Below, piece after piece: positions 1 to 64,000 of a stretch of 64,000 nucleotides of DNA. The stretch lies in assembly GCA_903869265.1 (NCBI GenBank), contig CAIPYE010000001.1, positions 248,001-312,000 of the forward strand. Direction: 5' to 3'. Source of the DNA: an uncultured delta proteobacterium. GTDB lineage: Bacteria > Desulfobacterota > Desulfobulbia > Desulfobulbales > Desulfurivibrionaceae. The stretch's first letter is position 1; each line of letters starts with the position of its first letter. The notes beneath the pieces are model-generated. The model was given only the letters and a program-made list of their open reading frames with translations. It was not told the origin of the DNA and did no database searches. Both the position numbers and the translations under genes were made by a program.

Positions 1-857
1 AGGAGCTTATCGCCCAGGCCCTGCATGTGTTGAGCAATCGCAAAGGCGAGTTTGTCCCGCTCAATGTGGCGGGCCTTGACGACACCATGTTCGCCGACAC
101 CCTGTTCGGCCACAAAAAGGGCGCCTTCACCGGAGCCGAGCAGGCCAGGCGGGGGCTCATCGAGCAAGCCGCCGGCGGCACCCTGTTTCTCGATGAGATC
201 GGCGATCTCTCCCTGCTCTCGCAGACCAAGCTGCTGCGCCTTCTCCAGGAGCGGGAATTTCTGCCCCTGGGCTCGGACATCCCCAAGCGCACCGATTGCC
301 GGATAATCTTCGCCACCCACCAGAATCTTCAGGAGATGCAGGAAACCGGCGGGTTCCGCAAGGATCTTTACTACCGGCTCCATGCCCACCGCATCCATAT
401 CCCTCCCCTGCGGGAAAGACTCGACGACCTGCCCCTGCTGGTCGATTATTTCTTTGAGAAAGCAGCAACCCGGCTCAACAAGAAGAAGCCGACCTTCCCC
501 AAGGAGCTGATTTTCCTCTTGGGCACCTATGATTTCCCCGGCAATGTCCGGGAGCTTAAAAACATGGTGTTTGACGCGGTGAGCACCCATAAAAACCGCA
601 CCCTGTCCATGGATTCCTTCAAGGAGTATCTCCGGCTCAGGCGGCCTAATCTGGAAGATGAGGTCAAAAGACATCCTGAGTCCAGAACCCCCTTCGCCGA
701 TCTTGTCCAACTCCCCTCCATCCGCGAAGCTGGCTATCTCCTGGTGCTGGAGGCCCTGAACCGGGCCAAGGGCAACCAGGCCATTGCTGCGGAGATGCTC
801 GGCATCACCCGGCAGGCCCTCAACTGGCGGCTCAAACAAGCGGATAGGGAAGAGTGA
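1..857 (+). CDS. Sigma-54-dependent transcriptional activator, NtrC family (C-terminal part, 5' end outside window)
   Basis: The open frame runs in from base 3 without a start, so only the AAA+ and DNA-binding parts are present. Just after the cut comes the tail of the Walker A region (ELIAQALH), then the sigma-54 contact loop GAFTGA, the Walker B segment GGTLFLDEIGD, and an arginine-finger/sensor region ending in FPGNVRELKN. A Fis-type helix-turn-helix closes the protein (GNQAIAAEMLGITRQALNWR). The N-terminal sensory domain lies outside the window. A sigma-54 promoter 130 bases downstream (988-1003) suggests it may activate the receiver/rhodanese genes that follow; that link is inferred from position only. 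Confidence 0.93.
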   Translation, partial: ELIAQALHVLSNRKGEFVPLNVAGLDDTMFADTLFGHKKGAFTGAEQARRGLIEQAAGGTLFLDEIGDLSLLSQTKLLRLLQEREFLPLGSDIPKRTDCRIIFATHQNLQEMQETGGFRKDLYYRLHAHRIHIPPLRERLDDLPLLVDYFFEKAATRLNKKKPTFPKELIFLLGTYDFPGNVRELKNMVFDAVSTHKNRTLSMDSFKEYLRLRRPNLEDEVKRHPESRTPFADLVQLPSIREAGYLLVLEALNRAKGNQAIAAEMLGITRQALNWRLKQADREE

Positions 858-987
858 GTATCAATTATCACCCCTAAGCTTTTAGTCTCCAGCGCAAACA
901 TCCTTGCACCCATTTCCCCAATGCCCCTCCCACGCCACACGCAATATCAATAATTATTTCGGCAAGATACATCTTCCACCCCATCCC

Positions 988-1003
988 TGGCACCCATTTT
1001 GCT
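988..1003 (+). promoter_or_regulatory. Sigma-54 (-24/-12) promoter
   Basis: TGGCAC, five bases, TTGCT: an exact match to the RpoN consensus. It lies in the gap after the sigma-54 activator gene and about 60 bases before the ATG at 1065, facing the receiver and rhodanese genes. Confidence 0.72.
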
Positions 1004-1064
1004 TTACCGAGAGTGCATCAGCAGTAGCACTGTTTTCCAGCAAATTATCTTTACACGCGAGCCC

Positions 1065-1511
1065 ATGGCCAGACAACATATCCTCCTTGCCGAAAGCAGG
1101 CCCAACCTACAGCATAGCCTTGGCCTGATGCTCAAACAGGCTGATTATCGGGTAAGCCTTGCCGAGAGCACGGAAGCGGCCCTGACCCTGGCTGAAGATT
1201 TAAACAATACCCCGGAGGCCGTTGTTCTGCTCATCGTTGACTTGGATTCGGCCTCAATGGATGCGTGCCGCACCTTCATGCAGACTCTGTCCGCCAGTGC
1301 CCTTACCGTCCCCTATTTGATTCTTGCGGAAGAGATCCCCGATCAGACCGTCGATGTCTTGAAAAAAAACGGCTGCCTGGCCTGCATCACCAAGCCATTC
1401 GAGCCGCAAACCTTGCTCAGAAGAGTAGATGAAGCCCTGAATCGGCTATCACCACAAAATAGGCAGTCGCCAGATAGGAAACCAGAAAATACCCGATTCG
1501 AAACCCCGTGA
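1065..1511 (+). CDS. Stand-alone response-regulator receiver protein
   Basis: A 148-residue protein with a single CheY-like fold and no output domain. The phospho-acceptor aspartate is in LLIVDLDS and the conserved lysine in CITKPF. The usual acidic pair near the N terminus is reduced to AE (HILLAESRP), so metal binding and phosphorylation may be weak. The ATG at 1065 is chosen because the frame upstream runs through the sigma-54 promoter. The tail after about residue 125 is polar and low-complexity. It sits 39 bases before the rhodanese gene and probably shares its transcript. Confidence 0.75.
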   Translation: MARQHILLAESRPNLQHSLGLMLKQADYRVSLAESTEAALTLAEDLNNTPEAVVLLIVDLDSASMDACRTFMQTLSASALTVPYLILAEEIPDQTVDVLKKNGCLACITKPFEPQTLLRRVDEALNRLSPQNRQSPDRKPENTRFETP

Positions 1512-1550
1512 GCCAACCCGAACAATCATTATTTTTCAAGGAGGACGATC

Positions 1551-2870
1551 ATGCAAAACAAGCAGTTACGCAAATGGATTCCATTCCTGCTGTTTACCGG
1601 GCTTCTAGTAGGCGGCCCGAGCCTCTCCGGCTCACCCGCCCTTGCTGCGGACCCAGCCCCGCAGGCCGCCCCCCAGAATGCCAACGCCTTTACCGGCAAA
1701 ATCACCGGCAAATCCAACAAGGCCAAGACCATCTCCATCGAGGTGCAGGGCAAGAACGAATTCCTCAAGTTCGATGACAAAACCACCGGTCTTGAACACG
1801 CGATTGAAGGCGAGGCGGCGATCGTCCAGTTCGAAATGCGCGGAGCCGACCGAGTTGCCACCGCTGTCAAGCCCAAGCTCGCCACCCTGCCTGAGGGGGT
1901 AACGGAAATGAAGACGGATGAGCTAGCCTCGCTCATCGCCAAGGGGCCGGAAGAGGGCAACTATGTATTGGTGGACTCCAGGCCTGCGGCACGCTACCAC
2001 GAGGGCCATATCCCCACCGCCATCTCGCTTCCCGACACCGTGCACATGGCAACCGGAGATGCCTATCTCCCCGGAGATGCACGCATGAAAAAGACCACCC
2101 TGATCTTCTATTGCGGGGGGTTCACGTGAGGCATGAGCCCTAAATCCGCCGGTCTGGCGAAAAAAATGGGTCATACCGATGTACGCGTCTTCCTTGCTGG
2201 CGTCCCCGGCTGGAAAAAAGCTGGAAAGAGTGTCGTGGCCTCGGAAAAATTTGTGCAAACAGGCAACATCGTTCTGGTGGACTTGCGCTCCAAGGAAGAA
2301 TACGAGGCGGGCCATATTCCCAAAGCGCACAGCATCCCCCTGGCCTCTCTGGCCGCAAAAGAAGACTCTCTCCCGAGCAAGGCACCCATCGTGGTCTATG
2401 CCAACTCCTTTGTCGAAGCGCAGCAAGGCTATAACCTGATGAAAAAATGGGGGGTAAAAACCGGCTCCATCTGGCCGGGCGGAGTAAAATCCTGGGCAGC
2501 CAACGGCAACAAGCTGGCCACCGGCCCCACTCCAGCCGCCATTACCTGGGTACGGCAGCTGGGCAAGGGCGAGGTCAGCGTAGCCGAATTCAAGAAGGCC
2601 ATGGAAGGCAGCTCCACCCAGGTCATCCTGGATGTCCGCACCAAAGATGAAGTGAAGGAATGCTCCTTCAAGAATTCCTTGGCCATTCCGCTGGATGAGA
2701 TCGAAAAACGGATCAGCGAATTGCCCAAGGACAAGGAGATGCTGATCCATTGCACCACCGGAGCCCGGGCGGAAATGGCCAAGAACGCCCTGGACAAGGC
2801 GGGAATCAAGAGCCGCTTCCTGCTTGCCGAGGTGGAGTGCTCACAAAGCAAGTGTGAGATCAACGAATAA
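1551..2870 (+). CDS. Periplasmic triple-rhodanese sulfurtransferase, probable selenoprotein (in-frame TGA 2127-2129 as Sec193)
   Basis: A Shine-Dalgarno AAGGAGG lies six bases before the ATG. The frame is open for 439 codons if the TGA at 2127-2129 is read through; it gives CGGFT-U-GMSPKSAG, the active-site loop of a rhodanese, with protein homology continuing in the same frame on both sides. Residues 1-33 are a signal peptide (ends ALAA). About 45-110 is a small beta-rich domain I do not recognise. Rhodanese 1 (about 110-220) has catalytic-loop Cys188 and Sec193. Rhodanese 2 (225-315) has Ala284 where the catalytic Cys should be, so it is probably inactive. Rhodanese 3 (335-430) has the canonical loop HCTTGAR with Cys401. 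A SECIS-like hairpin follows the TGA directly. The alternative is two separate genes split by a real stop, but the ATG at 2133 has no ribosome site and would begin mid-fold. Confidence 0.85.
2133..2174 (+). promoter_or_regulatory. Bacterial SECIS-like hairpin for selenocysteine insertion
   Basis: Four bases after the TGA a lower stem forms (ATGA-CCC at 2133-2140, with G2137 bulged, against GGGTCAT at 2168-2174). An upper stem CGCC/GGCG (2147-2150 with 2156-2159) closes a GGTCT loop. The loop has the same GGUCU sequence as the E. coli fdhF SECIS loop and lies 21 bases after the TGA, within the usual range. Folding was judged by eye. Confidence 0.7.
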
Positions 2871-2885
2871 TCCCACTGCTCCTTA

Positions 2886-2958
2886 AAAACAGCTGTGTCC
2901 CACGGCTGTTTTGCTGTGCAAGGCCCTGCCGGAACCATCCCCCCGGCAGGGCCTTTTT
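2886..2958 (+). terminator. Rho-independent terminator after the rhodanese gene
   Basis: An 11-bp perfect stem (GGCCCTGCCGG at 2922-2932 with CCGGCAGGGCC at 2943-2953) is followed by five T. A smaller hairpin flanked by A and T runs (AAAACAGC/GCTGTTTT, 2886-2912) precedes it and could act in either direction. Confidence 0.88.
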
Positions 2959-3027
2959 CTTGCTCCCGCAACTTCGGTGGAATTGGCTATATTGAAGAGA
3001 AGATTCCCATGAGTGAGCCGATGGCTC

Positions 3028-3792
3028 TTATTTGACAAAGTAAACACAAGCAACAACACTGCCGATCCCCACTACTATTCGTCGCAACATCAGGGGACTC
3101 ACCCGCCCCGCCAGCCTGCCTCCCAATACGCCACCGACAAAGGCTCCCGCAGCCATGACCAAGGCGGCAGACCATACCACCTGCCCTGAAAACAGGAAAA
3201 AGACTGCGGCAGAGATATTGACGCTGAAGGCGATGAACTGCTTTAAGGCATTGAGCCGTGTCAATGAATCGTCCACCGCAATCCCCAGAACCGCCAGAAC
3301 GATCACACTCAAACCGGCGCCGAAATATCCACCGTACACTGCGGCGGCGGTCACCGGCAACAACGCCCATCTTTCATGGGAAAGGCTCCCGCTGCTCTGC
3401 CCGGTGCGCCGCACAAGCCAGGCGCGGATTCTGTCCTGCGCCGCCAGCAAGAGCACGGCAAACAGGATCAGATAGGGTACCAGCAGGCGAAAGACATGAT
3501 TCCCCGTATGCAGAAGCAGAAACCCACCGAGGATGCCTCCCAGAACACTGGCAGGGATAAGAAGCCACAGTCTGGACGCCTGGCCGCGAAGATCTTTTTT
3601 CTGGGCAAAGGTCGCCCCCAGATACCCTGGACAGAGCGCCACGGTGTTGGTCACGTTTGCCGCTATGGGCGGAAGCCCAACGGCGATCAGCATCGGAAAG
3701 GTGATGAGGGTGCCTCCCCCGGCAAGAGCATTCACCCCACCACCAACAACGGCAGCCAAGCCTACAATAATCAGATCCAATCCACCTATCAT
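3028..3792 (-). CDS. TauE/SafE-family membrane permease (putative sulfite/organosulfur anion exporter)
   Basis: A 254-residue hydrophobic protein with about eight membrane segments arranged as two halves. The family glycine-rich N terminus ([20 protein letters not shown]) and [11 protein letters not shown] are visible. Family members export sulfite, sulfoacetate or related anions; the actual substrate cannot be read here. Its start overlaps the stop of the upstream GntR gene by four bases, so the two are translationally coupled. The rhodanese on the other strand makes a sulfur-anion substrate plausible. Confidence 0.85.
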
Positions 3793-4496
3793 TCTTTCTC
3801 CATGCAGGAAATGGTTGCGCCGTGGATGTCGAGCATCGCGGTTGCGGTTGCCACGGCTTGCGAAGCGTCACGGGCCTCGATGGCCAACACCAAGCGGTTG
3901 TGCAGGTCGGCGGTTTCCGAGGCTTTTCCGTCATCGGCATCCCACAAAACGGCAAGCGCCTCACGCAGGGTAAAGGCGAAGGCGCGATAGAGATCGGCAA
4001 GAACCTCATTGCCTGCCGCATCGGCAACAGCGCAATGAAAAGAAATATCCGCATCAAGCGCTGCCGCTGCATCGTTGCCGGACAGGGCATCATGCCGAAT
4101 CTTAAGAAAACCGCGCATGCGTTCCAGGCTTGCCTCATCCCTCCGTTGCGCAGCGAGGCGCACGATTTCTATTTCGAGGGTTCTCCGTACTTCATTGACC
4201 TCGCGGATCCTCGCCCGTCGCAGTCTCTGAGCAAGCGGTTCCCCGTGCGCGGGAAGGGAGCGGACATAGGTCCCATCACCCTGCCGCACCTCCAAGATCC
4301 CGTTGTGGGCCAGAACGCGGATCGCTTCCCGGAGGGTCGAGCGCCCAACGCCGAGCTCTTTCATGAGCAGCGGTTCGGCAGGCAATTTCGCACCAAGGAT
4401 ATAGTCGCCAGCGGCAATAGCACCCTGCAGGTGCTCGATCACCTGGCTGGTGAGTTGTGATGGTTTGATTTTATTGTTTAATTTCATATTCATCAT
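3789..4496 (-). CDS. GntR/FadR-family transcriptional regulator
   Basis: 235 residues. An N-terminal winged helix-turn-helix ([20 protein letters not shown]) is followed by an all-helical FCD ligand domain (about 85-225) containing the metal-binding residues typical of the family (DADISFH, and a late [13 protein letters not shown]). It overlaps the TauE-type permease by four bases, so it most likely controls that exporter in response to a small carboxylate or sulfonate. Start could be the ATG at 4496 or the one three codons in at 4487; neither has a clear ribosome site. Confidence 0.88.
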
Positions 4497-4667
4497 ATCA
4501 TCGGATGTTTACGCAATCATAACCGCTTCACAGAAAATGTCAACACGCAGAAAAGAGTTCTTTTGAGCAAAAAGATACCCAGCCTTCTCCTAAAAATATT
4601 CCAAACCAACATGCACATCCGCCGGATATTGGCGTGTCGATGAAGCCCAGGCTGCCCCAAGACTCCC

Positions 4668-4695
4668 TTGACAAATTACAAAATCGCGCTATTGT
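4668..4695 (+). promoter_or_regulatory. Sigma-70 promoter for the riboswitch and kimA-like gene
   Basis: TTGACA at 4668-4673, a 16-base spacer and TATTGT at 4690-4695. Transcription would begin just before the riboswitch. Confidence 0.65.
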
Positions 4696-4707
4696 CGTGC
4701 GCAACAT

Positions 4708-4823
4708 TGTAGCCGAGATCCGTTGCCAAAAACGGATGCGGGGGACCCAGAGTATGGGGCGTATTCCTTAACCAGATAGGGCACTTCCAAGCCCGAGCCC
4801 GTCAGCTAACCTCGTAGGCATTT
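4708..4823 (+). promoter_or_regulatory. c-di-AMP riboswitch (ydaO/yuaA type)
   Basis: The hallmark blocks of this class occur in order: GGGGGACCCA (4740-4749), GGGGCG followed by ATTCC (4756-4767), an AGGGCAC/GCCCGAGCCCG region, then GTCAGCTAACCTCGTAGGC (4801-4819). The 5' GCCGAG and 3' CTCGTAGGC close the outer stem. It lies between a sigma-70 promoter and a K+ importer of the family first linked to this riboswitch. In known cases c-di-AMP binding turns expression off. Confidence 0.9.
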
Positions 4824-4847
4824 GGATGGGCAATGGTCCGCGTCGAG

Positions 4848-4878
4848 AACGCGCCTTCGGCTGCATGCCGACCGCGTT
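4848..4878 (+). promoter_or_regulatory. Hairpin in the riboswitch expression platform
   Basis: AACGCG (4848-4853) pairs with CGCGTT (4873-4878), and inside it TCGGC (4857-4861) pairs with GCCGA (4867-4871). It lies between the aptamer and the ribosome site. The T tract after it is weak, so it may be a terminator or an anti-structure; this is inferred. Confidence 0.45.
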
Positions 4879-4926
4879 TCACACGTTTGACCAGGCCCTT
4901 GAGGGAACACATTCAAGGAGAATGCC

Positions 4927-6909
4927 ATGCAGCCTGAGCAACCCCAAACGCGGGAGAATTCCGTCCAAAAAATCCGCAAGATACTCTTCGGCGCACCCAA
5001 GTACATCAAAGATCCCCAGCTGTTTCACAAGATGTCGCTGATCCCGGTTCTGGCCTGGGTCGGCCTCGGCGCCGACGGCCTTTCCTCCTCGGCCTATGGT
5101 CCGGAGGAGGCCTTCCGCGCCTTAGGCAGCCACACCTATCTGGCGATCCTGCTCGGCCTGGCCACGGCGCTTACCGTCTTTATCATCTCGGCAGGGTATT
5201 CCCGGATCATCGAACATTTTCCCCACGGCGGCGGAGGGTACATCGTCTCCACCCGCATGCTGGGCGAAAAGGCGGGCGTGGTTTCCGGCAGCGCCCTGCT
5301 GGTGGATTATGTCCTCACCATCACCATCTCCGTGGCCTCCTGCACGGATGCGCTCTTCAGCTATCTGCCTCTCCATTTTCACCACTTCAAAGTGCCCTTT
5401 GCCTGCTTCCTGATTCTGCTGCTCATTGTGCTCAACCTGCGCGGGGTCAAGGAGTCGATCTCGATCATGGTTCCCATCTTCATGGTTTTCGTGGCCACCC
5501 ATCTTCTTCTCCTGCTGGACGGCATCTTCACCCACTCCGACCGGTTCGCCCCGCTGGCGCAGGACTTCCATAGCGGGCTACAGCAGGACATGGCCAGTCT
5601 CGGAATCTTCGGAATCCTGATGCTTTTCTTCCGGGCCTACTCCCTGGGCGGCGGCACCTACACCGGGATCGAGGCGGTGTCCAACGGCATCCAGATCATG
5701 CGCGAGCCCAGGGTCAAAACCGGCAAGCGGACCATGGTGTACATGGCCACCTCCCTGGCCTTCACCGCCGGGGTGCTGTTCCTCTGCTACGCGCTGGTCG
5801 GGGTTATGCCGATTACCGGCAAAACCCTGAACTCAGTGCTGGCTGACACTCTGTTTGCCGACTGGCCCCTGGGACACACCATCGCCTTCATCACCATCTT
5901 CTCGGAAGGTGCCCTGCTTCTGGTCGCAGCGCAAACCGGGTTCGTGGATGGGCCAAGGGTCATGGCCAACATGGCGGTGGATTCCTGGCTCCCCCACCGT
6001 TTTGCCGCCCTGTCCGAGCGGCTCACCATGCACAACGGCATCGTCTTGATGGGTCTTTCCGCCATCGGGTTGCTGCTGTACAGCCATGGCTCGGTTTCCG
6101 CCCTGGTGGTCATGTACTCCATCAATGTTTTTGTCACCTTCTCCCTCTCCCAGCTCGGCATGTCGCTGTTTTACATCAAGCGGCGACATGAAGACCGGCA
6201 GTGGAAACGGCACCTGAACATCCACGCCATAGCCTTCGTCCTCTGTCTGACCATCCTGACCATCACCACCTACGAAAAATTCACCGAAGGCGGCTGGGTC
6301 ACCTTCCTCATCACCTTGCTGGTCATCGTCGGCTGCAACCAGATCCGCACCCATTACCTCAAGGTGCGCCAGGGCATGGCCGATCTTGATGAAACCCTGC
6401 TCGCCTTCCCCACCCCCGGCCCGGCCAACACCGCCATGCCAAGCCCGGAGGCGCAGACCGCGATCCAGCTGGTCTCCTCCTACAGCGGCTTTGGCATCAA
6501 CGCGCTTTTTTCCATCATCAAGAACTTCCCCGGCACCTACAAAAACATCATCTTCGTTTCGGTGGCGGTGATCGATTCCGGCTCATTCAAGGGCGCAGAC
6601 GAGATAGAGGCCCTGGAAAAATCCACTGCCGCCTCCTTGCGAAACTACGTGACCCTGGCCCGGAGGCTCGGTTTCGCCGCGGACCAGCGGATGCTGGTGG
6701 CCACGGACGTGGTGGAAGGGGCAACCAACCTGTGTCGGGATATCTCCCAGGAGTTTCCCAAGTCCACCGTGTTCACCGGCCAACTCACCTTCGGCCTGGA
6801 AAAATTCTACCACCGCATCCTGCACAACGAGACCGCCTTTGCCATCCAGCGCCGGTTGCAAAGCGACAACCTGACCACGGTCATTCTCCCGGTCCGGGTC
6901 TGCTTGTAA
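4927..6909 (+). CDS. kimA: KimA-type potassium importer (APC superfamily permease)
   Basis: 660 residues. About twelve transmembrane helices fill residues 35-470, with the family signature LGADGLSSSAYGPEEAF near the start and HGGGGYIVS. A cytoplasmic domain of about 170 residues follows, resembling the USP-like C-terminal half of KimA. KimA proteins import K+ with high affinity and are shut by c-di-AMP, both on the protein and through the riboswitch found here upstream. AAGGAG six bases before the ATG at 4927 decides the start over the out-of-frame ATG at 4922. The symbol is by family and regulatory context; amino-acid transport cannot be excluded. Confidence 0.85.
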   Translation: MQPEQPQTRENSVQKIRKILFGAPKYIKDPQLFHKMSLIPVLAWVGLGADGLSSSAYGPEEAFRALGSHTYLAILLGLATALTVFIISAGYSRIIEHFPHGGGGYIVSTRMLGEKAGVVSGSALLVDYVLTITISVASCTDALFSYLPLHFHHFKVPFACFLILLLIVLNLRGVKESISIMVPIFMVFVATHLLLLLDGIFTHSDRFAPLAQDFHSGLQQDMASLGIFGILMLFFRAYSLGGGTYTGIEAVSNGIQIMREPRVKTGKRTMVYMATSLAFTAGVLFLCYALVGVMPITGKTLNSVLADTLFADWPLGHTIAFITIFSEGALLLVAAQTGFVDGPRVMANMAVDSWLPHRFAALSERLTMHNGIVLMGLSAIGLLLYSHGSVSALVVMYSINVFVTFSLSQLGMSLFYIKRRHEDRQWKRHLNIHAIAFVLCLTILTITTYEKFTEGGWVTFLITLLVIVGCNQIRTHYLKVRQGMADLDETLLAFPTPGPANTAMPSPEAQTAIQLVSSYSGFGINALFSIIKNFPGTYKNIIFVSVAVIDSGSFKGADEIEALEKSTAASLRNYVTLARRLGFAADQRMLVATDVVEGATNLCRDISQEFPKSTVFTGQLTFGLEKFYHRILHNETAFAIQRRLQSDNLTTVILPVRVCL

Positions 6910-7050
6910 CCACCTGGGGCCATGGGGACATTCTTTGCTTGCCCAAGACTTCCAAGAAGTCTATAATTGAATTTTCTGTATTCTTCCGGCTGGTTGCGCC
7001 TTGTTTCGGCAACCGTGCCTTCCCTGCAACATGACCCCAGGAGCCGGTCC

Positions 7051-8040
7051 GTGACCCTGTCCAGTATAAAGAAAAAACAACTGCGCGATGCTGTCGGCAA
7101 GTTCAGCAAGGCCAATATCCTGGTGCTCGGCGACATCATTGTCGATCACTTCATCTGGGGCTCGGTTTCCCGGATCTCCCCGGAGGCGCCGGTGCCGGTG
7201 GTGGATGTCACCCACGAAAATTTGCTCCTTGGCGGGGCAGCCAATGTCCTGCACAACATCTATGCCCAGAACAGCCGGGCTTCGCTTTGCGGTCTGATCG
7301 GCAACGACGCCATGGGCGACCATCTCCTCAGCCTGCTGGCGGAAATCGGCTCCCCAACGGCCGGAATTGTCCGCACCTCCAACCGCCCCACCACCCTCAA
7401 GACCCGAATCGTGGCCCAGCACCAGCAGGTGGTGCGCTTCGACCGAGAAAAAACCGGAGAACCCAGTCCGGAACGGCTGGCGGAGATCTGCCGTTTCATC
7501 GACGACAATCTGGAGAGCTTTGACGCAGTCATCGTCTCGGACTACAACAAGGGCATGATCAACCTGCCCCTGATGGATCACCTGCGGACCCGGCTCAAGA
7601 AACGGGACATCCCGCTGATCATCGACCCCAAACCCCAGCACCCGGAGCGCTTTCGCGGGGCCACCATCATCACCCCCAACCTGCACGAGGCCGAGCGCAT
7701 GGCCGACATGGCCATCAAAACCGAGAAAGACCTCGAGACCGCAGCCCATATCCTGCAAAAAAAGCTGGCCAGCAACGCGGTCCTCATCACCAGGGGCGAG
7801 GCGGGCATGGCCCTGTATGAAAAGGGGCAACCCCTCTTCACCATCCCCACCATGGCCAAGGAGGTGTACGATGTCACCGGCGCAGGGGACACGGTGATCG
7901 CCGCCCTTGCCCTGGGGTTGGCCGTTGGCCTCACCGCTGCCGACGCCGCCACCATCGCCAACTTCGCCGCCGGCATCGTCGTAGGCAAGGTGGGCACGGC
8001 CACCGCCTCCACCTCAGAGCTCCTTGAGGCAATCGGATGA
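7051..8040 (+). CDS. hldA: D-glycero-beta-D-manno-heptose-7-phosphate kinase (RfaE domain I)
   Basis: A PfkB-family kinase of 329 residues. It phosphorylates heptose 7-phosphate at C1 in the ADP-heptose pathway for the lipopolysaccharide inner core. The N-terminal substrate motif (LGGAANVLHN) and C-terminal catalytic motif (DVTGAGDTVIA) are intact. There is no adenylyltransferase domain, so this is the single-domain form and hldC must be elsewhere. The GTG at 7051 is chosen because AGGAG lies seven bases before it; an in-frame ATG at 6967 would add an unlikely N terminus. Its stop overlaps the yicC start by four bases. Confidence 0.9.
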   Translation: MTLSSIKKKQLRDAVGKFSKANILVLGDIIVDHFIWGSVSRISPEAPVPVVDVTHENLLLGGAANVLHNIYAQNSRASLCGLIGNDAMGDHLLSLLAEIGSPTAGIVRTSNRPTTLKTRIVAQHQQVVRFDREKTGEPSPERLAEICRFIDDNLESFDAVIVSDYNKGMINLPLMDHLRTRLKKRDIPLIIDPKPQHPERFRGATIITPNLHEAERMADMAIKTEKDLETAAHILQKKLASNAVLITRGEAGMALYEKGQPLFTIPTMAKEVYDVTGAGDTVIAALALGLAVGLTAADAATIANFAAGIVVGKVGTATASTSELLEAIG

Positions 8041-8918
8041 AAAGACCGTTGAGCATGACCGGCTATGGCCGGGGCGAAGTGGCCGGGACCAGAAGCTGGA
8101 CCGTGGAGGTCCGCTCGGTGAACCACAAGTTTCTTGATCTGAGCATCAAGATCCCCCGCAAGTATCTGGGCCTTGAAGAGCGGATCAAAAAAGAGATCAC
8201 CGCCCACTACAGCCGGGGCCATGTGGATGTCTACCTCAACCCCGGCGCCGAGGCGGGGGACACCATCCGCTTGGCAGCCAACCTGCCCCTGGCCCGCGAT
8301 TATTATCAATGTCTGGAGGCGATCCGCCAGGATCTCTCCCTGCCAGATCCCCCGACCCTGGCCATGATCCAGAACTACAAGGAGGTCATCGTTTCCCACG
8401 AGGAGGAGGAAGATCTCGATGCTGTCTGGCCGCAGGTCTTCGAGGCTCTTAGCCAGGCGCTGAACATGGCACAGGACATGCGGGCTCAGGAAGGTGCGGC
8501 TCTCAAAGCCGAGCTCGGCCAACGGTTGCAGGAGTTTGCCAAGACCGTGGAGACCATTGCCCAGGATGTCCCCGAAATCGTCCAACGAAGGACCGAGAAG
8601 CTCAAGGAGCGGTTGGCCATTCTCCTGCAAGGGGTTGATCTTGACCCCCTCCGCTTGGCCCAGGAAGTGGCGATGATGGCCGACAAGGGTGATGTCACCG
8701 AAGAGGTGGTTCGCCTCCGTAGCCACATCAGCCAGTTTTCCGGCTTTCTTGCAGCGGACGAACCCGTGGGCCGCAGGCTTGACTTCCTCCTCCAGGAATT
8801 CCTGCGGGAGATCAACACCCTGGCCTCAAAGATCAGCGATGCCCCCACCGCCCATCTCACCGTGGAGTTGAAAACCGAGGTGGAAAAGCTCCGGGAACAG
8901 ATTCAGAATATTGAGTAA
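8037..8918 (+). CDS. yicC: YicC-family endoribonuclease
   Basis: 293 residues with the N-terminal motif MTGYGRGE and VEVRSVNHKFLD, and the C-terminal DUF1732 region (EVVRLRSHISQF and GRRLDFLLQEFLREINT). The family consists of metal-dependent endoribonucleases; E. coli YicC is implicated in small-RNA turnover. The acidic/histidine-rich C-terminal segment carries the presumed metal ligands. It is coupled to hldA by a four-base overlap and followed by the DUF370 gene and gmk, a very common arrangement. Confidence 0.9.
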   Translation: MKRPLSMTGYGRGEVAGTRSWTVEVRSVNHKFLDLSIKIPRKYLGLEERIKKEITAHYSRGHVDVYLNPGAEAGDTIRLAANLPLARDYYQCLEAIRQDLSLPDPPTLAMIQNYKEVIVSHEEEEDLDAVWPQVFEALSQALNMAQDMRAQEGAALKAELGQRLQEFAKTVETIAQDVPEIVQRRTEKLKERLAILLQGVDLDPLRLAQEVAMMADKGDVTEEVVRLRSHISQFSGFLAADEPVGRRLDFLLQEFLREINTLASKISDAPTAHLTVELKTEVEKLREQIQNIE

Positions 8919-8927
8919 GGAACAACC

Positions 8928-9215
8928 ATGTCAGACCAAAGAATGATCAACGTGGGCTTTGGCAACGCCGTACTGGCCGGCAGGGTGCTGGCGGTGGTGA
9001 ACCCAAAATCCTCCCCCATGAAAAAACTGCGGGAAGAGGCCAAGGAGCAGAAACGGCTCATCGATGTCACCGAAGGGAGGAGAACCCGCTCCATCATCAT
9101 CCTGGACAGCAACCATGTGGTTCTCTCCTCGGTGCAGCCGGAAACCATCACCCTGCGCTTCATGGCCTCCTACGACCGGCACGATGAAGAGCTGCCGGAA
9201 AAGGCGAGTAAATGA
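8928..9215 (+). CDS. DUF370/RemA-like small regulatory protein
   Basis: 95 residues matching the DUF370 family ([20 protein letters not shown] and [16 protein letters not shown]). In Bacillus the homologue RemA is a DNA-binding regulator of matrix genes; outside Firmicutes its role is not settled. It overlaps gmk by four bases and follows yicC by nine, so it is in the same operon. Confidence 0.88.
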
Positions 9216-9838
9216 GCCGGGGCAATCTTTTTGTCATCTCCGCGCCGTCCGGGGCGGGCAAGTCCACCATCCTGAAAAAATTGCTGACAAAGGTGGGCAA
9301 TCTTGCCTTTTCGGTGTCGCACACCACCCGGGCGCCGCGCCCTGGGGAAAGCAATGGTCGGGAGTACCATTTTGTCGATCGGTCCACCTTTGAAGCAATG
9401 CGCGCAGACCAGGCCTTTCTCGAATGGGCCGAAGTGCATGGCAATCTCTACGGCACCAGCCGGGCGGCCATCGAGGCGCAGCAGGCCAAGGGGATCGACG
9501 TTTTTCTCGACATCGATGTCCAGGGTGCCAGGCAGCTCCGTGATTGCGGGCACCCCGGCGCCGTCTTCCTCTTCCTCGCCCCGCCTTCCTGGGCTGAATT
9601 GGAAAGACGGTTGCGAGGGAGGGGCACCGACCCCGAAGAAACCGTGCAGTTGCGTCTGCACAATGCCCGGCACGAGATGGAAGATGCCGACCGCTACGAT
9701 TATCTGGTGATCAACGACCAGCTGGATGAGGCGGTGGAGGTTTTGCGGGCGGTGATCATCGCCGAGCGCTGCAAGAGTCGCCGCAGCCCGGACGGCCAGC
9801 CCATTGACCTTGCAACCTTGGGTTTCGGCCCGCAATAA
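9212..9838 (+). CDS. gmk: Guanylate kinase
   Basis: 208 residues; converts GMP to GDP with ATP. P-loop [10 protein letters not shown] at the N terminus, GMP-binding [10 protein letters not shown] and the REYHFV segment, and a lid region with RLRGRGTD. Normal family length. Overlaps the preceding DUF370 gene, which supports coupled translation. Confidence 0.95.
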
Positions 9839-9865
9839 CTTCGTCCATACATCTTTGGAGACGCC

Positions 9866-10621
9866 ATGAGCAACGAGCCGGACAACGACGACATCCTCTG
9901 GGGCATCCATCCCATCCTGGAGATGCTGCGGCTTCAGCCCAAAAAAGTGCGGGAGGTGGTTATCCAGCAGGGCAAGGGCGGGGCCAAGATTCAGGAGATC
10001 GTCACCCTGGCCCAGGAGCAAGGGGTCAAGGTCCGCTTTCTACCGAGCCAACGCTTTCCAAGCTCCCCAGACAAAACCCACCAGGGGGTGCTGGCGAAAA
10101 CCGCGCCCGTGGCCACCTGCAGCCTGCACGAACTGCTCAAGAAAGCCAAGGACGAGACGCAGCCCCTCATCGTGGCGTTGGACTCCATCCAGGATCCGCA
10201 CAACCTCGGGGCCATCATCCGCACCGCCGCCGCAGCCGGGGCAACCGGCATCATCCTGCCCAAGGACCGTTCGGCCCCCCTCAACGCCACCGCAGCCAAG
10301 GCTGCGGCCGGGGCCATGGCCCATCTCAAGCTCTGCCTGGTCACCAACCTGGTCACAAGCCTACAGGCCGTCAAGGAGAAAGGCTTCTGGGTGTACGGGG
10401 CGGCCGGCGAGGCCAAACGCACCGTGTACGAGACCAAATTTTCCGGACCTGTCTGCCTGGTGATCGGCGGCGAGGACAAGGGGATGCGGCCCTTGGTCCG
10501 TGAGCAGTGCGACGAGCTGGTCGCCATCCCCATGGCCGGCAGCCTCAATTCCCTCAATGCCTCGGTGGCCGCTGGCGTCATCCTGTTTGAGGTCGTCCGC
10601 CAACGGCAGGACAATCGCTGA
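9866..10621 (+). CDS. rlmB: 23S rRNA (guanosine-2'-O-)-methyltransferase RlmB, SpoU family
   Basis: 251 residues. A short N-terminal substrate-binding domain (about 1-75) precedes a SPOUT knot domain with the three motifs DPHNLGAIIRTA, LVIGGEDKGM and IPMAGSLNSLNASVA. RlmB methylates G2251 in the P-loop of 23S rRNA. A GGAG sequence precedes the start. It follows gmk by 27 bases. The precise rRNA target is assigned by family resemblance. Confidence 0.88.
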   Translation: MSNEPDNDDILWGIHPILEMLRLQPKKVREVVIQQGKGGAKIQEIVTLAQEQGVKVRFLPSQRFPSSPDKTHQGVLAKTAPVATCSLHELLKKAKDETQPLIVALDSIQDPHNLGAIIRTAAAAGATGIILPKDRSAPLNATAAKAAAGAMAHLKLCLVTNLVTSLQAVKEKGFWVYGAAGEAKRTVYETKFSGPVCLVIGGEDKGMRPLVREQCDELVAIPMAGSLNSLNASVAAGVILFEVVRQRQDNR

Positions 10622-10738
10622 TATCCCCATCTTCTCCCCTTGACTTTTCCACCCCGCCCACCGGATAATACTATAAAGACAGATTCTGGAGAGGGCCACG
10701 CACCGCTCCCCCACATATTCTCCACAAAGGAAACGATC

Positions 10739-11263
10739 ATGGATCAGGCGACACCAATGCGGCAGTTCAATATCCCCCTGAACCGGGATCTTTTCTTGAG
10801 AACCCTCATCCGGGAGCTGGCCGGCACCCTGGAAGAGGTTGTGGGCTACGAGGAGGCTGCCGGCTACATCAGCCTGGTCGGCCAGCACATGGGGGACTGG
10901 ATCAATCTTCTCTACACCAGGGAGATGGGGGTGGCCACGCTCAACCGCCAGCAGGTGGCGGAGGTTCTCGTCGATCTGAAACAGCGGATCCTCGGCAATT
11001 TCTCCATCGTGGAGCAGGACAGCAGAAAGATCGTCCTGGAAAGCGACGCCTGCCCCTTTGAGGACGAGGTGCTGGACCGCCCCTCCATGTGCATGATGAC
11101 CTCCAACGTCTTCGGGGTCATCACCGCCGCCAACCTGGGCTATGCCAAGGTGACACTGGAGGAAACCATTGCCGCGCGATGCCGACGCTGCCGGGTCGTT
11201 GTCCATCTGCAACCGGGTCCCGAGGCGGACGCGGCCCAGGGCCGGGAATATTACGGAACCTGA
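10739..11263 (+). CDS. Methanogen-output-domain (MOD1)-like protein
   Basis: 174 residues resembling the methanogen output domain 1 family, a cysteine-containing module usually linked to two-component systems. Cysteines fall in SDACPFED, SMCMMT and ARCRRCRV, suggesting a metal or redox site. It ends three bases before a large hybrid histidine kinase and is very probably its partner or output. The ATG at 10739 is chosen because an AAAGGA site precedes it; the frame further upstream is not conserved-looking. Confidence 0.7.
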   Translation: MDQATPMRQFNIPLNRDLFLRTLIRELAGTLEEVVGYEEAAGYISLVGQHMGDWINLLYTREMGVATLNRQQVAEVLVDLKQRILGNFSIVEQDSRKIVLESDACPFEDEVLDRPSMCMMTSNVFGVITAANLGYAKVTLEETIAARCRRCRVVVHLQPGPEADAAQGREYYGT

Positions 11264-11266
11264 CGC

Positions 11267-14074
11267 ATGCTGAGCGAAGTGTTTACCCAACTGAGCGGGC
11301 CATGGCCCGACGCCTGCTTTCTTCTTGCCAAGGACGGAGAGATCAAGGCGGCCAACCCCGCCGGCGCGGCAATGCTCGGGCTTGCCCCCCGGAAGACCGC
11401 CGGCTGCAAACTCAACGAATGTGTCCGCGAATCCGCCGAGACGGTGTCCGGCTATCTTGCCACCTGCCTCAGAAGCAGGCAACAGATGCCGGGCTCCCTC
11501 TCCCTTCTTACGCCAGACGGGAAGGTTCTCCGCTACAGCTGCTTTGGCTACCGGGTCCAGGCCCACCCTACGGATTCGCCCCTGATCTTTCTCCGCTGTT
11601 CCCAGGCCAAAACCGCAAGCAATCGCTTCGCCGCCCTCAACCAGCAAATGGAACGGCAACTGGCCACCCACCATCGGCTCATGGCCTCCCACGCCATGCT
11701 GAAAACCGTGCTGGACAGCCTGGAGGCCCTGGTCTATGTGGCGGACATGCAGACCTACGAGGTGCTGTTCGTCAACCGCTACTGCCAGGATCTGCTGGGC
11801 GACATCACCGGCACCATCTGCTGGCAGACCATGCAGGTCGGCCAAACCGGGCCGTGCGCCTTCTGCACCAACCACTTCCTTTTGACCCCGGCGGGAACTC
11901 CGGCGGAGGTTCACACCTGGGACTTCCAGAATACCCGCACCAGCCGCTGGTTTCATATCCACGACCGGGCCATCCCCTGGATCGACGGTCGCCTGGTCCG
12001 GCTGGAGATTGCCACCGACATCACGCTCCGCAAAAAGGCCGAAGAGATGACCCGGCGGGAGGAAGAACAGGCCAAGGCCCTGCTCGACCTGGCCCAACGG
12101 CCATGGACCACCAGGGAGGCCATGGCCGATTATGCCCTGGAAGAGGCGGTGCGGCTCACCAACAGCAGGGTTGGGTATCTCCATTTCATGGACGAGGATC
12201 AGCAGACCATCGAACTGTTTTCCTGGTCGGCAGGGGTGAAGGACGAATGCTCGGCTGCCAAAACGCCGCACTATCCCCTGGCAAAAGCTGGAATCTGGGC
12301 CGATTGCGCCCGGCTCCGCCAGCCGGTGATCCACAACGACTACCCGAACACCCCCAACCGGAAGGGATACCCGGAGGGCCATTTTCCCATGCTCCGCCAC
12401 CTGTCCGTGCCGGTTTTTGACGGGGAGCGCATCGTGGCCATCATCGGGGTGGGCAACAAGGAACTGCCCTACGATCAAACGGATACCAACCAACTTTCCC
12501 AGTACATGAACAGCGTCTGGGCCATCTTCAAACAGCGGCTCGCCGAGATAGAGATCCGCCGCATCAAGGAGCAGTGGGAAAAAACCTTTGACGCCATTGA
12601 CGATCTCGTGACCATCCATGACCGTGAGATGCGGATCGTCCAGGCCAACAAGGCGGCCGGCGCCCTGTTCGGGGTTGCGCCGACGGAACTGATCGGCAAG
12701 CACTGCTACGAGGTGTTCCGCAAGGGGAACGAGCCTTGCGCCGGATGCCCCGAGGTTCTCGCCCGCGCGGATCTGAGCAACCACCAAGCAAACATCTGCC
12801 ATGACAATCTGCAAAAGACCTTTGCCGCAGCCACCTTTCCCCTTGTCGATGAGACAGGGCTCACCGGCTTTGTCCACATCGCCAAGGACATCACCGGAAA
12901 GATAGAGATGGAGGCGCGGCTGAGGCAATCCCAGAAGATGGAGGCCATCGGCACGTTAGCCGGCGGCATTGCCCACGACTTCAACAACATCCTGGCTCCC
13001 ATCCTCGGCTACACCGAACTGGCACTGACCAGGCTTTCCCCGCACGACCCCCTGGCCGTAGATCTGCACCAGGTCATCAAAGCCGCCCTGCGGGCCAAGG
13101 ATCTGGTGCAACAGATTCTCGCCTTCAGCCGGCAATCCCCCAAGGAGCGCAAACCCCTCCAGCCGCATCTGGTGGTGAAGGAGGCGCTTAAACTGCTGCG
13201 GGCCTCACTGCCGTCCACCATCGAGATCCGGGAGGAAATTTCCCCCGAGTGCGGAGCCATCCTGGCCGACCCGACCCAGGTGCATCAGATCATCATGAAC
13301 CTCTGCACCAACGCCTACCAGGCCATGCGGGAGAAAGGCGGGGTGCTGGGGGTAAGCCTCATGAAAGTAACGATCGGGGAAGAAAACGGCAAGGTGATCA
13401 GCGCCGAGCTTGCGCCGGGGGAGTATGTGCTGCTCGAGGTCAGCGATACCGGCCGCGGCATGGACCGCGCAACCCTGGCCCGGATTTTCGAGCCCTACTT
13501 CACCACCAAGCCCACAGGGGAAGGAACCGGCCTGGGGCTTTCCGTGGTCCACGGCATCGTCAAAAGCCACCAGGGACAGATCACCGTATACAGCGAACCG
13601 GGCCGGGGCACGAATTTCCATGTCTATCTGCCCAGGGTTGCGGAGGCGACGACGGCTGTCCTGCCGATCGGGGCGGTCTCCCAGGAGACCATCCCCACCG
13701 GCACGGAACGGCTGCTGGTGGTGGACGATGAGGCGATGATCACCAGCATGCTGCGGGTGATCCTGCAAAATCTCGGCTATCAGGTTACTATCTCCGACAG
13801 CAGCCTGGAGGCCCTGGCCCTTGTGGAACACGATCCTACAGCCTTTGACCTGCTGATCACCGACATGACCATGCCCGGCCTGACCGGCTTCGAACTGGCG
13901 CAAAAGATTCTGGCGATTCGTCCTGACCTGCCCATTATTCTCTGCACCGGCTTCAGCGAGCTGATCAACAAAGAGCAGGCCCAGGCCATGGGCATCCGGG
14001 CCTATCTGATGAAACCGGTTTCTGTGCGGGAGCTGGCCCAGGCGGTGCGCAAAGCCTTGCGACCCATCGGGTAA
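11267..14074 (+). CDS. Hybrid sensor histidine kinase (PAS-PAS-GAF-PAS-HisKA-HATPase-REC)
   Basis: 935 residues with no membrane segment, so a cytoplasmic sensor. Order: PAS (10-110), PAS (145-265), GAF (275-425), PAS (435-550), HisKA with His570 in GGIAHDFNN, HATPase (670-790; DTGRGMD and GTGLGLS), and a C-terminal receiver with Asp866 (LLITDMTMPG). Two PAS domains carry cysteine pairs (GPCAFCTN and EPCAGCPE) of the kind seen in redox-sensing deltaproteobacterial kinases. It starts three bases after the MOD1-like gene. No ligand can be named. Confidence 0.92.
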   Translation: MLSEVFTQLSGPWPDACFLLAKDGEIKAANPAGAAMLGLAPRKTAGCKLNECVRESAETVSGYLATCLRSRQQMPGSLSLLTPDGKVLRYSCFGYRVQAHPTDSPLIFLRCSQAKTASNRFAALNQQMERQLATHHRLMASHAMLKTVLDSLEALVYVADMQTYEVLFVNRYCQDLLGDITGTICWQTMQVGQTGPCAFCTNHFLLTPAGTPAEVHTWDFQNTRTSRWFHIHDRAIPWIDGRLVRLEIATDITLRKKAEEMTRREEEQAKALLDLAQRPWTTREAMADYALEEAVRLTNSRVGYLHFMDEDQQTIELFSWSAGVKDECSAAKTPHYPLAKAGIWADCARLRQPVIHNDYPNTPNRKGYPEGHFPMLRHLSVPVFDGERIVAIIGVGNKELPYDQTDTNQLSQYMNSVWAIFKQRLAEIEIRRIKEQWEKTFDAIDDLVTIHDREMRIVQANKAAGALFGVAPTELIGKHCYEVFRKGNEPCAGCPEVLARADLSNHQANICHDNLQKTFAAATFPLVDETGLTGFVHIAKDITGKIEMEARLRQSQKMEAIGTLAGGIAHDFNNILAPILGYTELALTRLSPHDPLAVDLHQVIKAALRAKDLVQQILAFSRQSPKERKPLQPHLVVKEALKLLRASLPSTIEIREEISPECGAILADPTQVHQIIMNLCTNAYQAMREKGGVLGVSLMKVTIGEENGKVISAELAPGEYVLLEVSDTGRGMDRATLARIFEPYFTTKPTGEGTGLGLSVVHGIVKSHQGQITVYSEPGRGTNFHVYLPRVAEATTAVLPIGAVSQETIPTGTERLLVVDDEAMITSMLRVILQNLGYQVTISDSSLEALALVEHDPTAFDLLITDMTMPGLTGFELAQKILAIRPDLPIILCTGFSELINKEQAQAMGIRAYLMKPVSVRELAQAVRKALRPIG

Positions 14075-14080
14075 CTCGGG

Positions 14081-14668
14081 TCATTTCCCGTCCAGCAACC
14101 GCATGACTGCCCGGAAGACCTCCTGAAGCGCGCTCACCGGAGCGTCGGCCATGGCCATGACAACCATTCCCGAGGTAGTCGCGGTTATGGCCCCAGCCAC
14201 CCCGGCGCAATCAAACCCCGCAGGAAACTCCCCCCGCTGCACGCCTTCTTCAAGAACCCGCTGCACCACTTTTCGCTCATGGCGGAACAGCGACGCCACC
14301 ATTTCCTTGGTTTCCTGGTCATGCTGATACCGCTCAAGTGCGGAGAGGATCACCAGACAGCCGCCCGGCGTTTCCGGGTTGAAATGAAAATCAATGACAA
14401 AGAGCAGCCAGTTTTTGACCGCCTCCCGGGATGACGCGGCAGCTCCGGTAATACTGTCGAGCATCGCCTTCACCTGGCCGACATAGAGGGCCAAACATCT
14501 TTTGAACAGGCTGCGCTTATTACCAAAAGCGTTGTAAATACTGGCCCGGTTCAGCCCGGTTCCCTTTTCAAGATCGTGCAGCGAGGTCGCAGCATAACCC
14601 TTTTCCCAAAAGAGGTGCAACGCCGCTTCCAGGATCTGATTTTCATCAAAATTCCTTGTCCGCGCCAC
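14081..14668 (-). CDS. TetR/AcrR-family repressor
   Basis: 195 residues. N-terminal helix-turn-helix (ILEAALHLFWEKGYAATSLH then GLNRASIYNAFGNKRSLF), then a helical ligand-binding domain. It converges on the hybrid kinase (six bases apart) and is divergent from the monohaem cytochrome gene at 14793, so it probably represses that gene and itself from the 125-base gap. Confidence 0.9.
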   Translation of the reverse strand: MARTRNFDENQILEAALHLFWEKGYAATSLHDLEKGTGLNRASIYNAFGNKRSLFKRCLALYVGQVKAMLDSITGAAASSREAVKNWLLFVIDFHFNPETPGGCLVILSALERYQHDQETKEMVASLFRHERKVVQRVLEEGVQRGEFPAGFDCAGVAGAITATTSGMVVMAMADAPVSALQEVFRAVMRLLDGK

Positions 14669-14716
14669 AAATTCCCCCCGCCTATATTTTCTTTACCATT
14701 CGGTCAACAAAAACGA

Positions 14717-14744
14717 TTGACACTCTTCAATACAGGATTATATT
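14717..14744 (+). promoter_or_regulatory. Sigma-70 promoter in the TetR/cytochrome divergent gap
   Basis: TTGACA (14717-14722), 16-base spacer, TATATT (14739-14744), 48 bases before the cytochrome start. GTAC repeats between 14748 and 14771 could be part of a TetR operator, but the dyad is weak. Confidence 0.55.
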
Positions 14745-14792
14745 TTAGTACATATTATAATGGTTGGTACAAAAAAAAATTGGAGCCCGCCC

Positions 14793-15194
14793 ATGAACCG
14801 TTTCGCCATATCCCTCGCTGCTCTGCTTCTTGTTCCCGCCTTGGCCAATCAGGCAAGCGGTGCCCCAAAAACCCGCTATGACGCAGCCACCCAAACCTGC
14901 CGGGTTCTCAGCGACGGTCCGCTGGAATGGGAAAGCCGCGCCTGGGGCGAGGGCGGCAAGCTCTTTAAAAGTGTCTGCAAGGGCTGCCACTCCCGCAACA
15001 ACGACAAAGGCGCCCCCTTTCTCTGGGTAGAATCAAAGAACTCAGAGGGCTGGAATCGCGTTTTTGCAACCCGTTTCCCTAAATGCGCCAAAAACGGGGC
15101 CTGGGACACCCTCACCCTTGAACAGCAGCTGAAACTCAACGACTACCTTTACCGCTGGGCGGCAAACAGCCAGGACAGAGACGACAGCTGCTGA
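14793..15194 (+). CDS. Periplasmic monohaem c-type cytochrome
   Basis: 133 residues: a cleavable signal peptide (about 1-23, ending QASGA) and one haem motif, CKGCH, near residue 65. No methionine or histidine follows the haem motif, so the usual distal ligand is not evident and the haem may be five-coordinate or use another residue. Two further cysteines lie downstream (FPKCAK and a C-terminal DDSC). Divergent from a TetR repressor. Start at 14793 gives a good signal peptide. Not assigned to a named family. Confidence 0.7.
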   Translation: MNRFAISLAALLLVPALANQASGAPKTRYDAATQTCRVLSDGPLEWESRAWGEGGKLFKSVCKGCHSRNNDKGAPFLWVESKNSEGWNRVFATRFPKCAKNGAWDTLTLEQQLKLNDYLYRWAANSQDRDDSC

Positions 15195-15206
15195 CGCTAA
15201 AACCAA

Positions 15207-15225
15207 TTCTCCCGGTCCGGGAGAA
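15207..15225. terminator. Short hairpin between convergent cytochrome and S1-protein genes
   Basis: A 7-bp stem TTCTCCC/GGGAGAA with a five-base loop. A-rich on both sides; the T run is modest, so termination is only likely. Confidence 0.4.
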
Positions 15226-15249
15226 AAACAGCAAACACGCCACCAAGCC

Positions 15250-16473
15250 CTACTTTGTTTGCCCTTTATTGAAGAGATCGGCAAAGGTGGCCATGGGCTT
15301 GGTCTCCTTTTTCTTTTCCGCGATGTACTGACGGAAATCCCCCTGATTTTCACCCTCGCCCGAAACCTTGTCTTTTTTGCCGCCTTCCTTGCCGGTTTCC
15401 TGACCATCAGCCTTGGCAGGCATGGGCAAGGAGAGGGACAGCCGCTTTTTCTCTGGGTCCACACTATCGATCTTCACCTCAAGGGCATCCCCCACCTGGA
15501 CAACCTCACGCGGATGGCTGATGCGTCGTCCCGCGCCCAGCTTGGAGATATGCACCAACCCGTCGATGCCTGGGGCAAGTGAGACAAAGGCGCCGAATTC
15601 CGTGAGGCGGACAACCTTGCCGGTGACAACGCTGCCCTCGGAGAACATGGTGTTGATCTCGTCCCAAGGGTTGGGCAGGGAATCCTTGAGGCTGAAGGAG
15701 TAGCGGTCCTGGTCCCAGTCCAGCTTGAGCACGGTGACGGTCACTTCCTGGCCCACGGCCAGCCGTTCGTGGATATCCTCAATCCTCCCCCAGGCAATCT
15801 CGGAGACCGGGATCAGACCCTCGATGCCGCCGATATCGACAAAGGCGCCGAAATCGCGGATGGAGGTGATGACACCCTTGACGGTCTGGCCGATGGCCAG
15901 GGATTCCTGCAGCCCCTCCTTCTGCTGGGCCCGTTCCTCCTCAAGCAAGGCGCGGCGGGAAACCACGATATTCTTGCCATGCTCGCTGAATTTGGTGACC
16001 CTGAAGGCGAACTTCTTGCCGATGTACTCCTCAGCGTTTTCGATCCTCCGCATCTCCATCTGGGAAAAGGGGCAAAAGGCCCGGACGCTGCCGGAGAAGC
16101 GGACATCAAAGCCGCCCTTGACTTCGGCCGTCACCGTGCCCTCAACCGGGATGCCGTTCTGGCAGGCCTCGTCAAGATGGCCGGCCACCGCGCCGCCGCT
16201 CACCTTGGCGGTGAACAACCGTTCGTTCCTCTTCTCGGAAAGAAAATAGACCTGTACCCGGTCGCCTTCCGCCACAGTCAGGTTGCCCTCACCATCGGTG
16301 AACTCGTTTTTGGCCACCGACCCTTCGCTCTTGGCGCCCAGATCAAGAAAGATCCATTCCTTGGCAATACGCACCACGGTCGCCTCGATCTTCTGGCCCG
16401 GCCGCAGCCGCTCCTTGGTGGTGGCTGCGGTTTCCTGAAACATTTCGGCAAAGCTTTTATCATCATCGGTCAT
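15250..16473 (-). CDS. S1 RNA-binding domain protein (four S1 repeats, RpsA-like)
   Basis: About 407 residues. Four S1 folds: about 20-90, 105-170, 180-255 and 270-345; the third and fourth carry the clearest signatures (GVITSIRDFGAFVDIGGIEG and GKVVRLTEFGAFVSLAPGID). A charged lysine/glutamate-rich tail follows. It is shorter than classic six-domain ribosomal protein S1, so it is an S1-like RNA-binding or translation factor. The ATG at 16473 has an AAGGG site eight bases upstream; in-frame starts at 16479 and 16515 exist. Confidence 0.85.
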   Translation of the reverse strand: MTDDDKSFAEMFQETAATTKERLRPGQKIEATVVRIAKEWIFLDLGAKSEGSVAKNEFTDGEGNLTVAEGDRVQVYFLSEKRNERLFTAKVSGGAVAGHLDEACQNGIPVEGTVTAEVKGGFDVRFSGSVRAFCPFSQMEMRRIENAEEYIGKKFAFRVTKFSEHGKNIVVSRRALLEEERAQQKEGLQESLAIGQTVKGVITSIRDFGAFVDIGGIEGLIPVSEIAWGRIEDIHERLAVGQEVTVTVLKLDWDQDRYSFSLKDSLPNPWDEINTMFSEGSVVTGKVVRLTEFGAFVSLAPGIDGLVHISKLGAGRRISHPREVVQVGDALEVKIDSVDPEKKRLSLSLPMPAKADGQETGKEGGKKDKVSGEGENQGDFRQYIAEKKKETKPMATFADLFNKGQTK

Positions 16474-16545
16474 TGTCATCACCCTTACCACACGTTGTTT
16501 TTCCATGATTATCAACTACGAAACGGAAACTTCTCTCTGTTCGTT

Positions 16546-17058
16546 TCAATCCTCGCCAATGGCAGAACCGATTTCCACCCTTTCCACCTCTCTTGTTTCG
16601 CATTGCAGGATGCAAAATCCGGGCTGCTCGTCCTTGCCCAACAGCTCTCCGGGATTCACCAGCAGGCAATCGCCAACCTTTTCCACCTGATAGCGATGGT
16701 TATGGCCACAGCACACCACATCGAACATGCCCTGGCAGGCAATACCCCTGGCCATCTGCGGATAATGGGTAAAGGCAATCTTGAGCCCCCCCGCCTCCAC
16801 CGCGCCCAGAATGCCGTGGTGACTGATGGTGGGAAAGCGGAGTCCGCACGACTGCGAGATGACATGCTGGTCGCCGATGTTGTTGCCGTAAATCAGATGC
16901 ACCGCCCCGCTGAAGCGGGCAAGTTCATCGAGCATGAACGGCGAGATCAGGTCGCCGCAGTGGATGATCATGCTCACGCTGTAGGCATTGCAGTATTTCA
17001 CCGCAGCCCGGAGGTTGAGGATATGGTCGTGGGTATCGGAGATGATCGCGATTCTCAT
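16546..17058 (-). CDS. YfcE/MJ0936-family metallophosphoesterase
   Basis: 170 residues with the calcineurin-like motifs in order: ISDTHDH, HCGDL, YGNN, HYPQM, and GHNHRY. Family enzymes hydrolyse phosphodiesters with Mn2+ or similar; the physiological substrate is unknown. Its ATG at 17058 overlaps the cobD stop by four bases, which settles the start over a longer frame from 17097. It is the last gene of the cobU-cobD run. Confidence 0.88.
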   Translation of the reverse strand: MRIAIISDTHDHILNLRAAVKYCNAYSVSMIIHCGDLISPFMLDELARFSGAVHLIYGNNIGDQHVISQSCGLRFPTISHHGILGAVEAGGLKIAFTHYPQMARGIACQGMFDVVCCGHNHRYQVEKVGDCLLVNPGELLGKDEQPGFCILQCETREVERVEIGSAIGED

Positions 17059-18146
17059 ACCTTTTCTCCAAGGATTCCGGCAAGCGCGGCCAAGCACCGC
17101 TCATTGCGCTCGGCATCTTGCAGCGAAATTCGGAAATAATGGCCACCCAGGCCGGTGAAATTGCTGCAGTCCCGGATCATGATGCGCTGGCGAAGCATAC
17201 CCTCCCGCAACCGGGGTGCGGTCATTGAGCCGGTCAAACGGCAGAGTATGAAATTCGCCGAGCCAGGCACCACCTGCACCCCTGGCAGCGCAGCCAACCG
17301 GGCGACAAAACCCGGCAGGGCTTGAGCAAGATACTCGCGCACCGCCTGAACATAGGTATCGCCATGCGCCAGAAGATACTCCCCTGCCACCTGGGCCATG
17401 CGGTTCACTCCCCAGGGCTTGCGCCGCTCCGCGAAACGGGCCATCTTTTCCTCGCTGGCCACCAAAAAACCAAGACGCAGCCCGGGAATACCGTAAATCT
17501 TCGAGGAGGAACAGAGCAGAAACAGATTGGCAGGCAGGGGAAACCCGGCCAGGGATGGTTCCCCCACAAAGGGCAGGTACGATTCGTCGACGAGAAATTC
17601 CGAAGCCGGATGGGCGAGGATGAAGTCGAGCAGCACACGGCTTGACACCACCCTGCCCGTAGGGTTGTTGGGGTTGCAGAGAAACACCAGCTCGCCCCCG
17701 GTGAGCCGGGCAGACAACCGGGTGAAATCAAGGGCGAAATCCTCGTCGGCTTTGAGAGTAAAAAAATCAACGCTCAACCCGGCCCACTGGCTGGCTGTCT
17801 GGTAATCAGCATAGGTGGGGGCAATGATCAGGGCACGCCTGGACTGGACGCCGGTCGGCACGGCATAGATGAATTCGGTGGTGCCGTTACCCGCCAGGAC
17901 CTGCTGCGGGGAACAACCGTACTTCCCGGCAAAGAGCCTGACCAGGGTTTCGCTACCGCTTTCCGGCAGAAAGCTGATCTCCGGTAATCTTTCAACCAGT
18001 GCTTCCCGCAACCCCGGCACCATACCCAGCGGGGTGAGATTGCTGCTCAGGTCGACGAGGTCGCCAACGCCACAGCCCAGCCGTCTGGCCATGGAGAGAA
18101 TATCCCCGCCGTGAACGCCCGGGGCGCTGATCGTGGTGGCATCCAT
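17055..18146 (-). CDS. cobD: Threonine-phosphate decarboxylase CobD (PLP enzyme)
   Basis: 363 residues, fold-type I aminotransferase. It begins with HGGDI, seen in CobD, and has LVDLSSNLTPLG, NPNNPTG, and the PLP lysine in SSSKIYGIPGLRLGF. CobD makes (R)-1-amino-2-propanol O-2-phosphate for the cobalamin side chain. Histidinol-phosphate aminotransferase is the close alternative; the neighbouring cobU favours CobD. One base separates it from the cobU stop. Confidence 0.86.
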   Translation of the reverse strand: MDATTISAPGVHGGDILSMARRLGCGVGDLVDLSSNLTPLGMVPGLREALVERLPEISFLPESGSETLVRLFAGKYGCSPQQVLAGNGTTEFIYAVPTGVQSRRALIIAPTYADYQTASQWAGLSVDFFTLKADEDFALDFTRLSARLTGGELVFLCNPNNPTGRVVSSRVLLDFILAHPASEFLVDESYLPFVGEPSLAGFPLPANLFLLCSSSKIYGIPGLRLGFLVASEEKMARFAERRKPWGVNRMAQVAGEYLLAHGDTYVQAVREYLAQALPGFVARLAALPGVQVVPGSANFILCRLTGSMTAPRLREGMLRQRIMIRDCSNFTGLGGHYFRISLQDAERNERCLAALAGILGEKV

Positions 18147-18147
18147 T

Positions 18148-18699
18148 TCAACCCTTGAGCCGCAGGGGCAGACCGGCGGCCACGAAAATCACCTGCTGGC
18201 AGACCAGAGCCATTTGCTGATTGGTCCAGCCGGCCAGATCACGAAATCGTCGGCCCATAGCCGATTCCGGCACGATGCCGAGGCCGACCTCGTTGGCAAC
18301 CAACACCACCGAAGTGTCAAGACCTGCAACCGTCTTGCACAACCGGGCAACCTCCCCCTGGATTTTTTCGTCGCTGAAATCCTGCATCATCATATTGGCA
18401 AGCCACATGGTCAGACAATCCACCAAAAAAACCTCTGACCCGGTTTCGTTTCTTTCAAGCACCCCGGCCAAATCCAGCGGCTCTTCGACAGTCAGCCAGC
18501 CGGCGCCCCGGCTCTGTAGGTGCAGGGCGATGCGCTGGTCCATCTCCGCGTCGTTGCGCGCTTCCAAGGTGGCGACAAAGACCTTATCGGAAAAGTTTTC
18601 GCTAACCCAATGCTCGGCGTAGCCGCTCTTGCCGCTACGGCAGCCGCCGAGCACCAGCTTTTTCATGGGGAGCTGCATGGCCCCTGTATTTTCCATCAT
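18148..18699 (-). CDS. cobU: Adenosylcobinamide kinase / adenosylcobinamide-phosphate guanylyltransferase
   Basis: 183 residues. P-loop GGCRSGKSGYAE, RIALHLQSR with the guanylylated histidine, LVDCLTMWLANM, and ANEVGLGIVPE are all CobU/CobP signatures. The enzyme activates adenosylcobinamide for attachment of the lower ligand. It overlaps the upstream radical SAM gene by four bases, so the B12-using enzyme and two B12 assembly enzymes are translated as one unit. The start may be internal (ATG before KKLVLGG). Confidence 0.9.
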   Translation of the reverse strand: MMENTGAMQLPMKKLVLGGCRSGKSGYAEHWVSENFSDKVFVATLEARNDAEMDQRIALHLQSRGAGWLTVEEPLDLAGVLERNETGSEVFLVDCLTMWLANMMMQDFSDEKIQGEVARLCKTVAGLDTSVVLVANEVGLGIVPESAMGRRFRDLAGWTNQQMALVCQQVIFVAAGLPLRLKG

Positions 18700-20540
18700 A
18701 ATCCGTTTCCTGGGGCAGTGGTATGCACCGCCAGGGCAAGGTACCTTGTTCCCTGGACAAAGAGCAACTGTTTTGCCGTGAGTTCCTCAAGAAAAGTTAC
18801 CAGCTTCGCCGTGCCCAGCTTGGGAAACAAGCGGGCAAGCTCAGCGAATTCGACCACGTTTTCGCAGGCAAGATAGATGGCCCGGGAAGTTCCGCGCAAC
18901 CGATGATGCAGGGTTGCCTGCCCGGGCAGTTCCTGGCGGATAATCAGCAGATTTCCCGCATCCCGATAAGAAAGCGGCGGGACCAGATGGGCAGGGCAAC
19001 GCCTTGCCTCATGAAACCGTTGCCAATCGCGGATTTTCTTGACCACCGGCTGCCAGAGCTTGCGCTGATGCGCCCGATCCCCGCGATAGTCGTTGATCAG
19101 CAGGGTCTGGCCCGGCAAAATCTGCGGCGGGAAGAGCTTGCGATTATGGGGGTGCTGAACAATGGCGCGGATGCCGTAATCACGGGGATTCTCGGCAACC
19201 TCGCAACCATACCCGAGAAAAAAAGACGCAGCGGTCAGGGGGGTGAAAGGCAGGACAAAATCAAGGTTGGCCAGGGTCTCCTGCACCTCCGCCTCGGAAG
19301 ATCCAGGAAAGCCGGTGATCAGGTTCCCGTCCAGCCGAATGCCCAAGGCAACACTCTCCTTCATCAGGGCCAGATTTTCCATAACCGTGGCCCCCTTGCG
19401 CATCCGGCCAAGAAGCCCCTGACTGAGGGCCTCGATTCCGGCCTGCACCGCCACCAGCCCGCCCTGCCGGTAACTTTTGAGCGTTTCGCCCCACTGGTTA
19501 ACCCGAATCTCGGCAAAAAAACGGAAATCCTTTTTGCTGGAGGCCATCTTGACAAAAAAGACCATGGCTTCCCGGTCGGGCAAGACGTTATCCGTAAAGC
19601 TGAAATCCAGACAACCATGGTGCTCGGAAAGGCTCAGCACCTCCTGCTCCATCTGCGCCGCAGTCTTGCCACGATAGCCGCGCCATTGGAGGTTAAGATT
19701 GCAGAAGGTACACTTCCCCCACCAGCAGCCCCGAGAAAATTCCACCGGCAGCTCCGGCACAAAGGGCTCCCCGGAAAACTCCCGGCGCAGGTCAAGAAAA
19801 TAATCACCGTAATCTGGGACCGGCAACTCGGAAAGAGTCTTGAACTGACGGCCGGCGAAAGCCTGCCCTCCTGCCTGCGGCTTTCGGGCCATGACTTGGG
19901 GGATCAGGGTGGACTGCCGTCCAGCCAACACCTGGCAGAGGTTCGCAAGCGGGATCTCCCCTTCGCCATGCACCACATAATCGAGCCAGGGAAAGACCGT
20001 GAGCAACGAGCTGCCCATTTCCGCCACGCAGGAAGAACCGCCAAAAACAATGGGCAGCTGCGGCTGCAACGCCTTGAGCCGCTTGGCCGCCACCAGCGAG
20101 GCCAAAAGCTGATTGAAGCAGACGGAAAACCCCGCCAGATCGAACTGCTCCCAATTCTGCCGAGCAAGCCAGTGTTGCAGATGACCATCCACCTGCTGCC
20201 AAAGATATTCTATCGAAAGTGCGCCCGCAGCTTTGCAGTGTTTGAGCCTTTTGACAAGAAATCCACGCAGCACCTCGCGTTGCTCCGGAAACAGCAACCC
20301 GGCGTAAAGCCCCTCGCAGAGCCAGACATCCTGGGAGATTTCCCGATAAAGCTCAAGGCCAATGGCCTTGGCCAAGCCCAGATACGGATGCAAACAGGCA
20401 ACCTGCACATCCGGATCCGCTTGGGCCAGATAGCCCTTGAGCGCCCCCAACTGGACAGAGGGCCGGTTGAAAAGCGCCCAGGGCATGGAAATCAGCCCCA
20501 GACGAAACGGAAGATGCGGCTGACCTGTGTTCTCAACCAT
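18696..20540 (-). CDS. Cobalamin-binding-domain radical SAM protein (RiPP-maturation / C-methyltransferase-like)
   Basis: 614 residues. N-terminal B12-binding fold (about 10-215; SMPWALFNRPSVQLG, IVFGGSS, VVHGEGE). Radical SAM barrel about 262-480 with cysteines 272, 277 and 280 in SRGCWWGKCTFCNLN, a CX4CX2C spacing rather than CX3CX2C. A C-terminal region of unknown role follows. RGCWW is typical of the family annotated as RiPP maturation radical SAM protein 1, whose copies usually have CX7CX2C. No convincing precursor peptide gene is next to it. Coupled to cobU by a four-base overlap. Substrate unknown; methylation is inferred from the family. Confidence 0.82.
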   Translation of the reverse strand: MVENTGQPHLPFRLGLISMPWALFNRPSVQLGALKGYLAQADPDVQVACLHPYLGLAKAIGLELYREISQDVWLCEGLYAGLLFPEQREVLRGFLVKRLKHCKAAGALSIEYLWQQVDGHLQHWLARQNWEQFDLAGFSVCFNQLLASLVAAKRLKALQPQLPIVFGGSSCVAEMGSSLLTVFPWLDYVVHGEGEIPLANLCQVLAGRQSTLIPQVMARKPQAGGQAFAGRQFKTLSELPVPDYGDYFLDLRREFSGEPFVPELPVEFSRGCWWGKCTFCNLNLQWRGYRGKTAAQMEQEVLSLSEHHGCLDFSFTDNVLPDREAMVFFVKMASSKKDFRFFAEIRVNQWGETLKSYRQGGLVAVQAGIEALSQGLLGRMRKGATVMENLALMKESVALGIRLDGNLITGFPGSSEAEVQETLANLDFVLPFTPLTAASFFLGYGCEVAENPRDYGIRAIVQHPHNRKLFPPQILPGQTLLINDYRGDRAHQRKLWQPVVKKIRDWQRFHEARRCPAHLVPPLSYRDAGNLLIIRQELPGQATLHHRLRGTSRAIYLACENVVEFAELARLFPKLGTAKLVTFLEELTAKQLLFVQGTRYLALAVHTTAPGNGL

Positions 20541-20584
20541 TCCTGCTGCTCTTAATTATTAGAAAAAAATTTTGCCCCTGGATC

Positions 20585-20691
20585 AAAAACCGCTCAGCAG
20601 TGCTGCAGATGCGCGAAAGAGGCGTGCGAAATGTGCTATTGCACATGAGCAGACCGATGACAATGCAGATGCGGTGCTGCTGAGCGGTTTT
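20585..20691 (-). repeat. Large inverted repeat between lolA and the radical SAM gene
   Basis: A 16-base arm AAAAACCGCTCAGCAG (20585-20600) has its exact reverse complement just before lolA's stop (ending 20691). Between the arms are a second hairpin (ATGTGC/GCACAT) and two copies of TGCAGATGCG. Read on the minus strand the far arm ends in CGGTTTTTG, so it can act as a terminator with a branched loop of about 75 bases. Confidence 0.7.
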
Positions 20692-21366
20692 TTATTGCTC
20701 GATGATTTCTGTGCCCAGCGGCGGGGTGAAGACAAAGGTCTCAGGCGACACCGATTCGTTGCGGGTGATATTGGAAAAGGCCAGATCGGTTATGCTGCCG
20801 AAATGATCGACAATCTCAAGACGGCGGATCATGAAATTCTCGTCGATCCAGACATGGAGATAATCCACCTGCGGATGCGCGGTCTTGGGCACGAGCTTGA
20901 TCGCCTTCAGACTCGCATCCCCCTGCCTTTCCGGGGGCAACACCTTGAAATCGCGGACGATATTCCCGGTGCCGACAAAGAAGGCATAGGTGACATCGGA
21001 GTTGATATATTGGGAAACCGGCTGCACGATCATCTGGGCGGAACCGGCGATATACATGGAAACCTTCTTGCCGTCGCTGATCAGCACCTGTCGATCCGGC
21101 GTCTGGTAATCCCAGCGGATGCGCCCGGGCTTGGAAATCACCACCTTGCCCGCACCAAGCCGCTTGCGGGTGGTCATGGGCACAGAGGTCGACTGCTTGA
21201 AATCGGCGGTCATGGTCTTGGTTTCTTCATAACGGGACTGAAGTTTTTGGGCAAGCTCCAGCGGCGTCAGGGCAGCACATCGGCCCGGTCCGGGAAAACC
21301 CACCAATAACGCGAGACCAACCAGCAGGGAGAGCAATGGTTTGACAGAGAGAACAGTACGGATCAT
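20692..21366 (-). CDS. lolA: Outer-membrane lipoprotein carrier protein LolA
   Basis: 224 residues with a signal peptide (about 1-31) and the LolA fold: LQSRYEETKTMTADFKQ, KRLGAGKVVISKPGRIRWDY, DGKKVSMYI, and a C-terminal region with FSNITRNESVSPETFVFTPP. It carries lipoproteins across the periplasm. It overlaps murI by four bases. Confidence 0.9.
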   Translation of the reverse strand: MIRTVLSVKPLLSLLVGLALLVGFPGPGRCAALTPLELAQKLQSRYEETKTMTADFKQSTSVPMTTRKRLGAGKVVISKPGRIRWDYQTPDRQVLISDGKKVSMYIAGSAQMIVQPVSQYINSDVTYAFFVGTGNIVRDFKVLPPERQGDASLKAIKLVPKTAHPQVDYLHVWIDENFMIRRLEIVDHFGSITDLAFSNITRNESVSPETFVFTPPLGTEIIEQ

Positions 21367-22175
21367 GACAAGTGACTCCTATTGAAAATATCAGAGGCAA
21401 CCTTTTCCAGGGCAAGGGGACGGCCAAAGACCTTTCGGGCTATATCGACAGCCGCATCGGTTACGTCGGAAACATAATAATGGCTGGTCCCGTTGCGCTC
21501 AAGCTGCTGCTCAATGGCCGGGTTGCTTTCCAAAAAAAGGGCCAGACTTTCCGCCACCACCTCGGAGGAATCGATAATCGCCACCCGCTTACCGATGCGC
21601 GCCTGAATCAGATCCTTAAGGAGCGGATAATGGGTGCAGCCCAAAACAAAGGTATCCACCTGCCGCAGCCGAAGCGGCTGGAGATAGCGGCGAAGGATCA
21701 TCTTGGTCTCCCGCTTGTTCAGCCAGCCCTCCTCAACCAAAGGCACCAGAAGAGGACAGGCTTGGGAATACACGGTGTATTCGGGTTGCTCGGCCAGGAT
21801 CTTTTTTTCATACACCCCGCTCTTGATGGTGGCCCGGGTGCCGATCACCCCGATACGACCGGAACGGCTGGTGGCTATGGCCTTATTCACCGCCGGGGTG
21901 ATGACCTCAAAAATGGGCACGGGAAACTCCTGCTGGATAATCTCGGAGGCCACGCTGGCTGCGGTATTGCAGGCGATAATGATGATCTTTGCCCCCTGAC
22001 CGAGAAGAAACTCCGTATTCTGCCGGGCATAGGCAATAATGGTTTCCGGGCTCTTGGAGCCATAGGGGGTTCGGGCCAGGTCGCCGAAATAGGCAATGCG
22101 GTATTGCGGCAGAAGCTGCTCCACAGCCTTGGCCACCGTCATCCCACCCACGCCCGAATCAAAAATGCCAATCAT
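21363..22175 (-). CDS. murI: Glutamate racemase
   Basis: 270 residues. Catalytic cysteines are in ACNTAAS and LGCTHYPLL, with DSGVGGMTV at the start. Supplies D-glutamate for peptidoglycan. First gene of a coupled run murI-lolA; a nested hairpin lies 80 to 130 bases upstream of the start. Confidence 0.95.
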   Translation of the reverse strand: MIGIFDSGVGGMTVAKAVEQLLPQYRIAYFGDLARTPYGSKSPETIIAYARQNTEFLLGQGAKIIIIACNTAASVASEIIQQEFPVPIFEVITPAVNKAIATSRSGRIGVIGTRATIKSGVYEKKILAEQPEYTVYSQACPLLVPLVEEGWLNKRETKMILRRYLQPLRLRQVDTFVLGCTHYPLLKDLIQARIGKRVAIIDSSEVVAESLALFLESNPAIEQQLERNGTSHYYVSDVTDAAVDIARKVFGRPLALEKVASDIFNRSHLS

Positions 22176-22447
22176 GGAGCGGTCTCACAAAAGAAGTAAA
22201 AAAACACAAAGGTCCACTCCCCTGAAATCAACAGAAACTGCAGCGAAGCGGCAACTGTTGCAATCGCGGGATTCGAAGTCTGCGCTTCTCTGCGATTGCA
22301 GCAATTAAAAATCTACTCACAAAAAATAGAATAGACGGATTATACACCAAGCCGGAAATGATGCAAAATTACCGGGACTATGCTGCGTATTCTGGGAAAA
22401 GTCAACATCCATCCCCCATCTTGAGGCGGGACATTCCTCGCCGTAAC
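22176..22447. other. Gene-free stretch upstream of murI with a nested hairpin
   Basis: TTGCAATCGC (22258-22267) pairs with GCGATTGC(A)GCAA (22292-22304), enclosing GAAG/CTTC (22275-22278 with 22285-22288). On the minus strand this is the probable murI leader. I see no coding potential and no recognisable riboswitch. Confidence 0.4.
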
Positions 22448-22488
22448 AAAAAAAGAGGACCCCGACCTTCCGGTCAGCGGCCCTCCTC
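22448..22488 (-). terminator. Terminator after the MucR-like gene
   Basis: On the minus strand GAGGAGGGCCGCTGACC, a GGAA loop, then GGTCGGGGTCCTC and seven T. Confidence 0.82.
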
Positions 22489-22522
22489 GATGGACAACTG
22501 GAATCAGCCTTCTGCCAGAAGG

Positions 22523-22999
22523 TTATTTCTTCACGACAGCCGCCTTTTTGGCCTGGCCGTTTTTCTTGCGCTTGGCAATGGCTTTCCGCAAATTATCCGG
22601 CAGGCCACGGTCTTTGCCCGCTTTCTTGCGCCGTTCGGAAAGGGACTTCGCGCAGAGAGGCTGCCGCAGGGCAAAGCCCCATTTCCCCCGGTACTCCCTG
22701 CCAGTCAGGCCATGGGAGCGCAGATGCTTGGGCGACAGCATCTTGAATTCCTGCCCACACTCCAGACAGACTATCTTATTTTTCTGGATGGATTTTTCCG
22801 GAGTCATGCCTGGAAGAGCAGCCACCCCGGCAGTTCCTTCTGAAATTCCAGCCTGCTGTTTTGCTTCGCCTGCCTGCAACGCCTGCAACGCATTAAAAGT
22901 AGATTGCAACGCCAGGGTCATTTCCTCTGTACTCATAGCCTTTGAAGCACATTGCGACTGAACCAGATCTGCCGCCATTTCAACAAGCGATTTCCCCAT
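22523..22999 (-). CDS. MucR/Ros-family zinc-finger transcriptional regulator
   Basis: 158 residues. The Ros/MucR zinc-finger core is CLECGQEFKMLSPKHLRSH, followed by GLTGREYRGKWGF and a lysine-rich basic tail. The N-terminal 75 residues are glutamine- and alanine-rich. GGAGGG seven bases before the ATG at 22999 sets the start; longer frames run into an AT-rich leader. Targets are unknown. Confidence 0.85.
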   Translation of the reverse strand: MGKSLVEMAADLVQSQCASKAMSTEEMTLALQSTFNALQALQAGEAKQQAGISEGTAGVAALPGMTPEKSIQKNKIVCLECGQEFKMLSPKHLRSHGLTGREYRGKWGFALRQPLCAKSLSERRKKAGKDRGLPDNLRKAIAKRKKNGQAKKAAVVKK

Positions 23000-23192
23000 A
23001 TCTAAACCCTCCAACATTGATCGTTCCAAGTAAACAACATATGGATTCATACTTAGCGTAAAACAAACATCAAAGCAAGTTTTTTCAAGACAACACCAAG
23101 CAGGCACAATTGCCGCACATACCACTAGTTGTCATTGCAGAGCTAATTTTTTCCCTTGGTTGTCTGCACCATCATGCGACAAGGATCACAAT

Positions 23193-23229
23193 AAAAAAAG
23201 CACCTGTGTCCAAATTCGGCACAGGTGCT
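23193..23229 (-). terminator. Terminator after the GGDEF gene
   Basis: A 10-bp stem AGCACCTGTG/CACAGGTGCT followed on the minus strand by seven T. The rest of 23000-23292 holds the MucR-like gene's leader and nothing else I can name. Confidence 0.85.
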
Positions 23230-23292
23230 ACGCGTCTCATCTGTATTCGACCTCGGTCCGCCGCCACTTTCCTGCATACAACAAATCAGCTG

Positions 23293-24222
23293 CTATGTAT
23301 CCCGCCGATCAATCAGATAATTGCTGCCATCCAGTTTTTTCACGCAATGCTTGAGCTGGGAAGCAACAGAAGAAACCTCGCCATAATGCTTGTACCTGCC
23401 GCCACCGGTTGTCACCGCCGCGATGGAAAGACTCAACAGCCCGAAGCGTGTCTCACGATCCTGGCGATCGCGTCCGACGAACTCGCCAACGGCGATGTCC
23501 TCCGCACTGAGGAACATGTTCCGCACCAGATCGAAATTGGCGAGAATTTTTTTGCAAACCGCCTCCACCATTTCTTCCCGGACGATAAAAACGAAATCAT
23601 CCCCGCCGATATGCCCGACGAAACTGCCTTTTCTGGCCAGCTCGTCCACAACATTGACCATAACCCTGGCCACCATGAGGATCACTTCATCACCACGGGT
23701 AAAACCGTATCGATCGTTATAGGGTTTGAAATTGTCGATATCCACATAGCAGACCGCGTAACCGTCCGGTTCCCCGAGCACACGCTGGATGGCGCGGATG
23801 ATCGAAGTGTTGCCGGGCAGCCGACTGAGGGGATTGTTATCAAAGGCCCGCATCATACGGGATTCGGCAAGACGGATTCTGGTAAGCAGGACCTCGGGGG
23901 TAAACGGCCTGGTAAGGATGTCATCCACCGGGTAATTGTCCCAATCCAACTCAACCTGGAGCTGGCCCTCGTCCACGACCAGAAAAATAGGAATGTTGGC
24001 TTTTTGCAGACAAGCCTTCACGGCCCGAATCAATTCAACATCCCCGTTTTTGCCGGAAAACCCCTTTTCCGTCACCAGCAGATCAGGGGGATCTTCCAGC
24101 ACCTGCGCCAAGGCATCATGCAGATTGGCGCAATGCTTCATCGTAAATCCCTTGGCATCAAGAAGAAGCCGACATTCCGGCATGATCAACGAGTCGCTGC
24201 CAGCAATCAGGATACGGGACAT
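23293..24222 (-). CDS. Receiver-GGDEF protein (putative diguanylate cyclase)
   Basis: 309 residues. An N-terminal receiver-like domain (1-120) lacks the normal active site: the phospho-acceptor position reads LLVTEKG and the lysine is replaced in ILTRPF. The GGDEF domain (about 140-305) starts with NNPLSRLPGNTSI and has VDIDNFKPYNDRYGF; the signature is GGDDF rather than GGDEF. It may still make c-di-GMP, but neither receiver control nor activity is certain. Start set at MSRILIAG. It forms a run with the HDOD gene and the small protein upstream. Confidence 0.82.
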   Translation of the reverse strand: MSRILIAGSDSLIMPECRLLLDAKGFTMKHCANLHDALAQVLEDPPDLLVTEKGFSGKNGDVELIRAVKACLQKANIPIFLVVDEGQLQVELDWDNYPVDDILTRPFTPEVLLTRIRLAESRMMRAFDNNPLSRLPGNTSIIRAIQRVLGEPDGYAVCYVDIDNFKPYNDRYGFTRGDEVILMVARVMVNVVDELARKGSFVGHIGGDDFVFIVREEMVEAVCKKILANFDLVRNMFLSAEDIAVGEFVGRDRQDRETRFGLLSLSIAAVTTGGGRYKHYGEVSSVASQLKHCVKKLDGSNYLIDRRDT

Positions 24223-24265
24223 TTTCGCTGCACCTCGGGGAGGGATCGCACAACGGAGAAACTGC

Positions 24266-25132
24266 TCATGCCGCACCTTCCGGATTGGACGTAATATCGA
24301 GACTGAAGCCCTTGACGTCCCAAAGTTTTTCCTCGATCTCCTGGAGCAGCGGATCAATATCGGCAGGGGCAAGACCCAACAGTTTCCAGGCCTTGTTGTT
24401 CAAGGGCGGCACCCAGATATCTCCGGCATGGCCATAACCAAGGCCCCGAATCATGATATTGCCGAAATGGACAATGGCGCTGGCCTGCTGTTCTTCCTTG
24501 GCAAGCTGCGGATCGTGATGGCAGGCAATGGGCTCGACCAGCTTGTTGGGCAGGTTCCAGCTCTTGGCAAGCCAGCTTCCCACCTCGGCATGATCAAGGC
24601 CCAGGATTTCCCGTTCCGCCTCAAGTCTCGAAATCTTTTTCTCTTGGGACAGCTCCGTGATCATTGCATATTCGCGGGGCAACTCCATCTTGATCGCGAC
24701 CTTGCCAAGATCATGGATCAGCCCGGCGGTGCTGATCTCTTCCGGGTCCTTCACCCCAAGATGCCGGGCCAGAACATTACAGACCACAGCGCAGCCCAGG
24801 GAATGCTCCCAAAGCTCAACATCCTGCGACTCCATGACTTCAAAGATGGAGGCGCTGATAATGAGACTCTTGATAACATTAAAACCCAGGAGGATAATGG
24901 CGCTGTTCAGAGAACTGATCCGCTGCGGAAAGCCATAAAACGCCGAATTGACCAGCTTGAGCAGCTTACTGGCCAGGATGTGATCCTTACTGATCACCCG
25001 TCCCATCTGCTCCGTGGTCGTGTCGGGATTCTCCGCCATCTTGCCAAGCTTGGCGACAATTCCAGGCAGGGTCGGCAGATTTTTTATCTCCCGCAGCACC
25101 TTTTTGAACTCGGCACGTTTTTTCTCATCCAT
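24266..25132 (-). CDS. HDOD-domain signalling protein
   Basis: 288 residues. HDOD domain about 15-210 (LPTLPGIVAKLGKM, SKLLKLVNSAFYG, HDLGKVAIKMELP). These domains usually lack enzyme activity and act as protein-interaction modules in stress or motility signalling, though this one keeps an HD pair in LIHDLGK. The last 70 residues are not assigned. It lies between a small HD-associated protein and a GGDEF protein on the same strand. Confidence 0.88.
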   Translation of the reverse strand: MDEKKRAEFKKVLREIKNLPTLPGIVAKLGKMAENPDTTTEQMGRVISKDHILASKLLKLVNSAFYGFPQRISSLNSAIILLGFNVIKSLIISASIFEVMESQDVELWEHSLGCAVVCNVLARHLGVKDPEEISTAGLIHDLGKVAIKMELPREYAMITELSQEKKISRLEAEREILGLDHAEVGSWLAKSWNLPNKLVEPIACHHDPQLAKEEQQASAIVHFGNIMIRGLGYGHAGDIWVPPLNNKAWKLLGLAPADIDPLLQEIEEKLWDVKGFSLDITSNPEGAA

Positions 25133-25212
25133 TCATAAGCCGCCATTGGAAATGTGTAACATTGCAACATCGTGAACGGCATAAAGGGCCGTAAAGAAAC
25201 TCGTTGTACGAG

Positions 25213-25536
25213 CTATTTTCCCACGGCTCCTAAATTCCGCGAAGCCACAAGCTTTGCTTGAATCCGCTTCTTGAGATACATGAGCGGCGCGATGTCTTCA
25301 ACCCGCTGAAAGCGCATATCAATCTCCTGCAATTCCTCCTGCAGGGTCTTTTCCCCCTCGATGTTCACTGGATGCCCTTCCACCGTTATGTCAACAACAT
25401 CCATGTTGACCAGGCGCTCGATCAGGGCCGGACTCAACGATGTGCCGGCCCCGCAGAGCACCATTCCCTCGGGGTTAAGAATTTCCTTGGCCAGAATCAT
25501 TCCCTCACCAGCCTGAGCTAACAGTATTCTCTGCAC
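25213..25536 (-). CDS. Small protein resembling the N-terminal module of HD-GYP proteins
   Basis: 107 residues. GMILAKEILNPEGMVLCGAGTSLSPALIERL follows the pattern of the short domain found before HD-GYP phosphodiesterases; here it stands alone. GTG start at 25536 with GAGGA six bases upstream. First gene of the run with HDOD and GGDEF. Function not known. Confidence 0.65.
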   Translation of the reverse strand: MQRILLAQAGEGMILAKEILNPEGMVLCGAGTSLSPALIERLVNMDVVDITVEGHPVNIEGEKTLQEELQEIDMRFQRVEDIAPLMYLKKRIQAKLVASRNLGAVGK

Positions 25537-25608
25537 GCCTGTTCCTCGTTATTTTTTTCCAGGGGCAAGCCCGGACCCGCATCCCGCCGGAGAATCCGTT
25601 GCTAAACA

Positions 25609-25637
25609 TTGACAGATCAGCCAACAGGCATTAAATT
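25609..25637 (+). promoter_or_regulatory. Sigma-70 promoter for the FmdB-like gene
   Basis: TTGACA (25609-25614), 17-base spacer, TAAATT (25632-25637). Leaves a leader of about 130 bases, AT-rich, with no obvious structure. Confidence 0.6.
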
Positions 25638-25775
25638 ATACCCCATTTCCAAGAATGGCCATATTATAAAGTATAGCAAGTTTAGAGATATTTCGCTGGA
25701 AACAATAAGCATCCCTGTTTCTGGCGCTTTTTTTAACGTATCACCGTCCTGGACTCAAAACGGAGGGACCAGAAA

Positions 25776-26054
25776 ATGCCTATTTATGAATACCAGTGTG
25801 AGGCCTGCCACGATGTGATCGAGACGCAGCAGAGCCTGTCCGACAAACCGCTGACCACCTGCCCCGCCTGCACGGGCAACCTCAAAAAACTTATCTCCCG
25901 AAGCTCCTTCCAGCTGAAAGGCGGGGGCTGGTACTCGGATGGCTACAGCAACAGCCCCGCCAAGGCAACCCCGGCCTGCCCTGCGGCAAGCTCCGACGCA
26001 GCCCCGTCCTGTCCAGCCAAAGAAAACTCCGCCTGCAAGTGCAAGTGCGACTAA
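25776..26054 (+). CDS. FmdB-family zinc-ribbon protein
   Basis: 92 residues. MPIYEYQCEACHDVIE and TTCPACTGNLKKLISRSSF match the FmdB zinc ribbon, with CxxC pairs at both ends of about 20 residues. The tail is alanine/serine-rich and ends in CKCKCD, a possible extra metal site. GGAGGG precedes the start. Often labelled a regulator, but the function is not established. Confidence 0.85.
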   Translation: MPIYEYQCEACHDVIETQQSLSDKPLTTCPACTGNLKKLISRSSFQLKGGGWYSDGYSNSPAKATPACPAASSDAAPSCPAKENSACKCKCD

Positions 26055-26060
26055 GGACCA

Positions 26061-27179
26061 TCACTTTCGGGGATGCCTGGTAATCAAAACCATGGCGTCC
26101 CCGTAACTGTAGAACCTGTACCCCTTTTCCACCGCCTCCCTGTACGCCGCAAGAATCCGCGCCCGTCCCGCAAGGGCGCTGACCAGAAACAACAGGGATG
26201 ACTGGGGCAGATGGAAGTTGGTGATCAAATTGTCAACCACCCTGAATTGATAGCCCGGATAGATATACAGGTCGCAAAAACCGCTTCTGGCCTCGACTTG
26301 ACCCGCATCCTGAGCGGCAAACTCCAAAGCCCGCACCGAAGTGGTTCCCACCGCCCAGACCCTCCCGCCTGAAGCCCGCGTTTCGTTAACCAGCGCCGCA
26401 GCCTCTTCGGAAACCTTGAGATATTCGGCGTGGATCGCATGCTCCCGGATGTCCTCGACCCGCACCGGGGCAAAGGTTCCATAGCCGACATGCAGCGTAA
26501 CCTGGGCAATACGAACCCCTTTCGCCTGAATCCTCTCCAAAAGCTCGGGGGTAAAATGCAACCCGGCCGTAGGCGCGGCCACTGCGCCTGGATTTTCGGC
26601 ATAGACCGTCTGATAACGCTGCCGGTCTTCCTCGCTCTGCCCTTCTTCCCTATGGATATAGGGAGGCAAGGGCATCTGCCCGTGCGCTTCCAGAAGCCGG
26701 GCCAAGTCCCCCCGATAGCGCAAGGCAACCCGCACCTTGCCGTCGGGGAGCAGTTCCCGCACCGTGCCCGCCAGGTTTTCCGAAAAAAGCAGCTTTCCTT
26801 CCGGCTGCGGCCGCTTGGCGCTTTTCACCAATCCGATCACCTGGGCCTGCTGCCAGCCATCTGTATCCTTGCTGCCAGAGCCTGCCTCAGCAACCGGGTA
26901 TTCCAAAATCAACAGCTCCGCCTTGCCGCCGGTTTCCTTTCGGCCAAGCAGGCGGGCCGGAAAAACCCGGGTATTGTTGACAACCAGAAGATCCCCTGCT
27001 TCAAGATAATCGCAGATATCGATAAATTGCCGGTCCCTGGTCTCTGAGGCCAAACAATCCACCACCAGCAACCGCGAAGAATCGCGCTGGGCCAGGGGAT
27101 GTTGGGCGATATTCTCCTCGGGCAACGCGAACCGATAGGAGGCAAGAAAAAAATCAGCGTTGCTGGCCATGGATTCCAT
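26061..27179 (-). CDS. queA: S-adenosylmethionine:tRNA ribosyltransferase-isomerase
   Basis: 372 residues. LPEENIAQHPLAQRDSSRLLVVD, VVNNTRVFPARLLG, APTAGLHFTPELLERI, TLHVGYGTFAPVR and NLITNFHLPQSSLLFLVSAL are the family blocks. It transfers the ribosyl of SAM to preQ1-tRNA to make epoxyqueuosine. Normal length. The start could be at 27179 or three codons on at 27170; no clear ribosome site distinguishes them. Confidence 0.95.
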   Translation of the reverse strand: MESMASNADFFLASYRFALPEENIAQHPLAQRDSSRLLVVDCLASETRDRQFIDICDYLEAGDLLVVNNTRVFPARLLGRKETGGKAELLILEYPVAEAGSGSKDTDGWQQAQVIGLVKSAKRPQPEGKLLFSENLAGTVRELLPDGKVRVALRYRGDLARLLEAHGQMPLPPYIHREEGQSEEDRQRYQTVYAENPGAVAAPTAGLHFTPELLERIQAKGVRIAQVTLHVGYGTFAPVRVEDIREHAIHAEYLKVSEEAAALVNETRASGGRVWAVGTTSVRALEFAAQDAGQVEARSGFCDLYIYPGYQFRVVDNLITNFHLPQSSLLFLVSALAGRARILAAYREAVEKGYRFYSYGDAMVLITRHPRK

Positions 27180-27233
27180 TTGCGTTTATTGGGGATGGGG
27201 AAATGGGAGAAAACCGGGAGCTAGGCGCTACGG

Positions 27234-27434
27234 TCAGGGAAACAGTCCGGTTCGCTGGGTGAGATAGCAGAGCAGCAGACCAAACCCCAGGGCAAACAGA
27301 CCCGTGGCCCGCAAGACCCCGGCGGGCATCTGGCCGATCCGGGCAAGCCACCGCTGCATACCCTCGGGAAAGAGGACATAGGGAATCGCTTCCAGAACAA
27401 AGATGAGACCAAGAACGGTGACAAAAAGTTTCAT
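27234..27434 (-). CDS. DUF2065-family small membrane protein
   Basis: 66 residues with two membrane helices (about 4-22 and 42-60) separated by PEGMQRWLARIGQMP. It matches the DUF2065/YjeT family, of unknown function. It lies between queA and the divergent ispG. Confidence 0.8.
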   Translation of the reverse strand: MKLFVTVLGLIFVLEAIPYVLFPEGMQRWLARIGQMPAGVLRATGLFALGFGLLLCYLTQRTGLFP

Positions 27435-27546
27435 GGCCGCACCCTACCAGCCGCCCACCGTTTTTTCAAGACCAACAAGCACGATGATCAACCGCCAGCC
27501 AAAAGATGGATGCAGGAAAAAAAGCAAAAGTGTATACTCTCGCACC

Positions 27547-28632
27547 ATGATAACCCGTAAAAAAACACGACAAATCAAGGTGGGCAAGGTGGTGGTGGGC
27601 GGCAACGCCCCCATTGCCGTTCAGTCCATGACCAACACCGACACTCGAGACGTGGCGGCCACTGTGGCCCAGATCGGACGTCTCACCGAGGCGGGCTGCG
27701 AGATCATCCGGGTGGCGGTATTGGATCTGGAGGCGGCTGCGGCCATCACCCAGATCAAGGAGCAGATCTCCATCCCGCTCATCGCCGACATCCACTTTGA
27801 CGCCCGGTTGGCAGTGGCCAGCATGGAGCACGGCGCCCAAGGTATCCGCATCAATCCCGGCAACCTCGGTGGCCTCGACAAGCTGGCCAGGGTTGTGGCG
27901 GCGGCAAAGCAGCACCAGGTGTCCATCCGGGTGGGGGTCAACTCCGGCTCGGTGGAGAAGGATATCCTGCAAAAACACGGGCACCCCACCCCGGACGCCC
28001 TGGTGGAAAGCGCCCTGCGCAATGTGCGATTGCTGGAGGCGCTTGGTTTTCACGAAATCAAGATATCCCTCAAGTCCTCCGACGCCATGACCACGGTGGA
28101 ATCCTACCGCCGCCTCTCCAGCCAGTGCGACTACCCCCTGCACCTCGGGGTCACCGAAGCGGGCGGCCTTATCGCCGGCACGGTCAAATCCAGCGTGGCC
28201 CTGGGCATCCTGCTCAACGAGGGCATCGGCGACACCTTCCGCATCTCGCTGACCCGCGATCCGGTGGAGGAGATTCGGGTCGGCTACGAACTGCTGCGGA
28301 GCCTGCACATCCGCGAGCGGGGACCGGAGCTGATCTCCTGCCCCACCTGCGGTCGCTGCCAGGTGAACCTGTTCTCCCTGGCCGAGCAAGTGGAACGCCA
28401 TATCCAAAACATCGAGACCCCTCTGAAAATCGCGGTCATGGGCTGCGTGGTCAATGGGCCGGGCGAGGCCAAAGAGGCCGATATCGGAGTGGCGGGCGGC
28501 CACGGGGTCGGCATTATTTTCAAAAAAGGTTTGCTCTATAAAAAGGTGGCCGAAGACAAGCTCCTGGCCGTTTTCCTGGCCGAGATCGACGCAATGATCC
28601 AAGAAGCGCGCCAAACCGCGCATAAACCATAA
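27547..28632 (+). CDS. ispG: 4-hydroxy-3-methylbut-2-en-1-yl diphosphate synthase (flavodoxin)
   Basis: 361 residues. Iron-sulfur cysteines are in CPTCGRC and VMGCVVNGPGE. Catalyses the penultimate MEP-pathway step to HMBPP. The start at 27547 (MITRKKTRQIKVGKVVVGG) fits the family; a TATACT box ends only nine bases before it, so the message may be nearly leaderless. Confidence 0.95.
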   Translation: MITRKKTRQIKVGKVVVGGNAPIAVQSMTNTDTRDVAATVAQIGRLTEAGCEIIRVAVLDLEAAAAITQIKEQISIPLIADIHFDARLAVASMEHGAQGIRINPGNLGGLDKLARVVAAAKQHQVSIRVGVNSGSVEKDILQKHGHPTPDALVESALRNVRLLEALGFHEIKISLKSSDAMTTVESYRRLSSQCDYPLHLGVTEAGGLIAGTVKSSVALGILLNEGIGDTFRISLTRDPVEEIRVGYELLRSLHIRERGPELISCPTCGRCQVNLFSLAEQVERHIQNIETPLKIAVMGCVVNGPGEAKEADIGVAGGHGVGIIFKKGLLYKKVAEDKLLAVFLAEIDAMIQEARQTAHKP

Positions 28633-28650
28633 CCGTTTACCAGGTGCCCC

Positions 28651-30375
28651 ATGCGTTTTTCCCAGCTTCTCATCCCCACCCTGAAAGAAATCCCCTCCGA
28701 GGCCGAGGTGGTCAGCCACCAGCTGCTGCTCCGGGCCGGATATATCAGAAAACTCTCCTCTGGAATTTACTCCTACCTGCCCCTGGGCCTTGCCTCCATC
28801 CGCAAGGTCGAACGCATCGTCCGCGAGGAGATGAACCGGGCCGGGGCCCAGGAGTTGCTCCTGCCCATGGTTCAGCCAGGCGATCTCTGGAAGGAATCAG
28901 GCCGTTGGGAAAAGTATGGTCCGGAATTGCTGCGCTTCACCGACCGGCACGGACGGGAAAGCTGCCTCGGCCCCACCCACGAAGAGGTGATCACCGACCT
29001 GATTCGACTCAACGTCCATTCCTACAAGGAACTGCCCCTGAATCTCTACCAGATCCAGACCAAGTTTCGGGATGAAATCAGGCCCCGTTTCGGCCTGATG
29101 CGCGGCCGTGAGTTCATCATGAAGGACGGCTACAGCTTTGATGCCACCGAGGATGGGGCGGACGCAACCTACAAAAAAATGCACGAGGCCTATCACCGGA
29201 TATTCAGCCGCTGCGGCCTGGCCTTCCGGGCGGTGGAAGCGGACACCGGCACCATCGGCGGCAGCTTCTCCCACGAGTTCATGGTCTTGGCCGACACCGG
29301 CGAAGACACCGTCGTGATCTGTAAGGAGTGCGAATATGCGGCCAACATGGAAAAAGGACGCTACCAAACGCCGACAGCTCCGGCTGCGCCGCCCCTGCTC
29401 GCCCTTACCAAGATCGAAACCCCGGGCAAGAAAAAGGTGGCTGCGGTCACCGAGTTCTTAAAGATTTCGCCGAAAGATCTGGTCAAGACCCTGGTCTATA
29501 TGGCTGAAGACAAGCCGGTGGCGGTCCTGCTCCGCGGGGACCACGAGGTGCAGACGGTCAAGCTGGCCAATGCCCTGGGGGTGAACACCGACAACCTGCG
29601 GCTGGCCGATGACAAGGAAATCTTCGACGCCACCGGCGTGCCCAGCGGCTACCTCGGGCCCATCGGCTTAAAAATCCCCGTGCTGGCGGACAACGAACTC
29701 AGCAGGATGCACAACTTCGCCATCGGCGCGGGCGAGAAGAACTACCATCTGCTCAATGCCAATCTCCATCGCGACTTTACCCCGCAGACTATCACCGATC
29801 TGCGCCAGGTCACCAGCGAAGACCGATGCCCCCTCTGCGGCGGGAGCCTTGAGCTGACCCGCGGCATCGAAGTGGGCCACATTTTCAAATTAGGAACCAA
29901 ATACAGCGAGGCGCTCAAGGCAACCTTTCTTGACAACCAGAGCGCGGAACAACCCTTCATCATGGGCTGCTACGGCATCGGGGTCAGCCGCACCGTTGCA
30001 GCGGCCATCGAACAGAACCACGACAAGGACGGCATCATCTTTCCGCTGCCCATCGCGCCCTTCCAGGTCATCCTCCTGAACCTCTCGCCCAAGGATGAGA
30101 CGATCACCAGCGCAGCCCGCGAGTTGTATGATCAGTTGGGCAAAGCCGGAATAGAAGTGCTCCTGGATGACCGGGATGAGCGACCGGGCAGCAAGTTCAA
30201 GGACGCGGACCTTCTCGGCATCCCCTACCGGGTCATGGTGGGCAAGAGCTTCAGCGAAAAAGGGTTGGTGGAGATCAGGGACCGGACCACCGGCACCACC
30301 CTCACCTTGCCCCTGGCCGAAGCCGAGACAAAAATCCTCGAGCTGGTCCGCAGCGCCCTGGCTCCGCCAGAGTGA
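28651..30375 (+). CDS. proS: Prolyl-tRNA synthetase
   Basis: 574 residues, bacterial-type with an insertion editing domain. Class II motifs: motif 1 around [20 protein letters not shown], motif 2 in [22 protein letters not shown], motif 3 in [17 protein letters not shown]. The editing domain spans about 230-400. The C-terminal anticodon domain has [12 protein letters not shown]. Nineteen bases after ispG. Confidence 0.97.
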
Positions 30376-30412
30376 CCGGGCATAAACAGATAACATCAAC
30401 GCCGCCAACCGC

Positions 30413-32569
30413 ATGGTTACCATAGAAGCCATACTCGAACGGGCCAGGGGCTACATGCCCGAGGAGGACCTCGTCCTGCTCACCAAGGCCCATGCCTTTG
30501 CCGAGGAATTTTACTCGGGCAAGCATCGCCTTTCGGGTCGCCCCTATCTGTACCACGCCCTCATGGTCACCGACATCCTGGCGACCATGCGCCTGGATGT
30601 CCCCACCCTCTGCGCTGGCCTCCTGCACGGCGTGCTCAAGAAAGCCGAAAATCTCAAGGAGACGGAAAAAACCCTCCGCGAGACCTTTGGCGACGATGTC
30701 ACCAACATCGTCAAGGGCGCCACCAAGATCACCGATGTCCAGTTCAACAGCCGCCTCGCCTACCAGGCGGAGAATATTCGAAAGCTCCTCCTGGCCATGT
30801 CTTCCGATATCCGGGTTTTACTGGTCAAGCTGGCCGACAGGCTGCACGACATGCAGTCCCTGGAATATGTGGCGAGAGAAAAACAGCTGGAATTCGCCCA
30901 GGAAACCATGGATCTTTATGCCCCCCTGGCCAGCCGGTTGGGGATCGATTGGCTCAAGCGCGAGCTGGAAGACCTCTCCTTCGCACATCTCCATCCTGAA
31001 GAATACCAGGATCTCGCCGCCAAGGTCCACACCTCCCTTGCGGATCGGGAGACCTATGTGGATGAGGTCAAGGCGCTGCTCAACCAAAAGCTGACCGAGC
31101 ATGGCCTTAAGCGGTTCCGGGTGCTGGGCCGCCCCAAACATCTTTACAGCATCTACAAAAAACTTGTGGCCCAGAATATCCCCTTTGAGAAGGTCTACGA
31201 CAAGGTTGCCTTTCGGATCATCGTCTCCTCGGTCAAGGAGTGCTACGAGGCGCTGGGCATCATCCATTCGCTGTGGACGCCGGTGGATGGGCGCTTCAAG
31301 GATTTCATCAGCACCCCGAAGGGCAATATGTATCAGTCTTTGCACACCTCGGTGATTGGTCTGCGCGGGGAGTTCATGGAGGTCCAGATCCGCACTGAAG
31401 AAATGGATCAAATCGCCAAGGAGGGTATTGCCGCCCACTGGGCCTACAAAGAAGGCAAGGCCATCACCTCGAAAGACGCCAGGCTTTTCAAATGGCTCAA
31501 GCAGCTGGTGCACACCCTTCAGGAGCTGGAAGACCCCAGGGAGTTTCTTGATGCGGTCAAGGGGGAACTCTACGAGGAGGAAATCTTCGTTCTGACCCCC
31601 ACCGGCGAGGTAAAGGAGTTTCCCAAAGGCAGCACCCCCATTGATTTTGCCTACAGCATCCATACCGAGGTGGGGAATCGCTGCACCGGCGCCAAGATCA
31701 ACGGACTCATTGCCCAGCTCAAAACCCAGCTCACAAACGGCGATCTGGTGGAAATCATTACTTCGCCCAAACAAAAACCCAACCGCTCTTGGCTTGGCCT
31801 GGTCAAAACCGCCCGGGCAAAAAGCAGGATCCGTCAATGGCTCAGTCAGGAAGAACGGGAAAAAACCCTGGAGGTCGGGCGGGAAATCTGTGAGCGAGAG
31901 CTGAAACGGCACAACATCAGTCTGAAAAAACTGATCAAGACCGGCCATCTCAAGGAACTCCTCAAGACCATTGCCTGCAACTCCCTTGACGACCTGATGC
32001 GCAGGGTCGGCTCGGGAAAGATGATGGTTCAGTCTATTATTAAGGAATTACAGCCCCAGGAAATCCGGGACGCCCTGCCGGAGGAGATTATACAGGCAGC
32101 GGCCCCGCCCAAAGGGGGAAGAAGGCCGGACAGGGACAACATAATTCTGGTGAGCGGCGCGGATAACGTCCTCACCAAGATCAGCCATTGCTGCATGCCG
32201 GTGCCAGGAGACGAGATCGTGGGCTTCATCACCTCGGGCCGGGGCATTTCCGTGCACAAGGCATCCTGCCCAAATCTTAAGGCCGCAGACCCGCAACGCC
32301 TTATCGCTGTCAACTGGGCCGAGAACATCAAGTCCACCCACCGGGCGCAGATCCAGGTTATCGCCCGAGACCAGAAAGGATTGCTGGCCACGCTCAGCAA
32401 TGCCATCAGCCATGACGACGCCAACATCCTCACCCTTGAGGCCACAACCGCAAACGGCGGCATCGCCAAGATCTCTATAGTTGTTGAAATAAACAGCAGG
32501 GAACATCTCTTGCGCCTGTTACAGCATGTGCAGCAGCTGGATGGCGTTTTGGAGGCCAGGAGAACCTGA
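30413..32569 (+). CDS. RelA/SpoT-family (p)ppGpp synthetase, with degenerate hydrolase HD motif
   Basis: 718 residues with the full long-RSH order: HD domain (about 25-180), synthetase (about 230-350; DGRFKDFISTPKGNMYQSLH, EVQIRT-like segment and GIAAHW), TGS (about 390-450; VLTPTGEVKEFPKGSTPIDFAYSIH), a linker, and a C-terminal ACT domain. The HD pair is LLHGVLKKAE at residues 70-79 where active enzymes have HD and ED, so hydrolase activity is probably lost while KLADRLHDM is kept. The synthetase half looks intact. It is thus RelA-like in activity if these substitutions matter. Confidence 0.92.
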   Translation: MVTIEAILERARGYMPEEDLVLLTKAHAFAEEFYSGKHRLSGRPYLYHALMVTDILATMRLDVPTLCAGLLHGVLKKAENLKETEKTLRETFGDDVTNIVKGATKITDVQFNSRLAYQAENIRKLLLAMSSDIRVLLVKLADRLHDMQSLEYVAREKQLEFAQETMDLYAPLASRLGIDWLKRELEDLSFAHLHPEEYQDLAAKVHTSLADRETYVDEVKALLNQKLTEHGLKRFRVLGRPKHLYSIYKKLVAQNIPFEKVYDKVAFRIIVSSVKECYEALGIIHSLWTPVDGRFKDFISTPKGNMYQSLHTSVIGLRGEFMEVQIRTEEMDQIAKEGIAAHWAYKEGKAITSKDARLFKWLKQLVHTLQELEDPREFLDAVKGELYEEEIFVLTPTGEVKEFPKGSTPIDFAYSIHTEVGNRCTGAKINGLIAQLKTQLTNGDLVEIITSPKQKPNRSWLGLVKTARAKSRIRQWLSQEEREKTLEVGREICERELKRHNISLKKLIKTGHLKELLKTIACNSLDDLMRRVGSGKMMVQSIIKELQPQEIRDALPEEIIQAAAPPKGGRRPDRDNIILVSGADNVLTKISHCCMPVPGDEIVGFITSGRGISVHKASCPNLKAADPQRLIAVNWAENIKSTHRAQIQVIARDQKGLLATLSNAISHDDANILTLEATTANGGIAKISIVVEINSREHLLRLLQHVQQLDGVLEARRT

Positions 32570-32593
32570 CCCGGGGCAGGGCTGGCGCTTTGC

Positions 32594-32636
32594 AAAAAGA
32601 AAGCCCCGGTCTCTTGCGGACAAGAAGCCGGGGCTG
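32594..32636 (-). terminator. Terminator between relA/spoT-type gene and rpmB
   Basis: AGCCCCGG (32602-32609) pairs with CCGGGGCT (32628-32635); T-rich on the minus strand (rpmB side) and moderately so on the plus side, so it may serve both convergent genes. Confidence 0.8.
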
Positions 32637-32659
32637 TAAAAACAAATTTTGGATACTGT

Positions 32660-32854
32660 TCAGGCAGGTTTGACCACGGCGCCGGAACGGATACAACGGG
32701 TGCAAACACGCACCTGCATGCCATTGCCGCCGGAGGTGGCCATTCTTACCCGCTGTAGATTCGGCAGCCAACGCCTTCTATTCTTATTGTTGGCATGACT
32801 TACATTGTTGCCGGTGGTCGGGCCTTTTCCACAAATCGCACATTTTTTTGACAT
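32660..32854 (-). CDS. rpmB: 50S ribosomal protein L28
   Basis: 64 residues. [20 protein letters not shown] and CTRCIRSG give the zinc-binding (four-cysteine) form. Normal length. Monocistronic, ending at a shared terminator. Confidence 0.96.
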
Positions 32855-33146
32855 GACAAAACTCCTTTAACAAACCGCGCCAGCGGGCATCTTGAAATCA
32901 TTATACCGAGACAGCCTGATTCCTTCTGGCCTCGTCTCCTTGCAAAGAGGAAAATGTATACACCTTCTCCCTGCGCTTGACAAGTATTTTGTTCTCTTTT
33001 TTTTGTCCACCCCGGGAAAAACGCGGTTCGCGAAAAAGGGTGGAACAAACCGCAGGAAGGGGTTGTCTTGTTACAAACAGATCATTGGCCGCTCTTCCAG
33101 GCGCCATCAACAGACGCGGCATACGGCCAGATTAGCTTGCAAGCTG
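32855..33146. other. Gene-free region with stacked hairpins
   Basis: TTGTCCACCC (33003-33012) pairs with GGGTGGAACAA (33038-33048, one bulge) around a CGCG-GTT-CGCG hairpin. A TTGACA lies at 32977-32982 but without a good -10. On the minus strand it is the rpmB upstream region. No protein seen. Confidence 0.35.
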
Positions 33147-33174
33147 AAACCCCCGCCTCATGGGGAGTTTTTTT
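33147..33174 (+). terminator. Rho-independent terminator on the plus strand, not after any gene
   Basis: AAAC-CCCC, loop GCCTCAT, GGGG-A-GTTT and a T run. It ends two bases before the next promoter. No gene precedes it on this strand apart from the already terminated relA/spoT gene. Confidence 0.6.
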
Positions 33175-33175
33175 A

Positions 33176-33205
33176 TTGACAGCCCACGGCAAACACGGGT
33201 AGAGA
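33176..33205 (+). promoter_or_regulatory. Promoter for the cytochrome c maturation genes
   Basis: TTGACA (33176-33181), 18-base spacer, TAGAGA (33200-33205), 100 bases before the ResB start. Confidence 0.5.
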
Positions 33206-33304
33206 TTACAGACAATTACCCAACGCAAATACATAATCACCGGGACAGGCCACCTGTCTTTACTCCACCCATCATTAAAAAACCACCTCGTTCACAAGGC
33301 GCTT

Positions 33305-34660
33305 ATGAAAAAAACAGACAACATGGTGTGGCGTTTTTTCGCATCTGTCAGGCTTGCCCTTTTTACCCTGCTGATCCTGGCCACGACCTCCATTATCGGC
33401 ACGCTTATTCCGCAAAAGAATCCGCCCGAATTTTACGTCGAGGCCTTTGGTCAGCGCACCGCGCAATTCTTCCAGATGCTTGATGTGCCGAACATGTACA
33501 ACTCCTGGTGGTTTCTCGGCCTGCTTCTTTTGTTCAGCATCAACCTCATCGTCTGCACCATCGACCGCTTGCCCAATGTCTGGCACATGGTGGTGATGAA
33601 CAATCTTGACACCGACCCGGAACGGCTGGAAAAAATGCCGCAGCGCAAAGTGTTCCATGTCCGCGGAGATGTAAGCGCCCTCGCGGATATTGCCGCAGGC
33701 CTCCTTACAAAGAGCGGCTGGAAACCACAGCGTGAAAACAAACCGGTCGGCACGCTCCTCTTTTCCCAAAAAAACGCCTGGAGTCGCCTGGGCGTATATG
33801 CGGTGCATCTGAGCATCCTCATCATCTTTGCCGGGGCCATCATCGGCTCCCTGCTCGGGTTCAAGGCTGGGGTCATGATTCCTGAAGGGAGCGCAACCGA
33901 TACCGTTTACGAAGCCGGCACTGAAAAACCCATCCCCCTTGGCTTTACCGTAAAGTGCGACGATTTCAACGTTTCATTTTACGCAGACGGAACAACCCCC
34001 AAAGAATTCCGCTCCAATCTCTCTGTGCTGGACAACGGAAAAACCACGATTGACAAGCGGGCCATCATCGTCAACGACCCCTTGGACTACAAGGGAATCA
34101 CCTTCTACCAGGCCAGCTATGAGCCCATGCAGGGCTTCAACGTGGTCATCACCAACACGGCCACCAAGGTCAGCCAGTCTTTCCAGATCCCCTTCGGCCA
34201 GAAAATCAGCTGGGTTGAAGGGGGCATAGACTTCGGGGTCATCAACCAGCAAGTTCACAGCCGCAGGGGAGATGTCAGCACGCTGAAGGTCTGGTTTTCC
34301 GATGGAAAGGGCGATCCCAGTATGTTCTGGATGGACAACAATGCAACCCACACCATCTCCAACCCGACAGCAACCTATGAATTCCAGGCAAGCCAGGTTT
34401 ACGCCACAGGCCTTCAGGTGGCGAAGGACCCCGGCGTCTGGACCGTTTATGCCGGCTGCATCCTCATGCTGATCGGCCTGTACGTCGCATTCTTTCTTTC
34501 GCACCGAAGAGTTTGGGTATATATTGTTCGGGAAGAGGCTGCGGACCGTTGCCAGATATTGGTTTGCGGCGCCAGCAGCAAAAACAAACTTGCCTTTGAA
34601 AAAGATTTTTCCGCCCTGGTCGAGTGTTTCACACACGACTCCACGCTTCAAAACGCTTAA
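33305..34660 (+). CDS. resB: ResB/Ccs1-family cytochrome c biogenesis protein
   Basis: 451 residues. Three N-terminal-half membrane helices (about 15-35, 65-85, 160-185), a large periplasmic domain and a final helix (about 385-405). ASVRLALFTLLILATTSIIGT at the start is family-typical. With the CcsA-type partner it forms the System II haem ligation machinery that attaches haem to CxxCH motifs outside the membrane. Ten bases before the partner gene. Confidence 0.9.
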   Translation: MKKTDNMVWRFFASVRLALFTLLILATTSIIGTLIPQKNPPEFYVEAFGQRTAQFFQMLDVPNMYNSWWFLGLLLLFSINLIVCTIDRLPNVWHMVVMNNLDTDPERLEKMPQRKVFHVRGDVSALADIAAGLLTKSGWKPQRENKPVGTLLFSQKNAWSRLGVYAVHLSILIIFAGAIIGSLLGFKAGVMIPEGSATDTVYEAGTEKPIPLGFTVKCDDFNVSFYADGTTPKEFRSNLSVLDNGKTTIDKRAIIVNDPLDYKGITFYQASYEPMQGFNVVITNTATKVSQSFQIPFGQKISWVEGGIDFGVINQQVHSRRGDVSTLKVWFSDGKGDPSMFWMDNNATHTISNPTATYEFQASQVYATGLQVAKDPGVWTVYAGCILMLIGLYVAFFLSHRRVWVYIVREEAADRCQILVCGASSKNKLAFEKDFSALVECFTHDSTLQNA

Positions 34661-34669
34661 GGATTCGCC

Positions 34670-35515
34670 ATGAACAGTTCACAACTTCTGGGCATTACAA
34701 CGCTTGCCTATCTTCTTTCGTCAATGCTCTACATCGCCATCTTTGTCTTTCGAGCCAAAAAACTCGGCCTCGCCGCCACGTTGGTCACCGTCGCCGCTTT
34801 GCTGATCAACACCGCAGGCATTGGTCTGCGCTGGCAAGAATCGTATCAGGCTGGCATCGGCTACGCCCCTCTTTCCAACATGTACGAATCCCTGGTGTTC
34901 TTCGCTTGGGCCATTGCCGTTTTTTACCTTGGCCTTGAGTGGAAGTACAAGAACAGGGTGCTGGGCGCTTTCTCCATGCCCTTTGCCTGCCTGAGCATGG
35001 CCTATGCCTCATTGTCCCCCGAGTTCGGCAAGGAAATCAGGCCGCTGATCCCTGCCCTGCAAAGCAACTGGCTCATCGCCCATGTCATCACCTGCTTTGT
35101 CGGCTATGCGGCCTTTGCCGTGGCAAGCGGCATGGGGCTCATGTATCTGATCAAGGACAGGAAGACCAGCCAAGCCCCCGGCTCTCTCCTCGCCTCCCTG
35201 CCCGAGCTCAAGGTGATCGACGACATCATCCACAAAACCCTGGTTTTCGGTTTCCTCTGGCTTTCCGCAGGCATCATTACCGGCGCAGTCTGGGCCAACT
35301 CGGCCTGGGGCACATACTGGAGCTGGGATCCGAAAGAAACCTGGTCGCTGATCACCTGGTTTGTCTATGCGGCGACCCTGCATGCCAGGTTCACCAGAGG
35401 GTGGGGAGGAAGACGCATCGCCTGGCTGGCCGTGCTCGGCTTCCTTTCTGTGATTTTCACCTACTATGGCGTCAACTTCCTGCTTTCCGGCCTGCACAGT
35501 TACGGCGGCAGCTGA
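34670..35515 (+). CDS. ccsB: CcsA-type cytochrome c biogenesis protein (haem handling, WWD motif)
   Basis: 281 residues, about eight membrane helices. The haem-binding WWD segment is WGTYWSWDPKETWSLITWFVY, and conserved histidines flank it (LIAHVITCF, ATLHARFT). Partner of the ResB-type protein just upstream and, with it, needed for the many c-type cytochromes in this window. Often named CcsB in these bacteria although it is the CcsA-like component. Confidence 0.93.
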   Translation: MNSSQLLGITTLAYLLSSMLYIAIFVFRAKKLGLAATLVTVAALLINTAGIGLRWQESYQAGIGYAPLSNMYESLVFFAWAIAVFYLGLEWKYKNRVLGAFSMPFACLSMAYASLSPEFGKEIRPLIPALQSNWLIAHVITCFVGYAAFAVASGMGLMYLIKDRKTSQAPGSLLASLPELKVIDDIIHKTLVFGFLWLSAGIITGAVWANSAWGTYWSWDPKETWSLITWFVYAATLHARFTRGWGGRRIAWLAVLGFLSVIFTYYGVNFLLSGLHSYGGS

Positions 35516-35570
35516 TCTGAGCCGACAGCCACAAGGGACAAAACAACTGAATCTAAAATATTCTTCCTGC

Positions 35571-35600
35571 TTGACAAGGCTTGGCAAGTGGGTTTATACA
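35571..35600 (+). promoter_or_regulatory. Sigma-70 promoter for the trihaem cytochrome
   Basis: TTGACA (35571-35576), 18-base spacer, TATACA (35595-35600); the gene starts about 70 bases later. Confidence 0.7.
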
Positions 35601-35671
35601 ATAACATTTGTACATGAATGGGGATTCATAAACCCAATTTAACAAACCAACTGTATTAAGGGAGAAGAACA

Positions 35672-35971
35672 ATGAAGAAATCCATTATCTGTTCCGCAGC
35701 CTTCGCGCTTGTTTTCGGCTTTGCCGTTGCAGGCTCCGCTCTTGCCGCAGACAAGGGCCCGGCCGACATCACCCTGAAGACCGAAGCAGGCAAGAAGCCC
35801 GCGGTATTCCCCCATGCCAAGCACCAGGCCAAGAATGAATGCGATGTCTGCCACAAGAACGCCAACTTCCCGGCTGACAAGAAATGGGACATGAAGAAAG
35901 GCCACGCTCTCTGCCAGGATTGCCACAAGGCAAAAGGCGGCCCGACCAAGTGCCCTGACTGCCACAAGTAA
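35672..35971 (+). CDS. Periplasmic trihaem cytochrome c7 (class III)
   Basis: 99 residues with a signal peptide (1-25, ending ALAA). Three haem motifs, CDVCH, CQDCH and CPDCH, plus separate histidines (PHAKHQA and KKGHALC) for the second axial ligands: the pattern of three-haem cytochrome c7, related to tetrahaem c3 without one haem. Lysine-rich, as in c7/c3 electron carriers. Its own strong promoter and terminator suggest high expression as a soluble periplasmic electron shuttle. Confidence 0.92.
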   Translation: MKKSIICSAAFALVFGFAVAGSALAADKGPADITLKTEAGKKPAVFPHAKHQAKNECDVCHKNANFPADKKWDMKKGHALCQDCHKAKGGPTKCPDCHK

Positions 35972-35989
35972 TTCTTGTTTCATAGTCAC

Positions 35990-36021
35990 AAAAAAAGCTG
36001 CTCAATCGAGCAGCTTTTTTT
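35990..36021. terminator. Bidirectional terminator after cytochrome c7
   Basis: AAAAAAGCTGCTC / GAGCAGCTTTTTT with a four-base loop; a T run on both strands. It can also end the minus-strand 79-residue gene at 36178. The rest of 35972-36177 shows no gene. Confidence 0.88.
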
Positions 36022-36177
36022 GTGTCTTACGTTATTCCCCTGCAACCAAGGGTCAATCACCAGCTTGTTTTCTTTACAACTGGTCGCTCACTCCTGATCA
36101 CAGAAATCATACCTGAAAACTTCCATCTCTTCCGGGACGAAGGTCCCTCTCACCGTATACTTCTCCAATCTTTATCT

Positions 36178-36417
36178 TTAGGACATCGCCTCCGGTTCGG
36201 CCCCGTTACCCTGCTGTTTTGCCAAAGAGACCACGCTACAGATGGCGGCAATGGCGGAAAATGGTCCCAACAGAAGAAACAAAGCAAAGGTCACAACTCC
36301 CCAGCAAGCCTCGCTGATCTGCGAAAAAGAAACTCTGGCCGAAACGCTTCCCGTTGCTTCGTTCACACCCACAGTGCCGATATTGATTTTATCCAAAAAC
36401 TGCGTGATGGTAGTCAT
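36178..36417 (-). CDS. Small membrane protein, function unknown (79 aa)
   Basis: 79 residues. A polar N terminus (about 1-32) is followed by a hydrophobic stretch of about 28 residues (WGVVTFALFLLLGPFSAIAA onward) forming one or two membrane helices and a short glutamine/glycine-rich tail. AAGGAG seven bases before the ATG at 36417 makes it a real gene. It lies 35 bases after the MerR gene on the same strand and ends the nrfD-merR run. I do not recognise the family. Confidence 0.65.
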   Translation of the reverse strand: MTTITQFLDKINIGTVGVNEATGSVSARVSFSQISEACWGVVTFALFLLLGPFSAIAAICSVVSLAKQQGNGAEPEAMS

Positions 36418-36452
36418 TGTCGTTCTCCTTGTTAAAAAACCGTTTCCATTGC

Positions 36453-36806
36453 TCAGGCTGCAACATCCCCTGATCTCTGCTCCACGCTGATTTTTCTGGG
36501 AACAAGGCCGCTGGACATGAAGGCCGTACATTGCTTTCTTTTCTCAAAGGAGCAATCGGCAATATTCCAGCAGGGGGTGTACTGCAACAGCTTTTTGATG
36601 GCCGCGATGCTGATGCCATGCTCATGAATCATATCCCGCAGGCACTGAATCCACTTGATGTCGTCCATGGTGTAGTAACGCCACTGGCCGTTGCGTAAAG
36701 GCGTGATCAGATTTTCCCTTTCGTAGATCCTCAGAGTCCGCGGGTGCACTTCCAGCATTTTCGCCGCAGTTCCTATGGTGAAGATTGCCTTGTTGTCAGA
36801 TATCAT
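36453..36806 (-). CDS. MerR-family regulator with C-terminal cysteines (paired with NrfD paralogue 1)
   Basis: 117 residues. MerR helix-turn-helix (IGTAAKMLEVHPRTLRIYERE, then YTMDDIKWIQCLRDMIHEHG) and a short C-terminal part with three cysteines (TPCWNIADCSFEKRKQC), a possible metal or redox sensor. The same cysteine pattern (PCWEIAEC) recurs in the paralogue at 43266. A GGAG-containing site precedes the start. Downstream of nrfD with a stable hairpin (36830-36857) between them. Confidence 0.88.
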   Translation of the reverse strand: MISDNKAIFTIGTAAKMLEVHPRTLRIYERENLITPLRNGQWRYYTMDDIKWIQCLRDMIHEHGISIAAIKKLLQYTPCWNIADCSFEKRKQCTAFMSSGLVPRKISVEQRSGDVAA

Positions 36807-36829
36807 TATCTCTACTCCGGTTTAAGCTT

Positions 36830-36857
36830 CCTGCGGGCAGGATTTCCCGCCCGCAGG
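36830..36857 (-). promoter_or_regulatory. Intergenic hairpin between nrfD-like gene and merR
   Basis: CCTGCGGGC/GCCCGCAGG, 9-bp stem with a ten-base loop and no T run after it on the minus strand, so more likely an RNA-stabilising or processing hairpin than a terminator. Confidence 0.45.
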
Positions 36858-36896
36858 AGGTCATTTATCTTTACCCAGCCTCGTATGGGGCAGCGA

Positions 36897-38081
36897 TCAA
36901 TGATGCCCACTGGGCCGGAATGCCTTGCCAAAAAACCGCTCGCCGAGCAAAAAGCCGAGGCCAACAACCCCGAAACCACCCAGAGCGATCAAGAACTCGG
37001 CCACGGAAGGGATGTAGGAAAAGTAGGTCGGCAGTTCATCCCAACCGCTGTAAATGGGCACGATCTGACCGGCGACAACGAGGTCATAGCGCTGAAAGTA
37101 GGCTCCCACCAAAACCATAAGGGCCGCGGCGGACAGGGCCTGCTGGCTCTTCATCCGAGACAGAGTCAAGATCACGATGGGGGCAAGCATGCCGATCACG
37201 GTCTCAAACACCCAAAAATTCATGGAGAGCGGCCCCTGGATCAGACTCATGGCGGCAAGACGAGCCTCTTCGGTGCCACCGGCAAAGGCAGCGATGAATT
37301 TCCAGGTTGTGGCAACGACGAGCAGCACGAGGGTGCTGAACATAACCTTGCCAGCGCCTTGGAGACCTTCACGGGTGAGCTGGCTCATTTCTTCGCCACG
37401 CATCTTATAAGCCCAGTTGCTGAACAGAATGATCGCCGCGGAACCGGTCATCACGGCCGAAGCGAGAAAATACACCGGCAACTGAGAACCGTACCAAAAA
37501 GGACGGGAGGAAAGAGTTGCAAAAACAGCGCCCAAGTTGGTGTTTGCCGCAAGCTCCGCCAATGCCCCAAGCACGCCAAGGGTAACGGCCATGGAGTATT
37601 TCTTGGTCAGGATCAAATAAAACTCAACAAACATGAAACCCACTGCCATGCTGTACAGGGTTCCCATCCACCAGATGTTGGAGGTCAGGTTCGGGGAGAG
37701 CATATTGTAGAGGAGCATGCGGTGAGGATTTTCAAGTTCGAGGCCGATGATGGTGAACCCACCGAAAATAACCACGATGGAGAGATACACCATGCGGTTG
37801 GCGAGAGCGGTCAGACGGTTGTGGCCAAAGATGTGGCTCAAAACGGCCAGCAGGCAGAGCCCGGTGGAGATGATGGCGAAATAGGCATAATTTGCGATCA
37901 GTATACCCCAGGGCATCTCCCTGGTGTTGGCAAAGGCATGTTCATGCCCGACAACCTGTGCATACAGCCCGGCACCGACACCGACAAGGGCCAGAACCGC
38001 GCACAGGATGGTGGCCTTGGTCACGGTCGGGGTAGCAACCTTTTCCTCTGCCACCTCAGCGATTGAAAATGTGTTCAACAT
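36897..38081 (-). CDS. NrfD/PsrC-family membrane subunit, paralogue 1
   Basis: 394 residues with about ten membrane helices. Family landmarks include GLELENPHRMLLYNMLSPN and SNIWWMGTLYSM. NrfD proteins anchor periplasmic Fe-S or molybdopterin subunits and exchange electrons with menaquinone. GGGAGG precedes the start. A sigma-54 promoter lies about 300 bases upstream. The ferredoxin and trihaem cytochrome genes just beyond on the same strand are the likely partners. It resembles the 43732 protein closely in length and motifs. Confidence 0.9.
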   Translation of the reverse strand: MLNTFSIAEVAEEKVATPTVTKATILCAVLALVGVGAGLYAQVVGHEHAFANTREMPWGILIANYAYFAIISTGLCLLAVLSHIFGHNRLTALANRMVYLSIVVIFGGFTIIGLELENPHRMLLYNMLSPNLTSNIWWMGTLYSMAVGFMFVEFYLILTKKYSMAVTLGVLGALAELAANTNLGAVFATLSSRPFWYGSQLPVYFLASAVMTGSAAIILFSNWAYKMRGEEMSQLTREGLQGAGKVMFSTLVLLVVATTWKFIAAFAGGTEEARLAAMSLIQGPLSMNFWVFETVIGMLAPIVILTLSRMKSQQALSAAALMVLVGAYFQRYDLVVAGQIVPIYSGWDELPTYFSYIPSVAEFLIALGGFGVVGLGFLLGERFFGKAFRPSGHH

Positions 38082-38169
38082 GATTTTTCCTCCCTAAGAT
38101 TTTTACGTCCAGATTAACAGTTAGTCTTCACTCACTCCCGGCCAGGGAGTTATTCTTTACAATCTTCTT

Positions 38170-38358
38170 TCAATTTTCAATTTCAGCCCAACTCCAAGCT
38201 TCTGCTGATATTTTCTGGAGCAAGGTGTACTTTCCGGGCCGCCACCCGGTGATTGAGGAGTTTTTCCTCTCCAGAATATTTCTTAAACGCTCCCCGGCCA
38301 CCTCCTTTTCTGTGCATACGCTTATTCGGCAATGGGCTTTTCCCGCGCAACATCCCAT
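38170..38358 (-). CDS. Possible 62-residue cysteine-containing leader protein (weak)
   Basis: The frame begins about 18 bases after the sigma-54 -12 element. The first 15 residues hold four cysteines (MGCCAGKAHCRISVC), the rest is basic with an aromatic end. No ribosome site is visible before the ATG, so this may be chance. It would lie between promoter and nrfD. Confidence 0.2.
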   Translation of the reverse strand: MGCCAGKAHCRISVCTEKEVAGERLRNILERKNSSITGWRPGKYTLLQKISAEAWSWAEIEN

Positions 38359-38374
38359 GTCGATCTAGGTACAG

Positions 38375-38390
38375 AGCAAGGTGTGTGCCA
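38375..38390 (-). promoter_or_regulatory. Sigma-54 promoter for NrfD paralogue 1
   Basis: On the minus strand TGGCAC (38390-38385), five bases, TTGCT (38379-38375): an exact RpoN consensus. A sigma-54 activator gene lies 2.4 kb away (40784). Confidence 0.72.
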
Positions 38391-39091
38391 CAACAAACCA
38401 TCGGGGTCTCTTTTCTTCTAAATTTCTTGTTTTTCATAGAGAACCAGGCAGTTAGAGTTCTACAAAAATTCATTTCATATCTTTCCAGTACACATGTTGT
38501 TTAAGGTTATTTAACCAAGAGGGCACTTTTTGCGCCAACACCCACGACAATGTGGGCGCAAAAATATCCACCATAATGTAAGGCAATCCACGCAATTGAA
38601 AGACAGAAAAAATGTGTATCTTCATAGAGATACGCAACAGATCGCCCATAAGCATACTTTTAACCGCGATCTTGTCGTCCACAGAGGCCAGAAAAACACA
38701 TCAAGTTTTTATTCTTTAAAATCAAACATATACACACTTAAAGTCCCTGGGATGACGCAATATACGCCGCAAAAAGATGCTGCCACTCCACCATTCATAA
38801 TTTCCAAAGATCTTTGCTGGGACCTCACAAGGAAGACGATGCCGGCTTTACCCGACAAACAACAAAAGCAACTCCACAGGGATACGAACGTTCGCCTGAT
38901 CATGTTTCCTACAAACAGAGGCTTTCATGGGCTACGGATCGATGCGTTAAAACATAAGGCAAGAATTCACCTATTAATTGACAATGCCAATTGCATGGGT
39001 GTCCAGGGAAGCGGCCATCGGATTCTTACGAGTTCAGGTCTGTTGTGCGTGGACAGGCGCCCAAAAAAAGGACACAAGGGGGGAGGGGAAC
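38391..39091. other. AT-rich gene-free region between the nrfD and cytochrome genes
   Basis: About 700 bases with no reading frame that has both a ribosome site and protein-like composition. Contents: an inverted repeat TTTTTGCGCC/GGCGCAAAAA (38527-38536 with 38555-38564), and an 18-base sequence at 38701-38718 that recurs at 45359-45376. Base composition is lower in GC than the neighbouring genes. Confidence 0.5.
38701..38718 (-). repeat. Copy 1 of the 18-base element shared by both NrfD upstream regions
   Basis: On the plus strand TCAAGTTTTTATTCTTTA, identical to 45359-45376. A shorter version (TTATTCTTTACA) is at 38150-38161 just before nrfD paralogue 1 and within the 45367-45378 copy. 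Candidate regulator-binding site. Confidence 0.5.
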
Positions 39092-39134
39092 AAAAAAAGC
39101 GGAAAGCCTTTTCACCGCAAAGGCTTTCCGCTTC
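39092..39134 (-). terminator. Terminator after the ferredoxin-cytochrome pair
   Basis: AGCGGAAAGCCTTT (39098-39111) and AAAGGCTTTCCGCT (39119-39132) pair perfectly; seven T follow on the minus strand. Confidence 0.88.
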
Positions 39135-39214
39135 AAAAATTCAGGCCATACTGAAACCCACTCCGCCCTCTCGCTTTCGCGTCGGCGGACGGGGGTCTCA
39201 GTTACAAAAGAAAA

Positions 39215-39643
39215 TCAATGCTTGCCTTCAGCCTTACCCTGGGGCGCGGCTCCGGTTAACTTATTGTACCCCTTCACCCCGACATGGCACGTTGCGCAGC
39301 GGGTGTTGGATGCAAAGGCCATCTGCCCGTCATGGCATGTGCCACAATATTTGCCCTTATAGAGGGAAGCCATGGTGAAGTCGGCCTTTTGCTCGGCAGT
39401 GCCAGCAGCCATCTCAAAAATCTTGTCATGGCAGTTGTCGCAGGACAGGCCTGCATCCATGGTGTGGGTCTTATGGTAAAACGCCACGCCTTTCACGGGT
39501 TTTGTCCAAAGAATAGGCGCCTTCGGTCCATAGGTATCCTCATCGTAGGCTTCCTCGCCAAAAGACAGGCTGGAAGAAACAAGGAGACCGATAACAGCCG
39601 CCAAGCCCACTATAGTCATTACGCTCTTATTGTTGCGTTTCAT
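39215..39643 (-). CDS. Periplasmic trihaem c-type cytochrome
   Basis: 142 residues. N-terminal signal/anchor (about 8-28, LVSSSLSFGEEA). Three haem motifs, CDNCH, CGTCH and CATCH, with spare histidines (YHKTHT) for axial ligation, like the trihaem c7-type domain. The ATG at 39643 has GGAGAGGG upstream. It follows the ferredoxin gene by 22 bases and should take electrons from or give them to it. Confidence 0.85.
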   Translation of the reverse strand: MKRNNKSVMTIVGLAAVIGLLVSSSLSFGEEAYDEDTYGPKAPILWTKPVKGVAFYHKTHTMDAGLSCDNCHDKIFEMAAGTAEQKADFTMASLYKGKYCGTCHDGQMAFASNTRCATCHVGVKGYNKLTGAAPQGKAEGKH

Positions 39644-39665
39644 TACGGCCCTCTCCGCTGTTTGG

Positions 39666-40421
39666 TTAATCATTCATGTAAAACACGTTGGGCATGGCGC
39701 CGGTTTCAGGCCGAAGAACCCAAACAACCTTTTCAGGCTTGTGGATCAATTTATAAGCTTCACTGCCGTAGTCGGTGAGATCACCGAAAATACGAACCCC
39801 AGCCGGACAGGCTGCCGAACAGGCTGTCTTGCTCTCGCCCTTGGAAATGCGGGTGTCGAAACAAAAGTTGCACTTGTCAACAGCCCTGTTCTCTTCCTTG
39901 AAATACCGGGCATTGTAAGGACAGGCTGCCATACAGGTCTTACAGCCGATGCAGCGCTTGTAATCCATCATAACAATGCCGGTTTTCTTATCCTTATAGG
40001 TTGCGGTGGTGGGGCAAACCCGGACACAGGGCGGCCGATTGCAATGGTTGCAGAGCACCGGCATGAAGACCCGCTCTTTCACACCATTGCCAATCTCCCG
40101 CTCCTGCTGGAGAATGGTGGTACGATATCCATAGGAGGGAACATTGTTGGTCTTTACACACGCATCCATGCACCGCTCACAATCGATACACCGGTTCTGG
40201 CGAATAACCATGGTGTAATGCGGACTGTAAGGGAAAGCCCCGGATGCCGGCACCGGCCCCATGGCGCTCTCGGCGTTGCGGGCAGAGGTCAAGGAAAGCA
40301 CGGATCCTCCGACAAAAACACCGGTTACCGCCAAACCAAAGCGAAGAAATCGGCGCCGCTCCTCGGAAGGAAGGCTTTCAGCCCCCTCATTCTCGAGTTT
40401 TTCAAAATCATCTATCTTCAT
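39666..40421 (-). CDS. Tat-exported 4Fe-4S ferredoxin-type subunit (DsrO/NrfC/TtrB-like)
   Basis: 251 residues. A twin-arginine leader (RRRFLRFGLAVTGVFVGG) then four cysteine clusters in the order CIDCERCMDAC, CNHCNRPPCVRVCP, CIGCKTCMAACP and CNFC...CSAAC, i.e. up to four [4Fe-4S] centres. Such subunits carry electrons between a catalytic or haem partner and an NrfD membrane subunit. No catalytic molybdopterin subunit is present in the window. The ATG at 40421 with GAGGAG eight bases before it is preferred to a GTG at 40427. Confidence 0.92.
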   Translation of the reverse strand: MKIDDFEKLENEGAESLPSEERRRFLRFGLAVTGVFVGGSVLSLTSARNAESAMGPVPASGAFPYSPHYTMVIRQNRCIDCERCMDACVKTNNVPSYGYRTTILQQEREIGNGVKERVFMPVLCNHCNRPPCVRVCPTTATYKDKKTGIVMMDYKRCIGCKTCMAACPYNARYFKEENRAVDKCNFCFDTRISKGESKTACSAACPAGVRIFGDLTDYGSEAYKLIHKPEKVVWVLRPETGAMPNVFYMND

Positions 40422-40545
40422 TCTCACGTCTCCTCAATGTATTTCAGAAGGGTGCTCGACCTCTTCCACCCTTCAGGAATCGGATAATCCAGAAGGAACT
40501 TAAGCAGTTAACCTTTAGATTAATTGCCAAGGGATAAATTCAGGC

Positions 40546-40573
40546 CATTGTAATTTGACAACCCCGCATGTCA
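40546..40573 (-). promoter_or_regulatory. Sigma-70 promoter for the ferredoxin-cytochrome genes
   Basis: Minus strand TTGACA (40573-40568), 16-base spacer, TACAAT (40551-40546). It overlaps a plus-strand TTGACA (40554-40559), so divergent transcription toward the sigma-54 activator may compete. The rest of 40428-40783 holds a small hairpin (GCTTGC/GCAAGC near 40675-40694) and a TATATA box near 40713. Confidence 0.55.
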
Positions 40574-40783
40574 AGATAATTTTCTCGGTTTCTGGCCAAA
40601 CTTTCCCCTGTCCCGTTGCCAAGCCGGATTCAAATTACGACGCCTTTCTCCACCAATGAGAAAAAACACGCTGATGCTTGCCTTTCCGCAAGCGAACTTT
40701 GTTTTTTTTTGCTATATATTGAAAGATTCAAGAATGATTCTTAACAATAATTAGACAACCAACACACCCACTACTTCATAACA

Positions 40784-43183
40784 ATGAACGCCAAAACCGC
40801 ACCCCCTTCTTCCCCTGCCGTACAGGAGGCAGTTTTCACCGTAGATGAAAACTGGCAGATCAACTCCTTCAACGAAGCAGCTGAAAAGCTCATGGGCCTC
40901 AACACCGGCGAGACCATCGGCAAGAGCTGTCAGGACGTTTTCAGCGGCACAGGCAGATTTGAAGCCTTGTGCAGCCTGTACGGACCGCTGGCCTCGGGCC
41001 GGGCCATGCACGGACTACGGGTTGTAATGAACAAACCGGACAGCAAGGACTCGATCATCCTCCTGGTCACGGCGATCCCGATTCCCAACAAGAACGGCAA
41101 ACTCTCCGGCGCAATCATCACCCTCCGCGACGCCAGCGACCCCGGCCAGATCTACCCGCTTGTCCTGGACAGCATCGCAGATGGCGTCTTCACCGTGGAC
41201 AAGCGCTTCCGCATCACCTCCTTCAATAAGGCGGCGGAACAAATCTCCGGCTGGACAGCTCAGGAAGTAGTCGGCGCCGCCTGCAATACAATTTTCAAAT
41301 CCAACATCTGCGGCGCGGACTGCATCCTAGCCCAGAGCGTCAACGAAGGAAAATCCATCGTCAATCGTTCCATCTACATCAAGGGGAAAAATGGCCGGAC
41401 CATCCCTGTCAGCATCAGCGCCTCACCCCTTGTTGACCCGGACGGTCAGGTCATCGGCGGGGTCGAGACCTTCCGCGATGTCACTTCCAGCCTACAGCAG
41501 GACCTCATTTTAGACAGCATTGCCGACGGCGTCTTCACCGTGGACCGGAACTGGAACCTGACCTCCTTCAACAAGGCGGCAGAACACATCACCGGCTGGA
41601 CCAAGGATGAGATTCTCGGCAAACCCTGCAATTCCATCTTTCACTCCAGCATCTGCGGCGACAACTGCATCTTGGCCCAGAGTGTGGAGAGCGGCAAGCC
41701 CATTGGCAACCGCTCCATCTTCATCAAGGGCAAGGACGGGGAGACCATCCCGATCAGCATCAGCGCCGCACCGCTCACCGACCCGGACGGAGACGTGATC
41801 GGCGGGGTGGAAACCTTCCGCGACCTGACCTCGGTCATGACCAAGGATCTGGTCCTGGAAAGTATCGCCGACGGCGTGTTCACCGTAAACCGCAATTGGA
41901 AGATCACCTCCTTCAACCGGGCGGCCGAGCTGATTACCGGCTGGAAACGGCAGGATGCCATCGGCAAATCGTGCAGCGACGTGTTTCACTCCAGCATCTG
42001 CGGCGACAACTGCGCCATTGCCCAAAGCCTTTACAGCGGCAAACCCGTGGCCAACCGCTCCATCTTTGTCAAAAACATCGAAGGCAAGCAGATCCCTTTG
42101 AGCATCAGCGCCGCCCCGCTCCTAGACCACGAAGGCAACGTCATCGGCGGGGTGGAAACCTTCCGGGATCTCAGCGTGGTCACGGAGCTGCGCAAGCAGC
42201 TTTCCCGACGCTACACCTTTGGCGAAATCCTCAGCAAGAGCGCTTCCATGCAGCGCATCTTCGACATCCTGCCGGAAATCGCCCGTAGCGAGAGCAATGT
42301 CCTTGTCCTCGGCGAGTCTGGCACCGGTAAGGAACTGGTGGCCCGCGCCATTCACACCTCAAGCCAGCGCAACAAAGGCCCATTCATGGCGGTCAACTGC
42401 GGGGCTTTGCCGGAAACCCTGCTTGAGTCGGAGCTTTTTGGCTACAAGGCCGGCGCCTTCACCGACGCCAAGCACGACAGACCGGGGCGCTTTGCCAGCG
42501 CCGAAAAAGGCACCCTTTTTCTTGACGAAATCGGTGACATTCCGGCCTCCCTCCAGGTCAAGCTCCTGCGCGTTCTTCAGGAAAAAGTCTATGAGCCCCT
42601 GGGCTCCAACAAACCGGTTAAAGCCGACGTGCGGATCATCGCCGCCACCAATCGCAATCTGCAACAGCTTGTCCAGGAAGGCCTCTTCCGGGAGGATCTC
42701 TTTTATCGCCTGAACGTGGTGAAGATCAATCTCCCGCCCCTGCGGGACCGCATGGAAGACATCCCCATGCTCGCCGAGCATTTCACTAAACAGTTCAGCA
42801 CCCAGCAGGGCAAGGATATTGTTGGAATCTCCGACGAAGCCTTAAGCATCCTCATGCGCTACAACTTCCCCGGCAATATCCGCGAACTGGAAAATATTAT
42901 CGAATACGCCTTCATCCTTTGCCACGGCGGCTTCATCAGGCCGGAGCATCTACCCGAACCATTTGCCCCGAAAACCCAGAACAGTCTACAGCCCGGCCCC
43001 ATCCCTCTCCACAAGCCGCAAGCTTTGGAAGAAGTTGAAAAACAGGCAATTTTTCAATCTCTGGAACGTAATCACTGGCGGCGGATGACCACCTGCCGTG
43101 AATTGGGTATCTCGAAGGACACCCTGCGCCGGAAGATAGAGCGGTACGGCTTGAAAAACCCCTTTGGCGAAGAACTCGACTAG
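40784..43183 (+). CDS. Sigma-54-dependent activator with four PAS domains, three of them tandem cysteine repeats
   Basis: 799 residues, cytoplasmic. A divergent PAS (10-115), then three PAS copies beginning at 129, 244 and 359, each 115 residues, all with C-x8-C-x3-C (such as CNSIFHSSICGDNC). AAA+ domain about 480-720 (Walker A GESGTGKE, Walker B GTLFLDEIGD); its sigma-54 contact loop reads GAFTDA. Fis-type helix-turn-helix at the end (MTTCRELGISKDTLRRKIER). Divergent from the ferredoxin operon and between two NrfD modules, so it probably activates them. Cysteines suggest redox, metal or Fe-S sensing. Confidence 0.93.
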   Translation: MNAKTAPPSSPAVQEAVFTVDENWQINSFNEAAEKLMGLNTGETIGKSCQDVFSGTGRFEALCSLYGPLASGRAMHGLRVVMNKPDSKDSIILLVTAIPIPNKNGKLSGAIITLRDASDPGQIYPLVLDSIADGVFTVDKRFRITSFNKAAEQISGWTAQEVVGAACNTIFKSNICGADCILAQSVNEGKSIVNRSIYIKGKNGRTIPVSISASPLVDPDGQVIGGVETFRDVTSSLQQDLILDSIADGVFTVDRNWNLTSFNKAAEHITGWTKDEILGKPCNSIFHSSICGDNCILAQSVESGKPIGNRSIFIKGKDGETIPISISAAPLTDPDGDVIGGVETFRDLTSVMTKDLVLESIADGVFTVNRNWKITSFNRAAELITGWKRQDAIGKSCSDVFHSSICGDNCAIAQSLYSGKPVANRSIFVKNIEGKQIPLSISAAPLLDHEGNVIGGVETFRDLSVVTELRKQLSRRYTFGEILSKSASMQRIFDILPEIARSESNVLVLGESGTGKELVARAIHTSSQRNKGPFMAVNCGALPETLLESELFGYKAGAFTDAKHDRPGRFASAEKGTLFLDEIGDIPASLQVKLLRVLQEKVYEPLGSNKPVKADVRIIAATNRNLQQLVQEGLFREDLFYRLNVVKINLPPLRDRMEDIPMLAEHFTKQFSTQQGKDIVGISDEALSILMRYNFPGNIRELENIIEYAFILCHGGFIRPEHLPEPFAPKTQNSLQPGPIPLHKPQALEEVEKQAIFQSLERNHWRRMTTCRELGISKDTLRRKIERYGLKNPFGEELD

Positions 43184-43203
43184 CCCCCCCCAATTGCTTA
43201 CAC

Positions 43204-43242
43204 AAAAAAAGGCCGGAGAGAAACCCTCTCCGGCCTTTTTTC
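43204..43242. terminator. Bidirectional terminator between the sigma-54 activator and MerR paralogue 2
   Basis: AAAAAAAGGCCGGAGAG / CTCTCCGGCCTTTTTTT-type hairpin with a short loop; T runs on both strands. Confidence 0.9.
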
Positions 43243-43265
43243 TTATTCGTTGACCACCAGTTGTA

Positions 43266-43712
43266 TCAACTGCGCCCGACCTGCTTCTTGCGGCCGGAAC
43301 CGGTATTTTCCTTGGCCCGGTCGGCCGCCTTGGCTTTTTTTTCGGCTACCTCGTCGCCCGCGACACGCAACGACCGCGGCACAGCCCTGTCACAAAGACA
43401 TTCACAGGTTTCATGAACCTCGCTGGGACACTCTGCAATCTCCCAGCATGGCGCAAGCGTCAACAACCTTTTCAACCCCGGAATACTGATCCCTTGATCG
43501 TGAATCATAGAACGCACACATGATACCCACTTTATGTCATTCAAGGAATACAGCCGCCGGGATCCATTGTGCTGGGGATGAACCAGCCCATCTGCCTCGT
43601 AGATACGAAGTGTTCTCGGATGAACATCCAACAACTTTGCTGCCACCCCTATGGGATAAATCGGCAAATCTGGCCGCAAAGGCTGGATGGCCGTTTTTTT
43701 CTTGGCCACCAT
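43266..43712 (-). CDS. MerR-family regulator with C-terminal cysteines (paired with NrfD paralogue 2)
   Basis: 148 residues. Helix-turn-helix IGVAAKLLDVHPRTLRIYEAD and YSLNDIKWVSCVRSMIHDQG, then PCWEIAEC and CECLC before a lysine/arginine-rich tail. The DNA-binding core and the cysteine motif match the 36453 regulator; the extra tail is new. Starts at 43712 (MVAKKKT), 19 bases after the nrfD stop. Likely regulator of its own module. Confidence 0.88.
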   Translation of the reverse strand: MVAKKKTAIQPLRPDLPIYPIGVAAKLLDVHPRTLRIYEADGLVHPQHNGSRRLYSLNDIKWVSCVRSMIHDQGISIPGLKRLLTLAPCWEIAECPSEVHETCECLCDRAVPRSLRVAGDEVAEKKAKAADRAKENTGSGRKKQVGRS

Positions 43713-43731
43713 ATCCTTCTCCTCCGCGTGC

Positions 43732-44925
43732 TTAGTGATCCTCGGACAGATGCCCCCTGAAAAGCCTTTCACCCATAAAGAACCCCATGACGCAGAGGCC
43801 CATGGCCCCAGCGGTGATCACAATCTCATGCAGAGAAGGGGTGTAGGTTAACAACTCGGGCATATCAACAACCCCTAACTCGCTATACCAAGGAACGAGT
43901 TGCCCAACCACGACTAGGTCGTAGCGCATGAAGAAGATGCCGACGATACCGGAAACGGAGGCCCAGAAGAGAACAGGTATGTTTTTGGCGCGAGCGGCCA
44001 GAATCATGGCAAAAGGAATGACCATGCCGAGCATAACCTCACCGAGCCAAAAATTGATCGCATAGGGCCCGTTCACCAGAGCCATCATGGCCTCATATTT
44101 TCCTGGCGGCTGTCCGCTGATGCCGGTGATCATCTTCCAGGTGGTGAAAAACATGATCACCGCAATCAGGGTTGCCCCTAATTTTGCCGTGGCCATGAGA
44201 GAACCTTCCAATTTCTCACTCATTTTCCAGCCATTTGCCCGGTACCCGAGGCAGTGGAAGAAAATAACCGCAGCGCAGCCGGACATCATGGCAGAAGTGA
44301 TGAAGTAAATGGGCATGTACGGGCCATGCCAGAACTCACGGCCGCTGAGCAGGCCAAAAACCGCGCCAAGGTTGCTGTGGGCGGCAATACCGGAAATTAC
44401 CCCCAACAGGCCAAGCATCCCGGCGGTTTTGTGCTTTTCCATCTGCAAGAGAGCAAACTCGACAACCATGAAAAAGAGATACGCGCCGTACAGGGTTCCC
44501 ATCCACCAGATATTGGAAGTGGGATTCGGGGACAACATATTATAGATGGGCATCCGCCAAGGATTTTCGATCTCGAACCCGATCACGAAAAAACCAGCGA
44601 CAATGGTGACGATGGCCATGAACACCGAACGCTTGGCAATGGGCTTGAATGCTTCAACCCCAAAAACATGACCGATGGAGGAAACCAGACACAGACCGGT
44701 TGAACTAACCACAAAAAACACATAGGCGGCGATCAGCAAACCCCAAGGAACATCCCGGGTAACGCCGAAGGTATGCTCATGCCCGGCATACATGGAATGC
44801 AGCCCGGCGGCAAGGCCAAGAGCAGCGAGCAGAGCGCCGATGGCAATGACAGCATTGTAGGAACGCGAGGGGCTGGCAACAAGGCCACCCTCCTGCGGCA
44901 AGACATCAGCTAAGAAATTATTCAT
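43732..44925 (-). CDS. NrfD/PsrC-family membrane subunit, paralogue 2
   Basis: 397 residues, about ten membrane helices. IENPWRMPIYNMLSPNPTSN and IWWMGTLYGAY correspond block for block to paralogue 1. No ferredoxin or haem subunit is encoded beside it, so it may share those of module 1 or work alone with the small membrane peptide upstream. AAAGGAG lies before the ATG. Quinone-linked electron transfer is inferred from the family. Confidence 0.9.
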   Translation of the reverse strand: MNNFLADVLPQEGGLVASPSRSYNAVIAIGALLAALGLAAGLHSMYAGHEHTFGVTRDVPWGLLIAAYVFFVVSSTGLCLVSSIGHVFGVEAFKPIAKRSVFMAIVTIVAGFFVIGFEIENPWRMPIYNMLSPNPTSNIWWMGTLYGAYLFFMVVEFALLQMEKHKTAGMLGLLGVISGIAAHSNLGAVFGLLSGREFWHGPYMPIYFITSAMMSGCAAVIFFHCLGYRANGWKMSEKLEGSLMATAKLGATLIAVIMFFTTWKMITGISGQPPGKYEAMMALVNGPYAINFWLGEVMLGMVIPFAMILAARAKNIPVLFWASVSGIVGIFFMRYDLVVVGQLVPWYSELGVVDMPELLTYTPSLHEIVITAGAMGLCVMGFFMGERLFRGHLSEDH

Positions 44926-45015
44926 GGGACAACACTCCTTTTGCGTATTTTAATCGTTTAATCTTGCGATCCAGCATGACGAAAACCTTACTCTTCAGTC
45001 TCCGTAACAAGAGGC

Positions 45016-45126
45016 TCATGGCAATGTTTCCTCATTGGCCTGGATCAACGGTTTGATCTTGAGATCAAATACGGTATGGAGCGCTGCGCCTCCGACCCAG
45101 AAAAGCAAAAACAGTAGACCTTCCAT
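45016..45126 (-). CDS. 36-residue single-pass membrane peptide upstream of NrfD paralogue 2
   Basis: MEGLLFLLFWVGGAALHTVF at the N terminus forms one membrane helix, then a short charged tail. GAGGAG six bases before the ATG gives a strong start. It is about 90 bases before nrfD on the same strand and downstream of a sigma-70 promoter. A 33-residue frame overlapping its stop by an ATGA (45019 to 44918) runs on into the nrfD start and may couple the two. Family unknown; a small subunit of the NrfD complex is one possibility. Confidence 0.6.
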   Translation of the reverse strand: MEGLLFLLFWVGGAALHTVFDLKIKPLIQANEETLP

Positions 45127-45332
45127 TTTTTTCTCCTCAATCAAACGACCTGACTTCCAGGTTTTTGGTTCATCGTCGACCCGAACGGGATGGCGGTCCC
45201 GGACGAATCACTTCTGCGACTTACCAGATAATGTTCCCCTTCCCTGCACCCTCCTTTGCGTGTTGTTTTTTTTAAAAAAATTTCCAGGGCGCTCCACGAT
45301 GGAGACAACCCAAGCCAAATATATTGATACCC

Positions 45333-45362
45333 AATCTACAAAATGGAAAAAGCCATTGTCAA
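45333..45362 (-). promoter_or_regulatory. Sigma-70 promoter for the membrane peptide and NrfD paralogue 2
   Basis: Minus strand TTGACA (45362-45357), 18-base spacer, TAGATT (45338-45333). The shared 18-base element abuts the -35 box. A hairpin CTCCA-CGA-TGGAG (45292-45304) lies in the leader. Confidence 0.6.
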
Positions 45363-45376
45363 GTTTTTATTCTTTA
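45359..45376 (-). repeat. Copy 2 of the 18-base element shared by both NrfD upstream regions
   Basis: Identical over 18 bases to 38701-38718; here it overlaps the -35 box of the paralogue 2 promoter, a usual place for an activator or repressor site. Confidence 0.5.
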
Positions 45377-46093
45377 CATACTCCCATTTTTGGTATTTTT
45401 ACTGTGCACGTTTAGCCCACTATTCAATTTCCAACAAATAGTAAGGCGCAATATCTCATTTTCCAGCAATACCTCAACAGATGATTGCGGACAGAATTAA
45501 AGCGAAAAAACCGAGATATAGCAGCACGACAGACAGGAATAACACACGGAAAGCCAAACCTCGATGCCAAAAAACTCCAAACACACTGCGCTGGCAATAT
45601 TGCCCGAATATGACGCAATGTGATCCATTACCCACCAGAAATAGGATCAAAATAAGCCATACGCGTATAACTATACCCGCAAGAGAAAATCCGGACAACC
45701 CAAAAAAACGAGACATTGCAGGTCGAGCAACATCTTGGAATAACAAGACATAAGAAAGAAATAAAAAACAAAAACGCCCAGAGTCCGACTCACTGGCACG
45801 CACATTGCTAATACTAAAATGCAGGGACAACATGGTTCTCCGACGACCATGGGAGAAAAAAGACAAACGACCTTCTGTCTTTCCGTAACAAGCGGACTCA
45901 ATCATCCCCTTCTTTATAAAGGATCCTCGGTGGCGGCCTAGGATCCTTTATTTTTTTATCCCCCCCCCTCGGCAGCCTCTCCTCAAGAAATGTAGTGACC
46001 TTGCCGGGCTAACCCTGTATTATCTTTCGCTGACAATACAATAGCGGGGCCGACAGCGTCCCATGCCACCCCTTATAATGAATATATTTTTCA
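45377..46093. other. AT-rich gene-poor region before the PBP1A gene
   Basis: About 700 bases, visibly lower in GC than neighbours. The best frame is an 80-residue hydrophobic peptide on the minus strand (45474-45716, MSRFFGLSGFSLAGIVIRVW start), with no ribosome site, so not called as a gene. A plus-strand terminator-like hairpin closes it at 45917-45957. I see nothing else. Confidence 0.45.
45917..45957 (+). terminator. Plus-strand terminator-like hairpin without a preceding gene
   Basis: TAAAGGATCCT and AGGATCCTTTA pair around CGGTGGCGGCCT, then seven T. The nearest plus-strand gene upstream ends 2.7 kb before. Confidence 0.65.
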
Positions 46094-48109
46094 ATGTCTG
46101 CCGTGCATAACAAAAACCAGCCACCAACTAGAATCTGGACCCATGTCCAGCTCACCCTCTTCCTGCTCACCATAAGCCTTGCCCTGACCCTTGCCCTGGG
46201 CGCAGCGTTTTACATCTTTATCTCCCTCGATATCCCGGCAATCGGCTCCTTGAAGCACTACCATCCGGCCACGGCCTCCATCATCTACGACTCGGCCAAA
46301 CAACCAATCACCTTCGTTTCACGAGAAAACAGAACGCTTGTCCCGCTCTCCGCGATGCCGGAATTGCTCCCTCAAGCCTTTGTGGCTGCGGAAGACTCCC
46401 GATTTTATCAACACAGCGGAGTGGATGCCTGGTCGATCGTCCGGGCGCTTATCCACAATATTCGTTCGGGGGAACGGGGCCAGGGGGGCAGCACCATAAC
46501 GCAGCAGGTCGCCAGGGCGCTCCTCCTCACCCCGGAAAAAACCTACACCCGCAAGATCAAGGAAGCAATTCTCGCCTACCGGATCGACACCACCCTGAGC
46601 AAAGAGGACATCCTCCACATCTATCTCAACCAGATATATCTTGGCAGCAGCGCCTATGGGGTCGAGGCCGCAGCCCAGATCTATTTCGACAAACGCGTTC
46701 AGGATCTGAACCTCGCCGAGATCGCTCTTCTGGCAGGACTGCCGCAAGCGCCAAGCCGCTATTCCCCATTTCGCAACTTCAAGCTGGCCAAGAACAGACA
46801 GCTCTATGTCCTGAATCGCATGGCGGAAGAAGGCTATATCACCCCGACTGCCGCGCAAAAAGCCTATGAAACGACACTACTCTGGAATCCGGCCAAGGAA
46901 GGGCCGACTGAAAACAATTATTTCATTGAATATGTCAAGGCCTACGTTGAAAGCAAGTATGGCAGCGAAGCCCTCCTGACCGGCGGACTTCGCATCTACA
47001 CCACCCTTGACCAGAACATGCAGAAGGCCGCCAACATGGCCATTAAACGCGGCACCGCCAAATGGGCCATCCGCCAGAGCAAACACGCCGACACCTTGCC
47101 CCAGGCTGCCCTGATCTCCATGGAAGTGAAAACCGGATATGTTCGGGCAATGGTGGGCGGCACGGATTTCGAGAAAAGCCAATTCAACCGGGCAACCCAA
47201 GCCCGCCGTCAGCCAGGTTCCGCCTTCAAGCCTTTTATTTACGCCACAGCCCTTGAAAAGGGAATGACCCCGGCCACCATGATTATTGACGAACCGATTC
47301 AGTTCCGCGGCGCCAGCTCGATGCAGTACTGGGAGCCCAAGAATTACAACAATAAATTTGAAGGCCCCACCTCCTTCAGAAATGCGCTGGTGCACTCACG
47401 GAATATCCCCACCATCAAAATTCTGCAACAGGTCGGAGCAGCCAGCACCATTGATTTGGCCAGAAGGCTGGGCATCACCTCCCCCCTGGGCAAAGACCTT
47501 TCCCTGGCCCTGGGAACCTCCGGTGTCTCCCCCCTTGAACTGACCAGAGCATACGCTGCTTTTGCCAACGGCGGTCGGATGCCCCAGGCTCTTTTCATCG
47601 AAAAAATCGTGGACAGCAACGGCAAAGTACTGGAAGAACAGCACCCGGCCTTCAGCGAGGCCCTTGACCCCCGGGTTGCTTACCAGATGACCCACCTCAT
47701 GGAGGGGGTCATCACCGACGGCACCGCCAAGGGGATAAGCAGCTTCGGTGGGCCAGCGGCTGGCAAAACCGGCACCACCGATCAAAACATAGATGCCTGG
47801 TTTGTCGGCTACACCCCGGAGCTGACAACCTGCGTCTGGATAGGGCACGACCAAAACACTTCTCTGGGAACCGCAGAAACAGGCGGACTGGCTGCAGCCC
47901 CGATCTGGCTTGACTTCATGAACCAGGCAAAAACAACCTATCCAACGACCGGGGGCTTCCCCGTCCCGCCGGGCATTGTCATGCTCCCCTTGGACAATGC
48001 CTCCGGCAAGCCCGGAACAAGGGTCGGCGGCAGTGTAACCATGGAGGCCTTCAGGGAAGACCTCCCCCCCTGGCCTCAAGACCAGCCCACCGAACTGCCC
48101 AGCCCATAA
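46094..48109 (+). CDS. Penicillin-binding protein 1A (glycosyltransferase/transpeptidase)
   Basis: 671 residues. One N-terminal membrane helix (about 18-42). Glycosyltransferase family 51 domain (about 65-240) with EDSRFYQHSGVD and GGSTITQQVARALLL. Transpeptidase domain (about 320-620): active serine in SAFKPF, SRN in HSRNIPT, and KTGTT. Builds and cross-links peptidoglycan in the periplasm. Shorter than E. coli PBP1A (no OB insertion seen). Confidence 0.95.
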   Translation: MSAVHNKNQPPTRIWTHVQLTLFLLTISLALTLALGAAFYIFISLDIPAIGSLKHYHPATASIIYDSAKQPITFVSRENRTLVPLSAMPELLPQAFVAAEDSRFYQHSGVDAWSIVRALIHNIRSGERGQGGSTITQQVARALLLTPEKTYTRKIKEAILAYRIDTTLSKEDILHIYLNQIYLGSSAYGVEAAAQIYFDKRVQDLNLAEIALLAGLPQAPSRYSPFRNFKLAKNRQLYVLNRMAEEGYITPTAAQKAYETTLLWNPAKEGPTENNYFIEYVKAYVESKYGSEALLTGGLRIYTTLDQNMQKAANMAIKRGTAKWAIRQSKHADTLPQAALISMEVKTGYVRAMVGGTDFEKSQFNRATQARRQPGSAFKPFIYATALEKGMTPATMIIDEPIQFRGASSMQYWEPKNYNNKFEGPTSFRNALVHSRNIPTIKILQQVGAASTIDLARRLGITSPLGKDLSLALGTSGVSPLELTRAYAAFANGGRMPQALFIEKIVDSNGKVLEEQHPAFSEALDPRVAYQMTHLMEGVITDGTAKGISSFGGPAAGKTGTTDQNIDAWFVGYTPELTTCVWIGHDQNTSLGTAETGGLAAAPIWLDFMNQAKTTYPTTGGFPVPPGIVMLPLDNASGKPGTRVGGSVTMEAFREDLPPWPQDQPTELPSP

Positions 48110-48147
48110 AAAAAGCCGTATTGCCGGGCAATCCCGGCAATACGGCT
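48109..48147 (-). terminator. Terminator after the CBS-ACT gene
   Basis: AGCCGTATTGCCGGG and CCCGGCAATACGGCT form a 15-bp stem; seven T follow on the minus strand. Also overlaps the stop of the PBP gene. Confidence 0.88.
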
Positions 48148-48194
48148 CATAATGCGCCCTATCTTCTTTTGCTTATTTCGTAACAGCTCCTAAA

Positions 48195-48881
48195 TCAAAC
48201 AGCCCGTTTGCGCGGCATATTCTTCAGCTCGTCCTTGCCATGGTACACCACGGTAAAGGTTTCCCGCAGCTCCTTGGCCATCGCCTCTTCCTGCCCTGCA
48301 TCACTGATCATCACGCGAATAGCCACCCGTTTTTTCCCCTCCGGGGCATCCTCAAACGAAGTGAGGATACTGATGACCCTAACATCAAACTTGCGCAGAC
48401 TCTCAATAACCCTGGTAACGGAACCGGCTGCATCGGGCAGGTCGAAAACAAACTGAATGGCGCCATCCTTGATTCCCGTGCTGTGGATGAAGCCCCGCAG
48501 GACATCGGTTTCGCTCAGCAGTCCGACAAGATGACCAAGCCCATCCACAACGGGCAGCCCGGAGATTTTGTCCTCCAACATAACCAGCGCCGCCTTTTCC
48601 AGAGTCTCGTCCTGATTCAAGGTAAGAGGATTAGAGGTCATCACGTCCTTTACCTTCATTTCCGACAACAGATAATACAGCTCATGGATATCCAGGGATG
48701 TGGTCTTGGAAGGAGAGGCGTCTTTCACATCCCGATCCGTCACGATCCCGATCAACTTCCCATGGGAAACCACCGGCAGACGACGGATACTGTTTTCCTT
48801 CAATATCCTGGTGGCACGCATCAGAGAGGTGTTCTCATCCACGGTCAGGACGTCTTTCGCCATCCAGTCTTTAATCAGCAT
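48195..48881 (-). CDS. Two-CBS plus ACT domain regulatory protein
   Basis: 228 residues. Two CBS motifs (about 5-60 and 75-135; RRLPVVSHGKLIGIVTDRDV and SGLPVVDGLGHLVGLLSETDV) and an ACT-type domain (about 140-215). CBS pairs bind adenine nucleotides and ACT domains small ligands, so this is a sensor of energy or metabolite state (AcuB-like). ATG at 48881 preferred to TTG at 48890 because GGAGGG is nine bases upstream. Confidence 0.87.
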   Translation of the reverse strand: MLIKDWMAKDVLTVDENTSLMRATRILKENSIRRLPVVSHGKLIGIVTDRDVKDASPSKTTSLDIHELYYLLSEMKVKDVMTSNPLTLNQDETLEKAALVMLEDKISGLPVVDGLGHLVGLLSETDVLRGFIHSTGIKDGAIQFVFDLPDAAGSVTRVIESLRKFDVRVISILTSFEDAPEGKKRVAIRVMISDAGQEEAMAKELRETFTVVYHGKDELKNMPRKRAV

Positions 48882-49185
48882 AACGTACAACCCTCCATAA
48901 AAATTGTCTGACCAAGCTCAATAAAGAGCCATTCTTTCCCACCTCGGAAACATGCCGGTGGATCACCAGCACCTGTTTTTATAAAATATTCCTGTTGTTC
49001 TCGCAAGATGAACTGCGCCTGCTCCCCCAAAAATCATAAAGAAAGCCACAAATCCGTGACCCATCCCGTTTTTTTTTACCTTGCTTAACTGTCCATGAAT
49101 CGGTAAAGGAGTAACATTCCAGACAGGGACCTTTCTCTAACGACATGTGCCACCCGACCAGAAAACCCATCGCGAAAATACCCGT

Positions 49186-51072
49186 ATGCCTTGCCCCCTG
49201 ACAGACGAGACCTTAGCCCGGATCATGGCCCTAGCGGCCACCGAGGATTGCGTTTTTCTTGAAACCAGCAGGGTTACTGCGGAGGAATCCCACTCCTATT
49301 TTTTCCATCGGCCTGTGGCGCATCTTGCCTGTTACGCCCATGACGACCCGGCACGATTTTTCCAGCAGGCTGAAGACTTTCTGGCGGAAGGGTTCTATCT
49401 GGCTGGCTGGCTGGGCTATGAGTTCGGCTATCTGCTCGAACCTTCCCTGGCAAAGCAGATCCGCCCCGACACCAAAAAGCCATTGGCCCGCTTGGGCGTA
49501 TTCCGCGCCCCTCTGATCTTCGACCACAACACAGAAGAATTGCTCGGCACCCCCTGGCCCGATCCGCCCGCAACGCAGGCCTCCACGGACTTTTGCCTCA
49601 CCAACCTGCGCCCCAACCTCACGCAAACGGACTACACCGCAGCTCTGGAGAAAATCAAGGGATACATCGAAAGCGGCGACACCTACCAGGTCAACTTCAC
49701 CCTGAAGCTGCTCTTTGACTTCAACGGCTCGCCGGAAGCCATGTATCAGGCGTTACGCCGCAACCAGAGCGTTTCCTTCGGCGGCTACCTCCGCTCCGGC
49801 TCCCAACAGATCCTCTCGTTTTCCCCGGAGCTGTTTTTCAAAAGGACCGGCGAGCAATGCCTGGTCCGGCCCATGAAAGGCACCATCCAGCGCGGCCCTT
49901 ATCCAGCCGAAGACGAGCGGCTGATGCAGTTTCTACAGGGGGATGAAAAAAACCGCAGCGAAAATGTGATGATCGTCGATCTGCTGCGCAATGACCTTGG
50001 CCGCGTCTGCACCCCGGGAACGGTCACGACCCGATCCCTTTTTGACATCGAAACCTATGAGACCCTGCACCAGATGACCTCCACCATCACCGGTCATCTG
50101 CCGAGGGCGACAAAGATCGAGCCCCTGTTCCGGGCTCTGTTTCCGTGCGGCTCGGTCACTGGCGCTCCCAAGATCCGAACCATGAAGATTATCCGCGAGC
50201 TGGAGAGCGAGCCGCGCGGCGTCTACACCGGGGCCATCGGTTTTATCGCCCCCTCCGGCGAAGCAACCTTCAATGTGCCCATCCGCACCATCGAACTCAA
50301 CGGCAACACAGGCGAGATGGGCATCGGCTCCGGAATCATCCATGAGTCCGATCCGGAGCAGGAATGGCGGGAATGCCTGCTCAAGGGGTGTTTCCTGAGC
50401 AACCCGGCCCCAGCCTTCTGTCTTATTGAAACACTTCTCTGGCTGCCGGACTCCGGCTACTGGCTTCTGGCCGAACATCTGGAGCGGCTGGCTGCTTCCT
50501 CCGCCTACTTCCGCTATCCATTCAGCCCGCCGGAACTCATGACCCGGCTCGACAGGCTGGCCCTGGATTTTGGTGCCTCTCCCATGCGGGTGCGGCTGAC
50601 TCTGGCAAAAAACGGCCAGATGGAGCTTACCCCCAGCCCCTGCTCAGCCCCAACCGCACTCACCTGGCCGATATCACAAGCCGCCCAGTCCGAGTTGCCA
50701 AGGGTTCTCTTCTCGACCCAGGCCACCGACCCAGGTTCCCCCTGGCTCTTTCACAAAACCACCCTGCGAGAGATTTACGACACCGAGCGGGAACAGGCAC
50801 TCGCCGGAGGTTTTCACGAAGTGCTTTTTGCAAACACCAGGGGAGAGGTGACAGAGGGAAGCATCACCAACATCTTTATAGCGCAGCAGGGTACTCTCTT
50901 GACTCCGCCCATGAAATGCGGGCTTCTACCCGGAGTTTTCCGAAGATATCTGCTGGAGCACGCCCCCCTGTCTGTGCGGGAGACCATCCTGACTCGCCGG
51001 GATCTTGAACAGGCAGAGGCGCTTTTCGTGGGCAACTCGGTGCGCGGGTTGGTCCAGGTCCGCCTCGTCTGA
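49186..51072 (+). CDS. pabB: Aminodeoxychorismate synthase component I fused to 4-amino-4-deoxychorismate lyase
   Basis: 628 residues. The PabB half (to about 410) has SGDTYQVNFT, FSPELFF, RPMKGTIQRG with the catalytic lysine, DLLRNDLGRV, and the chorismate-binding GSVTGAPK. The PabC half (about 420-625) is a PLP class IV lyase with the EVTEGSITNIF signature. Together they make p-aminobenzoate for folate from aminated chorismate; the glutaminase PabA is elsewhere. An in-frame GTG at 49147 would add 13 residues; neither start has a good ribosome site. The 48882-49185 gap shows no other gene. Confidence 0.93.
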   Translation: MPCPLTDETLARIMALAATEDCVFLETSRVTAEESHSYFFHRPVAHLACYAHDDPARFFQQAEDFLAEGFYLAGWLGYEFGYLLEPSLAKQIRPDTKKPLARLGVFRAPLIFDHNTEELLGTPWPDPPATQASTDFCLTNLRPNLTQTDYTAALEKIKGYIESGDTYQVNFTLKLLFDFNGSPEAMYQALRRNQSVSFGGYLRSGSQQILSFSPELFFKRTGEQCLVRPMKGTIQRGPYPAEDERLMQFLQGDEKNRSENVMIVDLLRNDLGRVCTPGTVTTRSLFDIETYETLHQMTSTITGHLPRATKIEPLFRALFPCGSVTGAPKIRTMKIIRELESEPRGVYTGAIGFIAPSGEATFNVPIRTIELNGNTGEMGIGSGIIHESDPEQEWRECLLKGCFLSNPAPAFCLIETLLWLPDSGYWLLAEHLERLAASSAYFRYPFSPPELMTRLDRLALDFGASPMRVRLTLAKNGQMELTPSPCSAPTALTWPISQAAQSELPRVLFSTQATDPGSPWLFHKTTLREIYDTEREQALAGGFHEVLFANTRGEVTEGSITNIFIAQQGTLLTPPMKCGLLPGVFRRYLLEHAPLSVRETILTRRDLEQAEALFVGNSVRGLVQVRLV

Positions 51073-51127
51073 ATTACACCCAAAGGGCATAAGTTTCGTT
51101 TGAGCAGGCAAGCTGCTCAACTCAGCT

Positions 51128-51580
51128 TTACCCCCTGGCCAGGGTGCGGATAATGTCCGCCTTGCCGACCACGCCAACCAGGGTGCCGTTCTTGAGCACC
51201 GGCAGGGTATGGACCTTTTTCTCGGACATGATGGTGGCGATCTCATCCAGAGGGGTATCCTCCCTGATGGTCAACGGCTCCCGGGAACAGATGTCACCCA
51301 CCGTGGCGCCGGTCATCTTGCTGATTTCCTTTTCCACGTTTTTGGCTCGGTCCAGGAAAATAACCGAATCAAGGATGGAGATGGCGGTGGGGATATGGAA
51401 TTTCTTTGTCTGATCCACCAGATCGCTTTCCGTCACCACCCCGATCAGCTGCCCGTCGTCGTCAACCACCGGCGCCCCGTTGATGCGGTGGGACCAGAGA
51501 ATGCCCGCCAGCTTTTCCACCGGCAGGTCCGCCTTGACCGAAACAACCTTTTTCGCCATGATCTCCTTGGCAATCAGCAT
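51128..51580 (-). CDS. CBS-domain pair protein
   Basis: 150 residues, two CBS motifs with an insert between (NGAPVVDDDGQLIGVVTESDL, then HTLPVLKNGTLVGVVGKADII). A stand-alone Bateman module, likely an adenylate or cation sensor. It lies 60 bases downstream of the nnrD gene on the same strand. No partner can be named. Confidence 0.88.
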   Translation of the reverse strand: MLIAKEIMAKKVVSVKADLPVEKLAGILWSHRINGAPVVDDDGQLIGVVTESDLVDQTKKFHIPTAISILDSVIFLDRAKNVEKEISKMTGATVGDICSREPLTIREDTPLDEIATIMSEKKVHTLPVLKNGTLVGVVGKADIIRTLARG

Positions 51581-51643
51581 GTGCTTTCTCCAAAACTAAA
51601 AAATTAACGCAAAGGCACAGAGACGCAAAACAGCTTCCCCTGC

Positions 51644-53224
51644 CTATCCTCTTTTCAACTTTTCATCTTCCCTTTTGCATGCGGATTCCCGCACCTCCTG
51701 AAAAGCCGCCGGAATCTCTGCGGCCAACTCGCTGGCCAGAAAGCCAAAAGGGCGCCCTGCCCTGACAATCCGGTCCCCGGCCAGGCCATGGATGTAGACG
51801 GCCAGACAGGATGCCTCCCAGGGAGCCATCCCTTGGGCCAGCAGTCCGCCGATAAGACCGGTGAGCACATCGCCCATGCCGCCCGTGGCCATGCCGGGGT
51901 TGCCGGTTGGGTTTACGGCCAGCCGCCCATCCGGCGCGGCAACAACCGTGGATGCCCCCTTCAAAACCAGATACACCCCATGTTTTTTGGCAAAATCCGC
52001 AGCCACCGCCCGTCGCTTGCCCTGGATTTCCACGGTTGAAATCCCTGCCAGACGCGACATTTCCCCTGGATGCGGGGTCAAAACCCTGGGGCCGGCGGCG
52101 AGCACGGCAACCTCTCCGGCCAGCAGATTGAGGCCATCGGCATCAATCACCATGGGCTGCCGCAACTCCCGATAAAGCTTGCGCACCACCTGCCCGGTTT
52201 CTTCCGCAGTGCCCAGGCCAGGGCCAATGGCTACCGCATCCTTACCATGGGTGGCCGCCAACAGCTGCTCATAATCGGTATCAGAGAGAAAATGCTGCGA
52301 AAAAGAGAGCGGTTCGGCCATGGCCTCGGGCAACGCCCCCTGCAGCACAGTGTTGAGCGTCTTCGGCGCGGCAATAGTCACCAGACCTGCCCCGGATCGC
52401 ACCGCGCCCAGGCCGCAAAGCACCGCCGCCCCGCCCTTGCCAAGCGACCCTGCCAACGCCAGCAGATGACCAAAGGTTCCCTTGTGGGAAGCCACGCCCC
52501 GCTCCGGGATCAAACCTTTCACCGAGGCATGATCCAGCCACTCCACCTCAACCCCGATTCGCTCCACAACCTCGGCAGGAATGCCGATATCAACAACCTC
52601 AAGCAACCCGACATACTCCTTGCCCGGCGGCTCGACCTGGGCAAATTTTGGCAACCCATAGGTGCAGGTGAGATAGGCCCGGACGCAGACGCCTTGAGGA
52701 ATCCCGGTGTCGCTCGCCAGCCCGGAGGGGATGTCCACCGCCACCACCGGCACGCTGCTGGCATTGAGACATCGGATAACCGCAGCAAAGACTCCGGTTA
52801 TCGGGCTGCGCAACCCCGTGCCCAAAAGAGCGTCCACCAGAAGATCGCTCTCCGCCACCAGCCGTTCCACCCAAGGCAACTCGTCTTCGTCAAGGCAGGT
52901 GTACAGCGGCATGGCCAGTTGCTTGACCCGCTCAAGATTTCTCGCCGCATCCCCCTGCAATTTTTCCAGGTCCACCAGACTCACCACCTGTGGTCGAGCG
53001 CCCTGCTCCAAAAGGAGCCGGGCGATCACCAGGCCATCGCCTCCGTTATTGCCAGGCCCGGCAAAAATCACCACCTTGCGTTCAGCCAATGGGCCAAAAT
53101 GGTGAATCATCGCCGTCACTGTGCCCCGTCCGGCATTTTCCATCAACTCCAGACTAGGAATGCCGTATTCCGCGCTGGTCAATCTGTCACAGAGCAGCAT
53201 CTGCTCGGCAGTGGCAATCTTCAT
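51644..53224 (-). CDS. nnrD: Bifunctional ADP-dependent NAD(P)H-hydrate dehydratase / NAD(P)H-hydrate epimerase
   Basis: 526 residues, YjeF fusion. N-terminal epimerase (about 1-215; GPGNNGGDGLVIARLL, and VVAVDIPSGL). C-terminal ribokinase-like dehydratase (about 230-510; GSLGKGGAAVL, TPHPGEMSRL, NPTGNPGMATGGMGDVLTG). Repairs hydrated NAD(P)H. Twelve bases after the sensor kinase start region on the same strand, so possibly co-transcribed. Confidence 0.95.
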   Translation of the reverse strand: MKIATAEQMLLCDRLTSAEYGIPSLELMENAGRGTVTAMIHHFGPLAERKVVIFAGPGNNGGDGLVIARLLLEQGARPQVVSLVDLEKLQGDAARNLERVKQLAMPLYTCLDEDELPWVERLVAESDLLVDALLGTGLRSPITGVFAAVIRCLNASSVPVVAVDIPSGLASDTGIPQGVCVRAYLTCTYGLPKFAQVEPPGKEYVGLLEVVDIGIPAEVVERIGVEVEWLDHASVKGLIPERGVASHKGTFGHLLALAGSLGKGGAAVLCGLGAVRSGAGLVTIAAPKTLNTVLQGALPEAMAEPLSFSQHFLSDTDYEQLLAATHGKDAVAIGPGLGTAEETGQVVRKLYRELRQPMVIDADGLNLLAGEVAVLAAGPRVLTPHPGEMSRLAGISTVEIQGKRRAVAADFAKKHGVYLVLKGASTVVAAPDGRLAVNPTGNPGMATGGMGDVLTGLIGGLLAQGMAPWEASCLAVYIHGLAGDRIVRAGRPFGFLASELAAEIPAAFQEVRESACKREDEKLKRG

Positions 53225-53236
53225 CTTGCACCTCCC

Positions 53237-55603
53237 TCAAAGCGCCCGGCGAACAAGCCGGGCAAAGTCTCCCATCACCACCGGCTTCATGATATACCCG
53301 GCAAGACCAAGCTCCCTGGCCTTGCCATCGGTCAAGGATTCGCTGAATCCGGTGCAGATGATAATCGGCATCCCTGGTTTTAACGCGAAAATCTTCTGGG
53401 CCATGGCGACGCCGGTCAAGCCGGGCATGGTTTGGTCGGTGACAACCAGATCAAACTCATCCGGCCTGGCACTGAAGATTGCATAGGCCTCGGTGCTGTC
53501 CGAAACGGCTGTTACCTGGTAGCCGAGGTGTTCGCCCATTTCCTTGAGCATCTCCAAAACATCTTCTTCGTCATCAACCAGGAGCATTCTTTCCGAACCG
53601 CGCGGGATACTGGTATCCATGGTCTTGAGCAATTGCCCGCCAGCCTCGCAGCAGACCGGGAAATACAGGGAAAAGGTTGTCCCCTGCCCTGGCTCGCTGT
53701 ACACGGAAAGATATCCGCCATGTTCCTTGACAATGCCATGCACCAAGGCAAGACCGATGCCTGTGCCTTTGCCCTGCTCCTTGGTGGTGAAATAGGGTTC
53801 AAATATCCGCTCCAGCGTGGCTTTGTCCATGCCGCAACCGGTGTCGCTGACCACCAGACGCAGATATTGCCCAGGCCGAAAATCCTGGCCGGCAAGGGTA
53901 TCTCCCGGATTCACCCCGATCTCCCGCAGGCTGATTTCCAGCGTGCCTCCGCTCCCTTCCATGGCATGGGCCGCATTGGTGCACAGGTTGATGAGTATCT
54001 GCTGGATCTGGATGGGGTCAGCCATGATCTGTCCGCAATCCGTGGCAATATCCTCCTGAAAGGCAATGGTGGCGGGCAGGGTGGAACGCAGCATCTTCAG
54101 GCATTCCTCCACCACAGGGTGCAGCGCCATACAGACAAGCTCTTGCCCTTTCTGACGGCTGAAGGCAAGGATTCGCCGCACCAGATCCTTTGCCCGAAGC
54201 GCCGAGTTTTTCACCTCTCCCAGATCATGCCGCAGGGGGTCACCGGAAGGCAGCCTGGCTATGACCAGCTCGGTATAGCCAAGAATCGGGGTAAGCATAT
54301 TATTGAAATCATGGGCTATTCCCCCGGCCAATGTGCCAACAGCCTCCATCTTCTGGGACTGGCGCAGGGCAGCCATGAGCCGATCGCGCTCTTCGCTGGC
54401 GCGCACCCCCTTGATGGCTTGGGCGCACGGCACGGCCACCCGGACCATGAGATCAAGATCCTTTTCCGTATAATCGCGCCCACCATTGGCCACAACGATC
54501 TGACCAACCAGTTGATCGGCCAGCAGCACGGGCACGGCTAAAAACCGCACCACCGCCGCATGCTCCTCGGGACAGCCGACCGCAGCCGGATGGGTGCTTG
54601 GGGCATTGGTGTAAAATCCCTGCCTTTCATTGAGCGCCTGTCCCCACAGTCCGGGATACCGACCATCCGGGCCAGGGGAAAACTCCAGCTCCTGATGACT
54701 GCCGTTTTCCTTCATCTCCGTTACGGCCTGGCAGACCAGACGACCGGTTTTTTGATCAATAACGCCCACATAGCCATACGGACTGGCGGTGAGTTCCATG
54801 GCGGCGGCCAGAATTGTCCGGGCAATATCGGCCAGGCTCTGGCCCGAGCCGACCAGCTGCACGGCCAGATCGGCCAGGGCCTGCTTCACCGTGAGTTCAT
54901 GGGCCAGTTGCTCTTGCAGTGCGTATTCCTCGGTAACATCCCGAAAAACAAGGACCACGCCAAGGCTTGCGCCATCTGACCCCAGAATCGGAGCGGCGCT
55001 GTCCGCCACCTGATATTCCCTGCCATCACGGGCAATAAGCACCGTGTGGTTGCCCAAGCCGACTATCTTGCCGGTCTCAAGAACCCGGACCACCGGATTG
55101 AGAGATTTTCTGCCTGTCCCGGCATCGATAATGTCAAAAACCTCATCCAGCTTCCGGCAAAGGGCCTGGCCCTGGGACCAGCCGGTCAACTGTTCGGCCA
55201 CCACATTCATCCTGGTCACCCGTCCTTCGGGATCGGTGGCGATCACCCCATCGCCGATGGAACGCAGGGTCACCAGGGCATGCTCCTTTTCCCGCCGCGC
55301 CTCTTCTTCCGCCGCCTTACGGGCCGCATTGTCAGCAAGGTATTTCTCGGCCAACGCGTCAAGATCCGCAGCCAGCCGGACATGCTCTTGAGGCCAGCGC
55401 CAATTGAGCTGCGGCTTCTTTTTCCCCTCAAGGAGCGAGGCAAGCCCGCCCAAGAACTGCTTGTGCAAGCGGTCGGCATACTGGGCAATGGCCAGCGCCG
55501 CCCCGACAAGCAACACGATCAGAACCGAAACGATAATGGCGAGGTTCCATTTATATTGCTGCAACCAAACCTCGATGGCGCTTCTGTCCACCGGTTGCCC
55601 CAC
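53237..55603 (-). CDS. Hybrid sensor histidine kinase, 3' fragment (PAS-GAF-HisKA-HATPase-REC)
   Basis: 788 residues as read from the GTG at 55603: a membrane helix (about 18-40), PAS (about 110-230), GAF (about 245-395), HisKA with [11 protein letters not shown], HATPase ([20 protein letters not shown]) and receiver ([13 protein letters not shown]). No ribosome site precedes the GTG. The upstream frame (55551-56462) provides the sensor domain, and the two would be continuous if one base were removed from a five-G run (55618-55622). So this is most likely the body of one gene broken by a frameshift. Confidence 0.85.
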
Positions 55604-56462
55604 CCAGAGGCTGTGCTCCCCCTTCCGCCTCGCTGATCAACGGCAACCAAGCATGGACCTCGCCCCGGACGTTTTTGAGGATAACCGGTTTTCCATCATG
55701 CACCGCCTGCCGCAGCGCGGGGAAATCAACAAAGGCCTGGCCCGGCTGAGGCCTTTGTTGATTATGAACCACCGTGGCCAGATAGGAGCCATCCTGGCTC
55801 ACCAGATCATATTTTCCCAGCTCATTGATAAGGCGGCGGAGATCCAGCACCAGCACCGCAATCCCGGAGGTCCCATACTCCTCATTCTGGACCGGCACCC
55901 CAAAATGGGCGATGATCTGAGGCGGTTGGCCTTCCTTGCCCGGGGCTGCGGTTCCCTCAATTGCGCCGACAAAGGTTGTCCCCGGCAAGAAAGCTCTGCC
56001 TTTTCCGGACACTTTTTCTGCCATCATCCTGTTCTGGGACATGGCGGGAACCAGCCCAAGCTCGCCATTTTCCTGACGACTCACCCGGAACTGTTTCTGG
56101 CCCAGCCCATCGAGAACCGACACCGAGAGCACCTCGGGCCGATTTTTGAACCAACGCTTGGCAACCACGTCGGAAAGACGCTCGCGTAGCTGAGCAAGGG
56201 GAATCCCAAACTGCGGGCGGCCCACCAAATCGACGGTCTCGGAGAGCATCCCGAAAATACGCAAGGTTTCCCGGCCCTGCTCCACCGTCCGTTCCAGGGC
56301 GACGAAATCATCCTCAAGCCGGGCCAGACGTTGCTCCTGAACCGCCTGTTCAAGGGTGGCAAGGAGCCGGGGTTGGTTAATAACAATGGAAGTAGCAAGG
56401 GGAAACAGCCCAATAATGAAAAACGCCAGAAAGGTTATGGTCCTCAATCGCATGCGGAACAC
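55551..56462 (-). CDS. Sensor histidine kinase, 5' fragment (membrane helix and extracytoplasmic Cache-like domain)
   Basis: 303 residues: helix at about 8-28, then an extracytoplasmic domain of Cache type (VLSVSVLDGLGQKQFRVSRQ, ending HAWLPLISEAEG). The last 20 residues after SEAEG look out of frame. After deletion of one G the protein would continue [20 protein letters not shown] into the kinase fragment. GTG at 56462 or ATG at 56453 could start it. Confidence 0.8.
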   Translation of the reverse strand: MFRMRLRTITFLAFFIIGLFPLATSIVINQPRLLATLEQAVQEQRLARLEDDFVALERTVEQGRETLRIFGMLSETVDLVGRPQFGIPLAQLRERLSDVVAKRWFKNRPEVLSVSVLDGLGQKQFRVSRQENGELGLVPAMSQNRMMAEKVSGKGRAFLPGTTFVGAIEGTAAPGKEGQPPQIIAHFGVPVQNEEYGTSGIAVLVLDLRRLINELGKYDLVSQDGSYLATVVHNQQRPQPGQAFVDFPALRQAVHDGKPVILKNVRGEVHAWLPLISEAEGGAQPLGGATGGQKRHRGLVAAI

Positions 56463-56653
56463 TCACCCTAAAATTGCTTTCTCTTCACAAAAAACGATGG
56501 ACACTGCGTCATTCTAGCACATCCGGGCAGGCGAACCAGTATTTTTCACACATTTTCTCCCTGCCCCCTGCCATAAGACTGACGCTGCCCCAACTTCGGA
56601 CGCAAGATCAGCCCGATGCCAAGCGGCGCAAGCGCTTCCAGCCAAGAAAGATA

Positions 56654-56681
56654 TTGCGCATTGGACTGCCGATGGTATAGT
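56654..56681 (+). promoter_or_regulatory. Promoter for tRNA-Arg
   Basis: TTGCGC (56654-56659), 16-base spacer, TATAGT (56676-56681). The tRNA begins 37 bases on. The remaining 56463-56653 has no gene. Confidence 0.5.
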
Positions 56682-56717
56682 ACGGGCCTTGTTTTATGCG
56701 GAAAAAGTAAAATAACC

Positions 56718-56793
56718 GCCCTCGTAGCTCAGGGGATAGAGCAACCGCCTCCTAAGCGGTAGGTCGTACGTTCAAGTCGTACCGAGGGCACCA
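56718..56793 (+). tRNA. tRNA-Arg (anticodon CCT)
   Basis: All arms fold: acceptor GCCCTCG/CGAGGGC, D arm GCTC/GAGC, anticodon stem ACCGC/GCGGT with loop CTCCTAA, T arm GTACG/CGTAC with TTCAAGT. The CCA end is encoded (56791-56793). Anticodon CCU reads AGG. Confidence 0.96.
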
Positions 56794-56899
56794 TCAATCC
56801 CGGATAATTTTCTCCTGTTTAATGCCTGCCGCCGGCAAGCCCGCAGAGGCAGTGACAACATCAATATTTTTCCAGCCCCTTTCCAAAGGAGATAACGCC

Positions 56900-57484
56900 A
56901 TGCAAAAATTCCTCGTATTTGCCATGCTCGTGCTTTTCGCAACCGGTTTGAGCGGTTGCGGCTACAACACCATCCAACAGAACGACGAGGGTGTGATCGC
57001 AGCTTGGGGCGATGTGGAAGCCTCCTACCAGCGACGGGCCGATCTCATCCCCAACCTGGTGGAAGCGGTAAAGGCCTACGCAGCCCATGAGAAAGAGACA
57101 CTCACCGCCGTTACCGAGGCGCGGGCCAAGGTTGGCTCCGTTCAGGCGGGTGCCGAGGTGGTCAATAACCCCCAGGCTTTTGCCAAGTTCCAGGAAGCAC
57201 AGAGCGGCCTTTCCTCCGCGCTCTCCCGGCTGATGGTGGTGGTTGAGAAATACCCCGACCTCAAGGCCAACCAAAACTTTATGGATTTTCAGCACCAGCT
57301 CGAAGGCACGGAAAACCGGATCAACGTGGCCCGGGTCCGCTATAACGAGGCGGTGCGGATCTTCAACACCTCCATCCGCACCTTTCCCAACAATTTGACC
57401 AACAACATGCTGCTCCATCTGCCCCGTCGCGAGGCGTTCAAGGCGGAAGAAGGGACGGCCAAGGCTCCGAAGGTAAAGTTCTAA
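56900..57484 (+). CDS. LemA-family lipoprotein
   Basis: 194 residues. A lipoprotein signal peptide with lipobox LSGC precedes a LemA helical domain (QQNDEGVIAAWGDVEASYQRRADLIPNLV and NRINVARVRYNEAVRIFN). The cellular role is not established. AAAGGAG before the ATG at 56900 sets the start. Four bases before the first TPM gene: a typical lemA-ygcG pairing. Confidence 0.92.
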   Translation: MQKFLVFAMLVLFATGLSGCGYNTIQQNDEGVIAAWGDVEASYQRRADLIPNLVEAVKAYAAHEKETLTAVTEARAKVGSVQAGAEVVNNPQAFAKFQEAQSGLSSALSRLMVVVEKYPDLKANQNFMDFQHQLEGTENRINVARVRYNEAVRIFNTSIRTFPNNLTNNMLLHLPRREAFKAEEGTAKAPKVKF

Positions 57485-57488
57485 CCGG

Positions 57489-58388
57489 ATGCTGCACAGC
57501 ATGCGACATACGGCATGGCGGTCCGGCAAGACACTGGGGCTTCTTTGCCTGCTGACCCTTGGCCTCCTCTTGGTCTGCGGCCTCAAACCGGCCAGGGCGC
57601 TTGAGGTTCCACAATACCAGGGGTATGTCACCGATCTGGCCGGGATGATTTCTCCGGCCGAACGACAAAGGCTTGAGCAGATGCTCCTGGCCTTTGAACA
57701 GTCCGACTCCACCCAGATCGCGGTGCTGACCATCCCATCCCTTGAAGGCGATACGCTGGAGGATTTCAGCATCCGCACGGTGGATGCCTGGAAGATCGGG
57801 CAAAAGGGCAAGGACAACGGGGTGCTGCTCTTGGTCAGCAAAGGCGATCGCAAGGCCCACATCGAGGTTGGCCGGGGTCTGGAAGGTGTGCTCACCGATC
57901 TGCTTGCCGGACGCATCGTGGACCAGATCATAACCCCGCGCTTCAAGGCGGGCCAGATGGACGAAGGTTTTGAGGCCGGGATTTCCGCGATCATCAGCGG
58001 TGCCAGGGGGGAATTCCAGGGCACGGGTCAGAACCCCCGCCGGGCGCACAGAGGCGGCCAGTCCTCGCTGTTCAGCTACCTCATCTTCTTTGCCATCCTG
58101 GTCGGCTTTCTCGGGCGGCTGAGCAAACCGGTCGGCGCGATGGCCGGCGCGGTGCTCCTGCCGCTTTTCGCCTTTCTCGGCGTCTCTTCGTCGCTGGGCT
58201 GGCTGATCCTGCTTCTGCTCATCCCGGGCGGCGCCCTGCTGGGGTTGCTGCTCCCGATCCTCTTTGCCAATGCCGGCGGGGGCGGATTTTTCATGGGAGG
58301 AGGCGGTTTTGGCGGCGGAGACAGCGGCGGTTTTGGCGGCTTCGGCGGCGGTGGGTTCGGAGGCGGCGGCGCCTCGGGGGACTGGTAA
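57489..58388 (+). CDS. TPM-domain membrane protein (YgcG family)
   Basis: 299 residues: signal peptide (about 1-37), TPM phosphatase-like domain (about 40-175; YVTDLAGMISPAERQRLEQM, GQKGKDNGVLLLVS, GRGLEGVLTD), two membrane helices, and a glycine-rich tail (GGGFGGGDSGGFGG). The domain is periplasmic. Function unknown; it adjoins lemA and abuts a second TPM gene. Confidence 0.9.
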   Translation: MLHSMRHTAWRSGKTLGLLCLLTLGLLLVCGLKPARALEVPQYQGYVTDLAGMISPAERQRLEQMLLAFEQSDSTQIAVLTIPSLEGDTLEDFSIRTVDAWKIGQKGKDNGVLLLVSKGDRKAHIEVGRGLEGVLTDLLAGRIVDQIITPRFKAGQMDEGFEAGISAIISGARGEFQGTGQNPRRAHRGGQSSLFSYLIFFAILVGFLGRLSKPVGAMAGAVLLPLFAFLGVSSSLGWLILLLLIPGGALLGLLLPILFANAGGGGFFMGGGGFGGGDSGGFGGFGGGGFGGGGASGDW

Positions 58389-59021
58389 ATGACACGAGCA
58401 GAGACATTTTTCACAGAGGCGGAAAAACAACAGATCGCCGCGACCATCGGTGAAGTGGAGAAAAAAACCTCCGGCGAGGTTGTCGCCATGGTGGTGGCTG
58501 CCAGCGACACCTATCCCGAGGCAAAGCTCCTGGCCGGCCTGACCATCGGCGGCTTGGCCGCCCTGCTTGTCACCGACTTTTTTCTGGCCGACAGCCTCGG
58601 CTATTTCGTGCCCCTTTTGGCTTGCGGCGCCACTCTGGTCGGCAGCCTGGCCAACATCTTTCCCCCGCTGCTCCGGCTATTCATCCCCGGCCGCCGTCTT
58701 GAGACCAGGGTGGCCGAGCGAGCGCTCCGTGCCTTCTACGAAAAGAAACTCCATACCACCCGCGACAACACCGGGGTGCTGTTTTTTATCTCACTCCTCG
58801 AACGCAAGGTCTGGGTTCTGGCGGACATGGGCATCTACCAGAAAATCTCCCAGGACACCCTCATGGCCCACGCCAATGGCATCGCCACGGGCATCAAACA
58901 AGGGCAGGCCTGTAGCGCCCTGTGCCGGGAGATTGAGGCTGTGGGCATTATCCTGACCCAGCATTTTCCCATCAAGCCCGATGACACCAACGAGATTTCC
59001 AACGAGCTGATCACCGACTGA
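58389..59021 (+). CDS. TPM-domain membrane protein
   Basis: 210 residues with a TPM domain interrupted by two membrane helices (about 55-75 and 78-98). EKKTSGEVVAMVV, TRDNTGVLFFISLLERKVWVLADMGI and IKQGQACSALCREIE are family features. It begins at the base after the previous stop. Third gene of the lemA run. Confidence 0.88.
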   Translation: MTRAETFFTEAEKQQIAATIGEVEKKTSGEVVAMVVAASDTYPEAKLLAGLTIGGLAALLVTDFFLADSLGYFVPLLACGATLVGSLANIFPPLLRLFIPGRRLETRVAERALRAFYEKKLHTTRDNTGVLFFISLLERKVWVLADMGIYQKISQDTLMAHANGIATGIKQGQACSALCREIEAVGIILTQHFPIKPDDTNEISNELITD

Positions 59022-59130
59022 ATCCTGTTCGCCCACAGGCCGCCCCCCCCCTCCCCTCGCATCAAGACCGCGCACAACAAACAGGTCACCCCTTCCCCAT
59101 TTTCCCAGCCAAACCAGCATTCTGAAGCCG

Positions 59131-59174
59131 TTGACAATTCTTACGCATAGCTGTATAGTAATATAGTTATGCGT
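59131..59174 (+). promoter_or_regulatory. Promoter with overlapping 32-base palindromic operator (arsenic operon)
   Basis: TTGACA (59131-59136), 17-base spacer, TATAGT (59154-59159). An imperfect palindrome with perfect ends (ACGCATA ... TATGCGT, 59143-59174) is centred on the -10 box. The place and size suit an ArsR-type repressor, but no such gene is in the window. Confidence 0.7.
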
Positions 59175-59232
59175 TTTCCTGGCGGCAGATCTTCGCCTCT
59201 CAATGGACACACCAGACAAGGGAAATGTCTCC

Positions 59233-60324
59233 ATGCAGCCCATCAAGCTCAATAATCTTGCCTCGCCACCGGAACAGCAAAAACCACAGGCGCAGCCTCT
59301 TTCCCCTGCCGCCACCGGCCGCTATCTTATAATCGGCCTCATCTCCCTTGCCGTCTGGTTTGGAGTCTATCGCCAGCTTGCCCCCCTTGCCGACCTCATC
59401 GCTTTTGATCTGTGCAAACTCTCCCCGGACAGCCGGGTGGGCAAGGCCACCCAGTTCTTTCTCTATGACACGCCCAAGGTGCTGATGCTCCTTACCCTGG
59501 TGGTGTTCGCGGTGGGCATCCTCCGCTCCTTCTTCACCCCGGAACGAACCCGGAGAATCCTTGCGGGCAAAAGGGAATCCGTGGGCAATGTGCTGGCCGC
59601 CCTGCTGGGCATCGCCACCCCTTTCTGCTCCTGCTCGGCAGTGCCCCTGTTCATCGGTTTTGTCACAGCCGGTATCCCCCTGGGCGTCACCTTTTCCTTC
59701 CTTATTGCGGCGCCCATGGTGAACGAGGTCGCTCTGGTTCTGCTCTATGGGTTGCTGGGCTGGAAGGTGGCGGCCCTCTATCTCGTCACCGGCCTAACCA
59801 TCGCCATCCTGGCCGGCTGGACCATCGGCCGCCTGCACATGGAAAAATACGTGGAAGAGTGGGTAAAACACGTGTTAGCCAGCGGCGGGGAGGCAAACAT
59901 GCCGAGGAATCTCCAGGAACGGGTGCTCTACGGCTGGCAGGCGGTGCAGGACATCGTGGGCAGGGTCTGGGTGTTTGTCATCCTCGGCATAGCCGTGGGC
60001 GCGTCCATCCACGGCTATGTGCCCGAAGGGTTTATGGCCTCGATCATGGGCAAATCCGCCTGGTGGTCCGTGCCCCTGGCCGTGCTCATCGGCATCCCCA
60101 TGTACGCCAATGCCGCAGGCATCGTGCCGGTCCTCCAGGCCCTGCTAGAAAAAGGCGCGGCCCTTGGCACGGCCCTGGCCTTCATGATGAGCGTCATCGC
60201 CCTCTCCCTGCCGGAAATGGTCATCCTCCGCAAGGTTCTAAAACCCGCACTCATCGCCACCTTTGTCGGCGTGGTGGGCAGCGGCATCCTGCTGGTGGGC
60301 TATCTTTTTAATCTGATTATCTAA
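59233..60324 (+). CDS. DUF318-family permease (ArsP-like)
   Basis: 363 residues, about eight membrane helices. The signature [16 protein letters not shown] in the first repeat and [14 protein letters not shown] in the second match COG0701 permeases, which export organoarsenicals in ArsP or metals in related members. First gene of an operon with an ACR3 exporter and ArsC. Start at 59233 gives a ribosome site AAGGG ten bases upstream; an ATG at 59203 is also in frame. Confidence 0.85.
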
Positions 60325-60338
60325 AGGGAAATTCGAAA

Positions 60339-61424
60339 ATGGCCTCAGCAAGGCGACTCTCCTTTCTCGACCGCTTCCTCTCCCTCTGGATCTTTTTAGC
60401 CATGTTCGCCGGGGTAATGGGGGGCTATCTCTTTCCCGGCGTCAAGGGTCTGATCAACACCTTCCAGGTTGGCACCACCAATATCCCCATTGCCATCGGC
60501 CTGATCCTCATGATGTATCCGCCGCTGGCCAAGGTGCGGTACGAAAAGCTGCATGAGGTCTTCAAAAACGGCCGGGTGCTGCTGCTCTCGCTGGTGCAGA
60601 ACTGGATCATCGGCCCCATCCTCATGTTCGGGTTGGCCGTAACCTTTCTCTCCGGACATCACGCATACATGGTCGGACTCATCCTCATCGGCCTGGCCCG
60701 CTGCATCGCCATGGTCATTGTCTGGAACGATCTGGCCGGGGGCGACCGCGAGTACTGCGCAGGGCTGGTCGCCTTCAACTCCATCTTCCAGGTGCTGTTC
60801 TTTTCGGTTTACGCCTGGATTTTTCTCACCCTCATCCCTGGCTGGCTGCATATTGAAGGGGCTTCGGTGGCGATCTCCATGACGCAGATCGCCGAATCGG
60901 TGTTCATCTATCTCGGTATCCCTTTTCTCGCCGGTATGCTCACCCGCTTCGTCGGCATAAAGGCAAGAGGCGAAACCTGGTACGAGGAAAAGCTGCTGCC
61001 CACGCTCAGCCCGCTCACCCTGATCTTTCTGCTCTTCACCATCCTGGTCATGTTTTCCCTCAAGGGCGAATACATTATCCAACTGCCCTTTGACGTGGTG
61101 CGCATAGCCATTCCGCTTGCCATCTACTTTCTGCTCATGTTCCTGGCCTCTTTTTACCTTTCCGCGAAAACTGGGGCCACCTACGAGCAGGCAGCCACCC
61201 TCTCCTTCACTGCGGCCAGCAACAATTTCGAACTCGCCATCGCCGTGGCCATCGCCGTGTTCGGCATCGATTCCGGCCAAGCCTTCGCGGCGGTGATCGG
61301 GCCGCTGGTCGAGGTTCCGGCCCTGATCTCGCTGGTTAATGTGGCATTATGGTTTAAACGGCGGTATTTTCCTTGGGCCAAAGAGACTCCGGCCGGGATC
61401 TGTCATTACTCCTGCAAACCGTAA
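60339..61424 (+). CDS. acr3: ACR3-family arsenite efflux permease
   Basis: 361 residues, ten membrane helices. [40 protein letters not shown] with the conserved cysteine, FNSIFQ and [15 protein letters not shown] are ACR3 hallmarks. Exports arsenite or antimonite. Fourteen bases after the permease gene. Confidence 0.94.
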
Positions 61425-61488
61425 GCAGAGAAGCTCGTTTCAGGGTTGCGGGCTGTTGCTGAACTGAAAAAAACACAGGACCTCAACC

Positions 61489-61929
61489 ATGCACAAACAG
61501 AAAATTCTTTTTCTCTGCACCGGCAACTCCTGCCGCAGTCAGATGGCCGAAGGATGGGGCAGACACCTCCACGCCGACCGTTACGAATTTTTTTCGGCCG
61601 GAATTGAAACCCACGGCCTCAACCCCCTGGCCGTCCGGGTCATGAGTGAGGCAGGAGTCGACATCAGCGGCCACCATTCAAAACTGCTTTCCGAACTGGA
61701 TCACATCACCTTTGACTACGTGATCACGGTCTGCGACCACGCCAACGAGCAATGCCCCCTCTTTGCCGGCAAGGCGATCAAACTGCATCGGGAATTCCCC
61801 GACCCGCCCCGTCTTGCAAACAACGCCACCAGCGAAGAGGAGGCCCTCTCCCATTACCGCGCGGTGCGCGATCTGATCCAAGAATACCTGATCACCCTGC
61901 CCGTTGCCCTGGCCGCCCCTCGAAAATAA
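61489..61929 (+). CDS. arsC: Thioredoxin-coupled arsenate reductase
   Basis: 146 residues of the low-molecular-weight phosphatase type. Active site CTGNSCRSQMAEGW and the redox pair in VCDHANEQCPLF identify the Staphylococcus/Bacillus-type ArsC that reduces arsenate with thioredoxin. It supplies arsenite to the ACR3 exporter upstream. Confidence 0.94.
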   Translation: MHKQKILFLCTGNSCRSQMAEGWGRHLHADRYEFFSAGIETHGLNPLAVRVMSEAGVDISGHHSKLLSELDHITFDYVITVCDHANEQCPLFAGKAIKLHREFPDPPRLANNATSEEEALSHYRAVRDLIQEYLITLPVALAAPRK

Positions 61930-62210
61930 CCGCTCTGGCCCACAACAAGCGCCTGGGGTCTGGAACCGCCTGGTGCGCCCCAGAAAAACATGGCGCTTGC
62001 TTTCCCAGACAGACCATGGTAAATACCGTAATTCATTGTGTTGCCTCTGCCTGTAATCGCTAAATCTACAAAAGCGCACCGCACAAAGCCTCCGGCGAGG
62101 AAGTGTGGTTTTTTTGTTTAAGGGGTGTTGGGCCGCCCCAGGCTGACCTTTTTCCTGCACAGCAACCTTTCCCATCTTCCCACACGCCCTTCGATAAGGA
62201 ACACCGCACC
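61930..62210. other. Gap between arsC and the helicase gene with an inverted repeat
   Basis: CAAGCGCC (61946-61953) pairs with GGCGCTTG (61992-61999), enclosing GGGG/CCCC. No T run follows, so its role is unclear. A T run lies at 62108-62115. No gene seen. Confidence 0.4.
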
Positions 62211-64000
62211 ATGACCACCTTTGCTGACCTTGGCATCCATCCCGACATCATCACCGGCCTTGAAGCCCTGGGCTTTACCGCGCCAACCCCGGTGCAAGAA
62301 CAGATCATCCCAATCCTCCTCAAAGACCCGGTGGATATTGTCGGCCTGGCCCAAACCGGCACCGGCAAGACCGCGGCCTTCGGCATTCCCCTGGTGCAGC
62401 TCTGCAACCCAGACAGCCGCAAGACCCAGGCCCTGGTCCTTTGCCCGACCCGGGAACTTTGCATGCAGGTTGCCCGCGACCTCAACGCCTTTGCCAAAAA
62501 TCTGCCCGCCATCCGGGTGTGCGCCGTCTACGGCGGCGCCAGCATCGACAACCAGATCCGCTCCTTGCGGCAGGGGGCCCCGATTATAGTCGCCACCCCC
62601 GGCCGGTTGCACGACCTGATGCGCCGCCAGGTGATCGATCTTTCCGCCATCCGCTCGGTGGTGCTGGACGAAGCCGACGAAATGCTACAGATGGGCTTCC
62701 AGGACGAGCTGAACGCCATCCTTGCCCAAACCCCGGCCGACAAACACACCCTGTTGTTTTCCGCCACCATGCCGCAGAGCGTGGCCTCCATTTCCAGGAA
62801 ATACATGAAAAACCCGCTGGAGATCACGGTGGGCACTCGCAATGCCGGGTCGGAAAACATCCGGCACATCTATTACATGGTCCACGCCAAGGACCGCTAC
62901 CTGGCCCTGCGCAGACTGGTTGACATGAACCCTGACATGTACGCCATCATCTTCTGCCGTACCCGCCAGGAAGTCAACGAGGTCGCGGACAAACTCTCCA
63001 AGAATGGCTACAACGCCGACCCCCTACACGGCGAACTCTCCCAGAGCCAGCGCGATTACGTGATGCAGCGTTTTCGCAGCAAGTCGGTGCAGTTGCTGGT
63101 GGCCACCGATGTGGCGGCCCGCGGCCTTGACGTCACCGACCTGACCCACGTGATCAACTACAACCTGCCCGATGACAGCGCCAACTACACCCACCGCAGC
63201 GGCCGCACCGGCCGGGCCGGCAAGACCGGCATCTCCATCTCTATTATCCATATGCGCGAACAGTTCCGCATCAAGGAGATCGAGAGCAAGCTGAAAAGGC
63301 AATTCGAACTGGGCAAGGTTCCATCCGGCCATGAGGTCTGCAAAAAACAACTGCTTCATAAGATCGAGACCATCAAAAAAGTCGAGGTAAACCTAGCTCA
63401 GCTGGCACCCTTCATGGAGGCGATCACCGAGGCTCTGGCCGATCTTGACCGCGACGAGCTGATCCTGCGTTTTGTTTCCCAGGAGTTTGCCGACGTTTTG
63501 ACCCATTACCAAAATGCCCCGGACATCAATGTCTCAGAGAAGGGCCGCGGCCAAGAGGGCGATTACAAGCGCCAGGAGAGCAGGTTTTCTCGGCAGGAAC
63601 GCCCGGAAAGCAGATTCGCCCGGCAGGATGACCGCGAACGCGTAAATTTTAGCCGGTTCTACCTCAATATCGGCGAAAAAGACGGCCTCTCTCCGGCGCG
63701 ACTCATCGGCCAGATCAATGACGCCAGCCGTTCCGCCTCCATCAAGGTCGGCCGCATAGAGATCCTGGACCATACCGCCATGTTGGAAGCAGACAGCCGA
63801 TTTGCCCAGAAAGTCCTTGAGGTGTTCCAGGGCCTCAAGATCAATGGGAGGGACGTTGAGGTAAAAACCATGGACGCCCCCAAGGGCCGCTCGGCAAAAC
63901 CAGCGTATCCGGGGCGTAGCGGCGCGAAACCGTACAAGTCCTCCGGCTCGTATAAGCCCTCCAGCTCGGGCAAACCATATTCTTCAAGCAAGCCCGCAAC
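62211..64000 (+). CDS. DEAD-box RNA helicase, CsdA/DeaD-like (3' end outside window)
   Basis: 596 codons to the edge with no stop. Q motif with FTAPTPVQEQ, Walker A AQTGTGKT, PTRELC, VATPGRL, DEAD box VLDEADEM, SAT, then the C-terminal helicase domain (IIFCRTRQEVNEVADKL, ATDVAARGLDV, HRSGRTGR). About 440-560 is a DbpA-type RNA-binding domain (FYLNIGEKDGLSPARLIG), and the tail is lysine/serine/glycine-rich and continues beyond. Likely ribosome assembly or mRNA remodelling, often cold-induced. AAGGA lies upstream of the ATG. Confidence 0.95.
   Translation, partial: MTTFADLGIHPDIITGLEALGFTAPTPVQEQIIPILLKDPVDIVGLAQTGTGKTAAFGIPLVQLCNPDSRKTQALVLCPTRELCMQVARDLNAFAKNLPAIRVCAVYGGASIDNQIRSLRQGAPIIVATPGRLHDLMRRQVIDLSAIRSVVLDEADEMLQMGFQDELNAILAQTPADKHTLLFSATMPQSVASISRKYMKNPLEITVGTRNAGSENIRHIYYMVHAKDRYLALRRLVDMNPDMYAIIFCRTRQEVNEVADKLSKNGYNADPLHGELSQSQRDYVMQRFRSKSVQLLVATDVAARGLDVTDLTHVINYNLPDDSANYTHRSGRTGRAGKTGISISIIHMREQFRIKEIESKLKRQFELGKVPSGHEVCKKQLLHKIETIKKVEVNLAQLAPFMEAITEALADLDRDELILRFVSQEFADVLTHYQNAPDINVSEKGRGQEGDYKRQESRFSRQERPESRFARQDDRERVNFSRFYLNIGEKDGLSPARLIGQINDASRSASIKVGRIEILDHTAMLEADSRFAQKVLEVFQGLKINGRDVEVKTMDAPKGRSAKPAYPGRSGAKPYKSSGSYKPSSSGKPYSSSKPA

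Follow-up and report, generated by a model that had tools for sequence, protein, structure and literature searches.

A predicted exported selenoprotein with three rhodanese domains in a sulfur-metabolising lineage of the Desulfobacterota

We propose that the gene at positions 1551-2870 encodes an exported three-domain rhodanese selenoprotein, in which the UGA at codon 193 is, with high confidence, translated as selenocysteine by means of a SECIS hairpin lying directly 3' of it. The window (the whole stretch of 64,000 nucleotides that was analysed) belongs to an uncultured member of the Desulfurivibrionaceae. Translation of 1551-2870 with TGA as a residue runs through 439 residues to a TAA stop and meets just one in-frame TGA, at U193. 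The features on which the argument relies are the following, in the order of their coordinates, the last of them being outside the window:

1..857 (+): NtrC-type sigma-54 response regulator, 3' part
988..1003 (+): sigma-54 type promoter motif TGGCACCCATTTTGCT, a perfect TGGCAC-N5-TTGCT
1065..1511 (+): stand-alone receiver-domain protein (Pfam Response_reg, E 1e-7)
1538..1544 (+): Shine-Dalgarno-like AAGGAGG, 5' of ATG 1551, by direct reading
1551..2870 (+): very probable selenoprotein gene, exported triple rhodanese of 439 residues with Sec193
1551..1646 (+): N-terminus resembling a signal peptide (...SGSPALAADP, about residues 1-32), as read from the sequence
1686..1880 (+): all-beta N-terminal segment, residues about 46-110, without a Pfam match (model confidence about 50-80)
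1902..2234 (+): rhodanese domain 1, about residues 118-228, loop C188-GGFT-U193-GMS
2112..2114 (+): codon TGC of Cys188, invariant in the alignment
2127..2129 (+): TGA, very probably decoded as Sec193
2146..2160 (+): bacterial SECIS-type hairpin, stem CGCC/GGCG (2147-2150 with 2156-2159) and apical loop GGUCU (2151-2155)
2244..2525 (+): rhodanese domain 2, about residues 232-325, active-site loop without cysteine
2565..2825 (+): rhodanese domain 3, about residues 339-425, loop HC401TTGARAEM
2751-2753 (+): codon of Cys401, invariant in the alignment
G000:C1:244977-247346: PAS histidine kinase, just upstream of the NtrC-type regulator

The Pfam family PF00581 matches three stretches of the protein (145 bits, E 1e-42, above the gathering score). 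The active-site cysteine opens the catalytic loop in domain 1 (Cys188) and in domain 3 (Cys401) and is missing in domain 2, which, with no cysteine in its active-site loop, is probably inactive. In several relatives the signal peptide-like end is replaced by a lipobox-like cysteine, as judged by eye, and both kinds of N-terminus point to the periplasm as the likely destination of the triple rhodanese. An AlphaFold2 model built with nine close relatives reached a mean pLDDT of 56.8 and a pTM of 0.43, values too low for a fold search or for measuring distances in the loops.

The case for selenocysteine is essentially comparative. Among 54 distinct relatives, 43 have TGA at column 193 of the alignment and the other 11 have Cys; no third residue occurs there. 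The same single TGA at the same column in the former, together with Cys in all the latter, therefore excludes chance. The Cys relatives have one uninterrupted chain at this locus. The columns of Cys188, which precedes column 193 by five residues, of residue 193 itself (U being written as C) and of Cys401 are all invariant, and every Sec member has the motif U-x-x-S, except two with U-x-x-T (the motifs are UGMS, UVLS and UALT; the window protein has U193-G-M-S196). In relatives of the same genus, purifying selection is seen on both sides of the TGA, with dN/dS of 0.08-0.12 before it and of 0.15-0.24 after it. The initial annotation, which had been made from the letters of the DNA, had described a frame that is protein-like on both sides of the TGA and a selenocysteine in the active-site loop, five residues from Cys188. 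These statements are borne out by the selection just mentioned and by the spacing in the 439-residue translation, and the relatives examined all have Cys or Sec at residue 193, none an unrelated residue. Its reading of the loop has to be amended on one point: CGGFTU and SPKSA are both present, but the residues GM between them had been left out, so that domain 1 reads Y-C188-G-G-F-T-U193-G-M-S-P-K-S-A. Two further things which it had proposed to look for, a SECIS element downstream of the TGA and the genes selA, selB, selC and selD in the genome, were both found, as we now describe.

The stem of the SECIS-type hairpin begins 17 bases 3' of the UGA, and its apical loop contains the G required of a bacterial SECIS. 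Its four core pairs are kept in the same register in all 43 Sec members, as against one of the 11 Cys members (Fisher p 5e-10, a value which ignores kinship). Over 23 distinct Sec sequences, changes on both sides of the helix are observed at four of its six pairs; not one of 500 shuffles reaches the observed covariation on any of five measures, and versions of the helix slid along the sequence all score far below the true register. Taken alone, the hairpin of the window is no more stable than shuffled sequences (z -0.30 and -1.22; synonymous-shuffle p 0.09), which is unsurprising for so short an element. The support for this candidate SECIS comes from comparison across relatives and not from thermodynamic folding. 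It is scarcely credible that the TGA is a real stop, due to a recent nonsense mutation or to a split gene, with a 192-residue protein followed by a second one from ATG 2133, even though this ATG stands four bases 3' of the TGA and opens a 245-residue ORF: this TGA is found at one and the same column in many families, the Cys relatives are unbroken, some Sec members (L055, L066 and L069) have no start codon in the first codons past the TGA, selection persists beyond it and the hairpin tracks it.

The genome also contains what is needed for decoding UGA as selenocysteine: a tRNA-Sec (selC) scoring 72.5 bits for a cut-off of 47, and selB (369.7 bits), selA (614.7 bits) and selD (379.1 bits), each over its cut-off. 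This selD is a selenoprotein itself, with an in-frame TGA in AAGUAAK, the catalytic site of SelD. From this TGA and from the presence of the decoding genes, it is therefore very probable that UGA is decoded as Sec elsewhere in the organism too.

A search with the protein as query gave matches in 47 of the 395 genomes of the phylum, and the stronger of these matches mostly contain one internal TGA. Searching with the alignment showed the family to be present in 169 of the 258 genomes of the class, that is in about two thirds of them. Among the 150 matches listed for the class, 123 have exactly one internal TGA and 27 have none; these figures count the TGAs in each match, the position of the TGA being confirmed for the fetched loci. 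A search of plasmids for named relatives returned distant rhodaneses only. In a maximum-likelihood tree of 53 rows, seven changes between Sec and Cys are all forced by well supported branches, which means at least seven switches, and three Cys relatives (L021-L023) are very close to the Sec-bearing protein of the window. Such repeated switching is the pattern expected of interchangeable redox residues.

The genes which surround the rhodanese suggest that its expression is controlled by a signal. The PAS histidine kinase, which has a predicted periplasmic region, and the NtrC-type regulator adjoin the rhodanese gene in most of the examined relatives of the same order, and some more distant relatives have, next to the gene, a sigma-54 regulator from the same cluster. 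The sigma-54 motif lies 563 bases 5' of the rhodanese start and also 5' of the receiver gene; the receiver gene and the rhodanese are probably cotranscribed from this promoter. Comparable motifs are present in 18 upstream regions, that of the window included (shuffle p <= 0.03), and rpoN was found in the genome. The kinase and regulator pair, the motif and rpoN together make it likely that transcription is induced by the adjacent NtrC-type regulator. The sigma-54 consensus (TGGCACN5TTGCW) is matched exactly at two more places in the window, 38375-38390 (-) and 45794-45809 (+).

The loci examined have no conserved sulfur-metabolism gene next to the rhodanese, and the other neighbours (purine enzyme, ABC ATPase, chemotaxis receptor, glycosyl hydrolase, SPFH and TPR proteins) look unrelated. 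Just 3' of the selenoprotein gene, 3028-3792 (-) encodes a polytopic membrane protein resembling, by eye, exporters of the TauE/SafE type. Further on, a c-di-AMP riboswitch (Rfam RF00379, 79.2 bits) at 4701-4835 (+) directly precedes the gene 4927-6909, whose product is a 660-residue membrane protein similar to permeases of the APC family, perhaps a potassium transporter. In one relative (L073), the gene that contains Sec has as its neighbour a second rhodanese, with a Cys-Cys loop CKGPKC (8139-8999, minus strand), the two being on opposite strands.

As to the role of the protein, we tentatively take as the most likely one that of a periplasmic sulfane-sulfur/thiol redox enzyme which cycles through a Cys188-Sec193 selenenylsulfide; we infer this chemistry, as we do the substrate, the direction of the flow, the electron donor and the inducing signal. 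In the periplasm, polysulfide, thiosulfate or a persulfide would donate sulfane sulfur to Cys188. Sec193 would attack the resulting Cys188 persulfide, so that sulfide is released and the selenenylsulfide is left, to be reduced by a periplasmic electron donor. Cys401 of domain 3 may accept the sulfur or hand it on, and domain 2 would be a scaffold. The whole would amount to a selenium-dependent sulfur-transfer role in the periplasm.

A candidate for the source of electrons is suggested by some of the relatives: an N-terminal motif of CXXCH or CX3-4CH type is present in 12 of the 54 sequences (L054, L056, L059-L066, L068 and L069). These motifs point to electron transfer. In these members a single haem c and a selenocysteine rhodanese may possibly be carried by one chain, and the haem, if bound, could give electrons to the Cys188-Sec193 pair or take them from it. 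DsbD, for its part, was rejected as electron donor for this genome, where the DsbD/CcdA transmembrane family (PF02683) has no match, while 10 of 14 control genomes do match it.

A role in general thiol redox or in protection against stress has about the same likelihood as the sulfur-transfer mechanism. The selenoprotein would then be a general periplasmic thiol/selenol oxidoreductase, or a protein of peroxide or metal(loid) stress, and its rhodanese fold would be no more than a scaffold. The kinase, the NtrC-type regulator and sigma-54 do have the look of regulation devoted to a stress or a signal, Sec and Cys replace each other at residue 193 in the manner of thiol oxidoreductases, a subgroup carries haem-c motifs, and the related selenoprotein TsoB is described as similar to a rhodanese/DsbD fusion. 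However, domain 3 retains the canonical loop HCxTGxRAEM with its invariant Cys, and the hosts belong to a sulfur-metabolising lineage. We find it improbable that Sec193 and Cys188 serve, in the way demonstrated for a rhodanese substituted with selenium, to bind or reduce selenite or to deliver selenium. PMC5877670 reports, after Ogasawara 2001, that rhodanese can form a perselenide in vitro, and also that ExtH of the selenite/tellurite cluster of Geobacter is rhodanese-like; but the present family is not ExtH, with no match over the cut-off, and among the loci examined no selenium-metabolism gene is conserved beside it.

If the sulfur-transfer reading is extended to the regulation and to the haem-c members, the protein would be a signal-induced periplasmic selenoenzyme of sulfur-metabolising Desulfobacterota, in which the rhodanese Cys-Sec pair reduces the sulfur of polysulfide or persulfide, the electrons coming, in certain lineages, from a haem c of the same chain. 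This wider picture is a rather doubtful one. If it were true, the reduction of polysulfide or persulfide would be an unrecognised selenium-dependent step of anaerobic sulfur cycling, which has escaped notice because the gene is truncated at its UGA in annotation, and the need for selenium would link the sulfur turnover of sediments to the supply of this element. A reading with table 11 does break the rhodanese gene at the UGA. Periplasmic rhodaneses, possibly of this family, are reported to be strongly expressed in Desulfurivibrio and in cable bacteria (PMC13047784), and rankings of such rhodaneses in sulfur disproportionators and cable bacteria may score a truncated half. The family is widespread and largely unstudied, its members are likely to be exported and a dedicated sensor system is probably its switch, and the sigma-54 regulator pair offers a direct experimental handle on the inducer of the rhodanese gene.

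Finally, the protein must be compared with the systems already known. The initial annotation had called a selenium-dependent step in periplasmic sulfur transfer unusual. This was overstated, as rhodanese selenoproteins have been predicted since 2005 according to the table of a 2026 review (PMC13188914), which includes several of them, among which form 1 (UxxS) and form 5 (TsoB, UxxxxU). An earlier survey (PMC5029168) also gives, for a 'sulfurtransferase homologous to a rhodanese-like protein', the numbers 24 and 25, which we take as those of organisms and of proteins. Form 1 (WP_010941598.1), credited in the review to Zhang and Gladyshev 2005, shares with our family the rhodanese fold and the UxxS motif, which UGMS and UVLS fit; judged from these two characters, orthology with it is likely. 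A triple-domain build, the register of the SECIS and the regulation are not described for form 1 in the part of the review that deals with it.

None of the curated NCBI family models reaches its cut-off on the whole protein. The best-matching selenoprotein model for domain 1 is TsoB (NF045694), whose match spans residues 120-231 or their equivalents and scores 45 to 89 bits. The spacing of its loop is the same and Sec is at the second position in both, but TsoB has Sec at both positions (UxxxxU) and resembles a rhodanese/DsbD fusion, whereas our family has Cys first and one Sec, and the window protein has no DsbD part. With 45.3 bits for a cut-off of 805, a single Sec and no DsbD part, the window protein was not identified as TsoB. 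The rhodanese-related (seleno)protein NF041203, whose best match in the window protein is in domain 3 and below the cut-off, has CxU in place of CxxxxU. By sequence, the closest solved relative of domain 1 is BH2092 (PDB 3nhv/3o3w), a single domain without Sec, whose loop CWGPAC has Cys at both positions, the second being aligned to Sec193. TIGR03865 (PQQ-dependent catabolism-associated CXXCW protein) matches weakly over the loop of domain 1 (26 bits for a cut-off of 128) and, unlike the window protein, has no Sec. ExtH (NF040901), a rhodanese-like protein of similar size from the selenium-related cluster of Geobacter (the selenite/tellurite reduction operon), was discarded as an identity: the window protein does not match it at E 0.1 (cut-off 200 bits), nor does anything in its own genome. 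The window gene belongs to a kind of rhodanese selenoprotein which has already been predicted and is functionally uncharacterised; what is added here is the three-domain anatomy, the sigma-54 promoter beside a PAS-kinase/NtrC-type pair, and the subgroup with N-terminal haem-c motifs.

Follow-up and report, generated by a model that had tools for sequence, protein, structure and literature searches.

The window, a stretch of 64,000 nucleotides from an uncultured delta proteobacterium, carries the gene run rSAM–cobU–cobD–yfcE, all on the minus strand, in which a radical SAM (rSAM) gene stands directly before two genes of cobamide assembly. These genes, their neighbours and the features within them are, in order of position:

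15250..16515, minus strand: S1-domain gene with four S1 stretches, the constant downstream neighbour
16546..17058, minus strand: YfcE/MJ0936-type metallophosphoesterase gene (TIGR00040, MJ0936 structure)
17055..18146, minus strand: cobD, L-threonine-O-3-phosphate decarboxylase (best family TIGR01140; 1LC5)
18148..18699, minus strand: cobU, adenosylcobinamide kinase/guanylyltransferase (PF02283, PRK05800)
18696..20540, minus strand: rSAM gene, 614 amino acids, stand-alone, rSAM_ocin_1-related, B12-type
18729..18980, minus strand: predicted winged-helix, RRE/PqqD-like domain of rSAM, residues about 521–604 (model, fold match, hhalign)
19701..19727, minus strand: 4Fe–4S cysteine motif of rSAM, C-WWGK-C-TF-C, residues 272–280 (C272, C277, C280; from the sequence)
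19896..20513, minus strand: N-terminal domain of rSAM, cobalamin-binding type, residues about 10–215 (fold alignment with B12-bound OxsB)
20578..20692, minus strand: imperfect palindrome in the lolA/rSAM interval, conserved, terminator-like, a dispersed repeat
20692..21366, minus strand: lolA, the constant upstream neighbour (PF03548)
21363..22175, minus strand: murI, glutamate racemase (PF01177), with a 4-base overlap with lolA

Bases 18696–18699 are common to rSAM and cobU, with the stop codon TGA lying within ATGATG, and a single base, 18147, separates cobU from cobD, so that both junctions are as the sequence-only reading gave them. The yfcE-type gene, which scores 86.7 bits with TIGR00040 (cut-off 56.25), starts at the ATG at 17058 and overlaps the cobD stop by four bases. 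The product of cobU is the only CobU found in the genome and matches PF02283 at 193.4 bits and PRK05800 at 187.2 bits, above the cut-off of 161. TIGR01140 is the best family of the cobD product at 272.3 bits, below its cut-off of 290.55, and seven other CobDs from the same kind of block likewise fall just below it (257–279 bits). An identity as HisC was rejected, as the best solved match, Salmonella 1LC5, scores 203 bits versus 141 for the best HisC-named chain, and a separate HisC, above its own cut-off, is encoded elsewhere in the genome. The palindrome upstream of rSAM comprises 34 pairs, 7 of them with compensatory change among 11 sequences, and more copies occur elsewhere; being a dispersed element, it is not specific to this operon. 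No regulatory RNA was found by Rfam in the rSAM leader.

The rSAM protein matches TIGR03975 (rSAM_ocin_1) at 356.3 bits, over the cut-off of 281.85 and across model positions 3–606 of 606, which upholds the earlier naming of a RiPP-type family as its nearest kin; PF04055 matches at 47.2 bits. Among solved structures, the best fold matches of the predicted model are the B12-rSAM enzymes OxsB, TsrM (E 3.9e-13), TokK, CysS and MgmA, in keeping with the B12-type already proposed from the sequence. The alignment with B12-bound OxsB covers residues 8–516 of the model (Z 18.0, rmsd 4.4 over 415), a likeness of the N-terminal domain to B12-bound enzymes that is one of fold and does not imply function, and no B12-binding Pfam model matched rSAM at E 0.001. 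Another close fold match, AprD4, carries the title of a diol dehydratase rather than of a methyltransferase. The enzyme is probably a B12-dependent methylating enzyme.

Its CX4CX2C motif had been offered as a departure from the CX3CX2C norm and as a mark of novelty. All 16 aligned relatives retain the three cysteines, their loop is modelled at a pLDDT below 50, and CX4CX2C is found in 81 of 82 sampled loci, of which at least three were drawn twice. Because it recurs in this way, the spacing is not a sequencing error, and the view that CX3CX2C is the true motif, which resequencing would restore, was rejected. The spacing is therefore real, but it does not serve as a sign of novelty: the first loop has 4 residues in 50 of 67 rows of stand-alone (solo) enzymes and 9–19 in the other 17, it has 4, 7 or 9 in the 18 rows from RiPP loci, and the B12-rSAM methyltransferase GenD1 appears in print with Cx4Cx2C (extract of PMC4340712). 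CX4CX2C is thus neither new nor a feature that excludes RiPP-type enzymes.

The C-terminal domain is predicted, at a pLDDT of 85, to have the order β-β-β-α-α-α and then β-β. A winged-helix order of βββ–ααα is what defines an RRE in an extract of PMC12710340, and this order is seen here in a model rather than in a solved structure. Leader-binding TbiB1 provides the two best fold matches (Z 8.2 and 8.0) and TigE scores 7.4, with the generic winged-helix protein YodB at 7.8, so that the margin of TbiB1 is below 1 Z; Foldseek with this domain returned nothing at E 0.001 or better. With hhalign, it aligns to the C-terminal region of the RiPP-type clade at a probability of 99.35 (E 5.9e-21), and weak matches to PqqD are limited to 1 of the 67 solo C-termini and 2 of the 18 from RiPP loci. 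On this model, the domain would have a fold resembling that of a peptide-binding RRE.

Over-cut-off TIGR03975 matches in the phylum fall into two score groups, with none between 403 and 576 bits (up to three candidates were scored per genome, so per-genome counts are lower bounds); the window's enzyme scores 356 bits versus 576–662 in the RiPP-type clade, from which it also differs, among aligned relatives, in its signature CNLNLQW. In a quick gene tree with long outgroup branches, the 18 rows from RiPP loci cluster together (100) and the window's enzyme lies outside them, among the 50 rows of a CX4 group (support 94). Nif11-type precursors lie beside rSAM in 4 of 11 RiPP-type genomes. Among 34 solo genomes, no NHLP precursor was found and Nif11 gave one borderline, distant match (G128), and the window's genome has no over-cut-off NHLP or Nif11 precursor. 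Clustering of 7608 small ORFs within 5 kb of rSAM, from 60 loci of the class and further relatives, revealed none that is constant beside the gene; those that recur we take, by eye, to be FmdB-type genes, DUF370-type genes and strand artefacts. A Nif11-like protein as substrate in trans was considered on the basis of nine weak or borderline matches in class genomes, the window's own included, and rejected because L273, L275 and L278 sit in what we take by eye to be nif clusters, with nifE/nifN-like genes; the sequence of L276 is not of the Nif11 family. Outside the class, no neighbour is common to all 37 rSAM loci, and those that recur are lineage-specific only (FBPase- and HtpX-like genes, assigned by eye, in 7–8 of 37). 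The enzyme is a member of a stand-alone lineage that lacks precursor genes and is usually encoded between lolA and the S1-domain gene.

Within the class, rSAM is present in 162 of 257 genomes, a call that rests on partly incomplete assemblies. In 60 class loci, hand-chosen to give about one to a few for each genus, so that proportions are not those of a random sample, cobU and/or cobD lie beside rSAM in 22, spread over 10 of 12 families (cobD in 20, cobU in 15), and neither does in 38. The link between consumer and cob genes that the sequence-only reading proposed is thus a real operon, and an inherited one, since its distribution fits the gene tree with three changes over 34 rows. The 4-base overlap occurs at candidate cobU starts in 16 of 27 loci, among them 12 of 12 close loci (at least 80% identical), and overlapping starts with cobD in 5 of 7 cobD-only loci; this survey infers its start codons and counts one locus twice, as L014 and L172. 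Judged on these sequences, the rSAM/cobU overlap appears to be beyond chance. What did not hold is the necessity of the coupling, as the parts are lost independently: 4 of 14 CobU loci in rSAM-lacking genomes show a murI–lolA–cobU–cobD–yfcE–S1 block without rSAM, and family f2 keeps rSAM in 11 of 12 genomes and CobU in none of the 12, so the two are separable. Of the two findings that the sequence-only reading had said would count against it, relatives mostly unlinked from cob genes is indeed what was found, whereas CX3CX2C is absent from every solo member of the tree set. The pairing is genuine and of long standing in the class, each part also survives alone, and carriage on a single message would be a convenience and not a requirement.

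The window's genome shows no CbiL over cut-off, and has CbiP–CbiB, a TonB receptor, a CbiZ/periplasmic-binding fusion and ABC genes adjoining a B12 riboswitch; CobU and CobD would complete its cobamide salvage route. Dependence on salvage alone does not explain the linkage, since 12 of 17 genomes of the same genus have CbiL.

Our preferred reading, to which we give about an even chance, is that the enzyme is a stand-alone B12-rSAM C-methyltransferase of PoyB/PoyC stock, with a peptide or protein substrate whose gene lies elsewhere, and that it is co-expressed with cobamide-salvage enzymes. It builds on computed family, fold class, gene order, conservation and separability, from which we infer cofactor, reaction, peptide substrate and co-expression. 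The three cysteines would ligate the [4Fe-4S] cluster responsible for SAM cleavage, a second SAM molecule would methylate cobalamin in the N-terminal domain, the 5'-deoxyadenosyl radical would abstract a substrate hydrogen, and methylcobalamin would donate its methyl group to the radical-bearing carbon. The RRE-like domain may hold a recognition segment of the ribosomally made substrate, which would be encoded elsewhere because no precursor lies nearby. The gene is inherited vertically within a housekeeping block, murI–lolA–rSAM–yfcE–S1, and with cobD or cobU and cobD directly after it in many class families, a B12 user and two salvage enzymes would share one message.

A serious competitor, which we place a little short of an even chance, is that rSAM and the cob genes simply travel together in a stable stretch of the chromosome, sharing transcription but no further functional link. 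The constancy of the block itself agrees with this, lolA lying near rSAM in 51 of the 60 class loci and murI and the S1 gene in 49 each, well above the counts for cobD and cobU, as do the survival of either part alone and the lack of linkage at all 32 loci examined outside the class (29 plus L017, L022 and L023). It fits less well with overlapping starts that recur at both cobU and cobD, and with a linkage that has lasted across so many families. That the substrate is instead a small molecule (lipid, sugar or cofactor) is rather unlikely. OxsB acts on a small molecule or carrier-bound group, and so, by their titles, do the fold neighbours TokK, CysS and AprD4, which together with the absence of a precursor in cis favours such a substrate; against it are the whole-length membership of TIGR03975 and the predicted RRE-like domain in common with the RiPP-type clade. 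Direct operon membership with cobU and cobD, and a weak match to BzaD (TIGR04385, 28.9 bits), could point to an enzyme of cobamide metabolism itself, altering for example the corrin or lower ligand, but the BzaD cut-off is 450 bits and rSAM persists without CobU and, outside the class, far from cob genes, making this very improbable. Returning to the preferred C-methyltransferase, a fuller evolutionary account, speculative and itself improbable, would have a RiPP-type B12-rSAM enzyme turned to housekeeping in the class and in other lineages of the phylum, where its RRE would find, and the enzyme C-methylate, one conserved protein or peptide, the operon having gained the last steps of cobamide assembly and with them joint production of the cofactor and the enzyme that uses it.

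The known B12-rSAM C-methyltransferases of rSAM_ocin_1 stock have mostly been studied in antibiotic-like gene clusters. Among open-licence papers, none was recognised on a stand-alone rSAM_ocin_1 enzyme or an rSAM–cobU–cobD operon. A single-copy, vertically inherited enzyme with a predicted peptide-recognition domain and no precursor suggests that sulfur-cycle bacteria modify a protein or peptide in a way yet to be discovered. The operon also offers a natural setting in which to test the joint production of a B12 consumer and cobamide-salvage enzymes, with the genomes keeping either part alone as ready-made controls.

Among known systems, one of the closest is rSAM_ocin_1 (TIGR03975), including its RiPP-type clade (Nif11 precursors in loci L223–L233), which shares with the window's enzyme whole-length homology over cut-off, the SRGCWW...CxFC motif and a homologous C-terminal domain, whereas the window's enzyme stands apart in its lower score group, its CNLNLQW signature, its single copy in a housekeeping block and its lack of a precursor. 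The proteusin C-methyltransferases PoyB and PoyC probably share its plan of a B12-type rSAM enzyme with a C-terminal RRE, such fusions in proteusins being described by the RRE-Finder authors (extract of PMC7470986); they differ in being encoded in a RiPP cluster and in their Cx7Cx2C motif (extracts of PMC5682303 and PMC11285071), the kinship being drawn from family and domain plan and the distinction from published descriptions. GenD1 of the gentamicin pathway, likened here by its description, has the same motif spacing in a B12-rSAM methyltransferase but an aminoglycoside substrate and pathway. Mmp10 and MgmA, the C-methyltransferases of methyl-coenzyme M reductase, belong to a different substrate world, and TIGR04014 gives the window's enzyme 37 bits versus a cut-off of 360; they nevertheless provide the model for a stand-alone modifier of a housekeeping protein, and MgmA (9ccb) matches the predicted fold at Z 15.7.

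The radical SAM gene lies in a minus-strand block running murI–lolA–radical SAM–cobU–cobD–yfcE–S1. Gene calls bear out the coordinates that the sequence-only reading had assigned to radical SAM–cobU–cobD, together with its four-base radical SAM/cobU overlap and single base between cobU and cobD.

21363-22175, minus strand, murI
20692-21366, minus strand, lolA
20578-20692, minus strand, structured imperfect palindrome, about 115 bases long, whose ends are an A-run and a T-run, between lolA and the radical SAM gene
18696-20540, minus strand, radical SAM gene (614 aa)
18148-18699, minus strand, cobU
17055-18146, minus strand, cobD
from ATG 17058, minus strand, YfcE-type phosphoesterase
15250-16515, minus strand, S1-domain gene
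4701-4835, plus strand, c-di-AMP riboswitch (ydaO/yuaA leader), 79.2 bits
L271:746-898, L126:12447-12579, L116:190-326 and L117:12791-12964 (other loci), further palindrome copies
L248:12316-14319, minus strand, window's genome, ORF with periplasmic-binding (BtuF-like) and CbiZ adenosylcobinamide amidohydrolase domains

Four-base overlaps also join murI to lolA and cobD to yfcE, and the lolA–radical SAM gap of about 150 bases holds the long palindrome. This element is kept there in most close relatives (it is missing from L011), and 7 of its 34 pairs show compensatory changes. It is a dispersed terminator-like repeat with no match in Rfam.

TIGR03975 (rSAM_ocin_1, RiPP maturation radical SAM C-methyltransferase) spans the whole protein at 356.3 bits (cut-off 281.85), and a PDB sequence search found no close sequence (best E 0.0064). 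A model built from 16 homologues (pLDDT 80.4, pTM 0.81; cluster loop, residues 267–289, poorly modelled) has as its nearest Foldseek folds the B12-radical SAM enzymes TsrM, OxsB, TokK and MgmA, along with the B12-fold relative AprD4; OxsB aligns at Z 18.0 over 415 residues at 4.4 Å (VIA-align). Because Pfam recognises the radical SAM domain and nothing else in the protein, we infer cobalamin binding from the predicted fold.

The relatives are of two kinds. TIGR03975 is matched over cut-off in 67 of 395 genomes drawn from the phylum, and the listed matches fall at 576–662 bits (16, from 11 genomes) or 284–403 bits, with the gap empty. In four of the 11 high-scoring genomes (G270, G342, G355 and G370), Nif11-type precursors are encoded some 2 kb away from the enzyme gene; in the 34 other genomes examined, the window's included, there is no NHLP precursor hit, whereas Nif11 gives a hit at cut-off in one (G128), far from the radical SAM gene, and weaker hits in eight. 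A quick tree of 95 rows puts all 18 RiPP-locus rows together (100*), and the window's enzyme sits in a group of 50 ‘solo’ rows (support 94; stand-alone relatives with no precursor gene), all with four residues between the first and second cysteines; solo rows with a longer loop branch apart. A small Nif11-like protein was also seen at L273:4333-4479, L274, L275 and L277–L281, 73–76 aa in the first-start ORFs of L275, L278, L280 and L281, and adjoining nif-like genes in L273, L275 and L278; its conserved end, NPxKRxIWW(V/T/F), looks like a functional C-terminus.

Modelled alone, residues 505–614 fold as b-b-b-a-a-a-b-b (pLDDT 85). A passage of PMC12710340 defines RiPP recognition elements (RREs) by the bbb-aaa order, and one of PMC7470986 describes RREs as C-terminal fusions in proteusins. 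By VIA-align, leader-bound TbiB1 takes the first two places (Z 8.2, rmsd 2.2 over 75 residues; Z 8.0, rmsd 2.1 over 73), and TigE and a heterocyclase reach Z 7.4 and 6.6; the likeness to a peptide-binding, RRE-like domain is suggestive, since winged-helix regulators score up to 7.8 and Foldseek returns no match at E 0.001 or better. TIGR03975 matches every one of the 67 solo C-termini (E 1 or better), and profile comparison with the 18 RiPP-locus C-termini (probability 99.35, E 5.9e-21) indicates that the tail is common to both kinds.

We consider it an even chance that the enzyme would be a class-B radical SAM C-methyltransferase whose peptide or protein substrate is supplied in trans, and that part of the class would co-express it with cobamide-assembly enzymes as one operon. 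About equally likely, if a shade short of even, is that the arrangement reflects inherited gene order and not functional coupling. A match to the enzyme at E 1e-20, in a few cases weak or partial, occurs in 162 of 257 class genomes. In 60 sampled class loci, some at contig edges (1.5 kb upstream present in 58, 3 kb downstream in 49), the neighbours are lolA (51), murI (49), S1 (49), yfcE (26), cobD (20) and cobU (15); both cob genes adjoin the enzyme gene in 13, cobD only in seven, cobU only in two and neither in 38. The four-base radical SAM/cobU overlap recurs at 16 of 27 loci, and radical SAM overlaps cobD at five of seven cobD-only loci. Linked loci occur in 10 of 12 sampled families (anonymous codes read by eye; none in f6 or f7), and the linkage is inherited, since linked (19 rows) versus unlinked (15 rows) takes just three changes on the gene tree.

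Against a need for coupling, the block occurs without the enzyme at four of 14 CobU loci (L254, L256, L257 and L265, in genomes with no listed radical SAM match), and family f2 has the enzyme in 11 of 12 genomes and CobU in none. The other ten loci carry a different CobU elsewhere, the block of those genomes being outside the count, as are six of the 20 regions fetched (a 2-kb stub, G214 with its weak radical SAM match, two genomes bearing the enzyme and two regions from the window's own genome). Outside the class, same-strand cobU or cobD is absent from the 29 solo loci surveyed, two of which have an aminotransferase relative on the opposite strand, and from L017, L022 and L023. What had been observed of the operon stands and extends to most sampled families as an inherited arrangement; its reading as coupling is supported in part only, the parts occurring separately and 38 of 60 loci being unlinked. 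Among the CobU hits of class genomes, scored against the window's CobU, block copies reach 185–355 bits and copies at separate loci 93–135, with a gap between.

The window's genome has one CobU, one CobD candidate (HisC is separate), CbiB adjoining a CbiP-like gene, and no CbiL over cut-off; a 59-bit CbiL hit proved to be a TP-methylase/HemD fusion. One cobalamin riboswitch lies near the periplasmic-binding–CbiZ ORF and the TonB receptor and FecCD/ABC genes that adjoin this ORF, and by general pathway logic these genes, with CobU and CobD, plausibly form a cobinamide remodelling route. Such a route does not account for the linkage as a whole, because CbiL is present in 12 of 17 genomes from the genus. 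The genome also has a 65.6-bit match to the cobalamin riboswitch (L249:7393-7533, plus strand) directly before an ORF (7618-9186, plus strand) that combines radical SAM and SPASM domains and is possibly B12-regulated.

The CX4CX2C motif is real, yet no mark of novelty. Four residues separate the first two cysteines in 50 of 67 solo rows (9–19 in the other 17), and the RiPP-locus rows have seven in 12 of 18, four in four and nine in two; three changes on the tree suffice for four versus any other spacing. Among more distant radical SAM proteins, RDCWWGKCTFC is present in 54 ORFs, fetched partly because the scan itself used that peptide. In passages of earlier papers, PoyB and PoyC are given with Cx7Cx2C (PMC5682303; PMC11285071) and GenD1 with Cx4Cx2C (PMC4340712).
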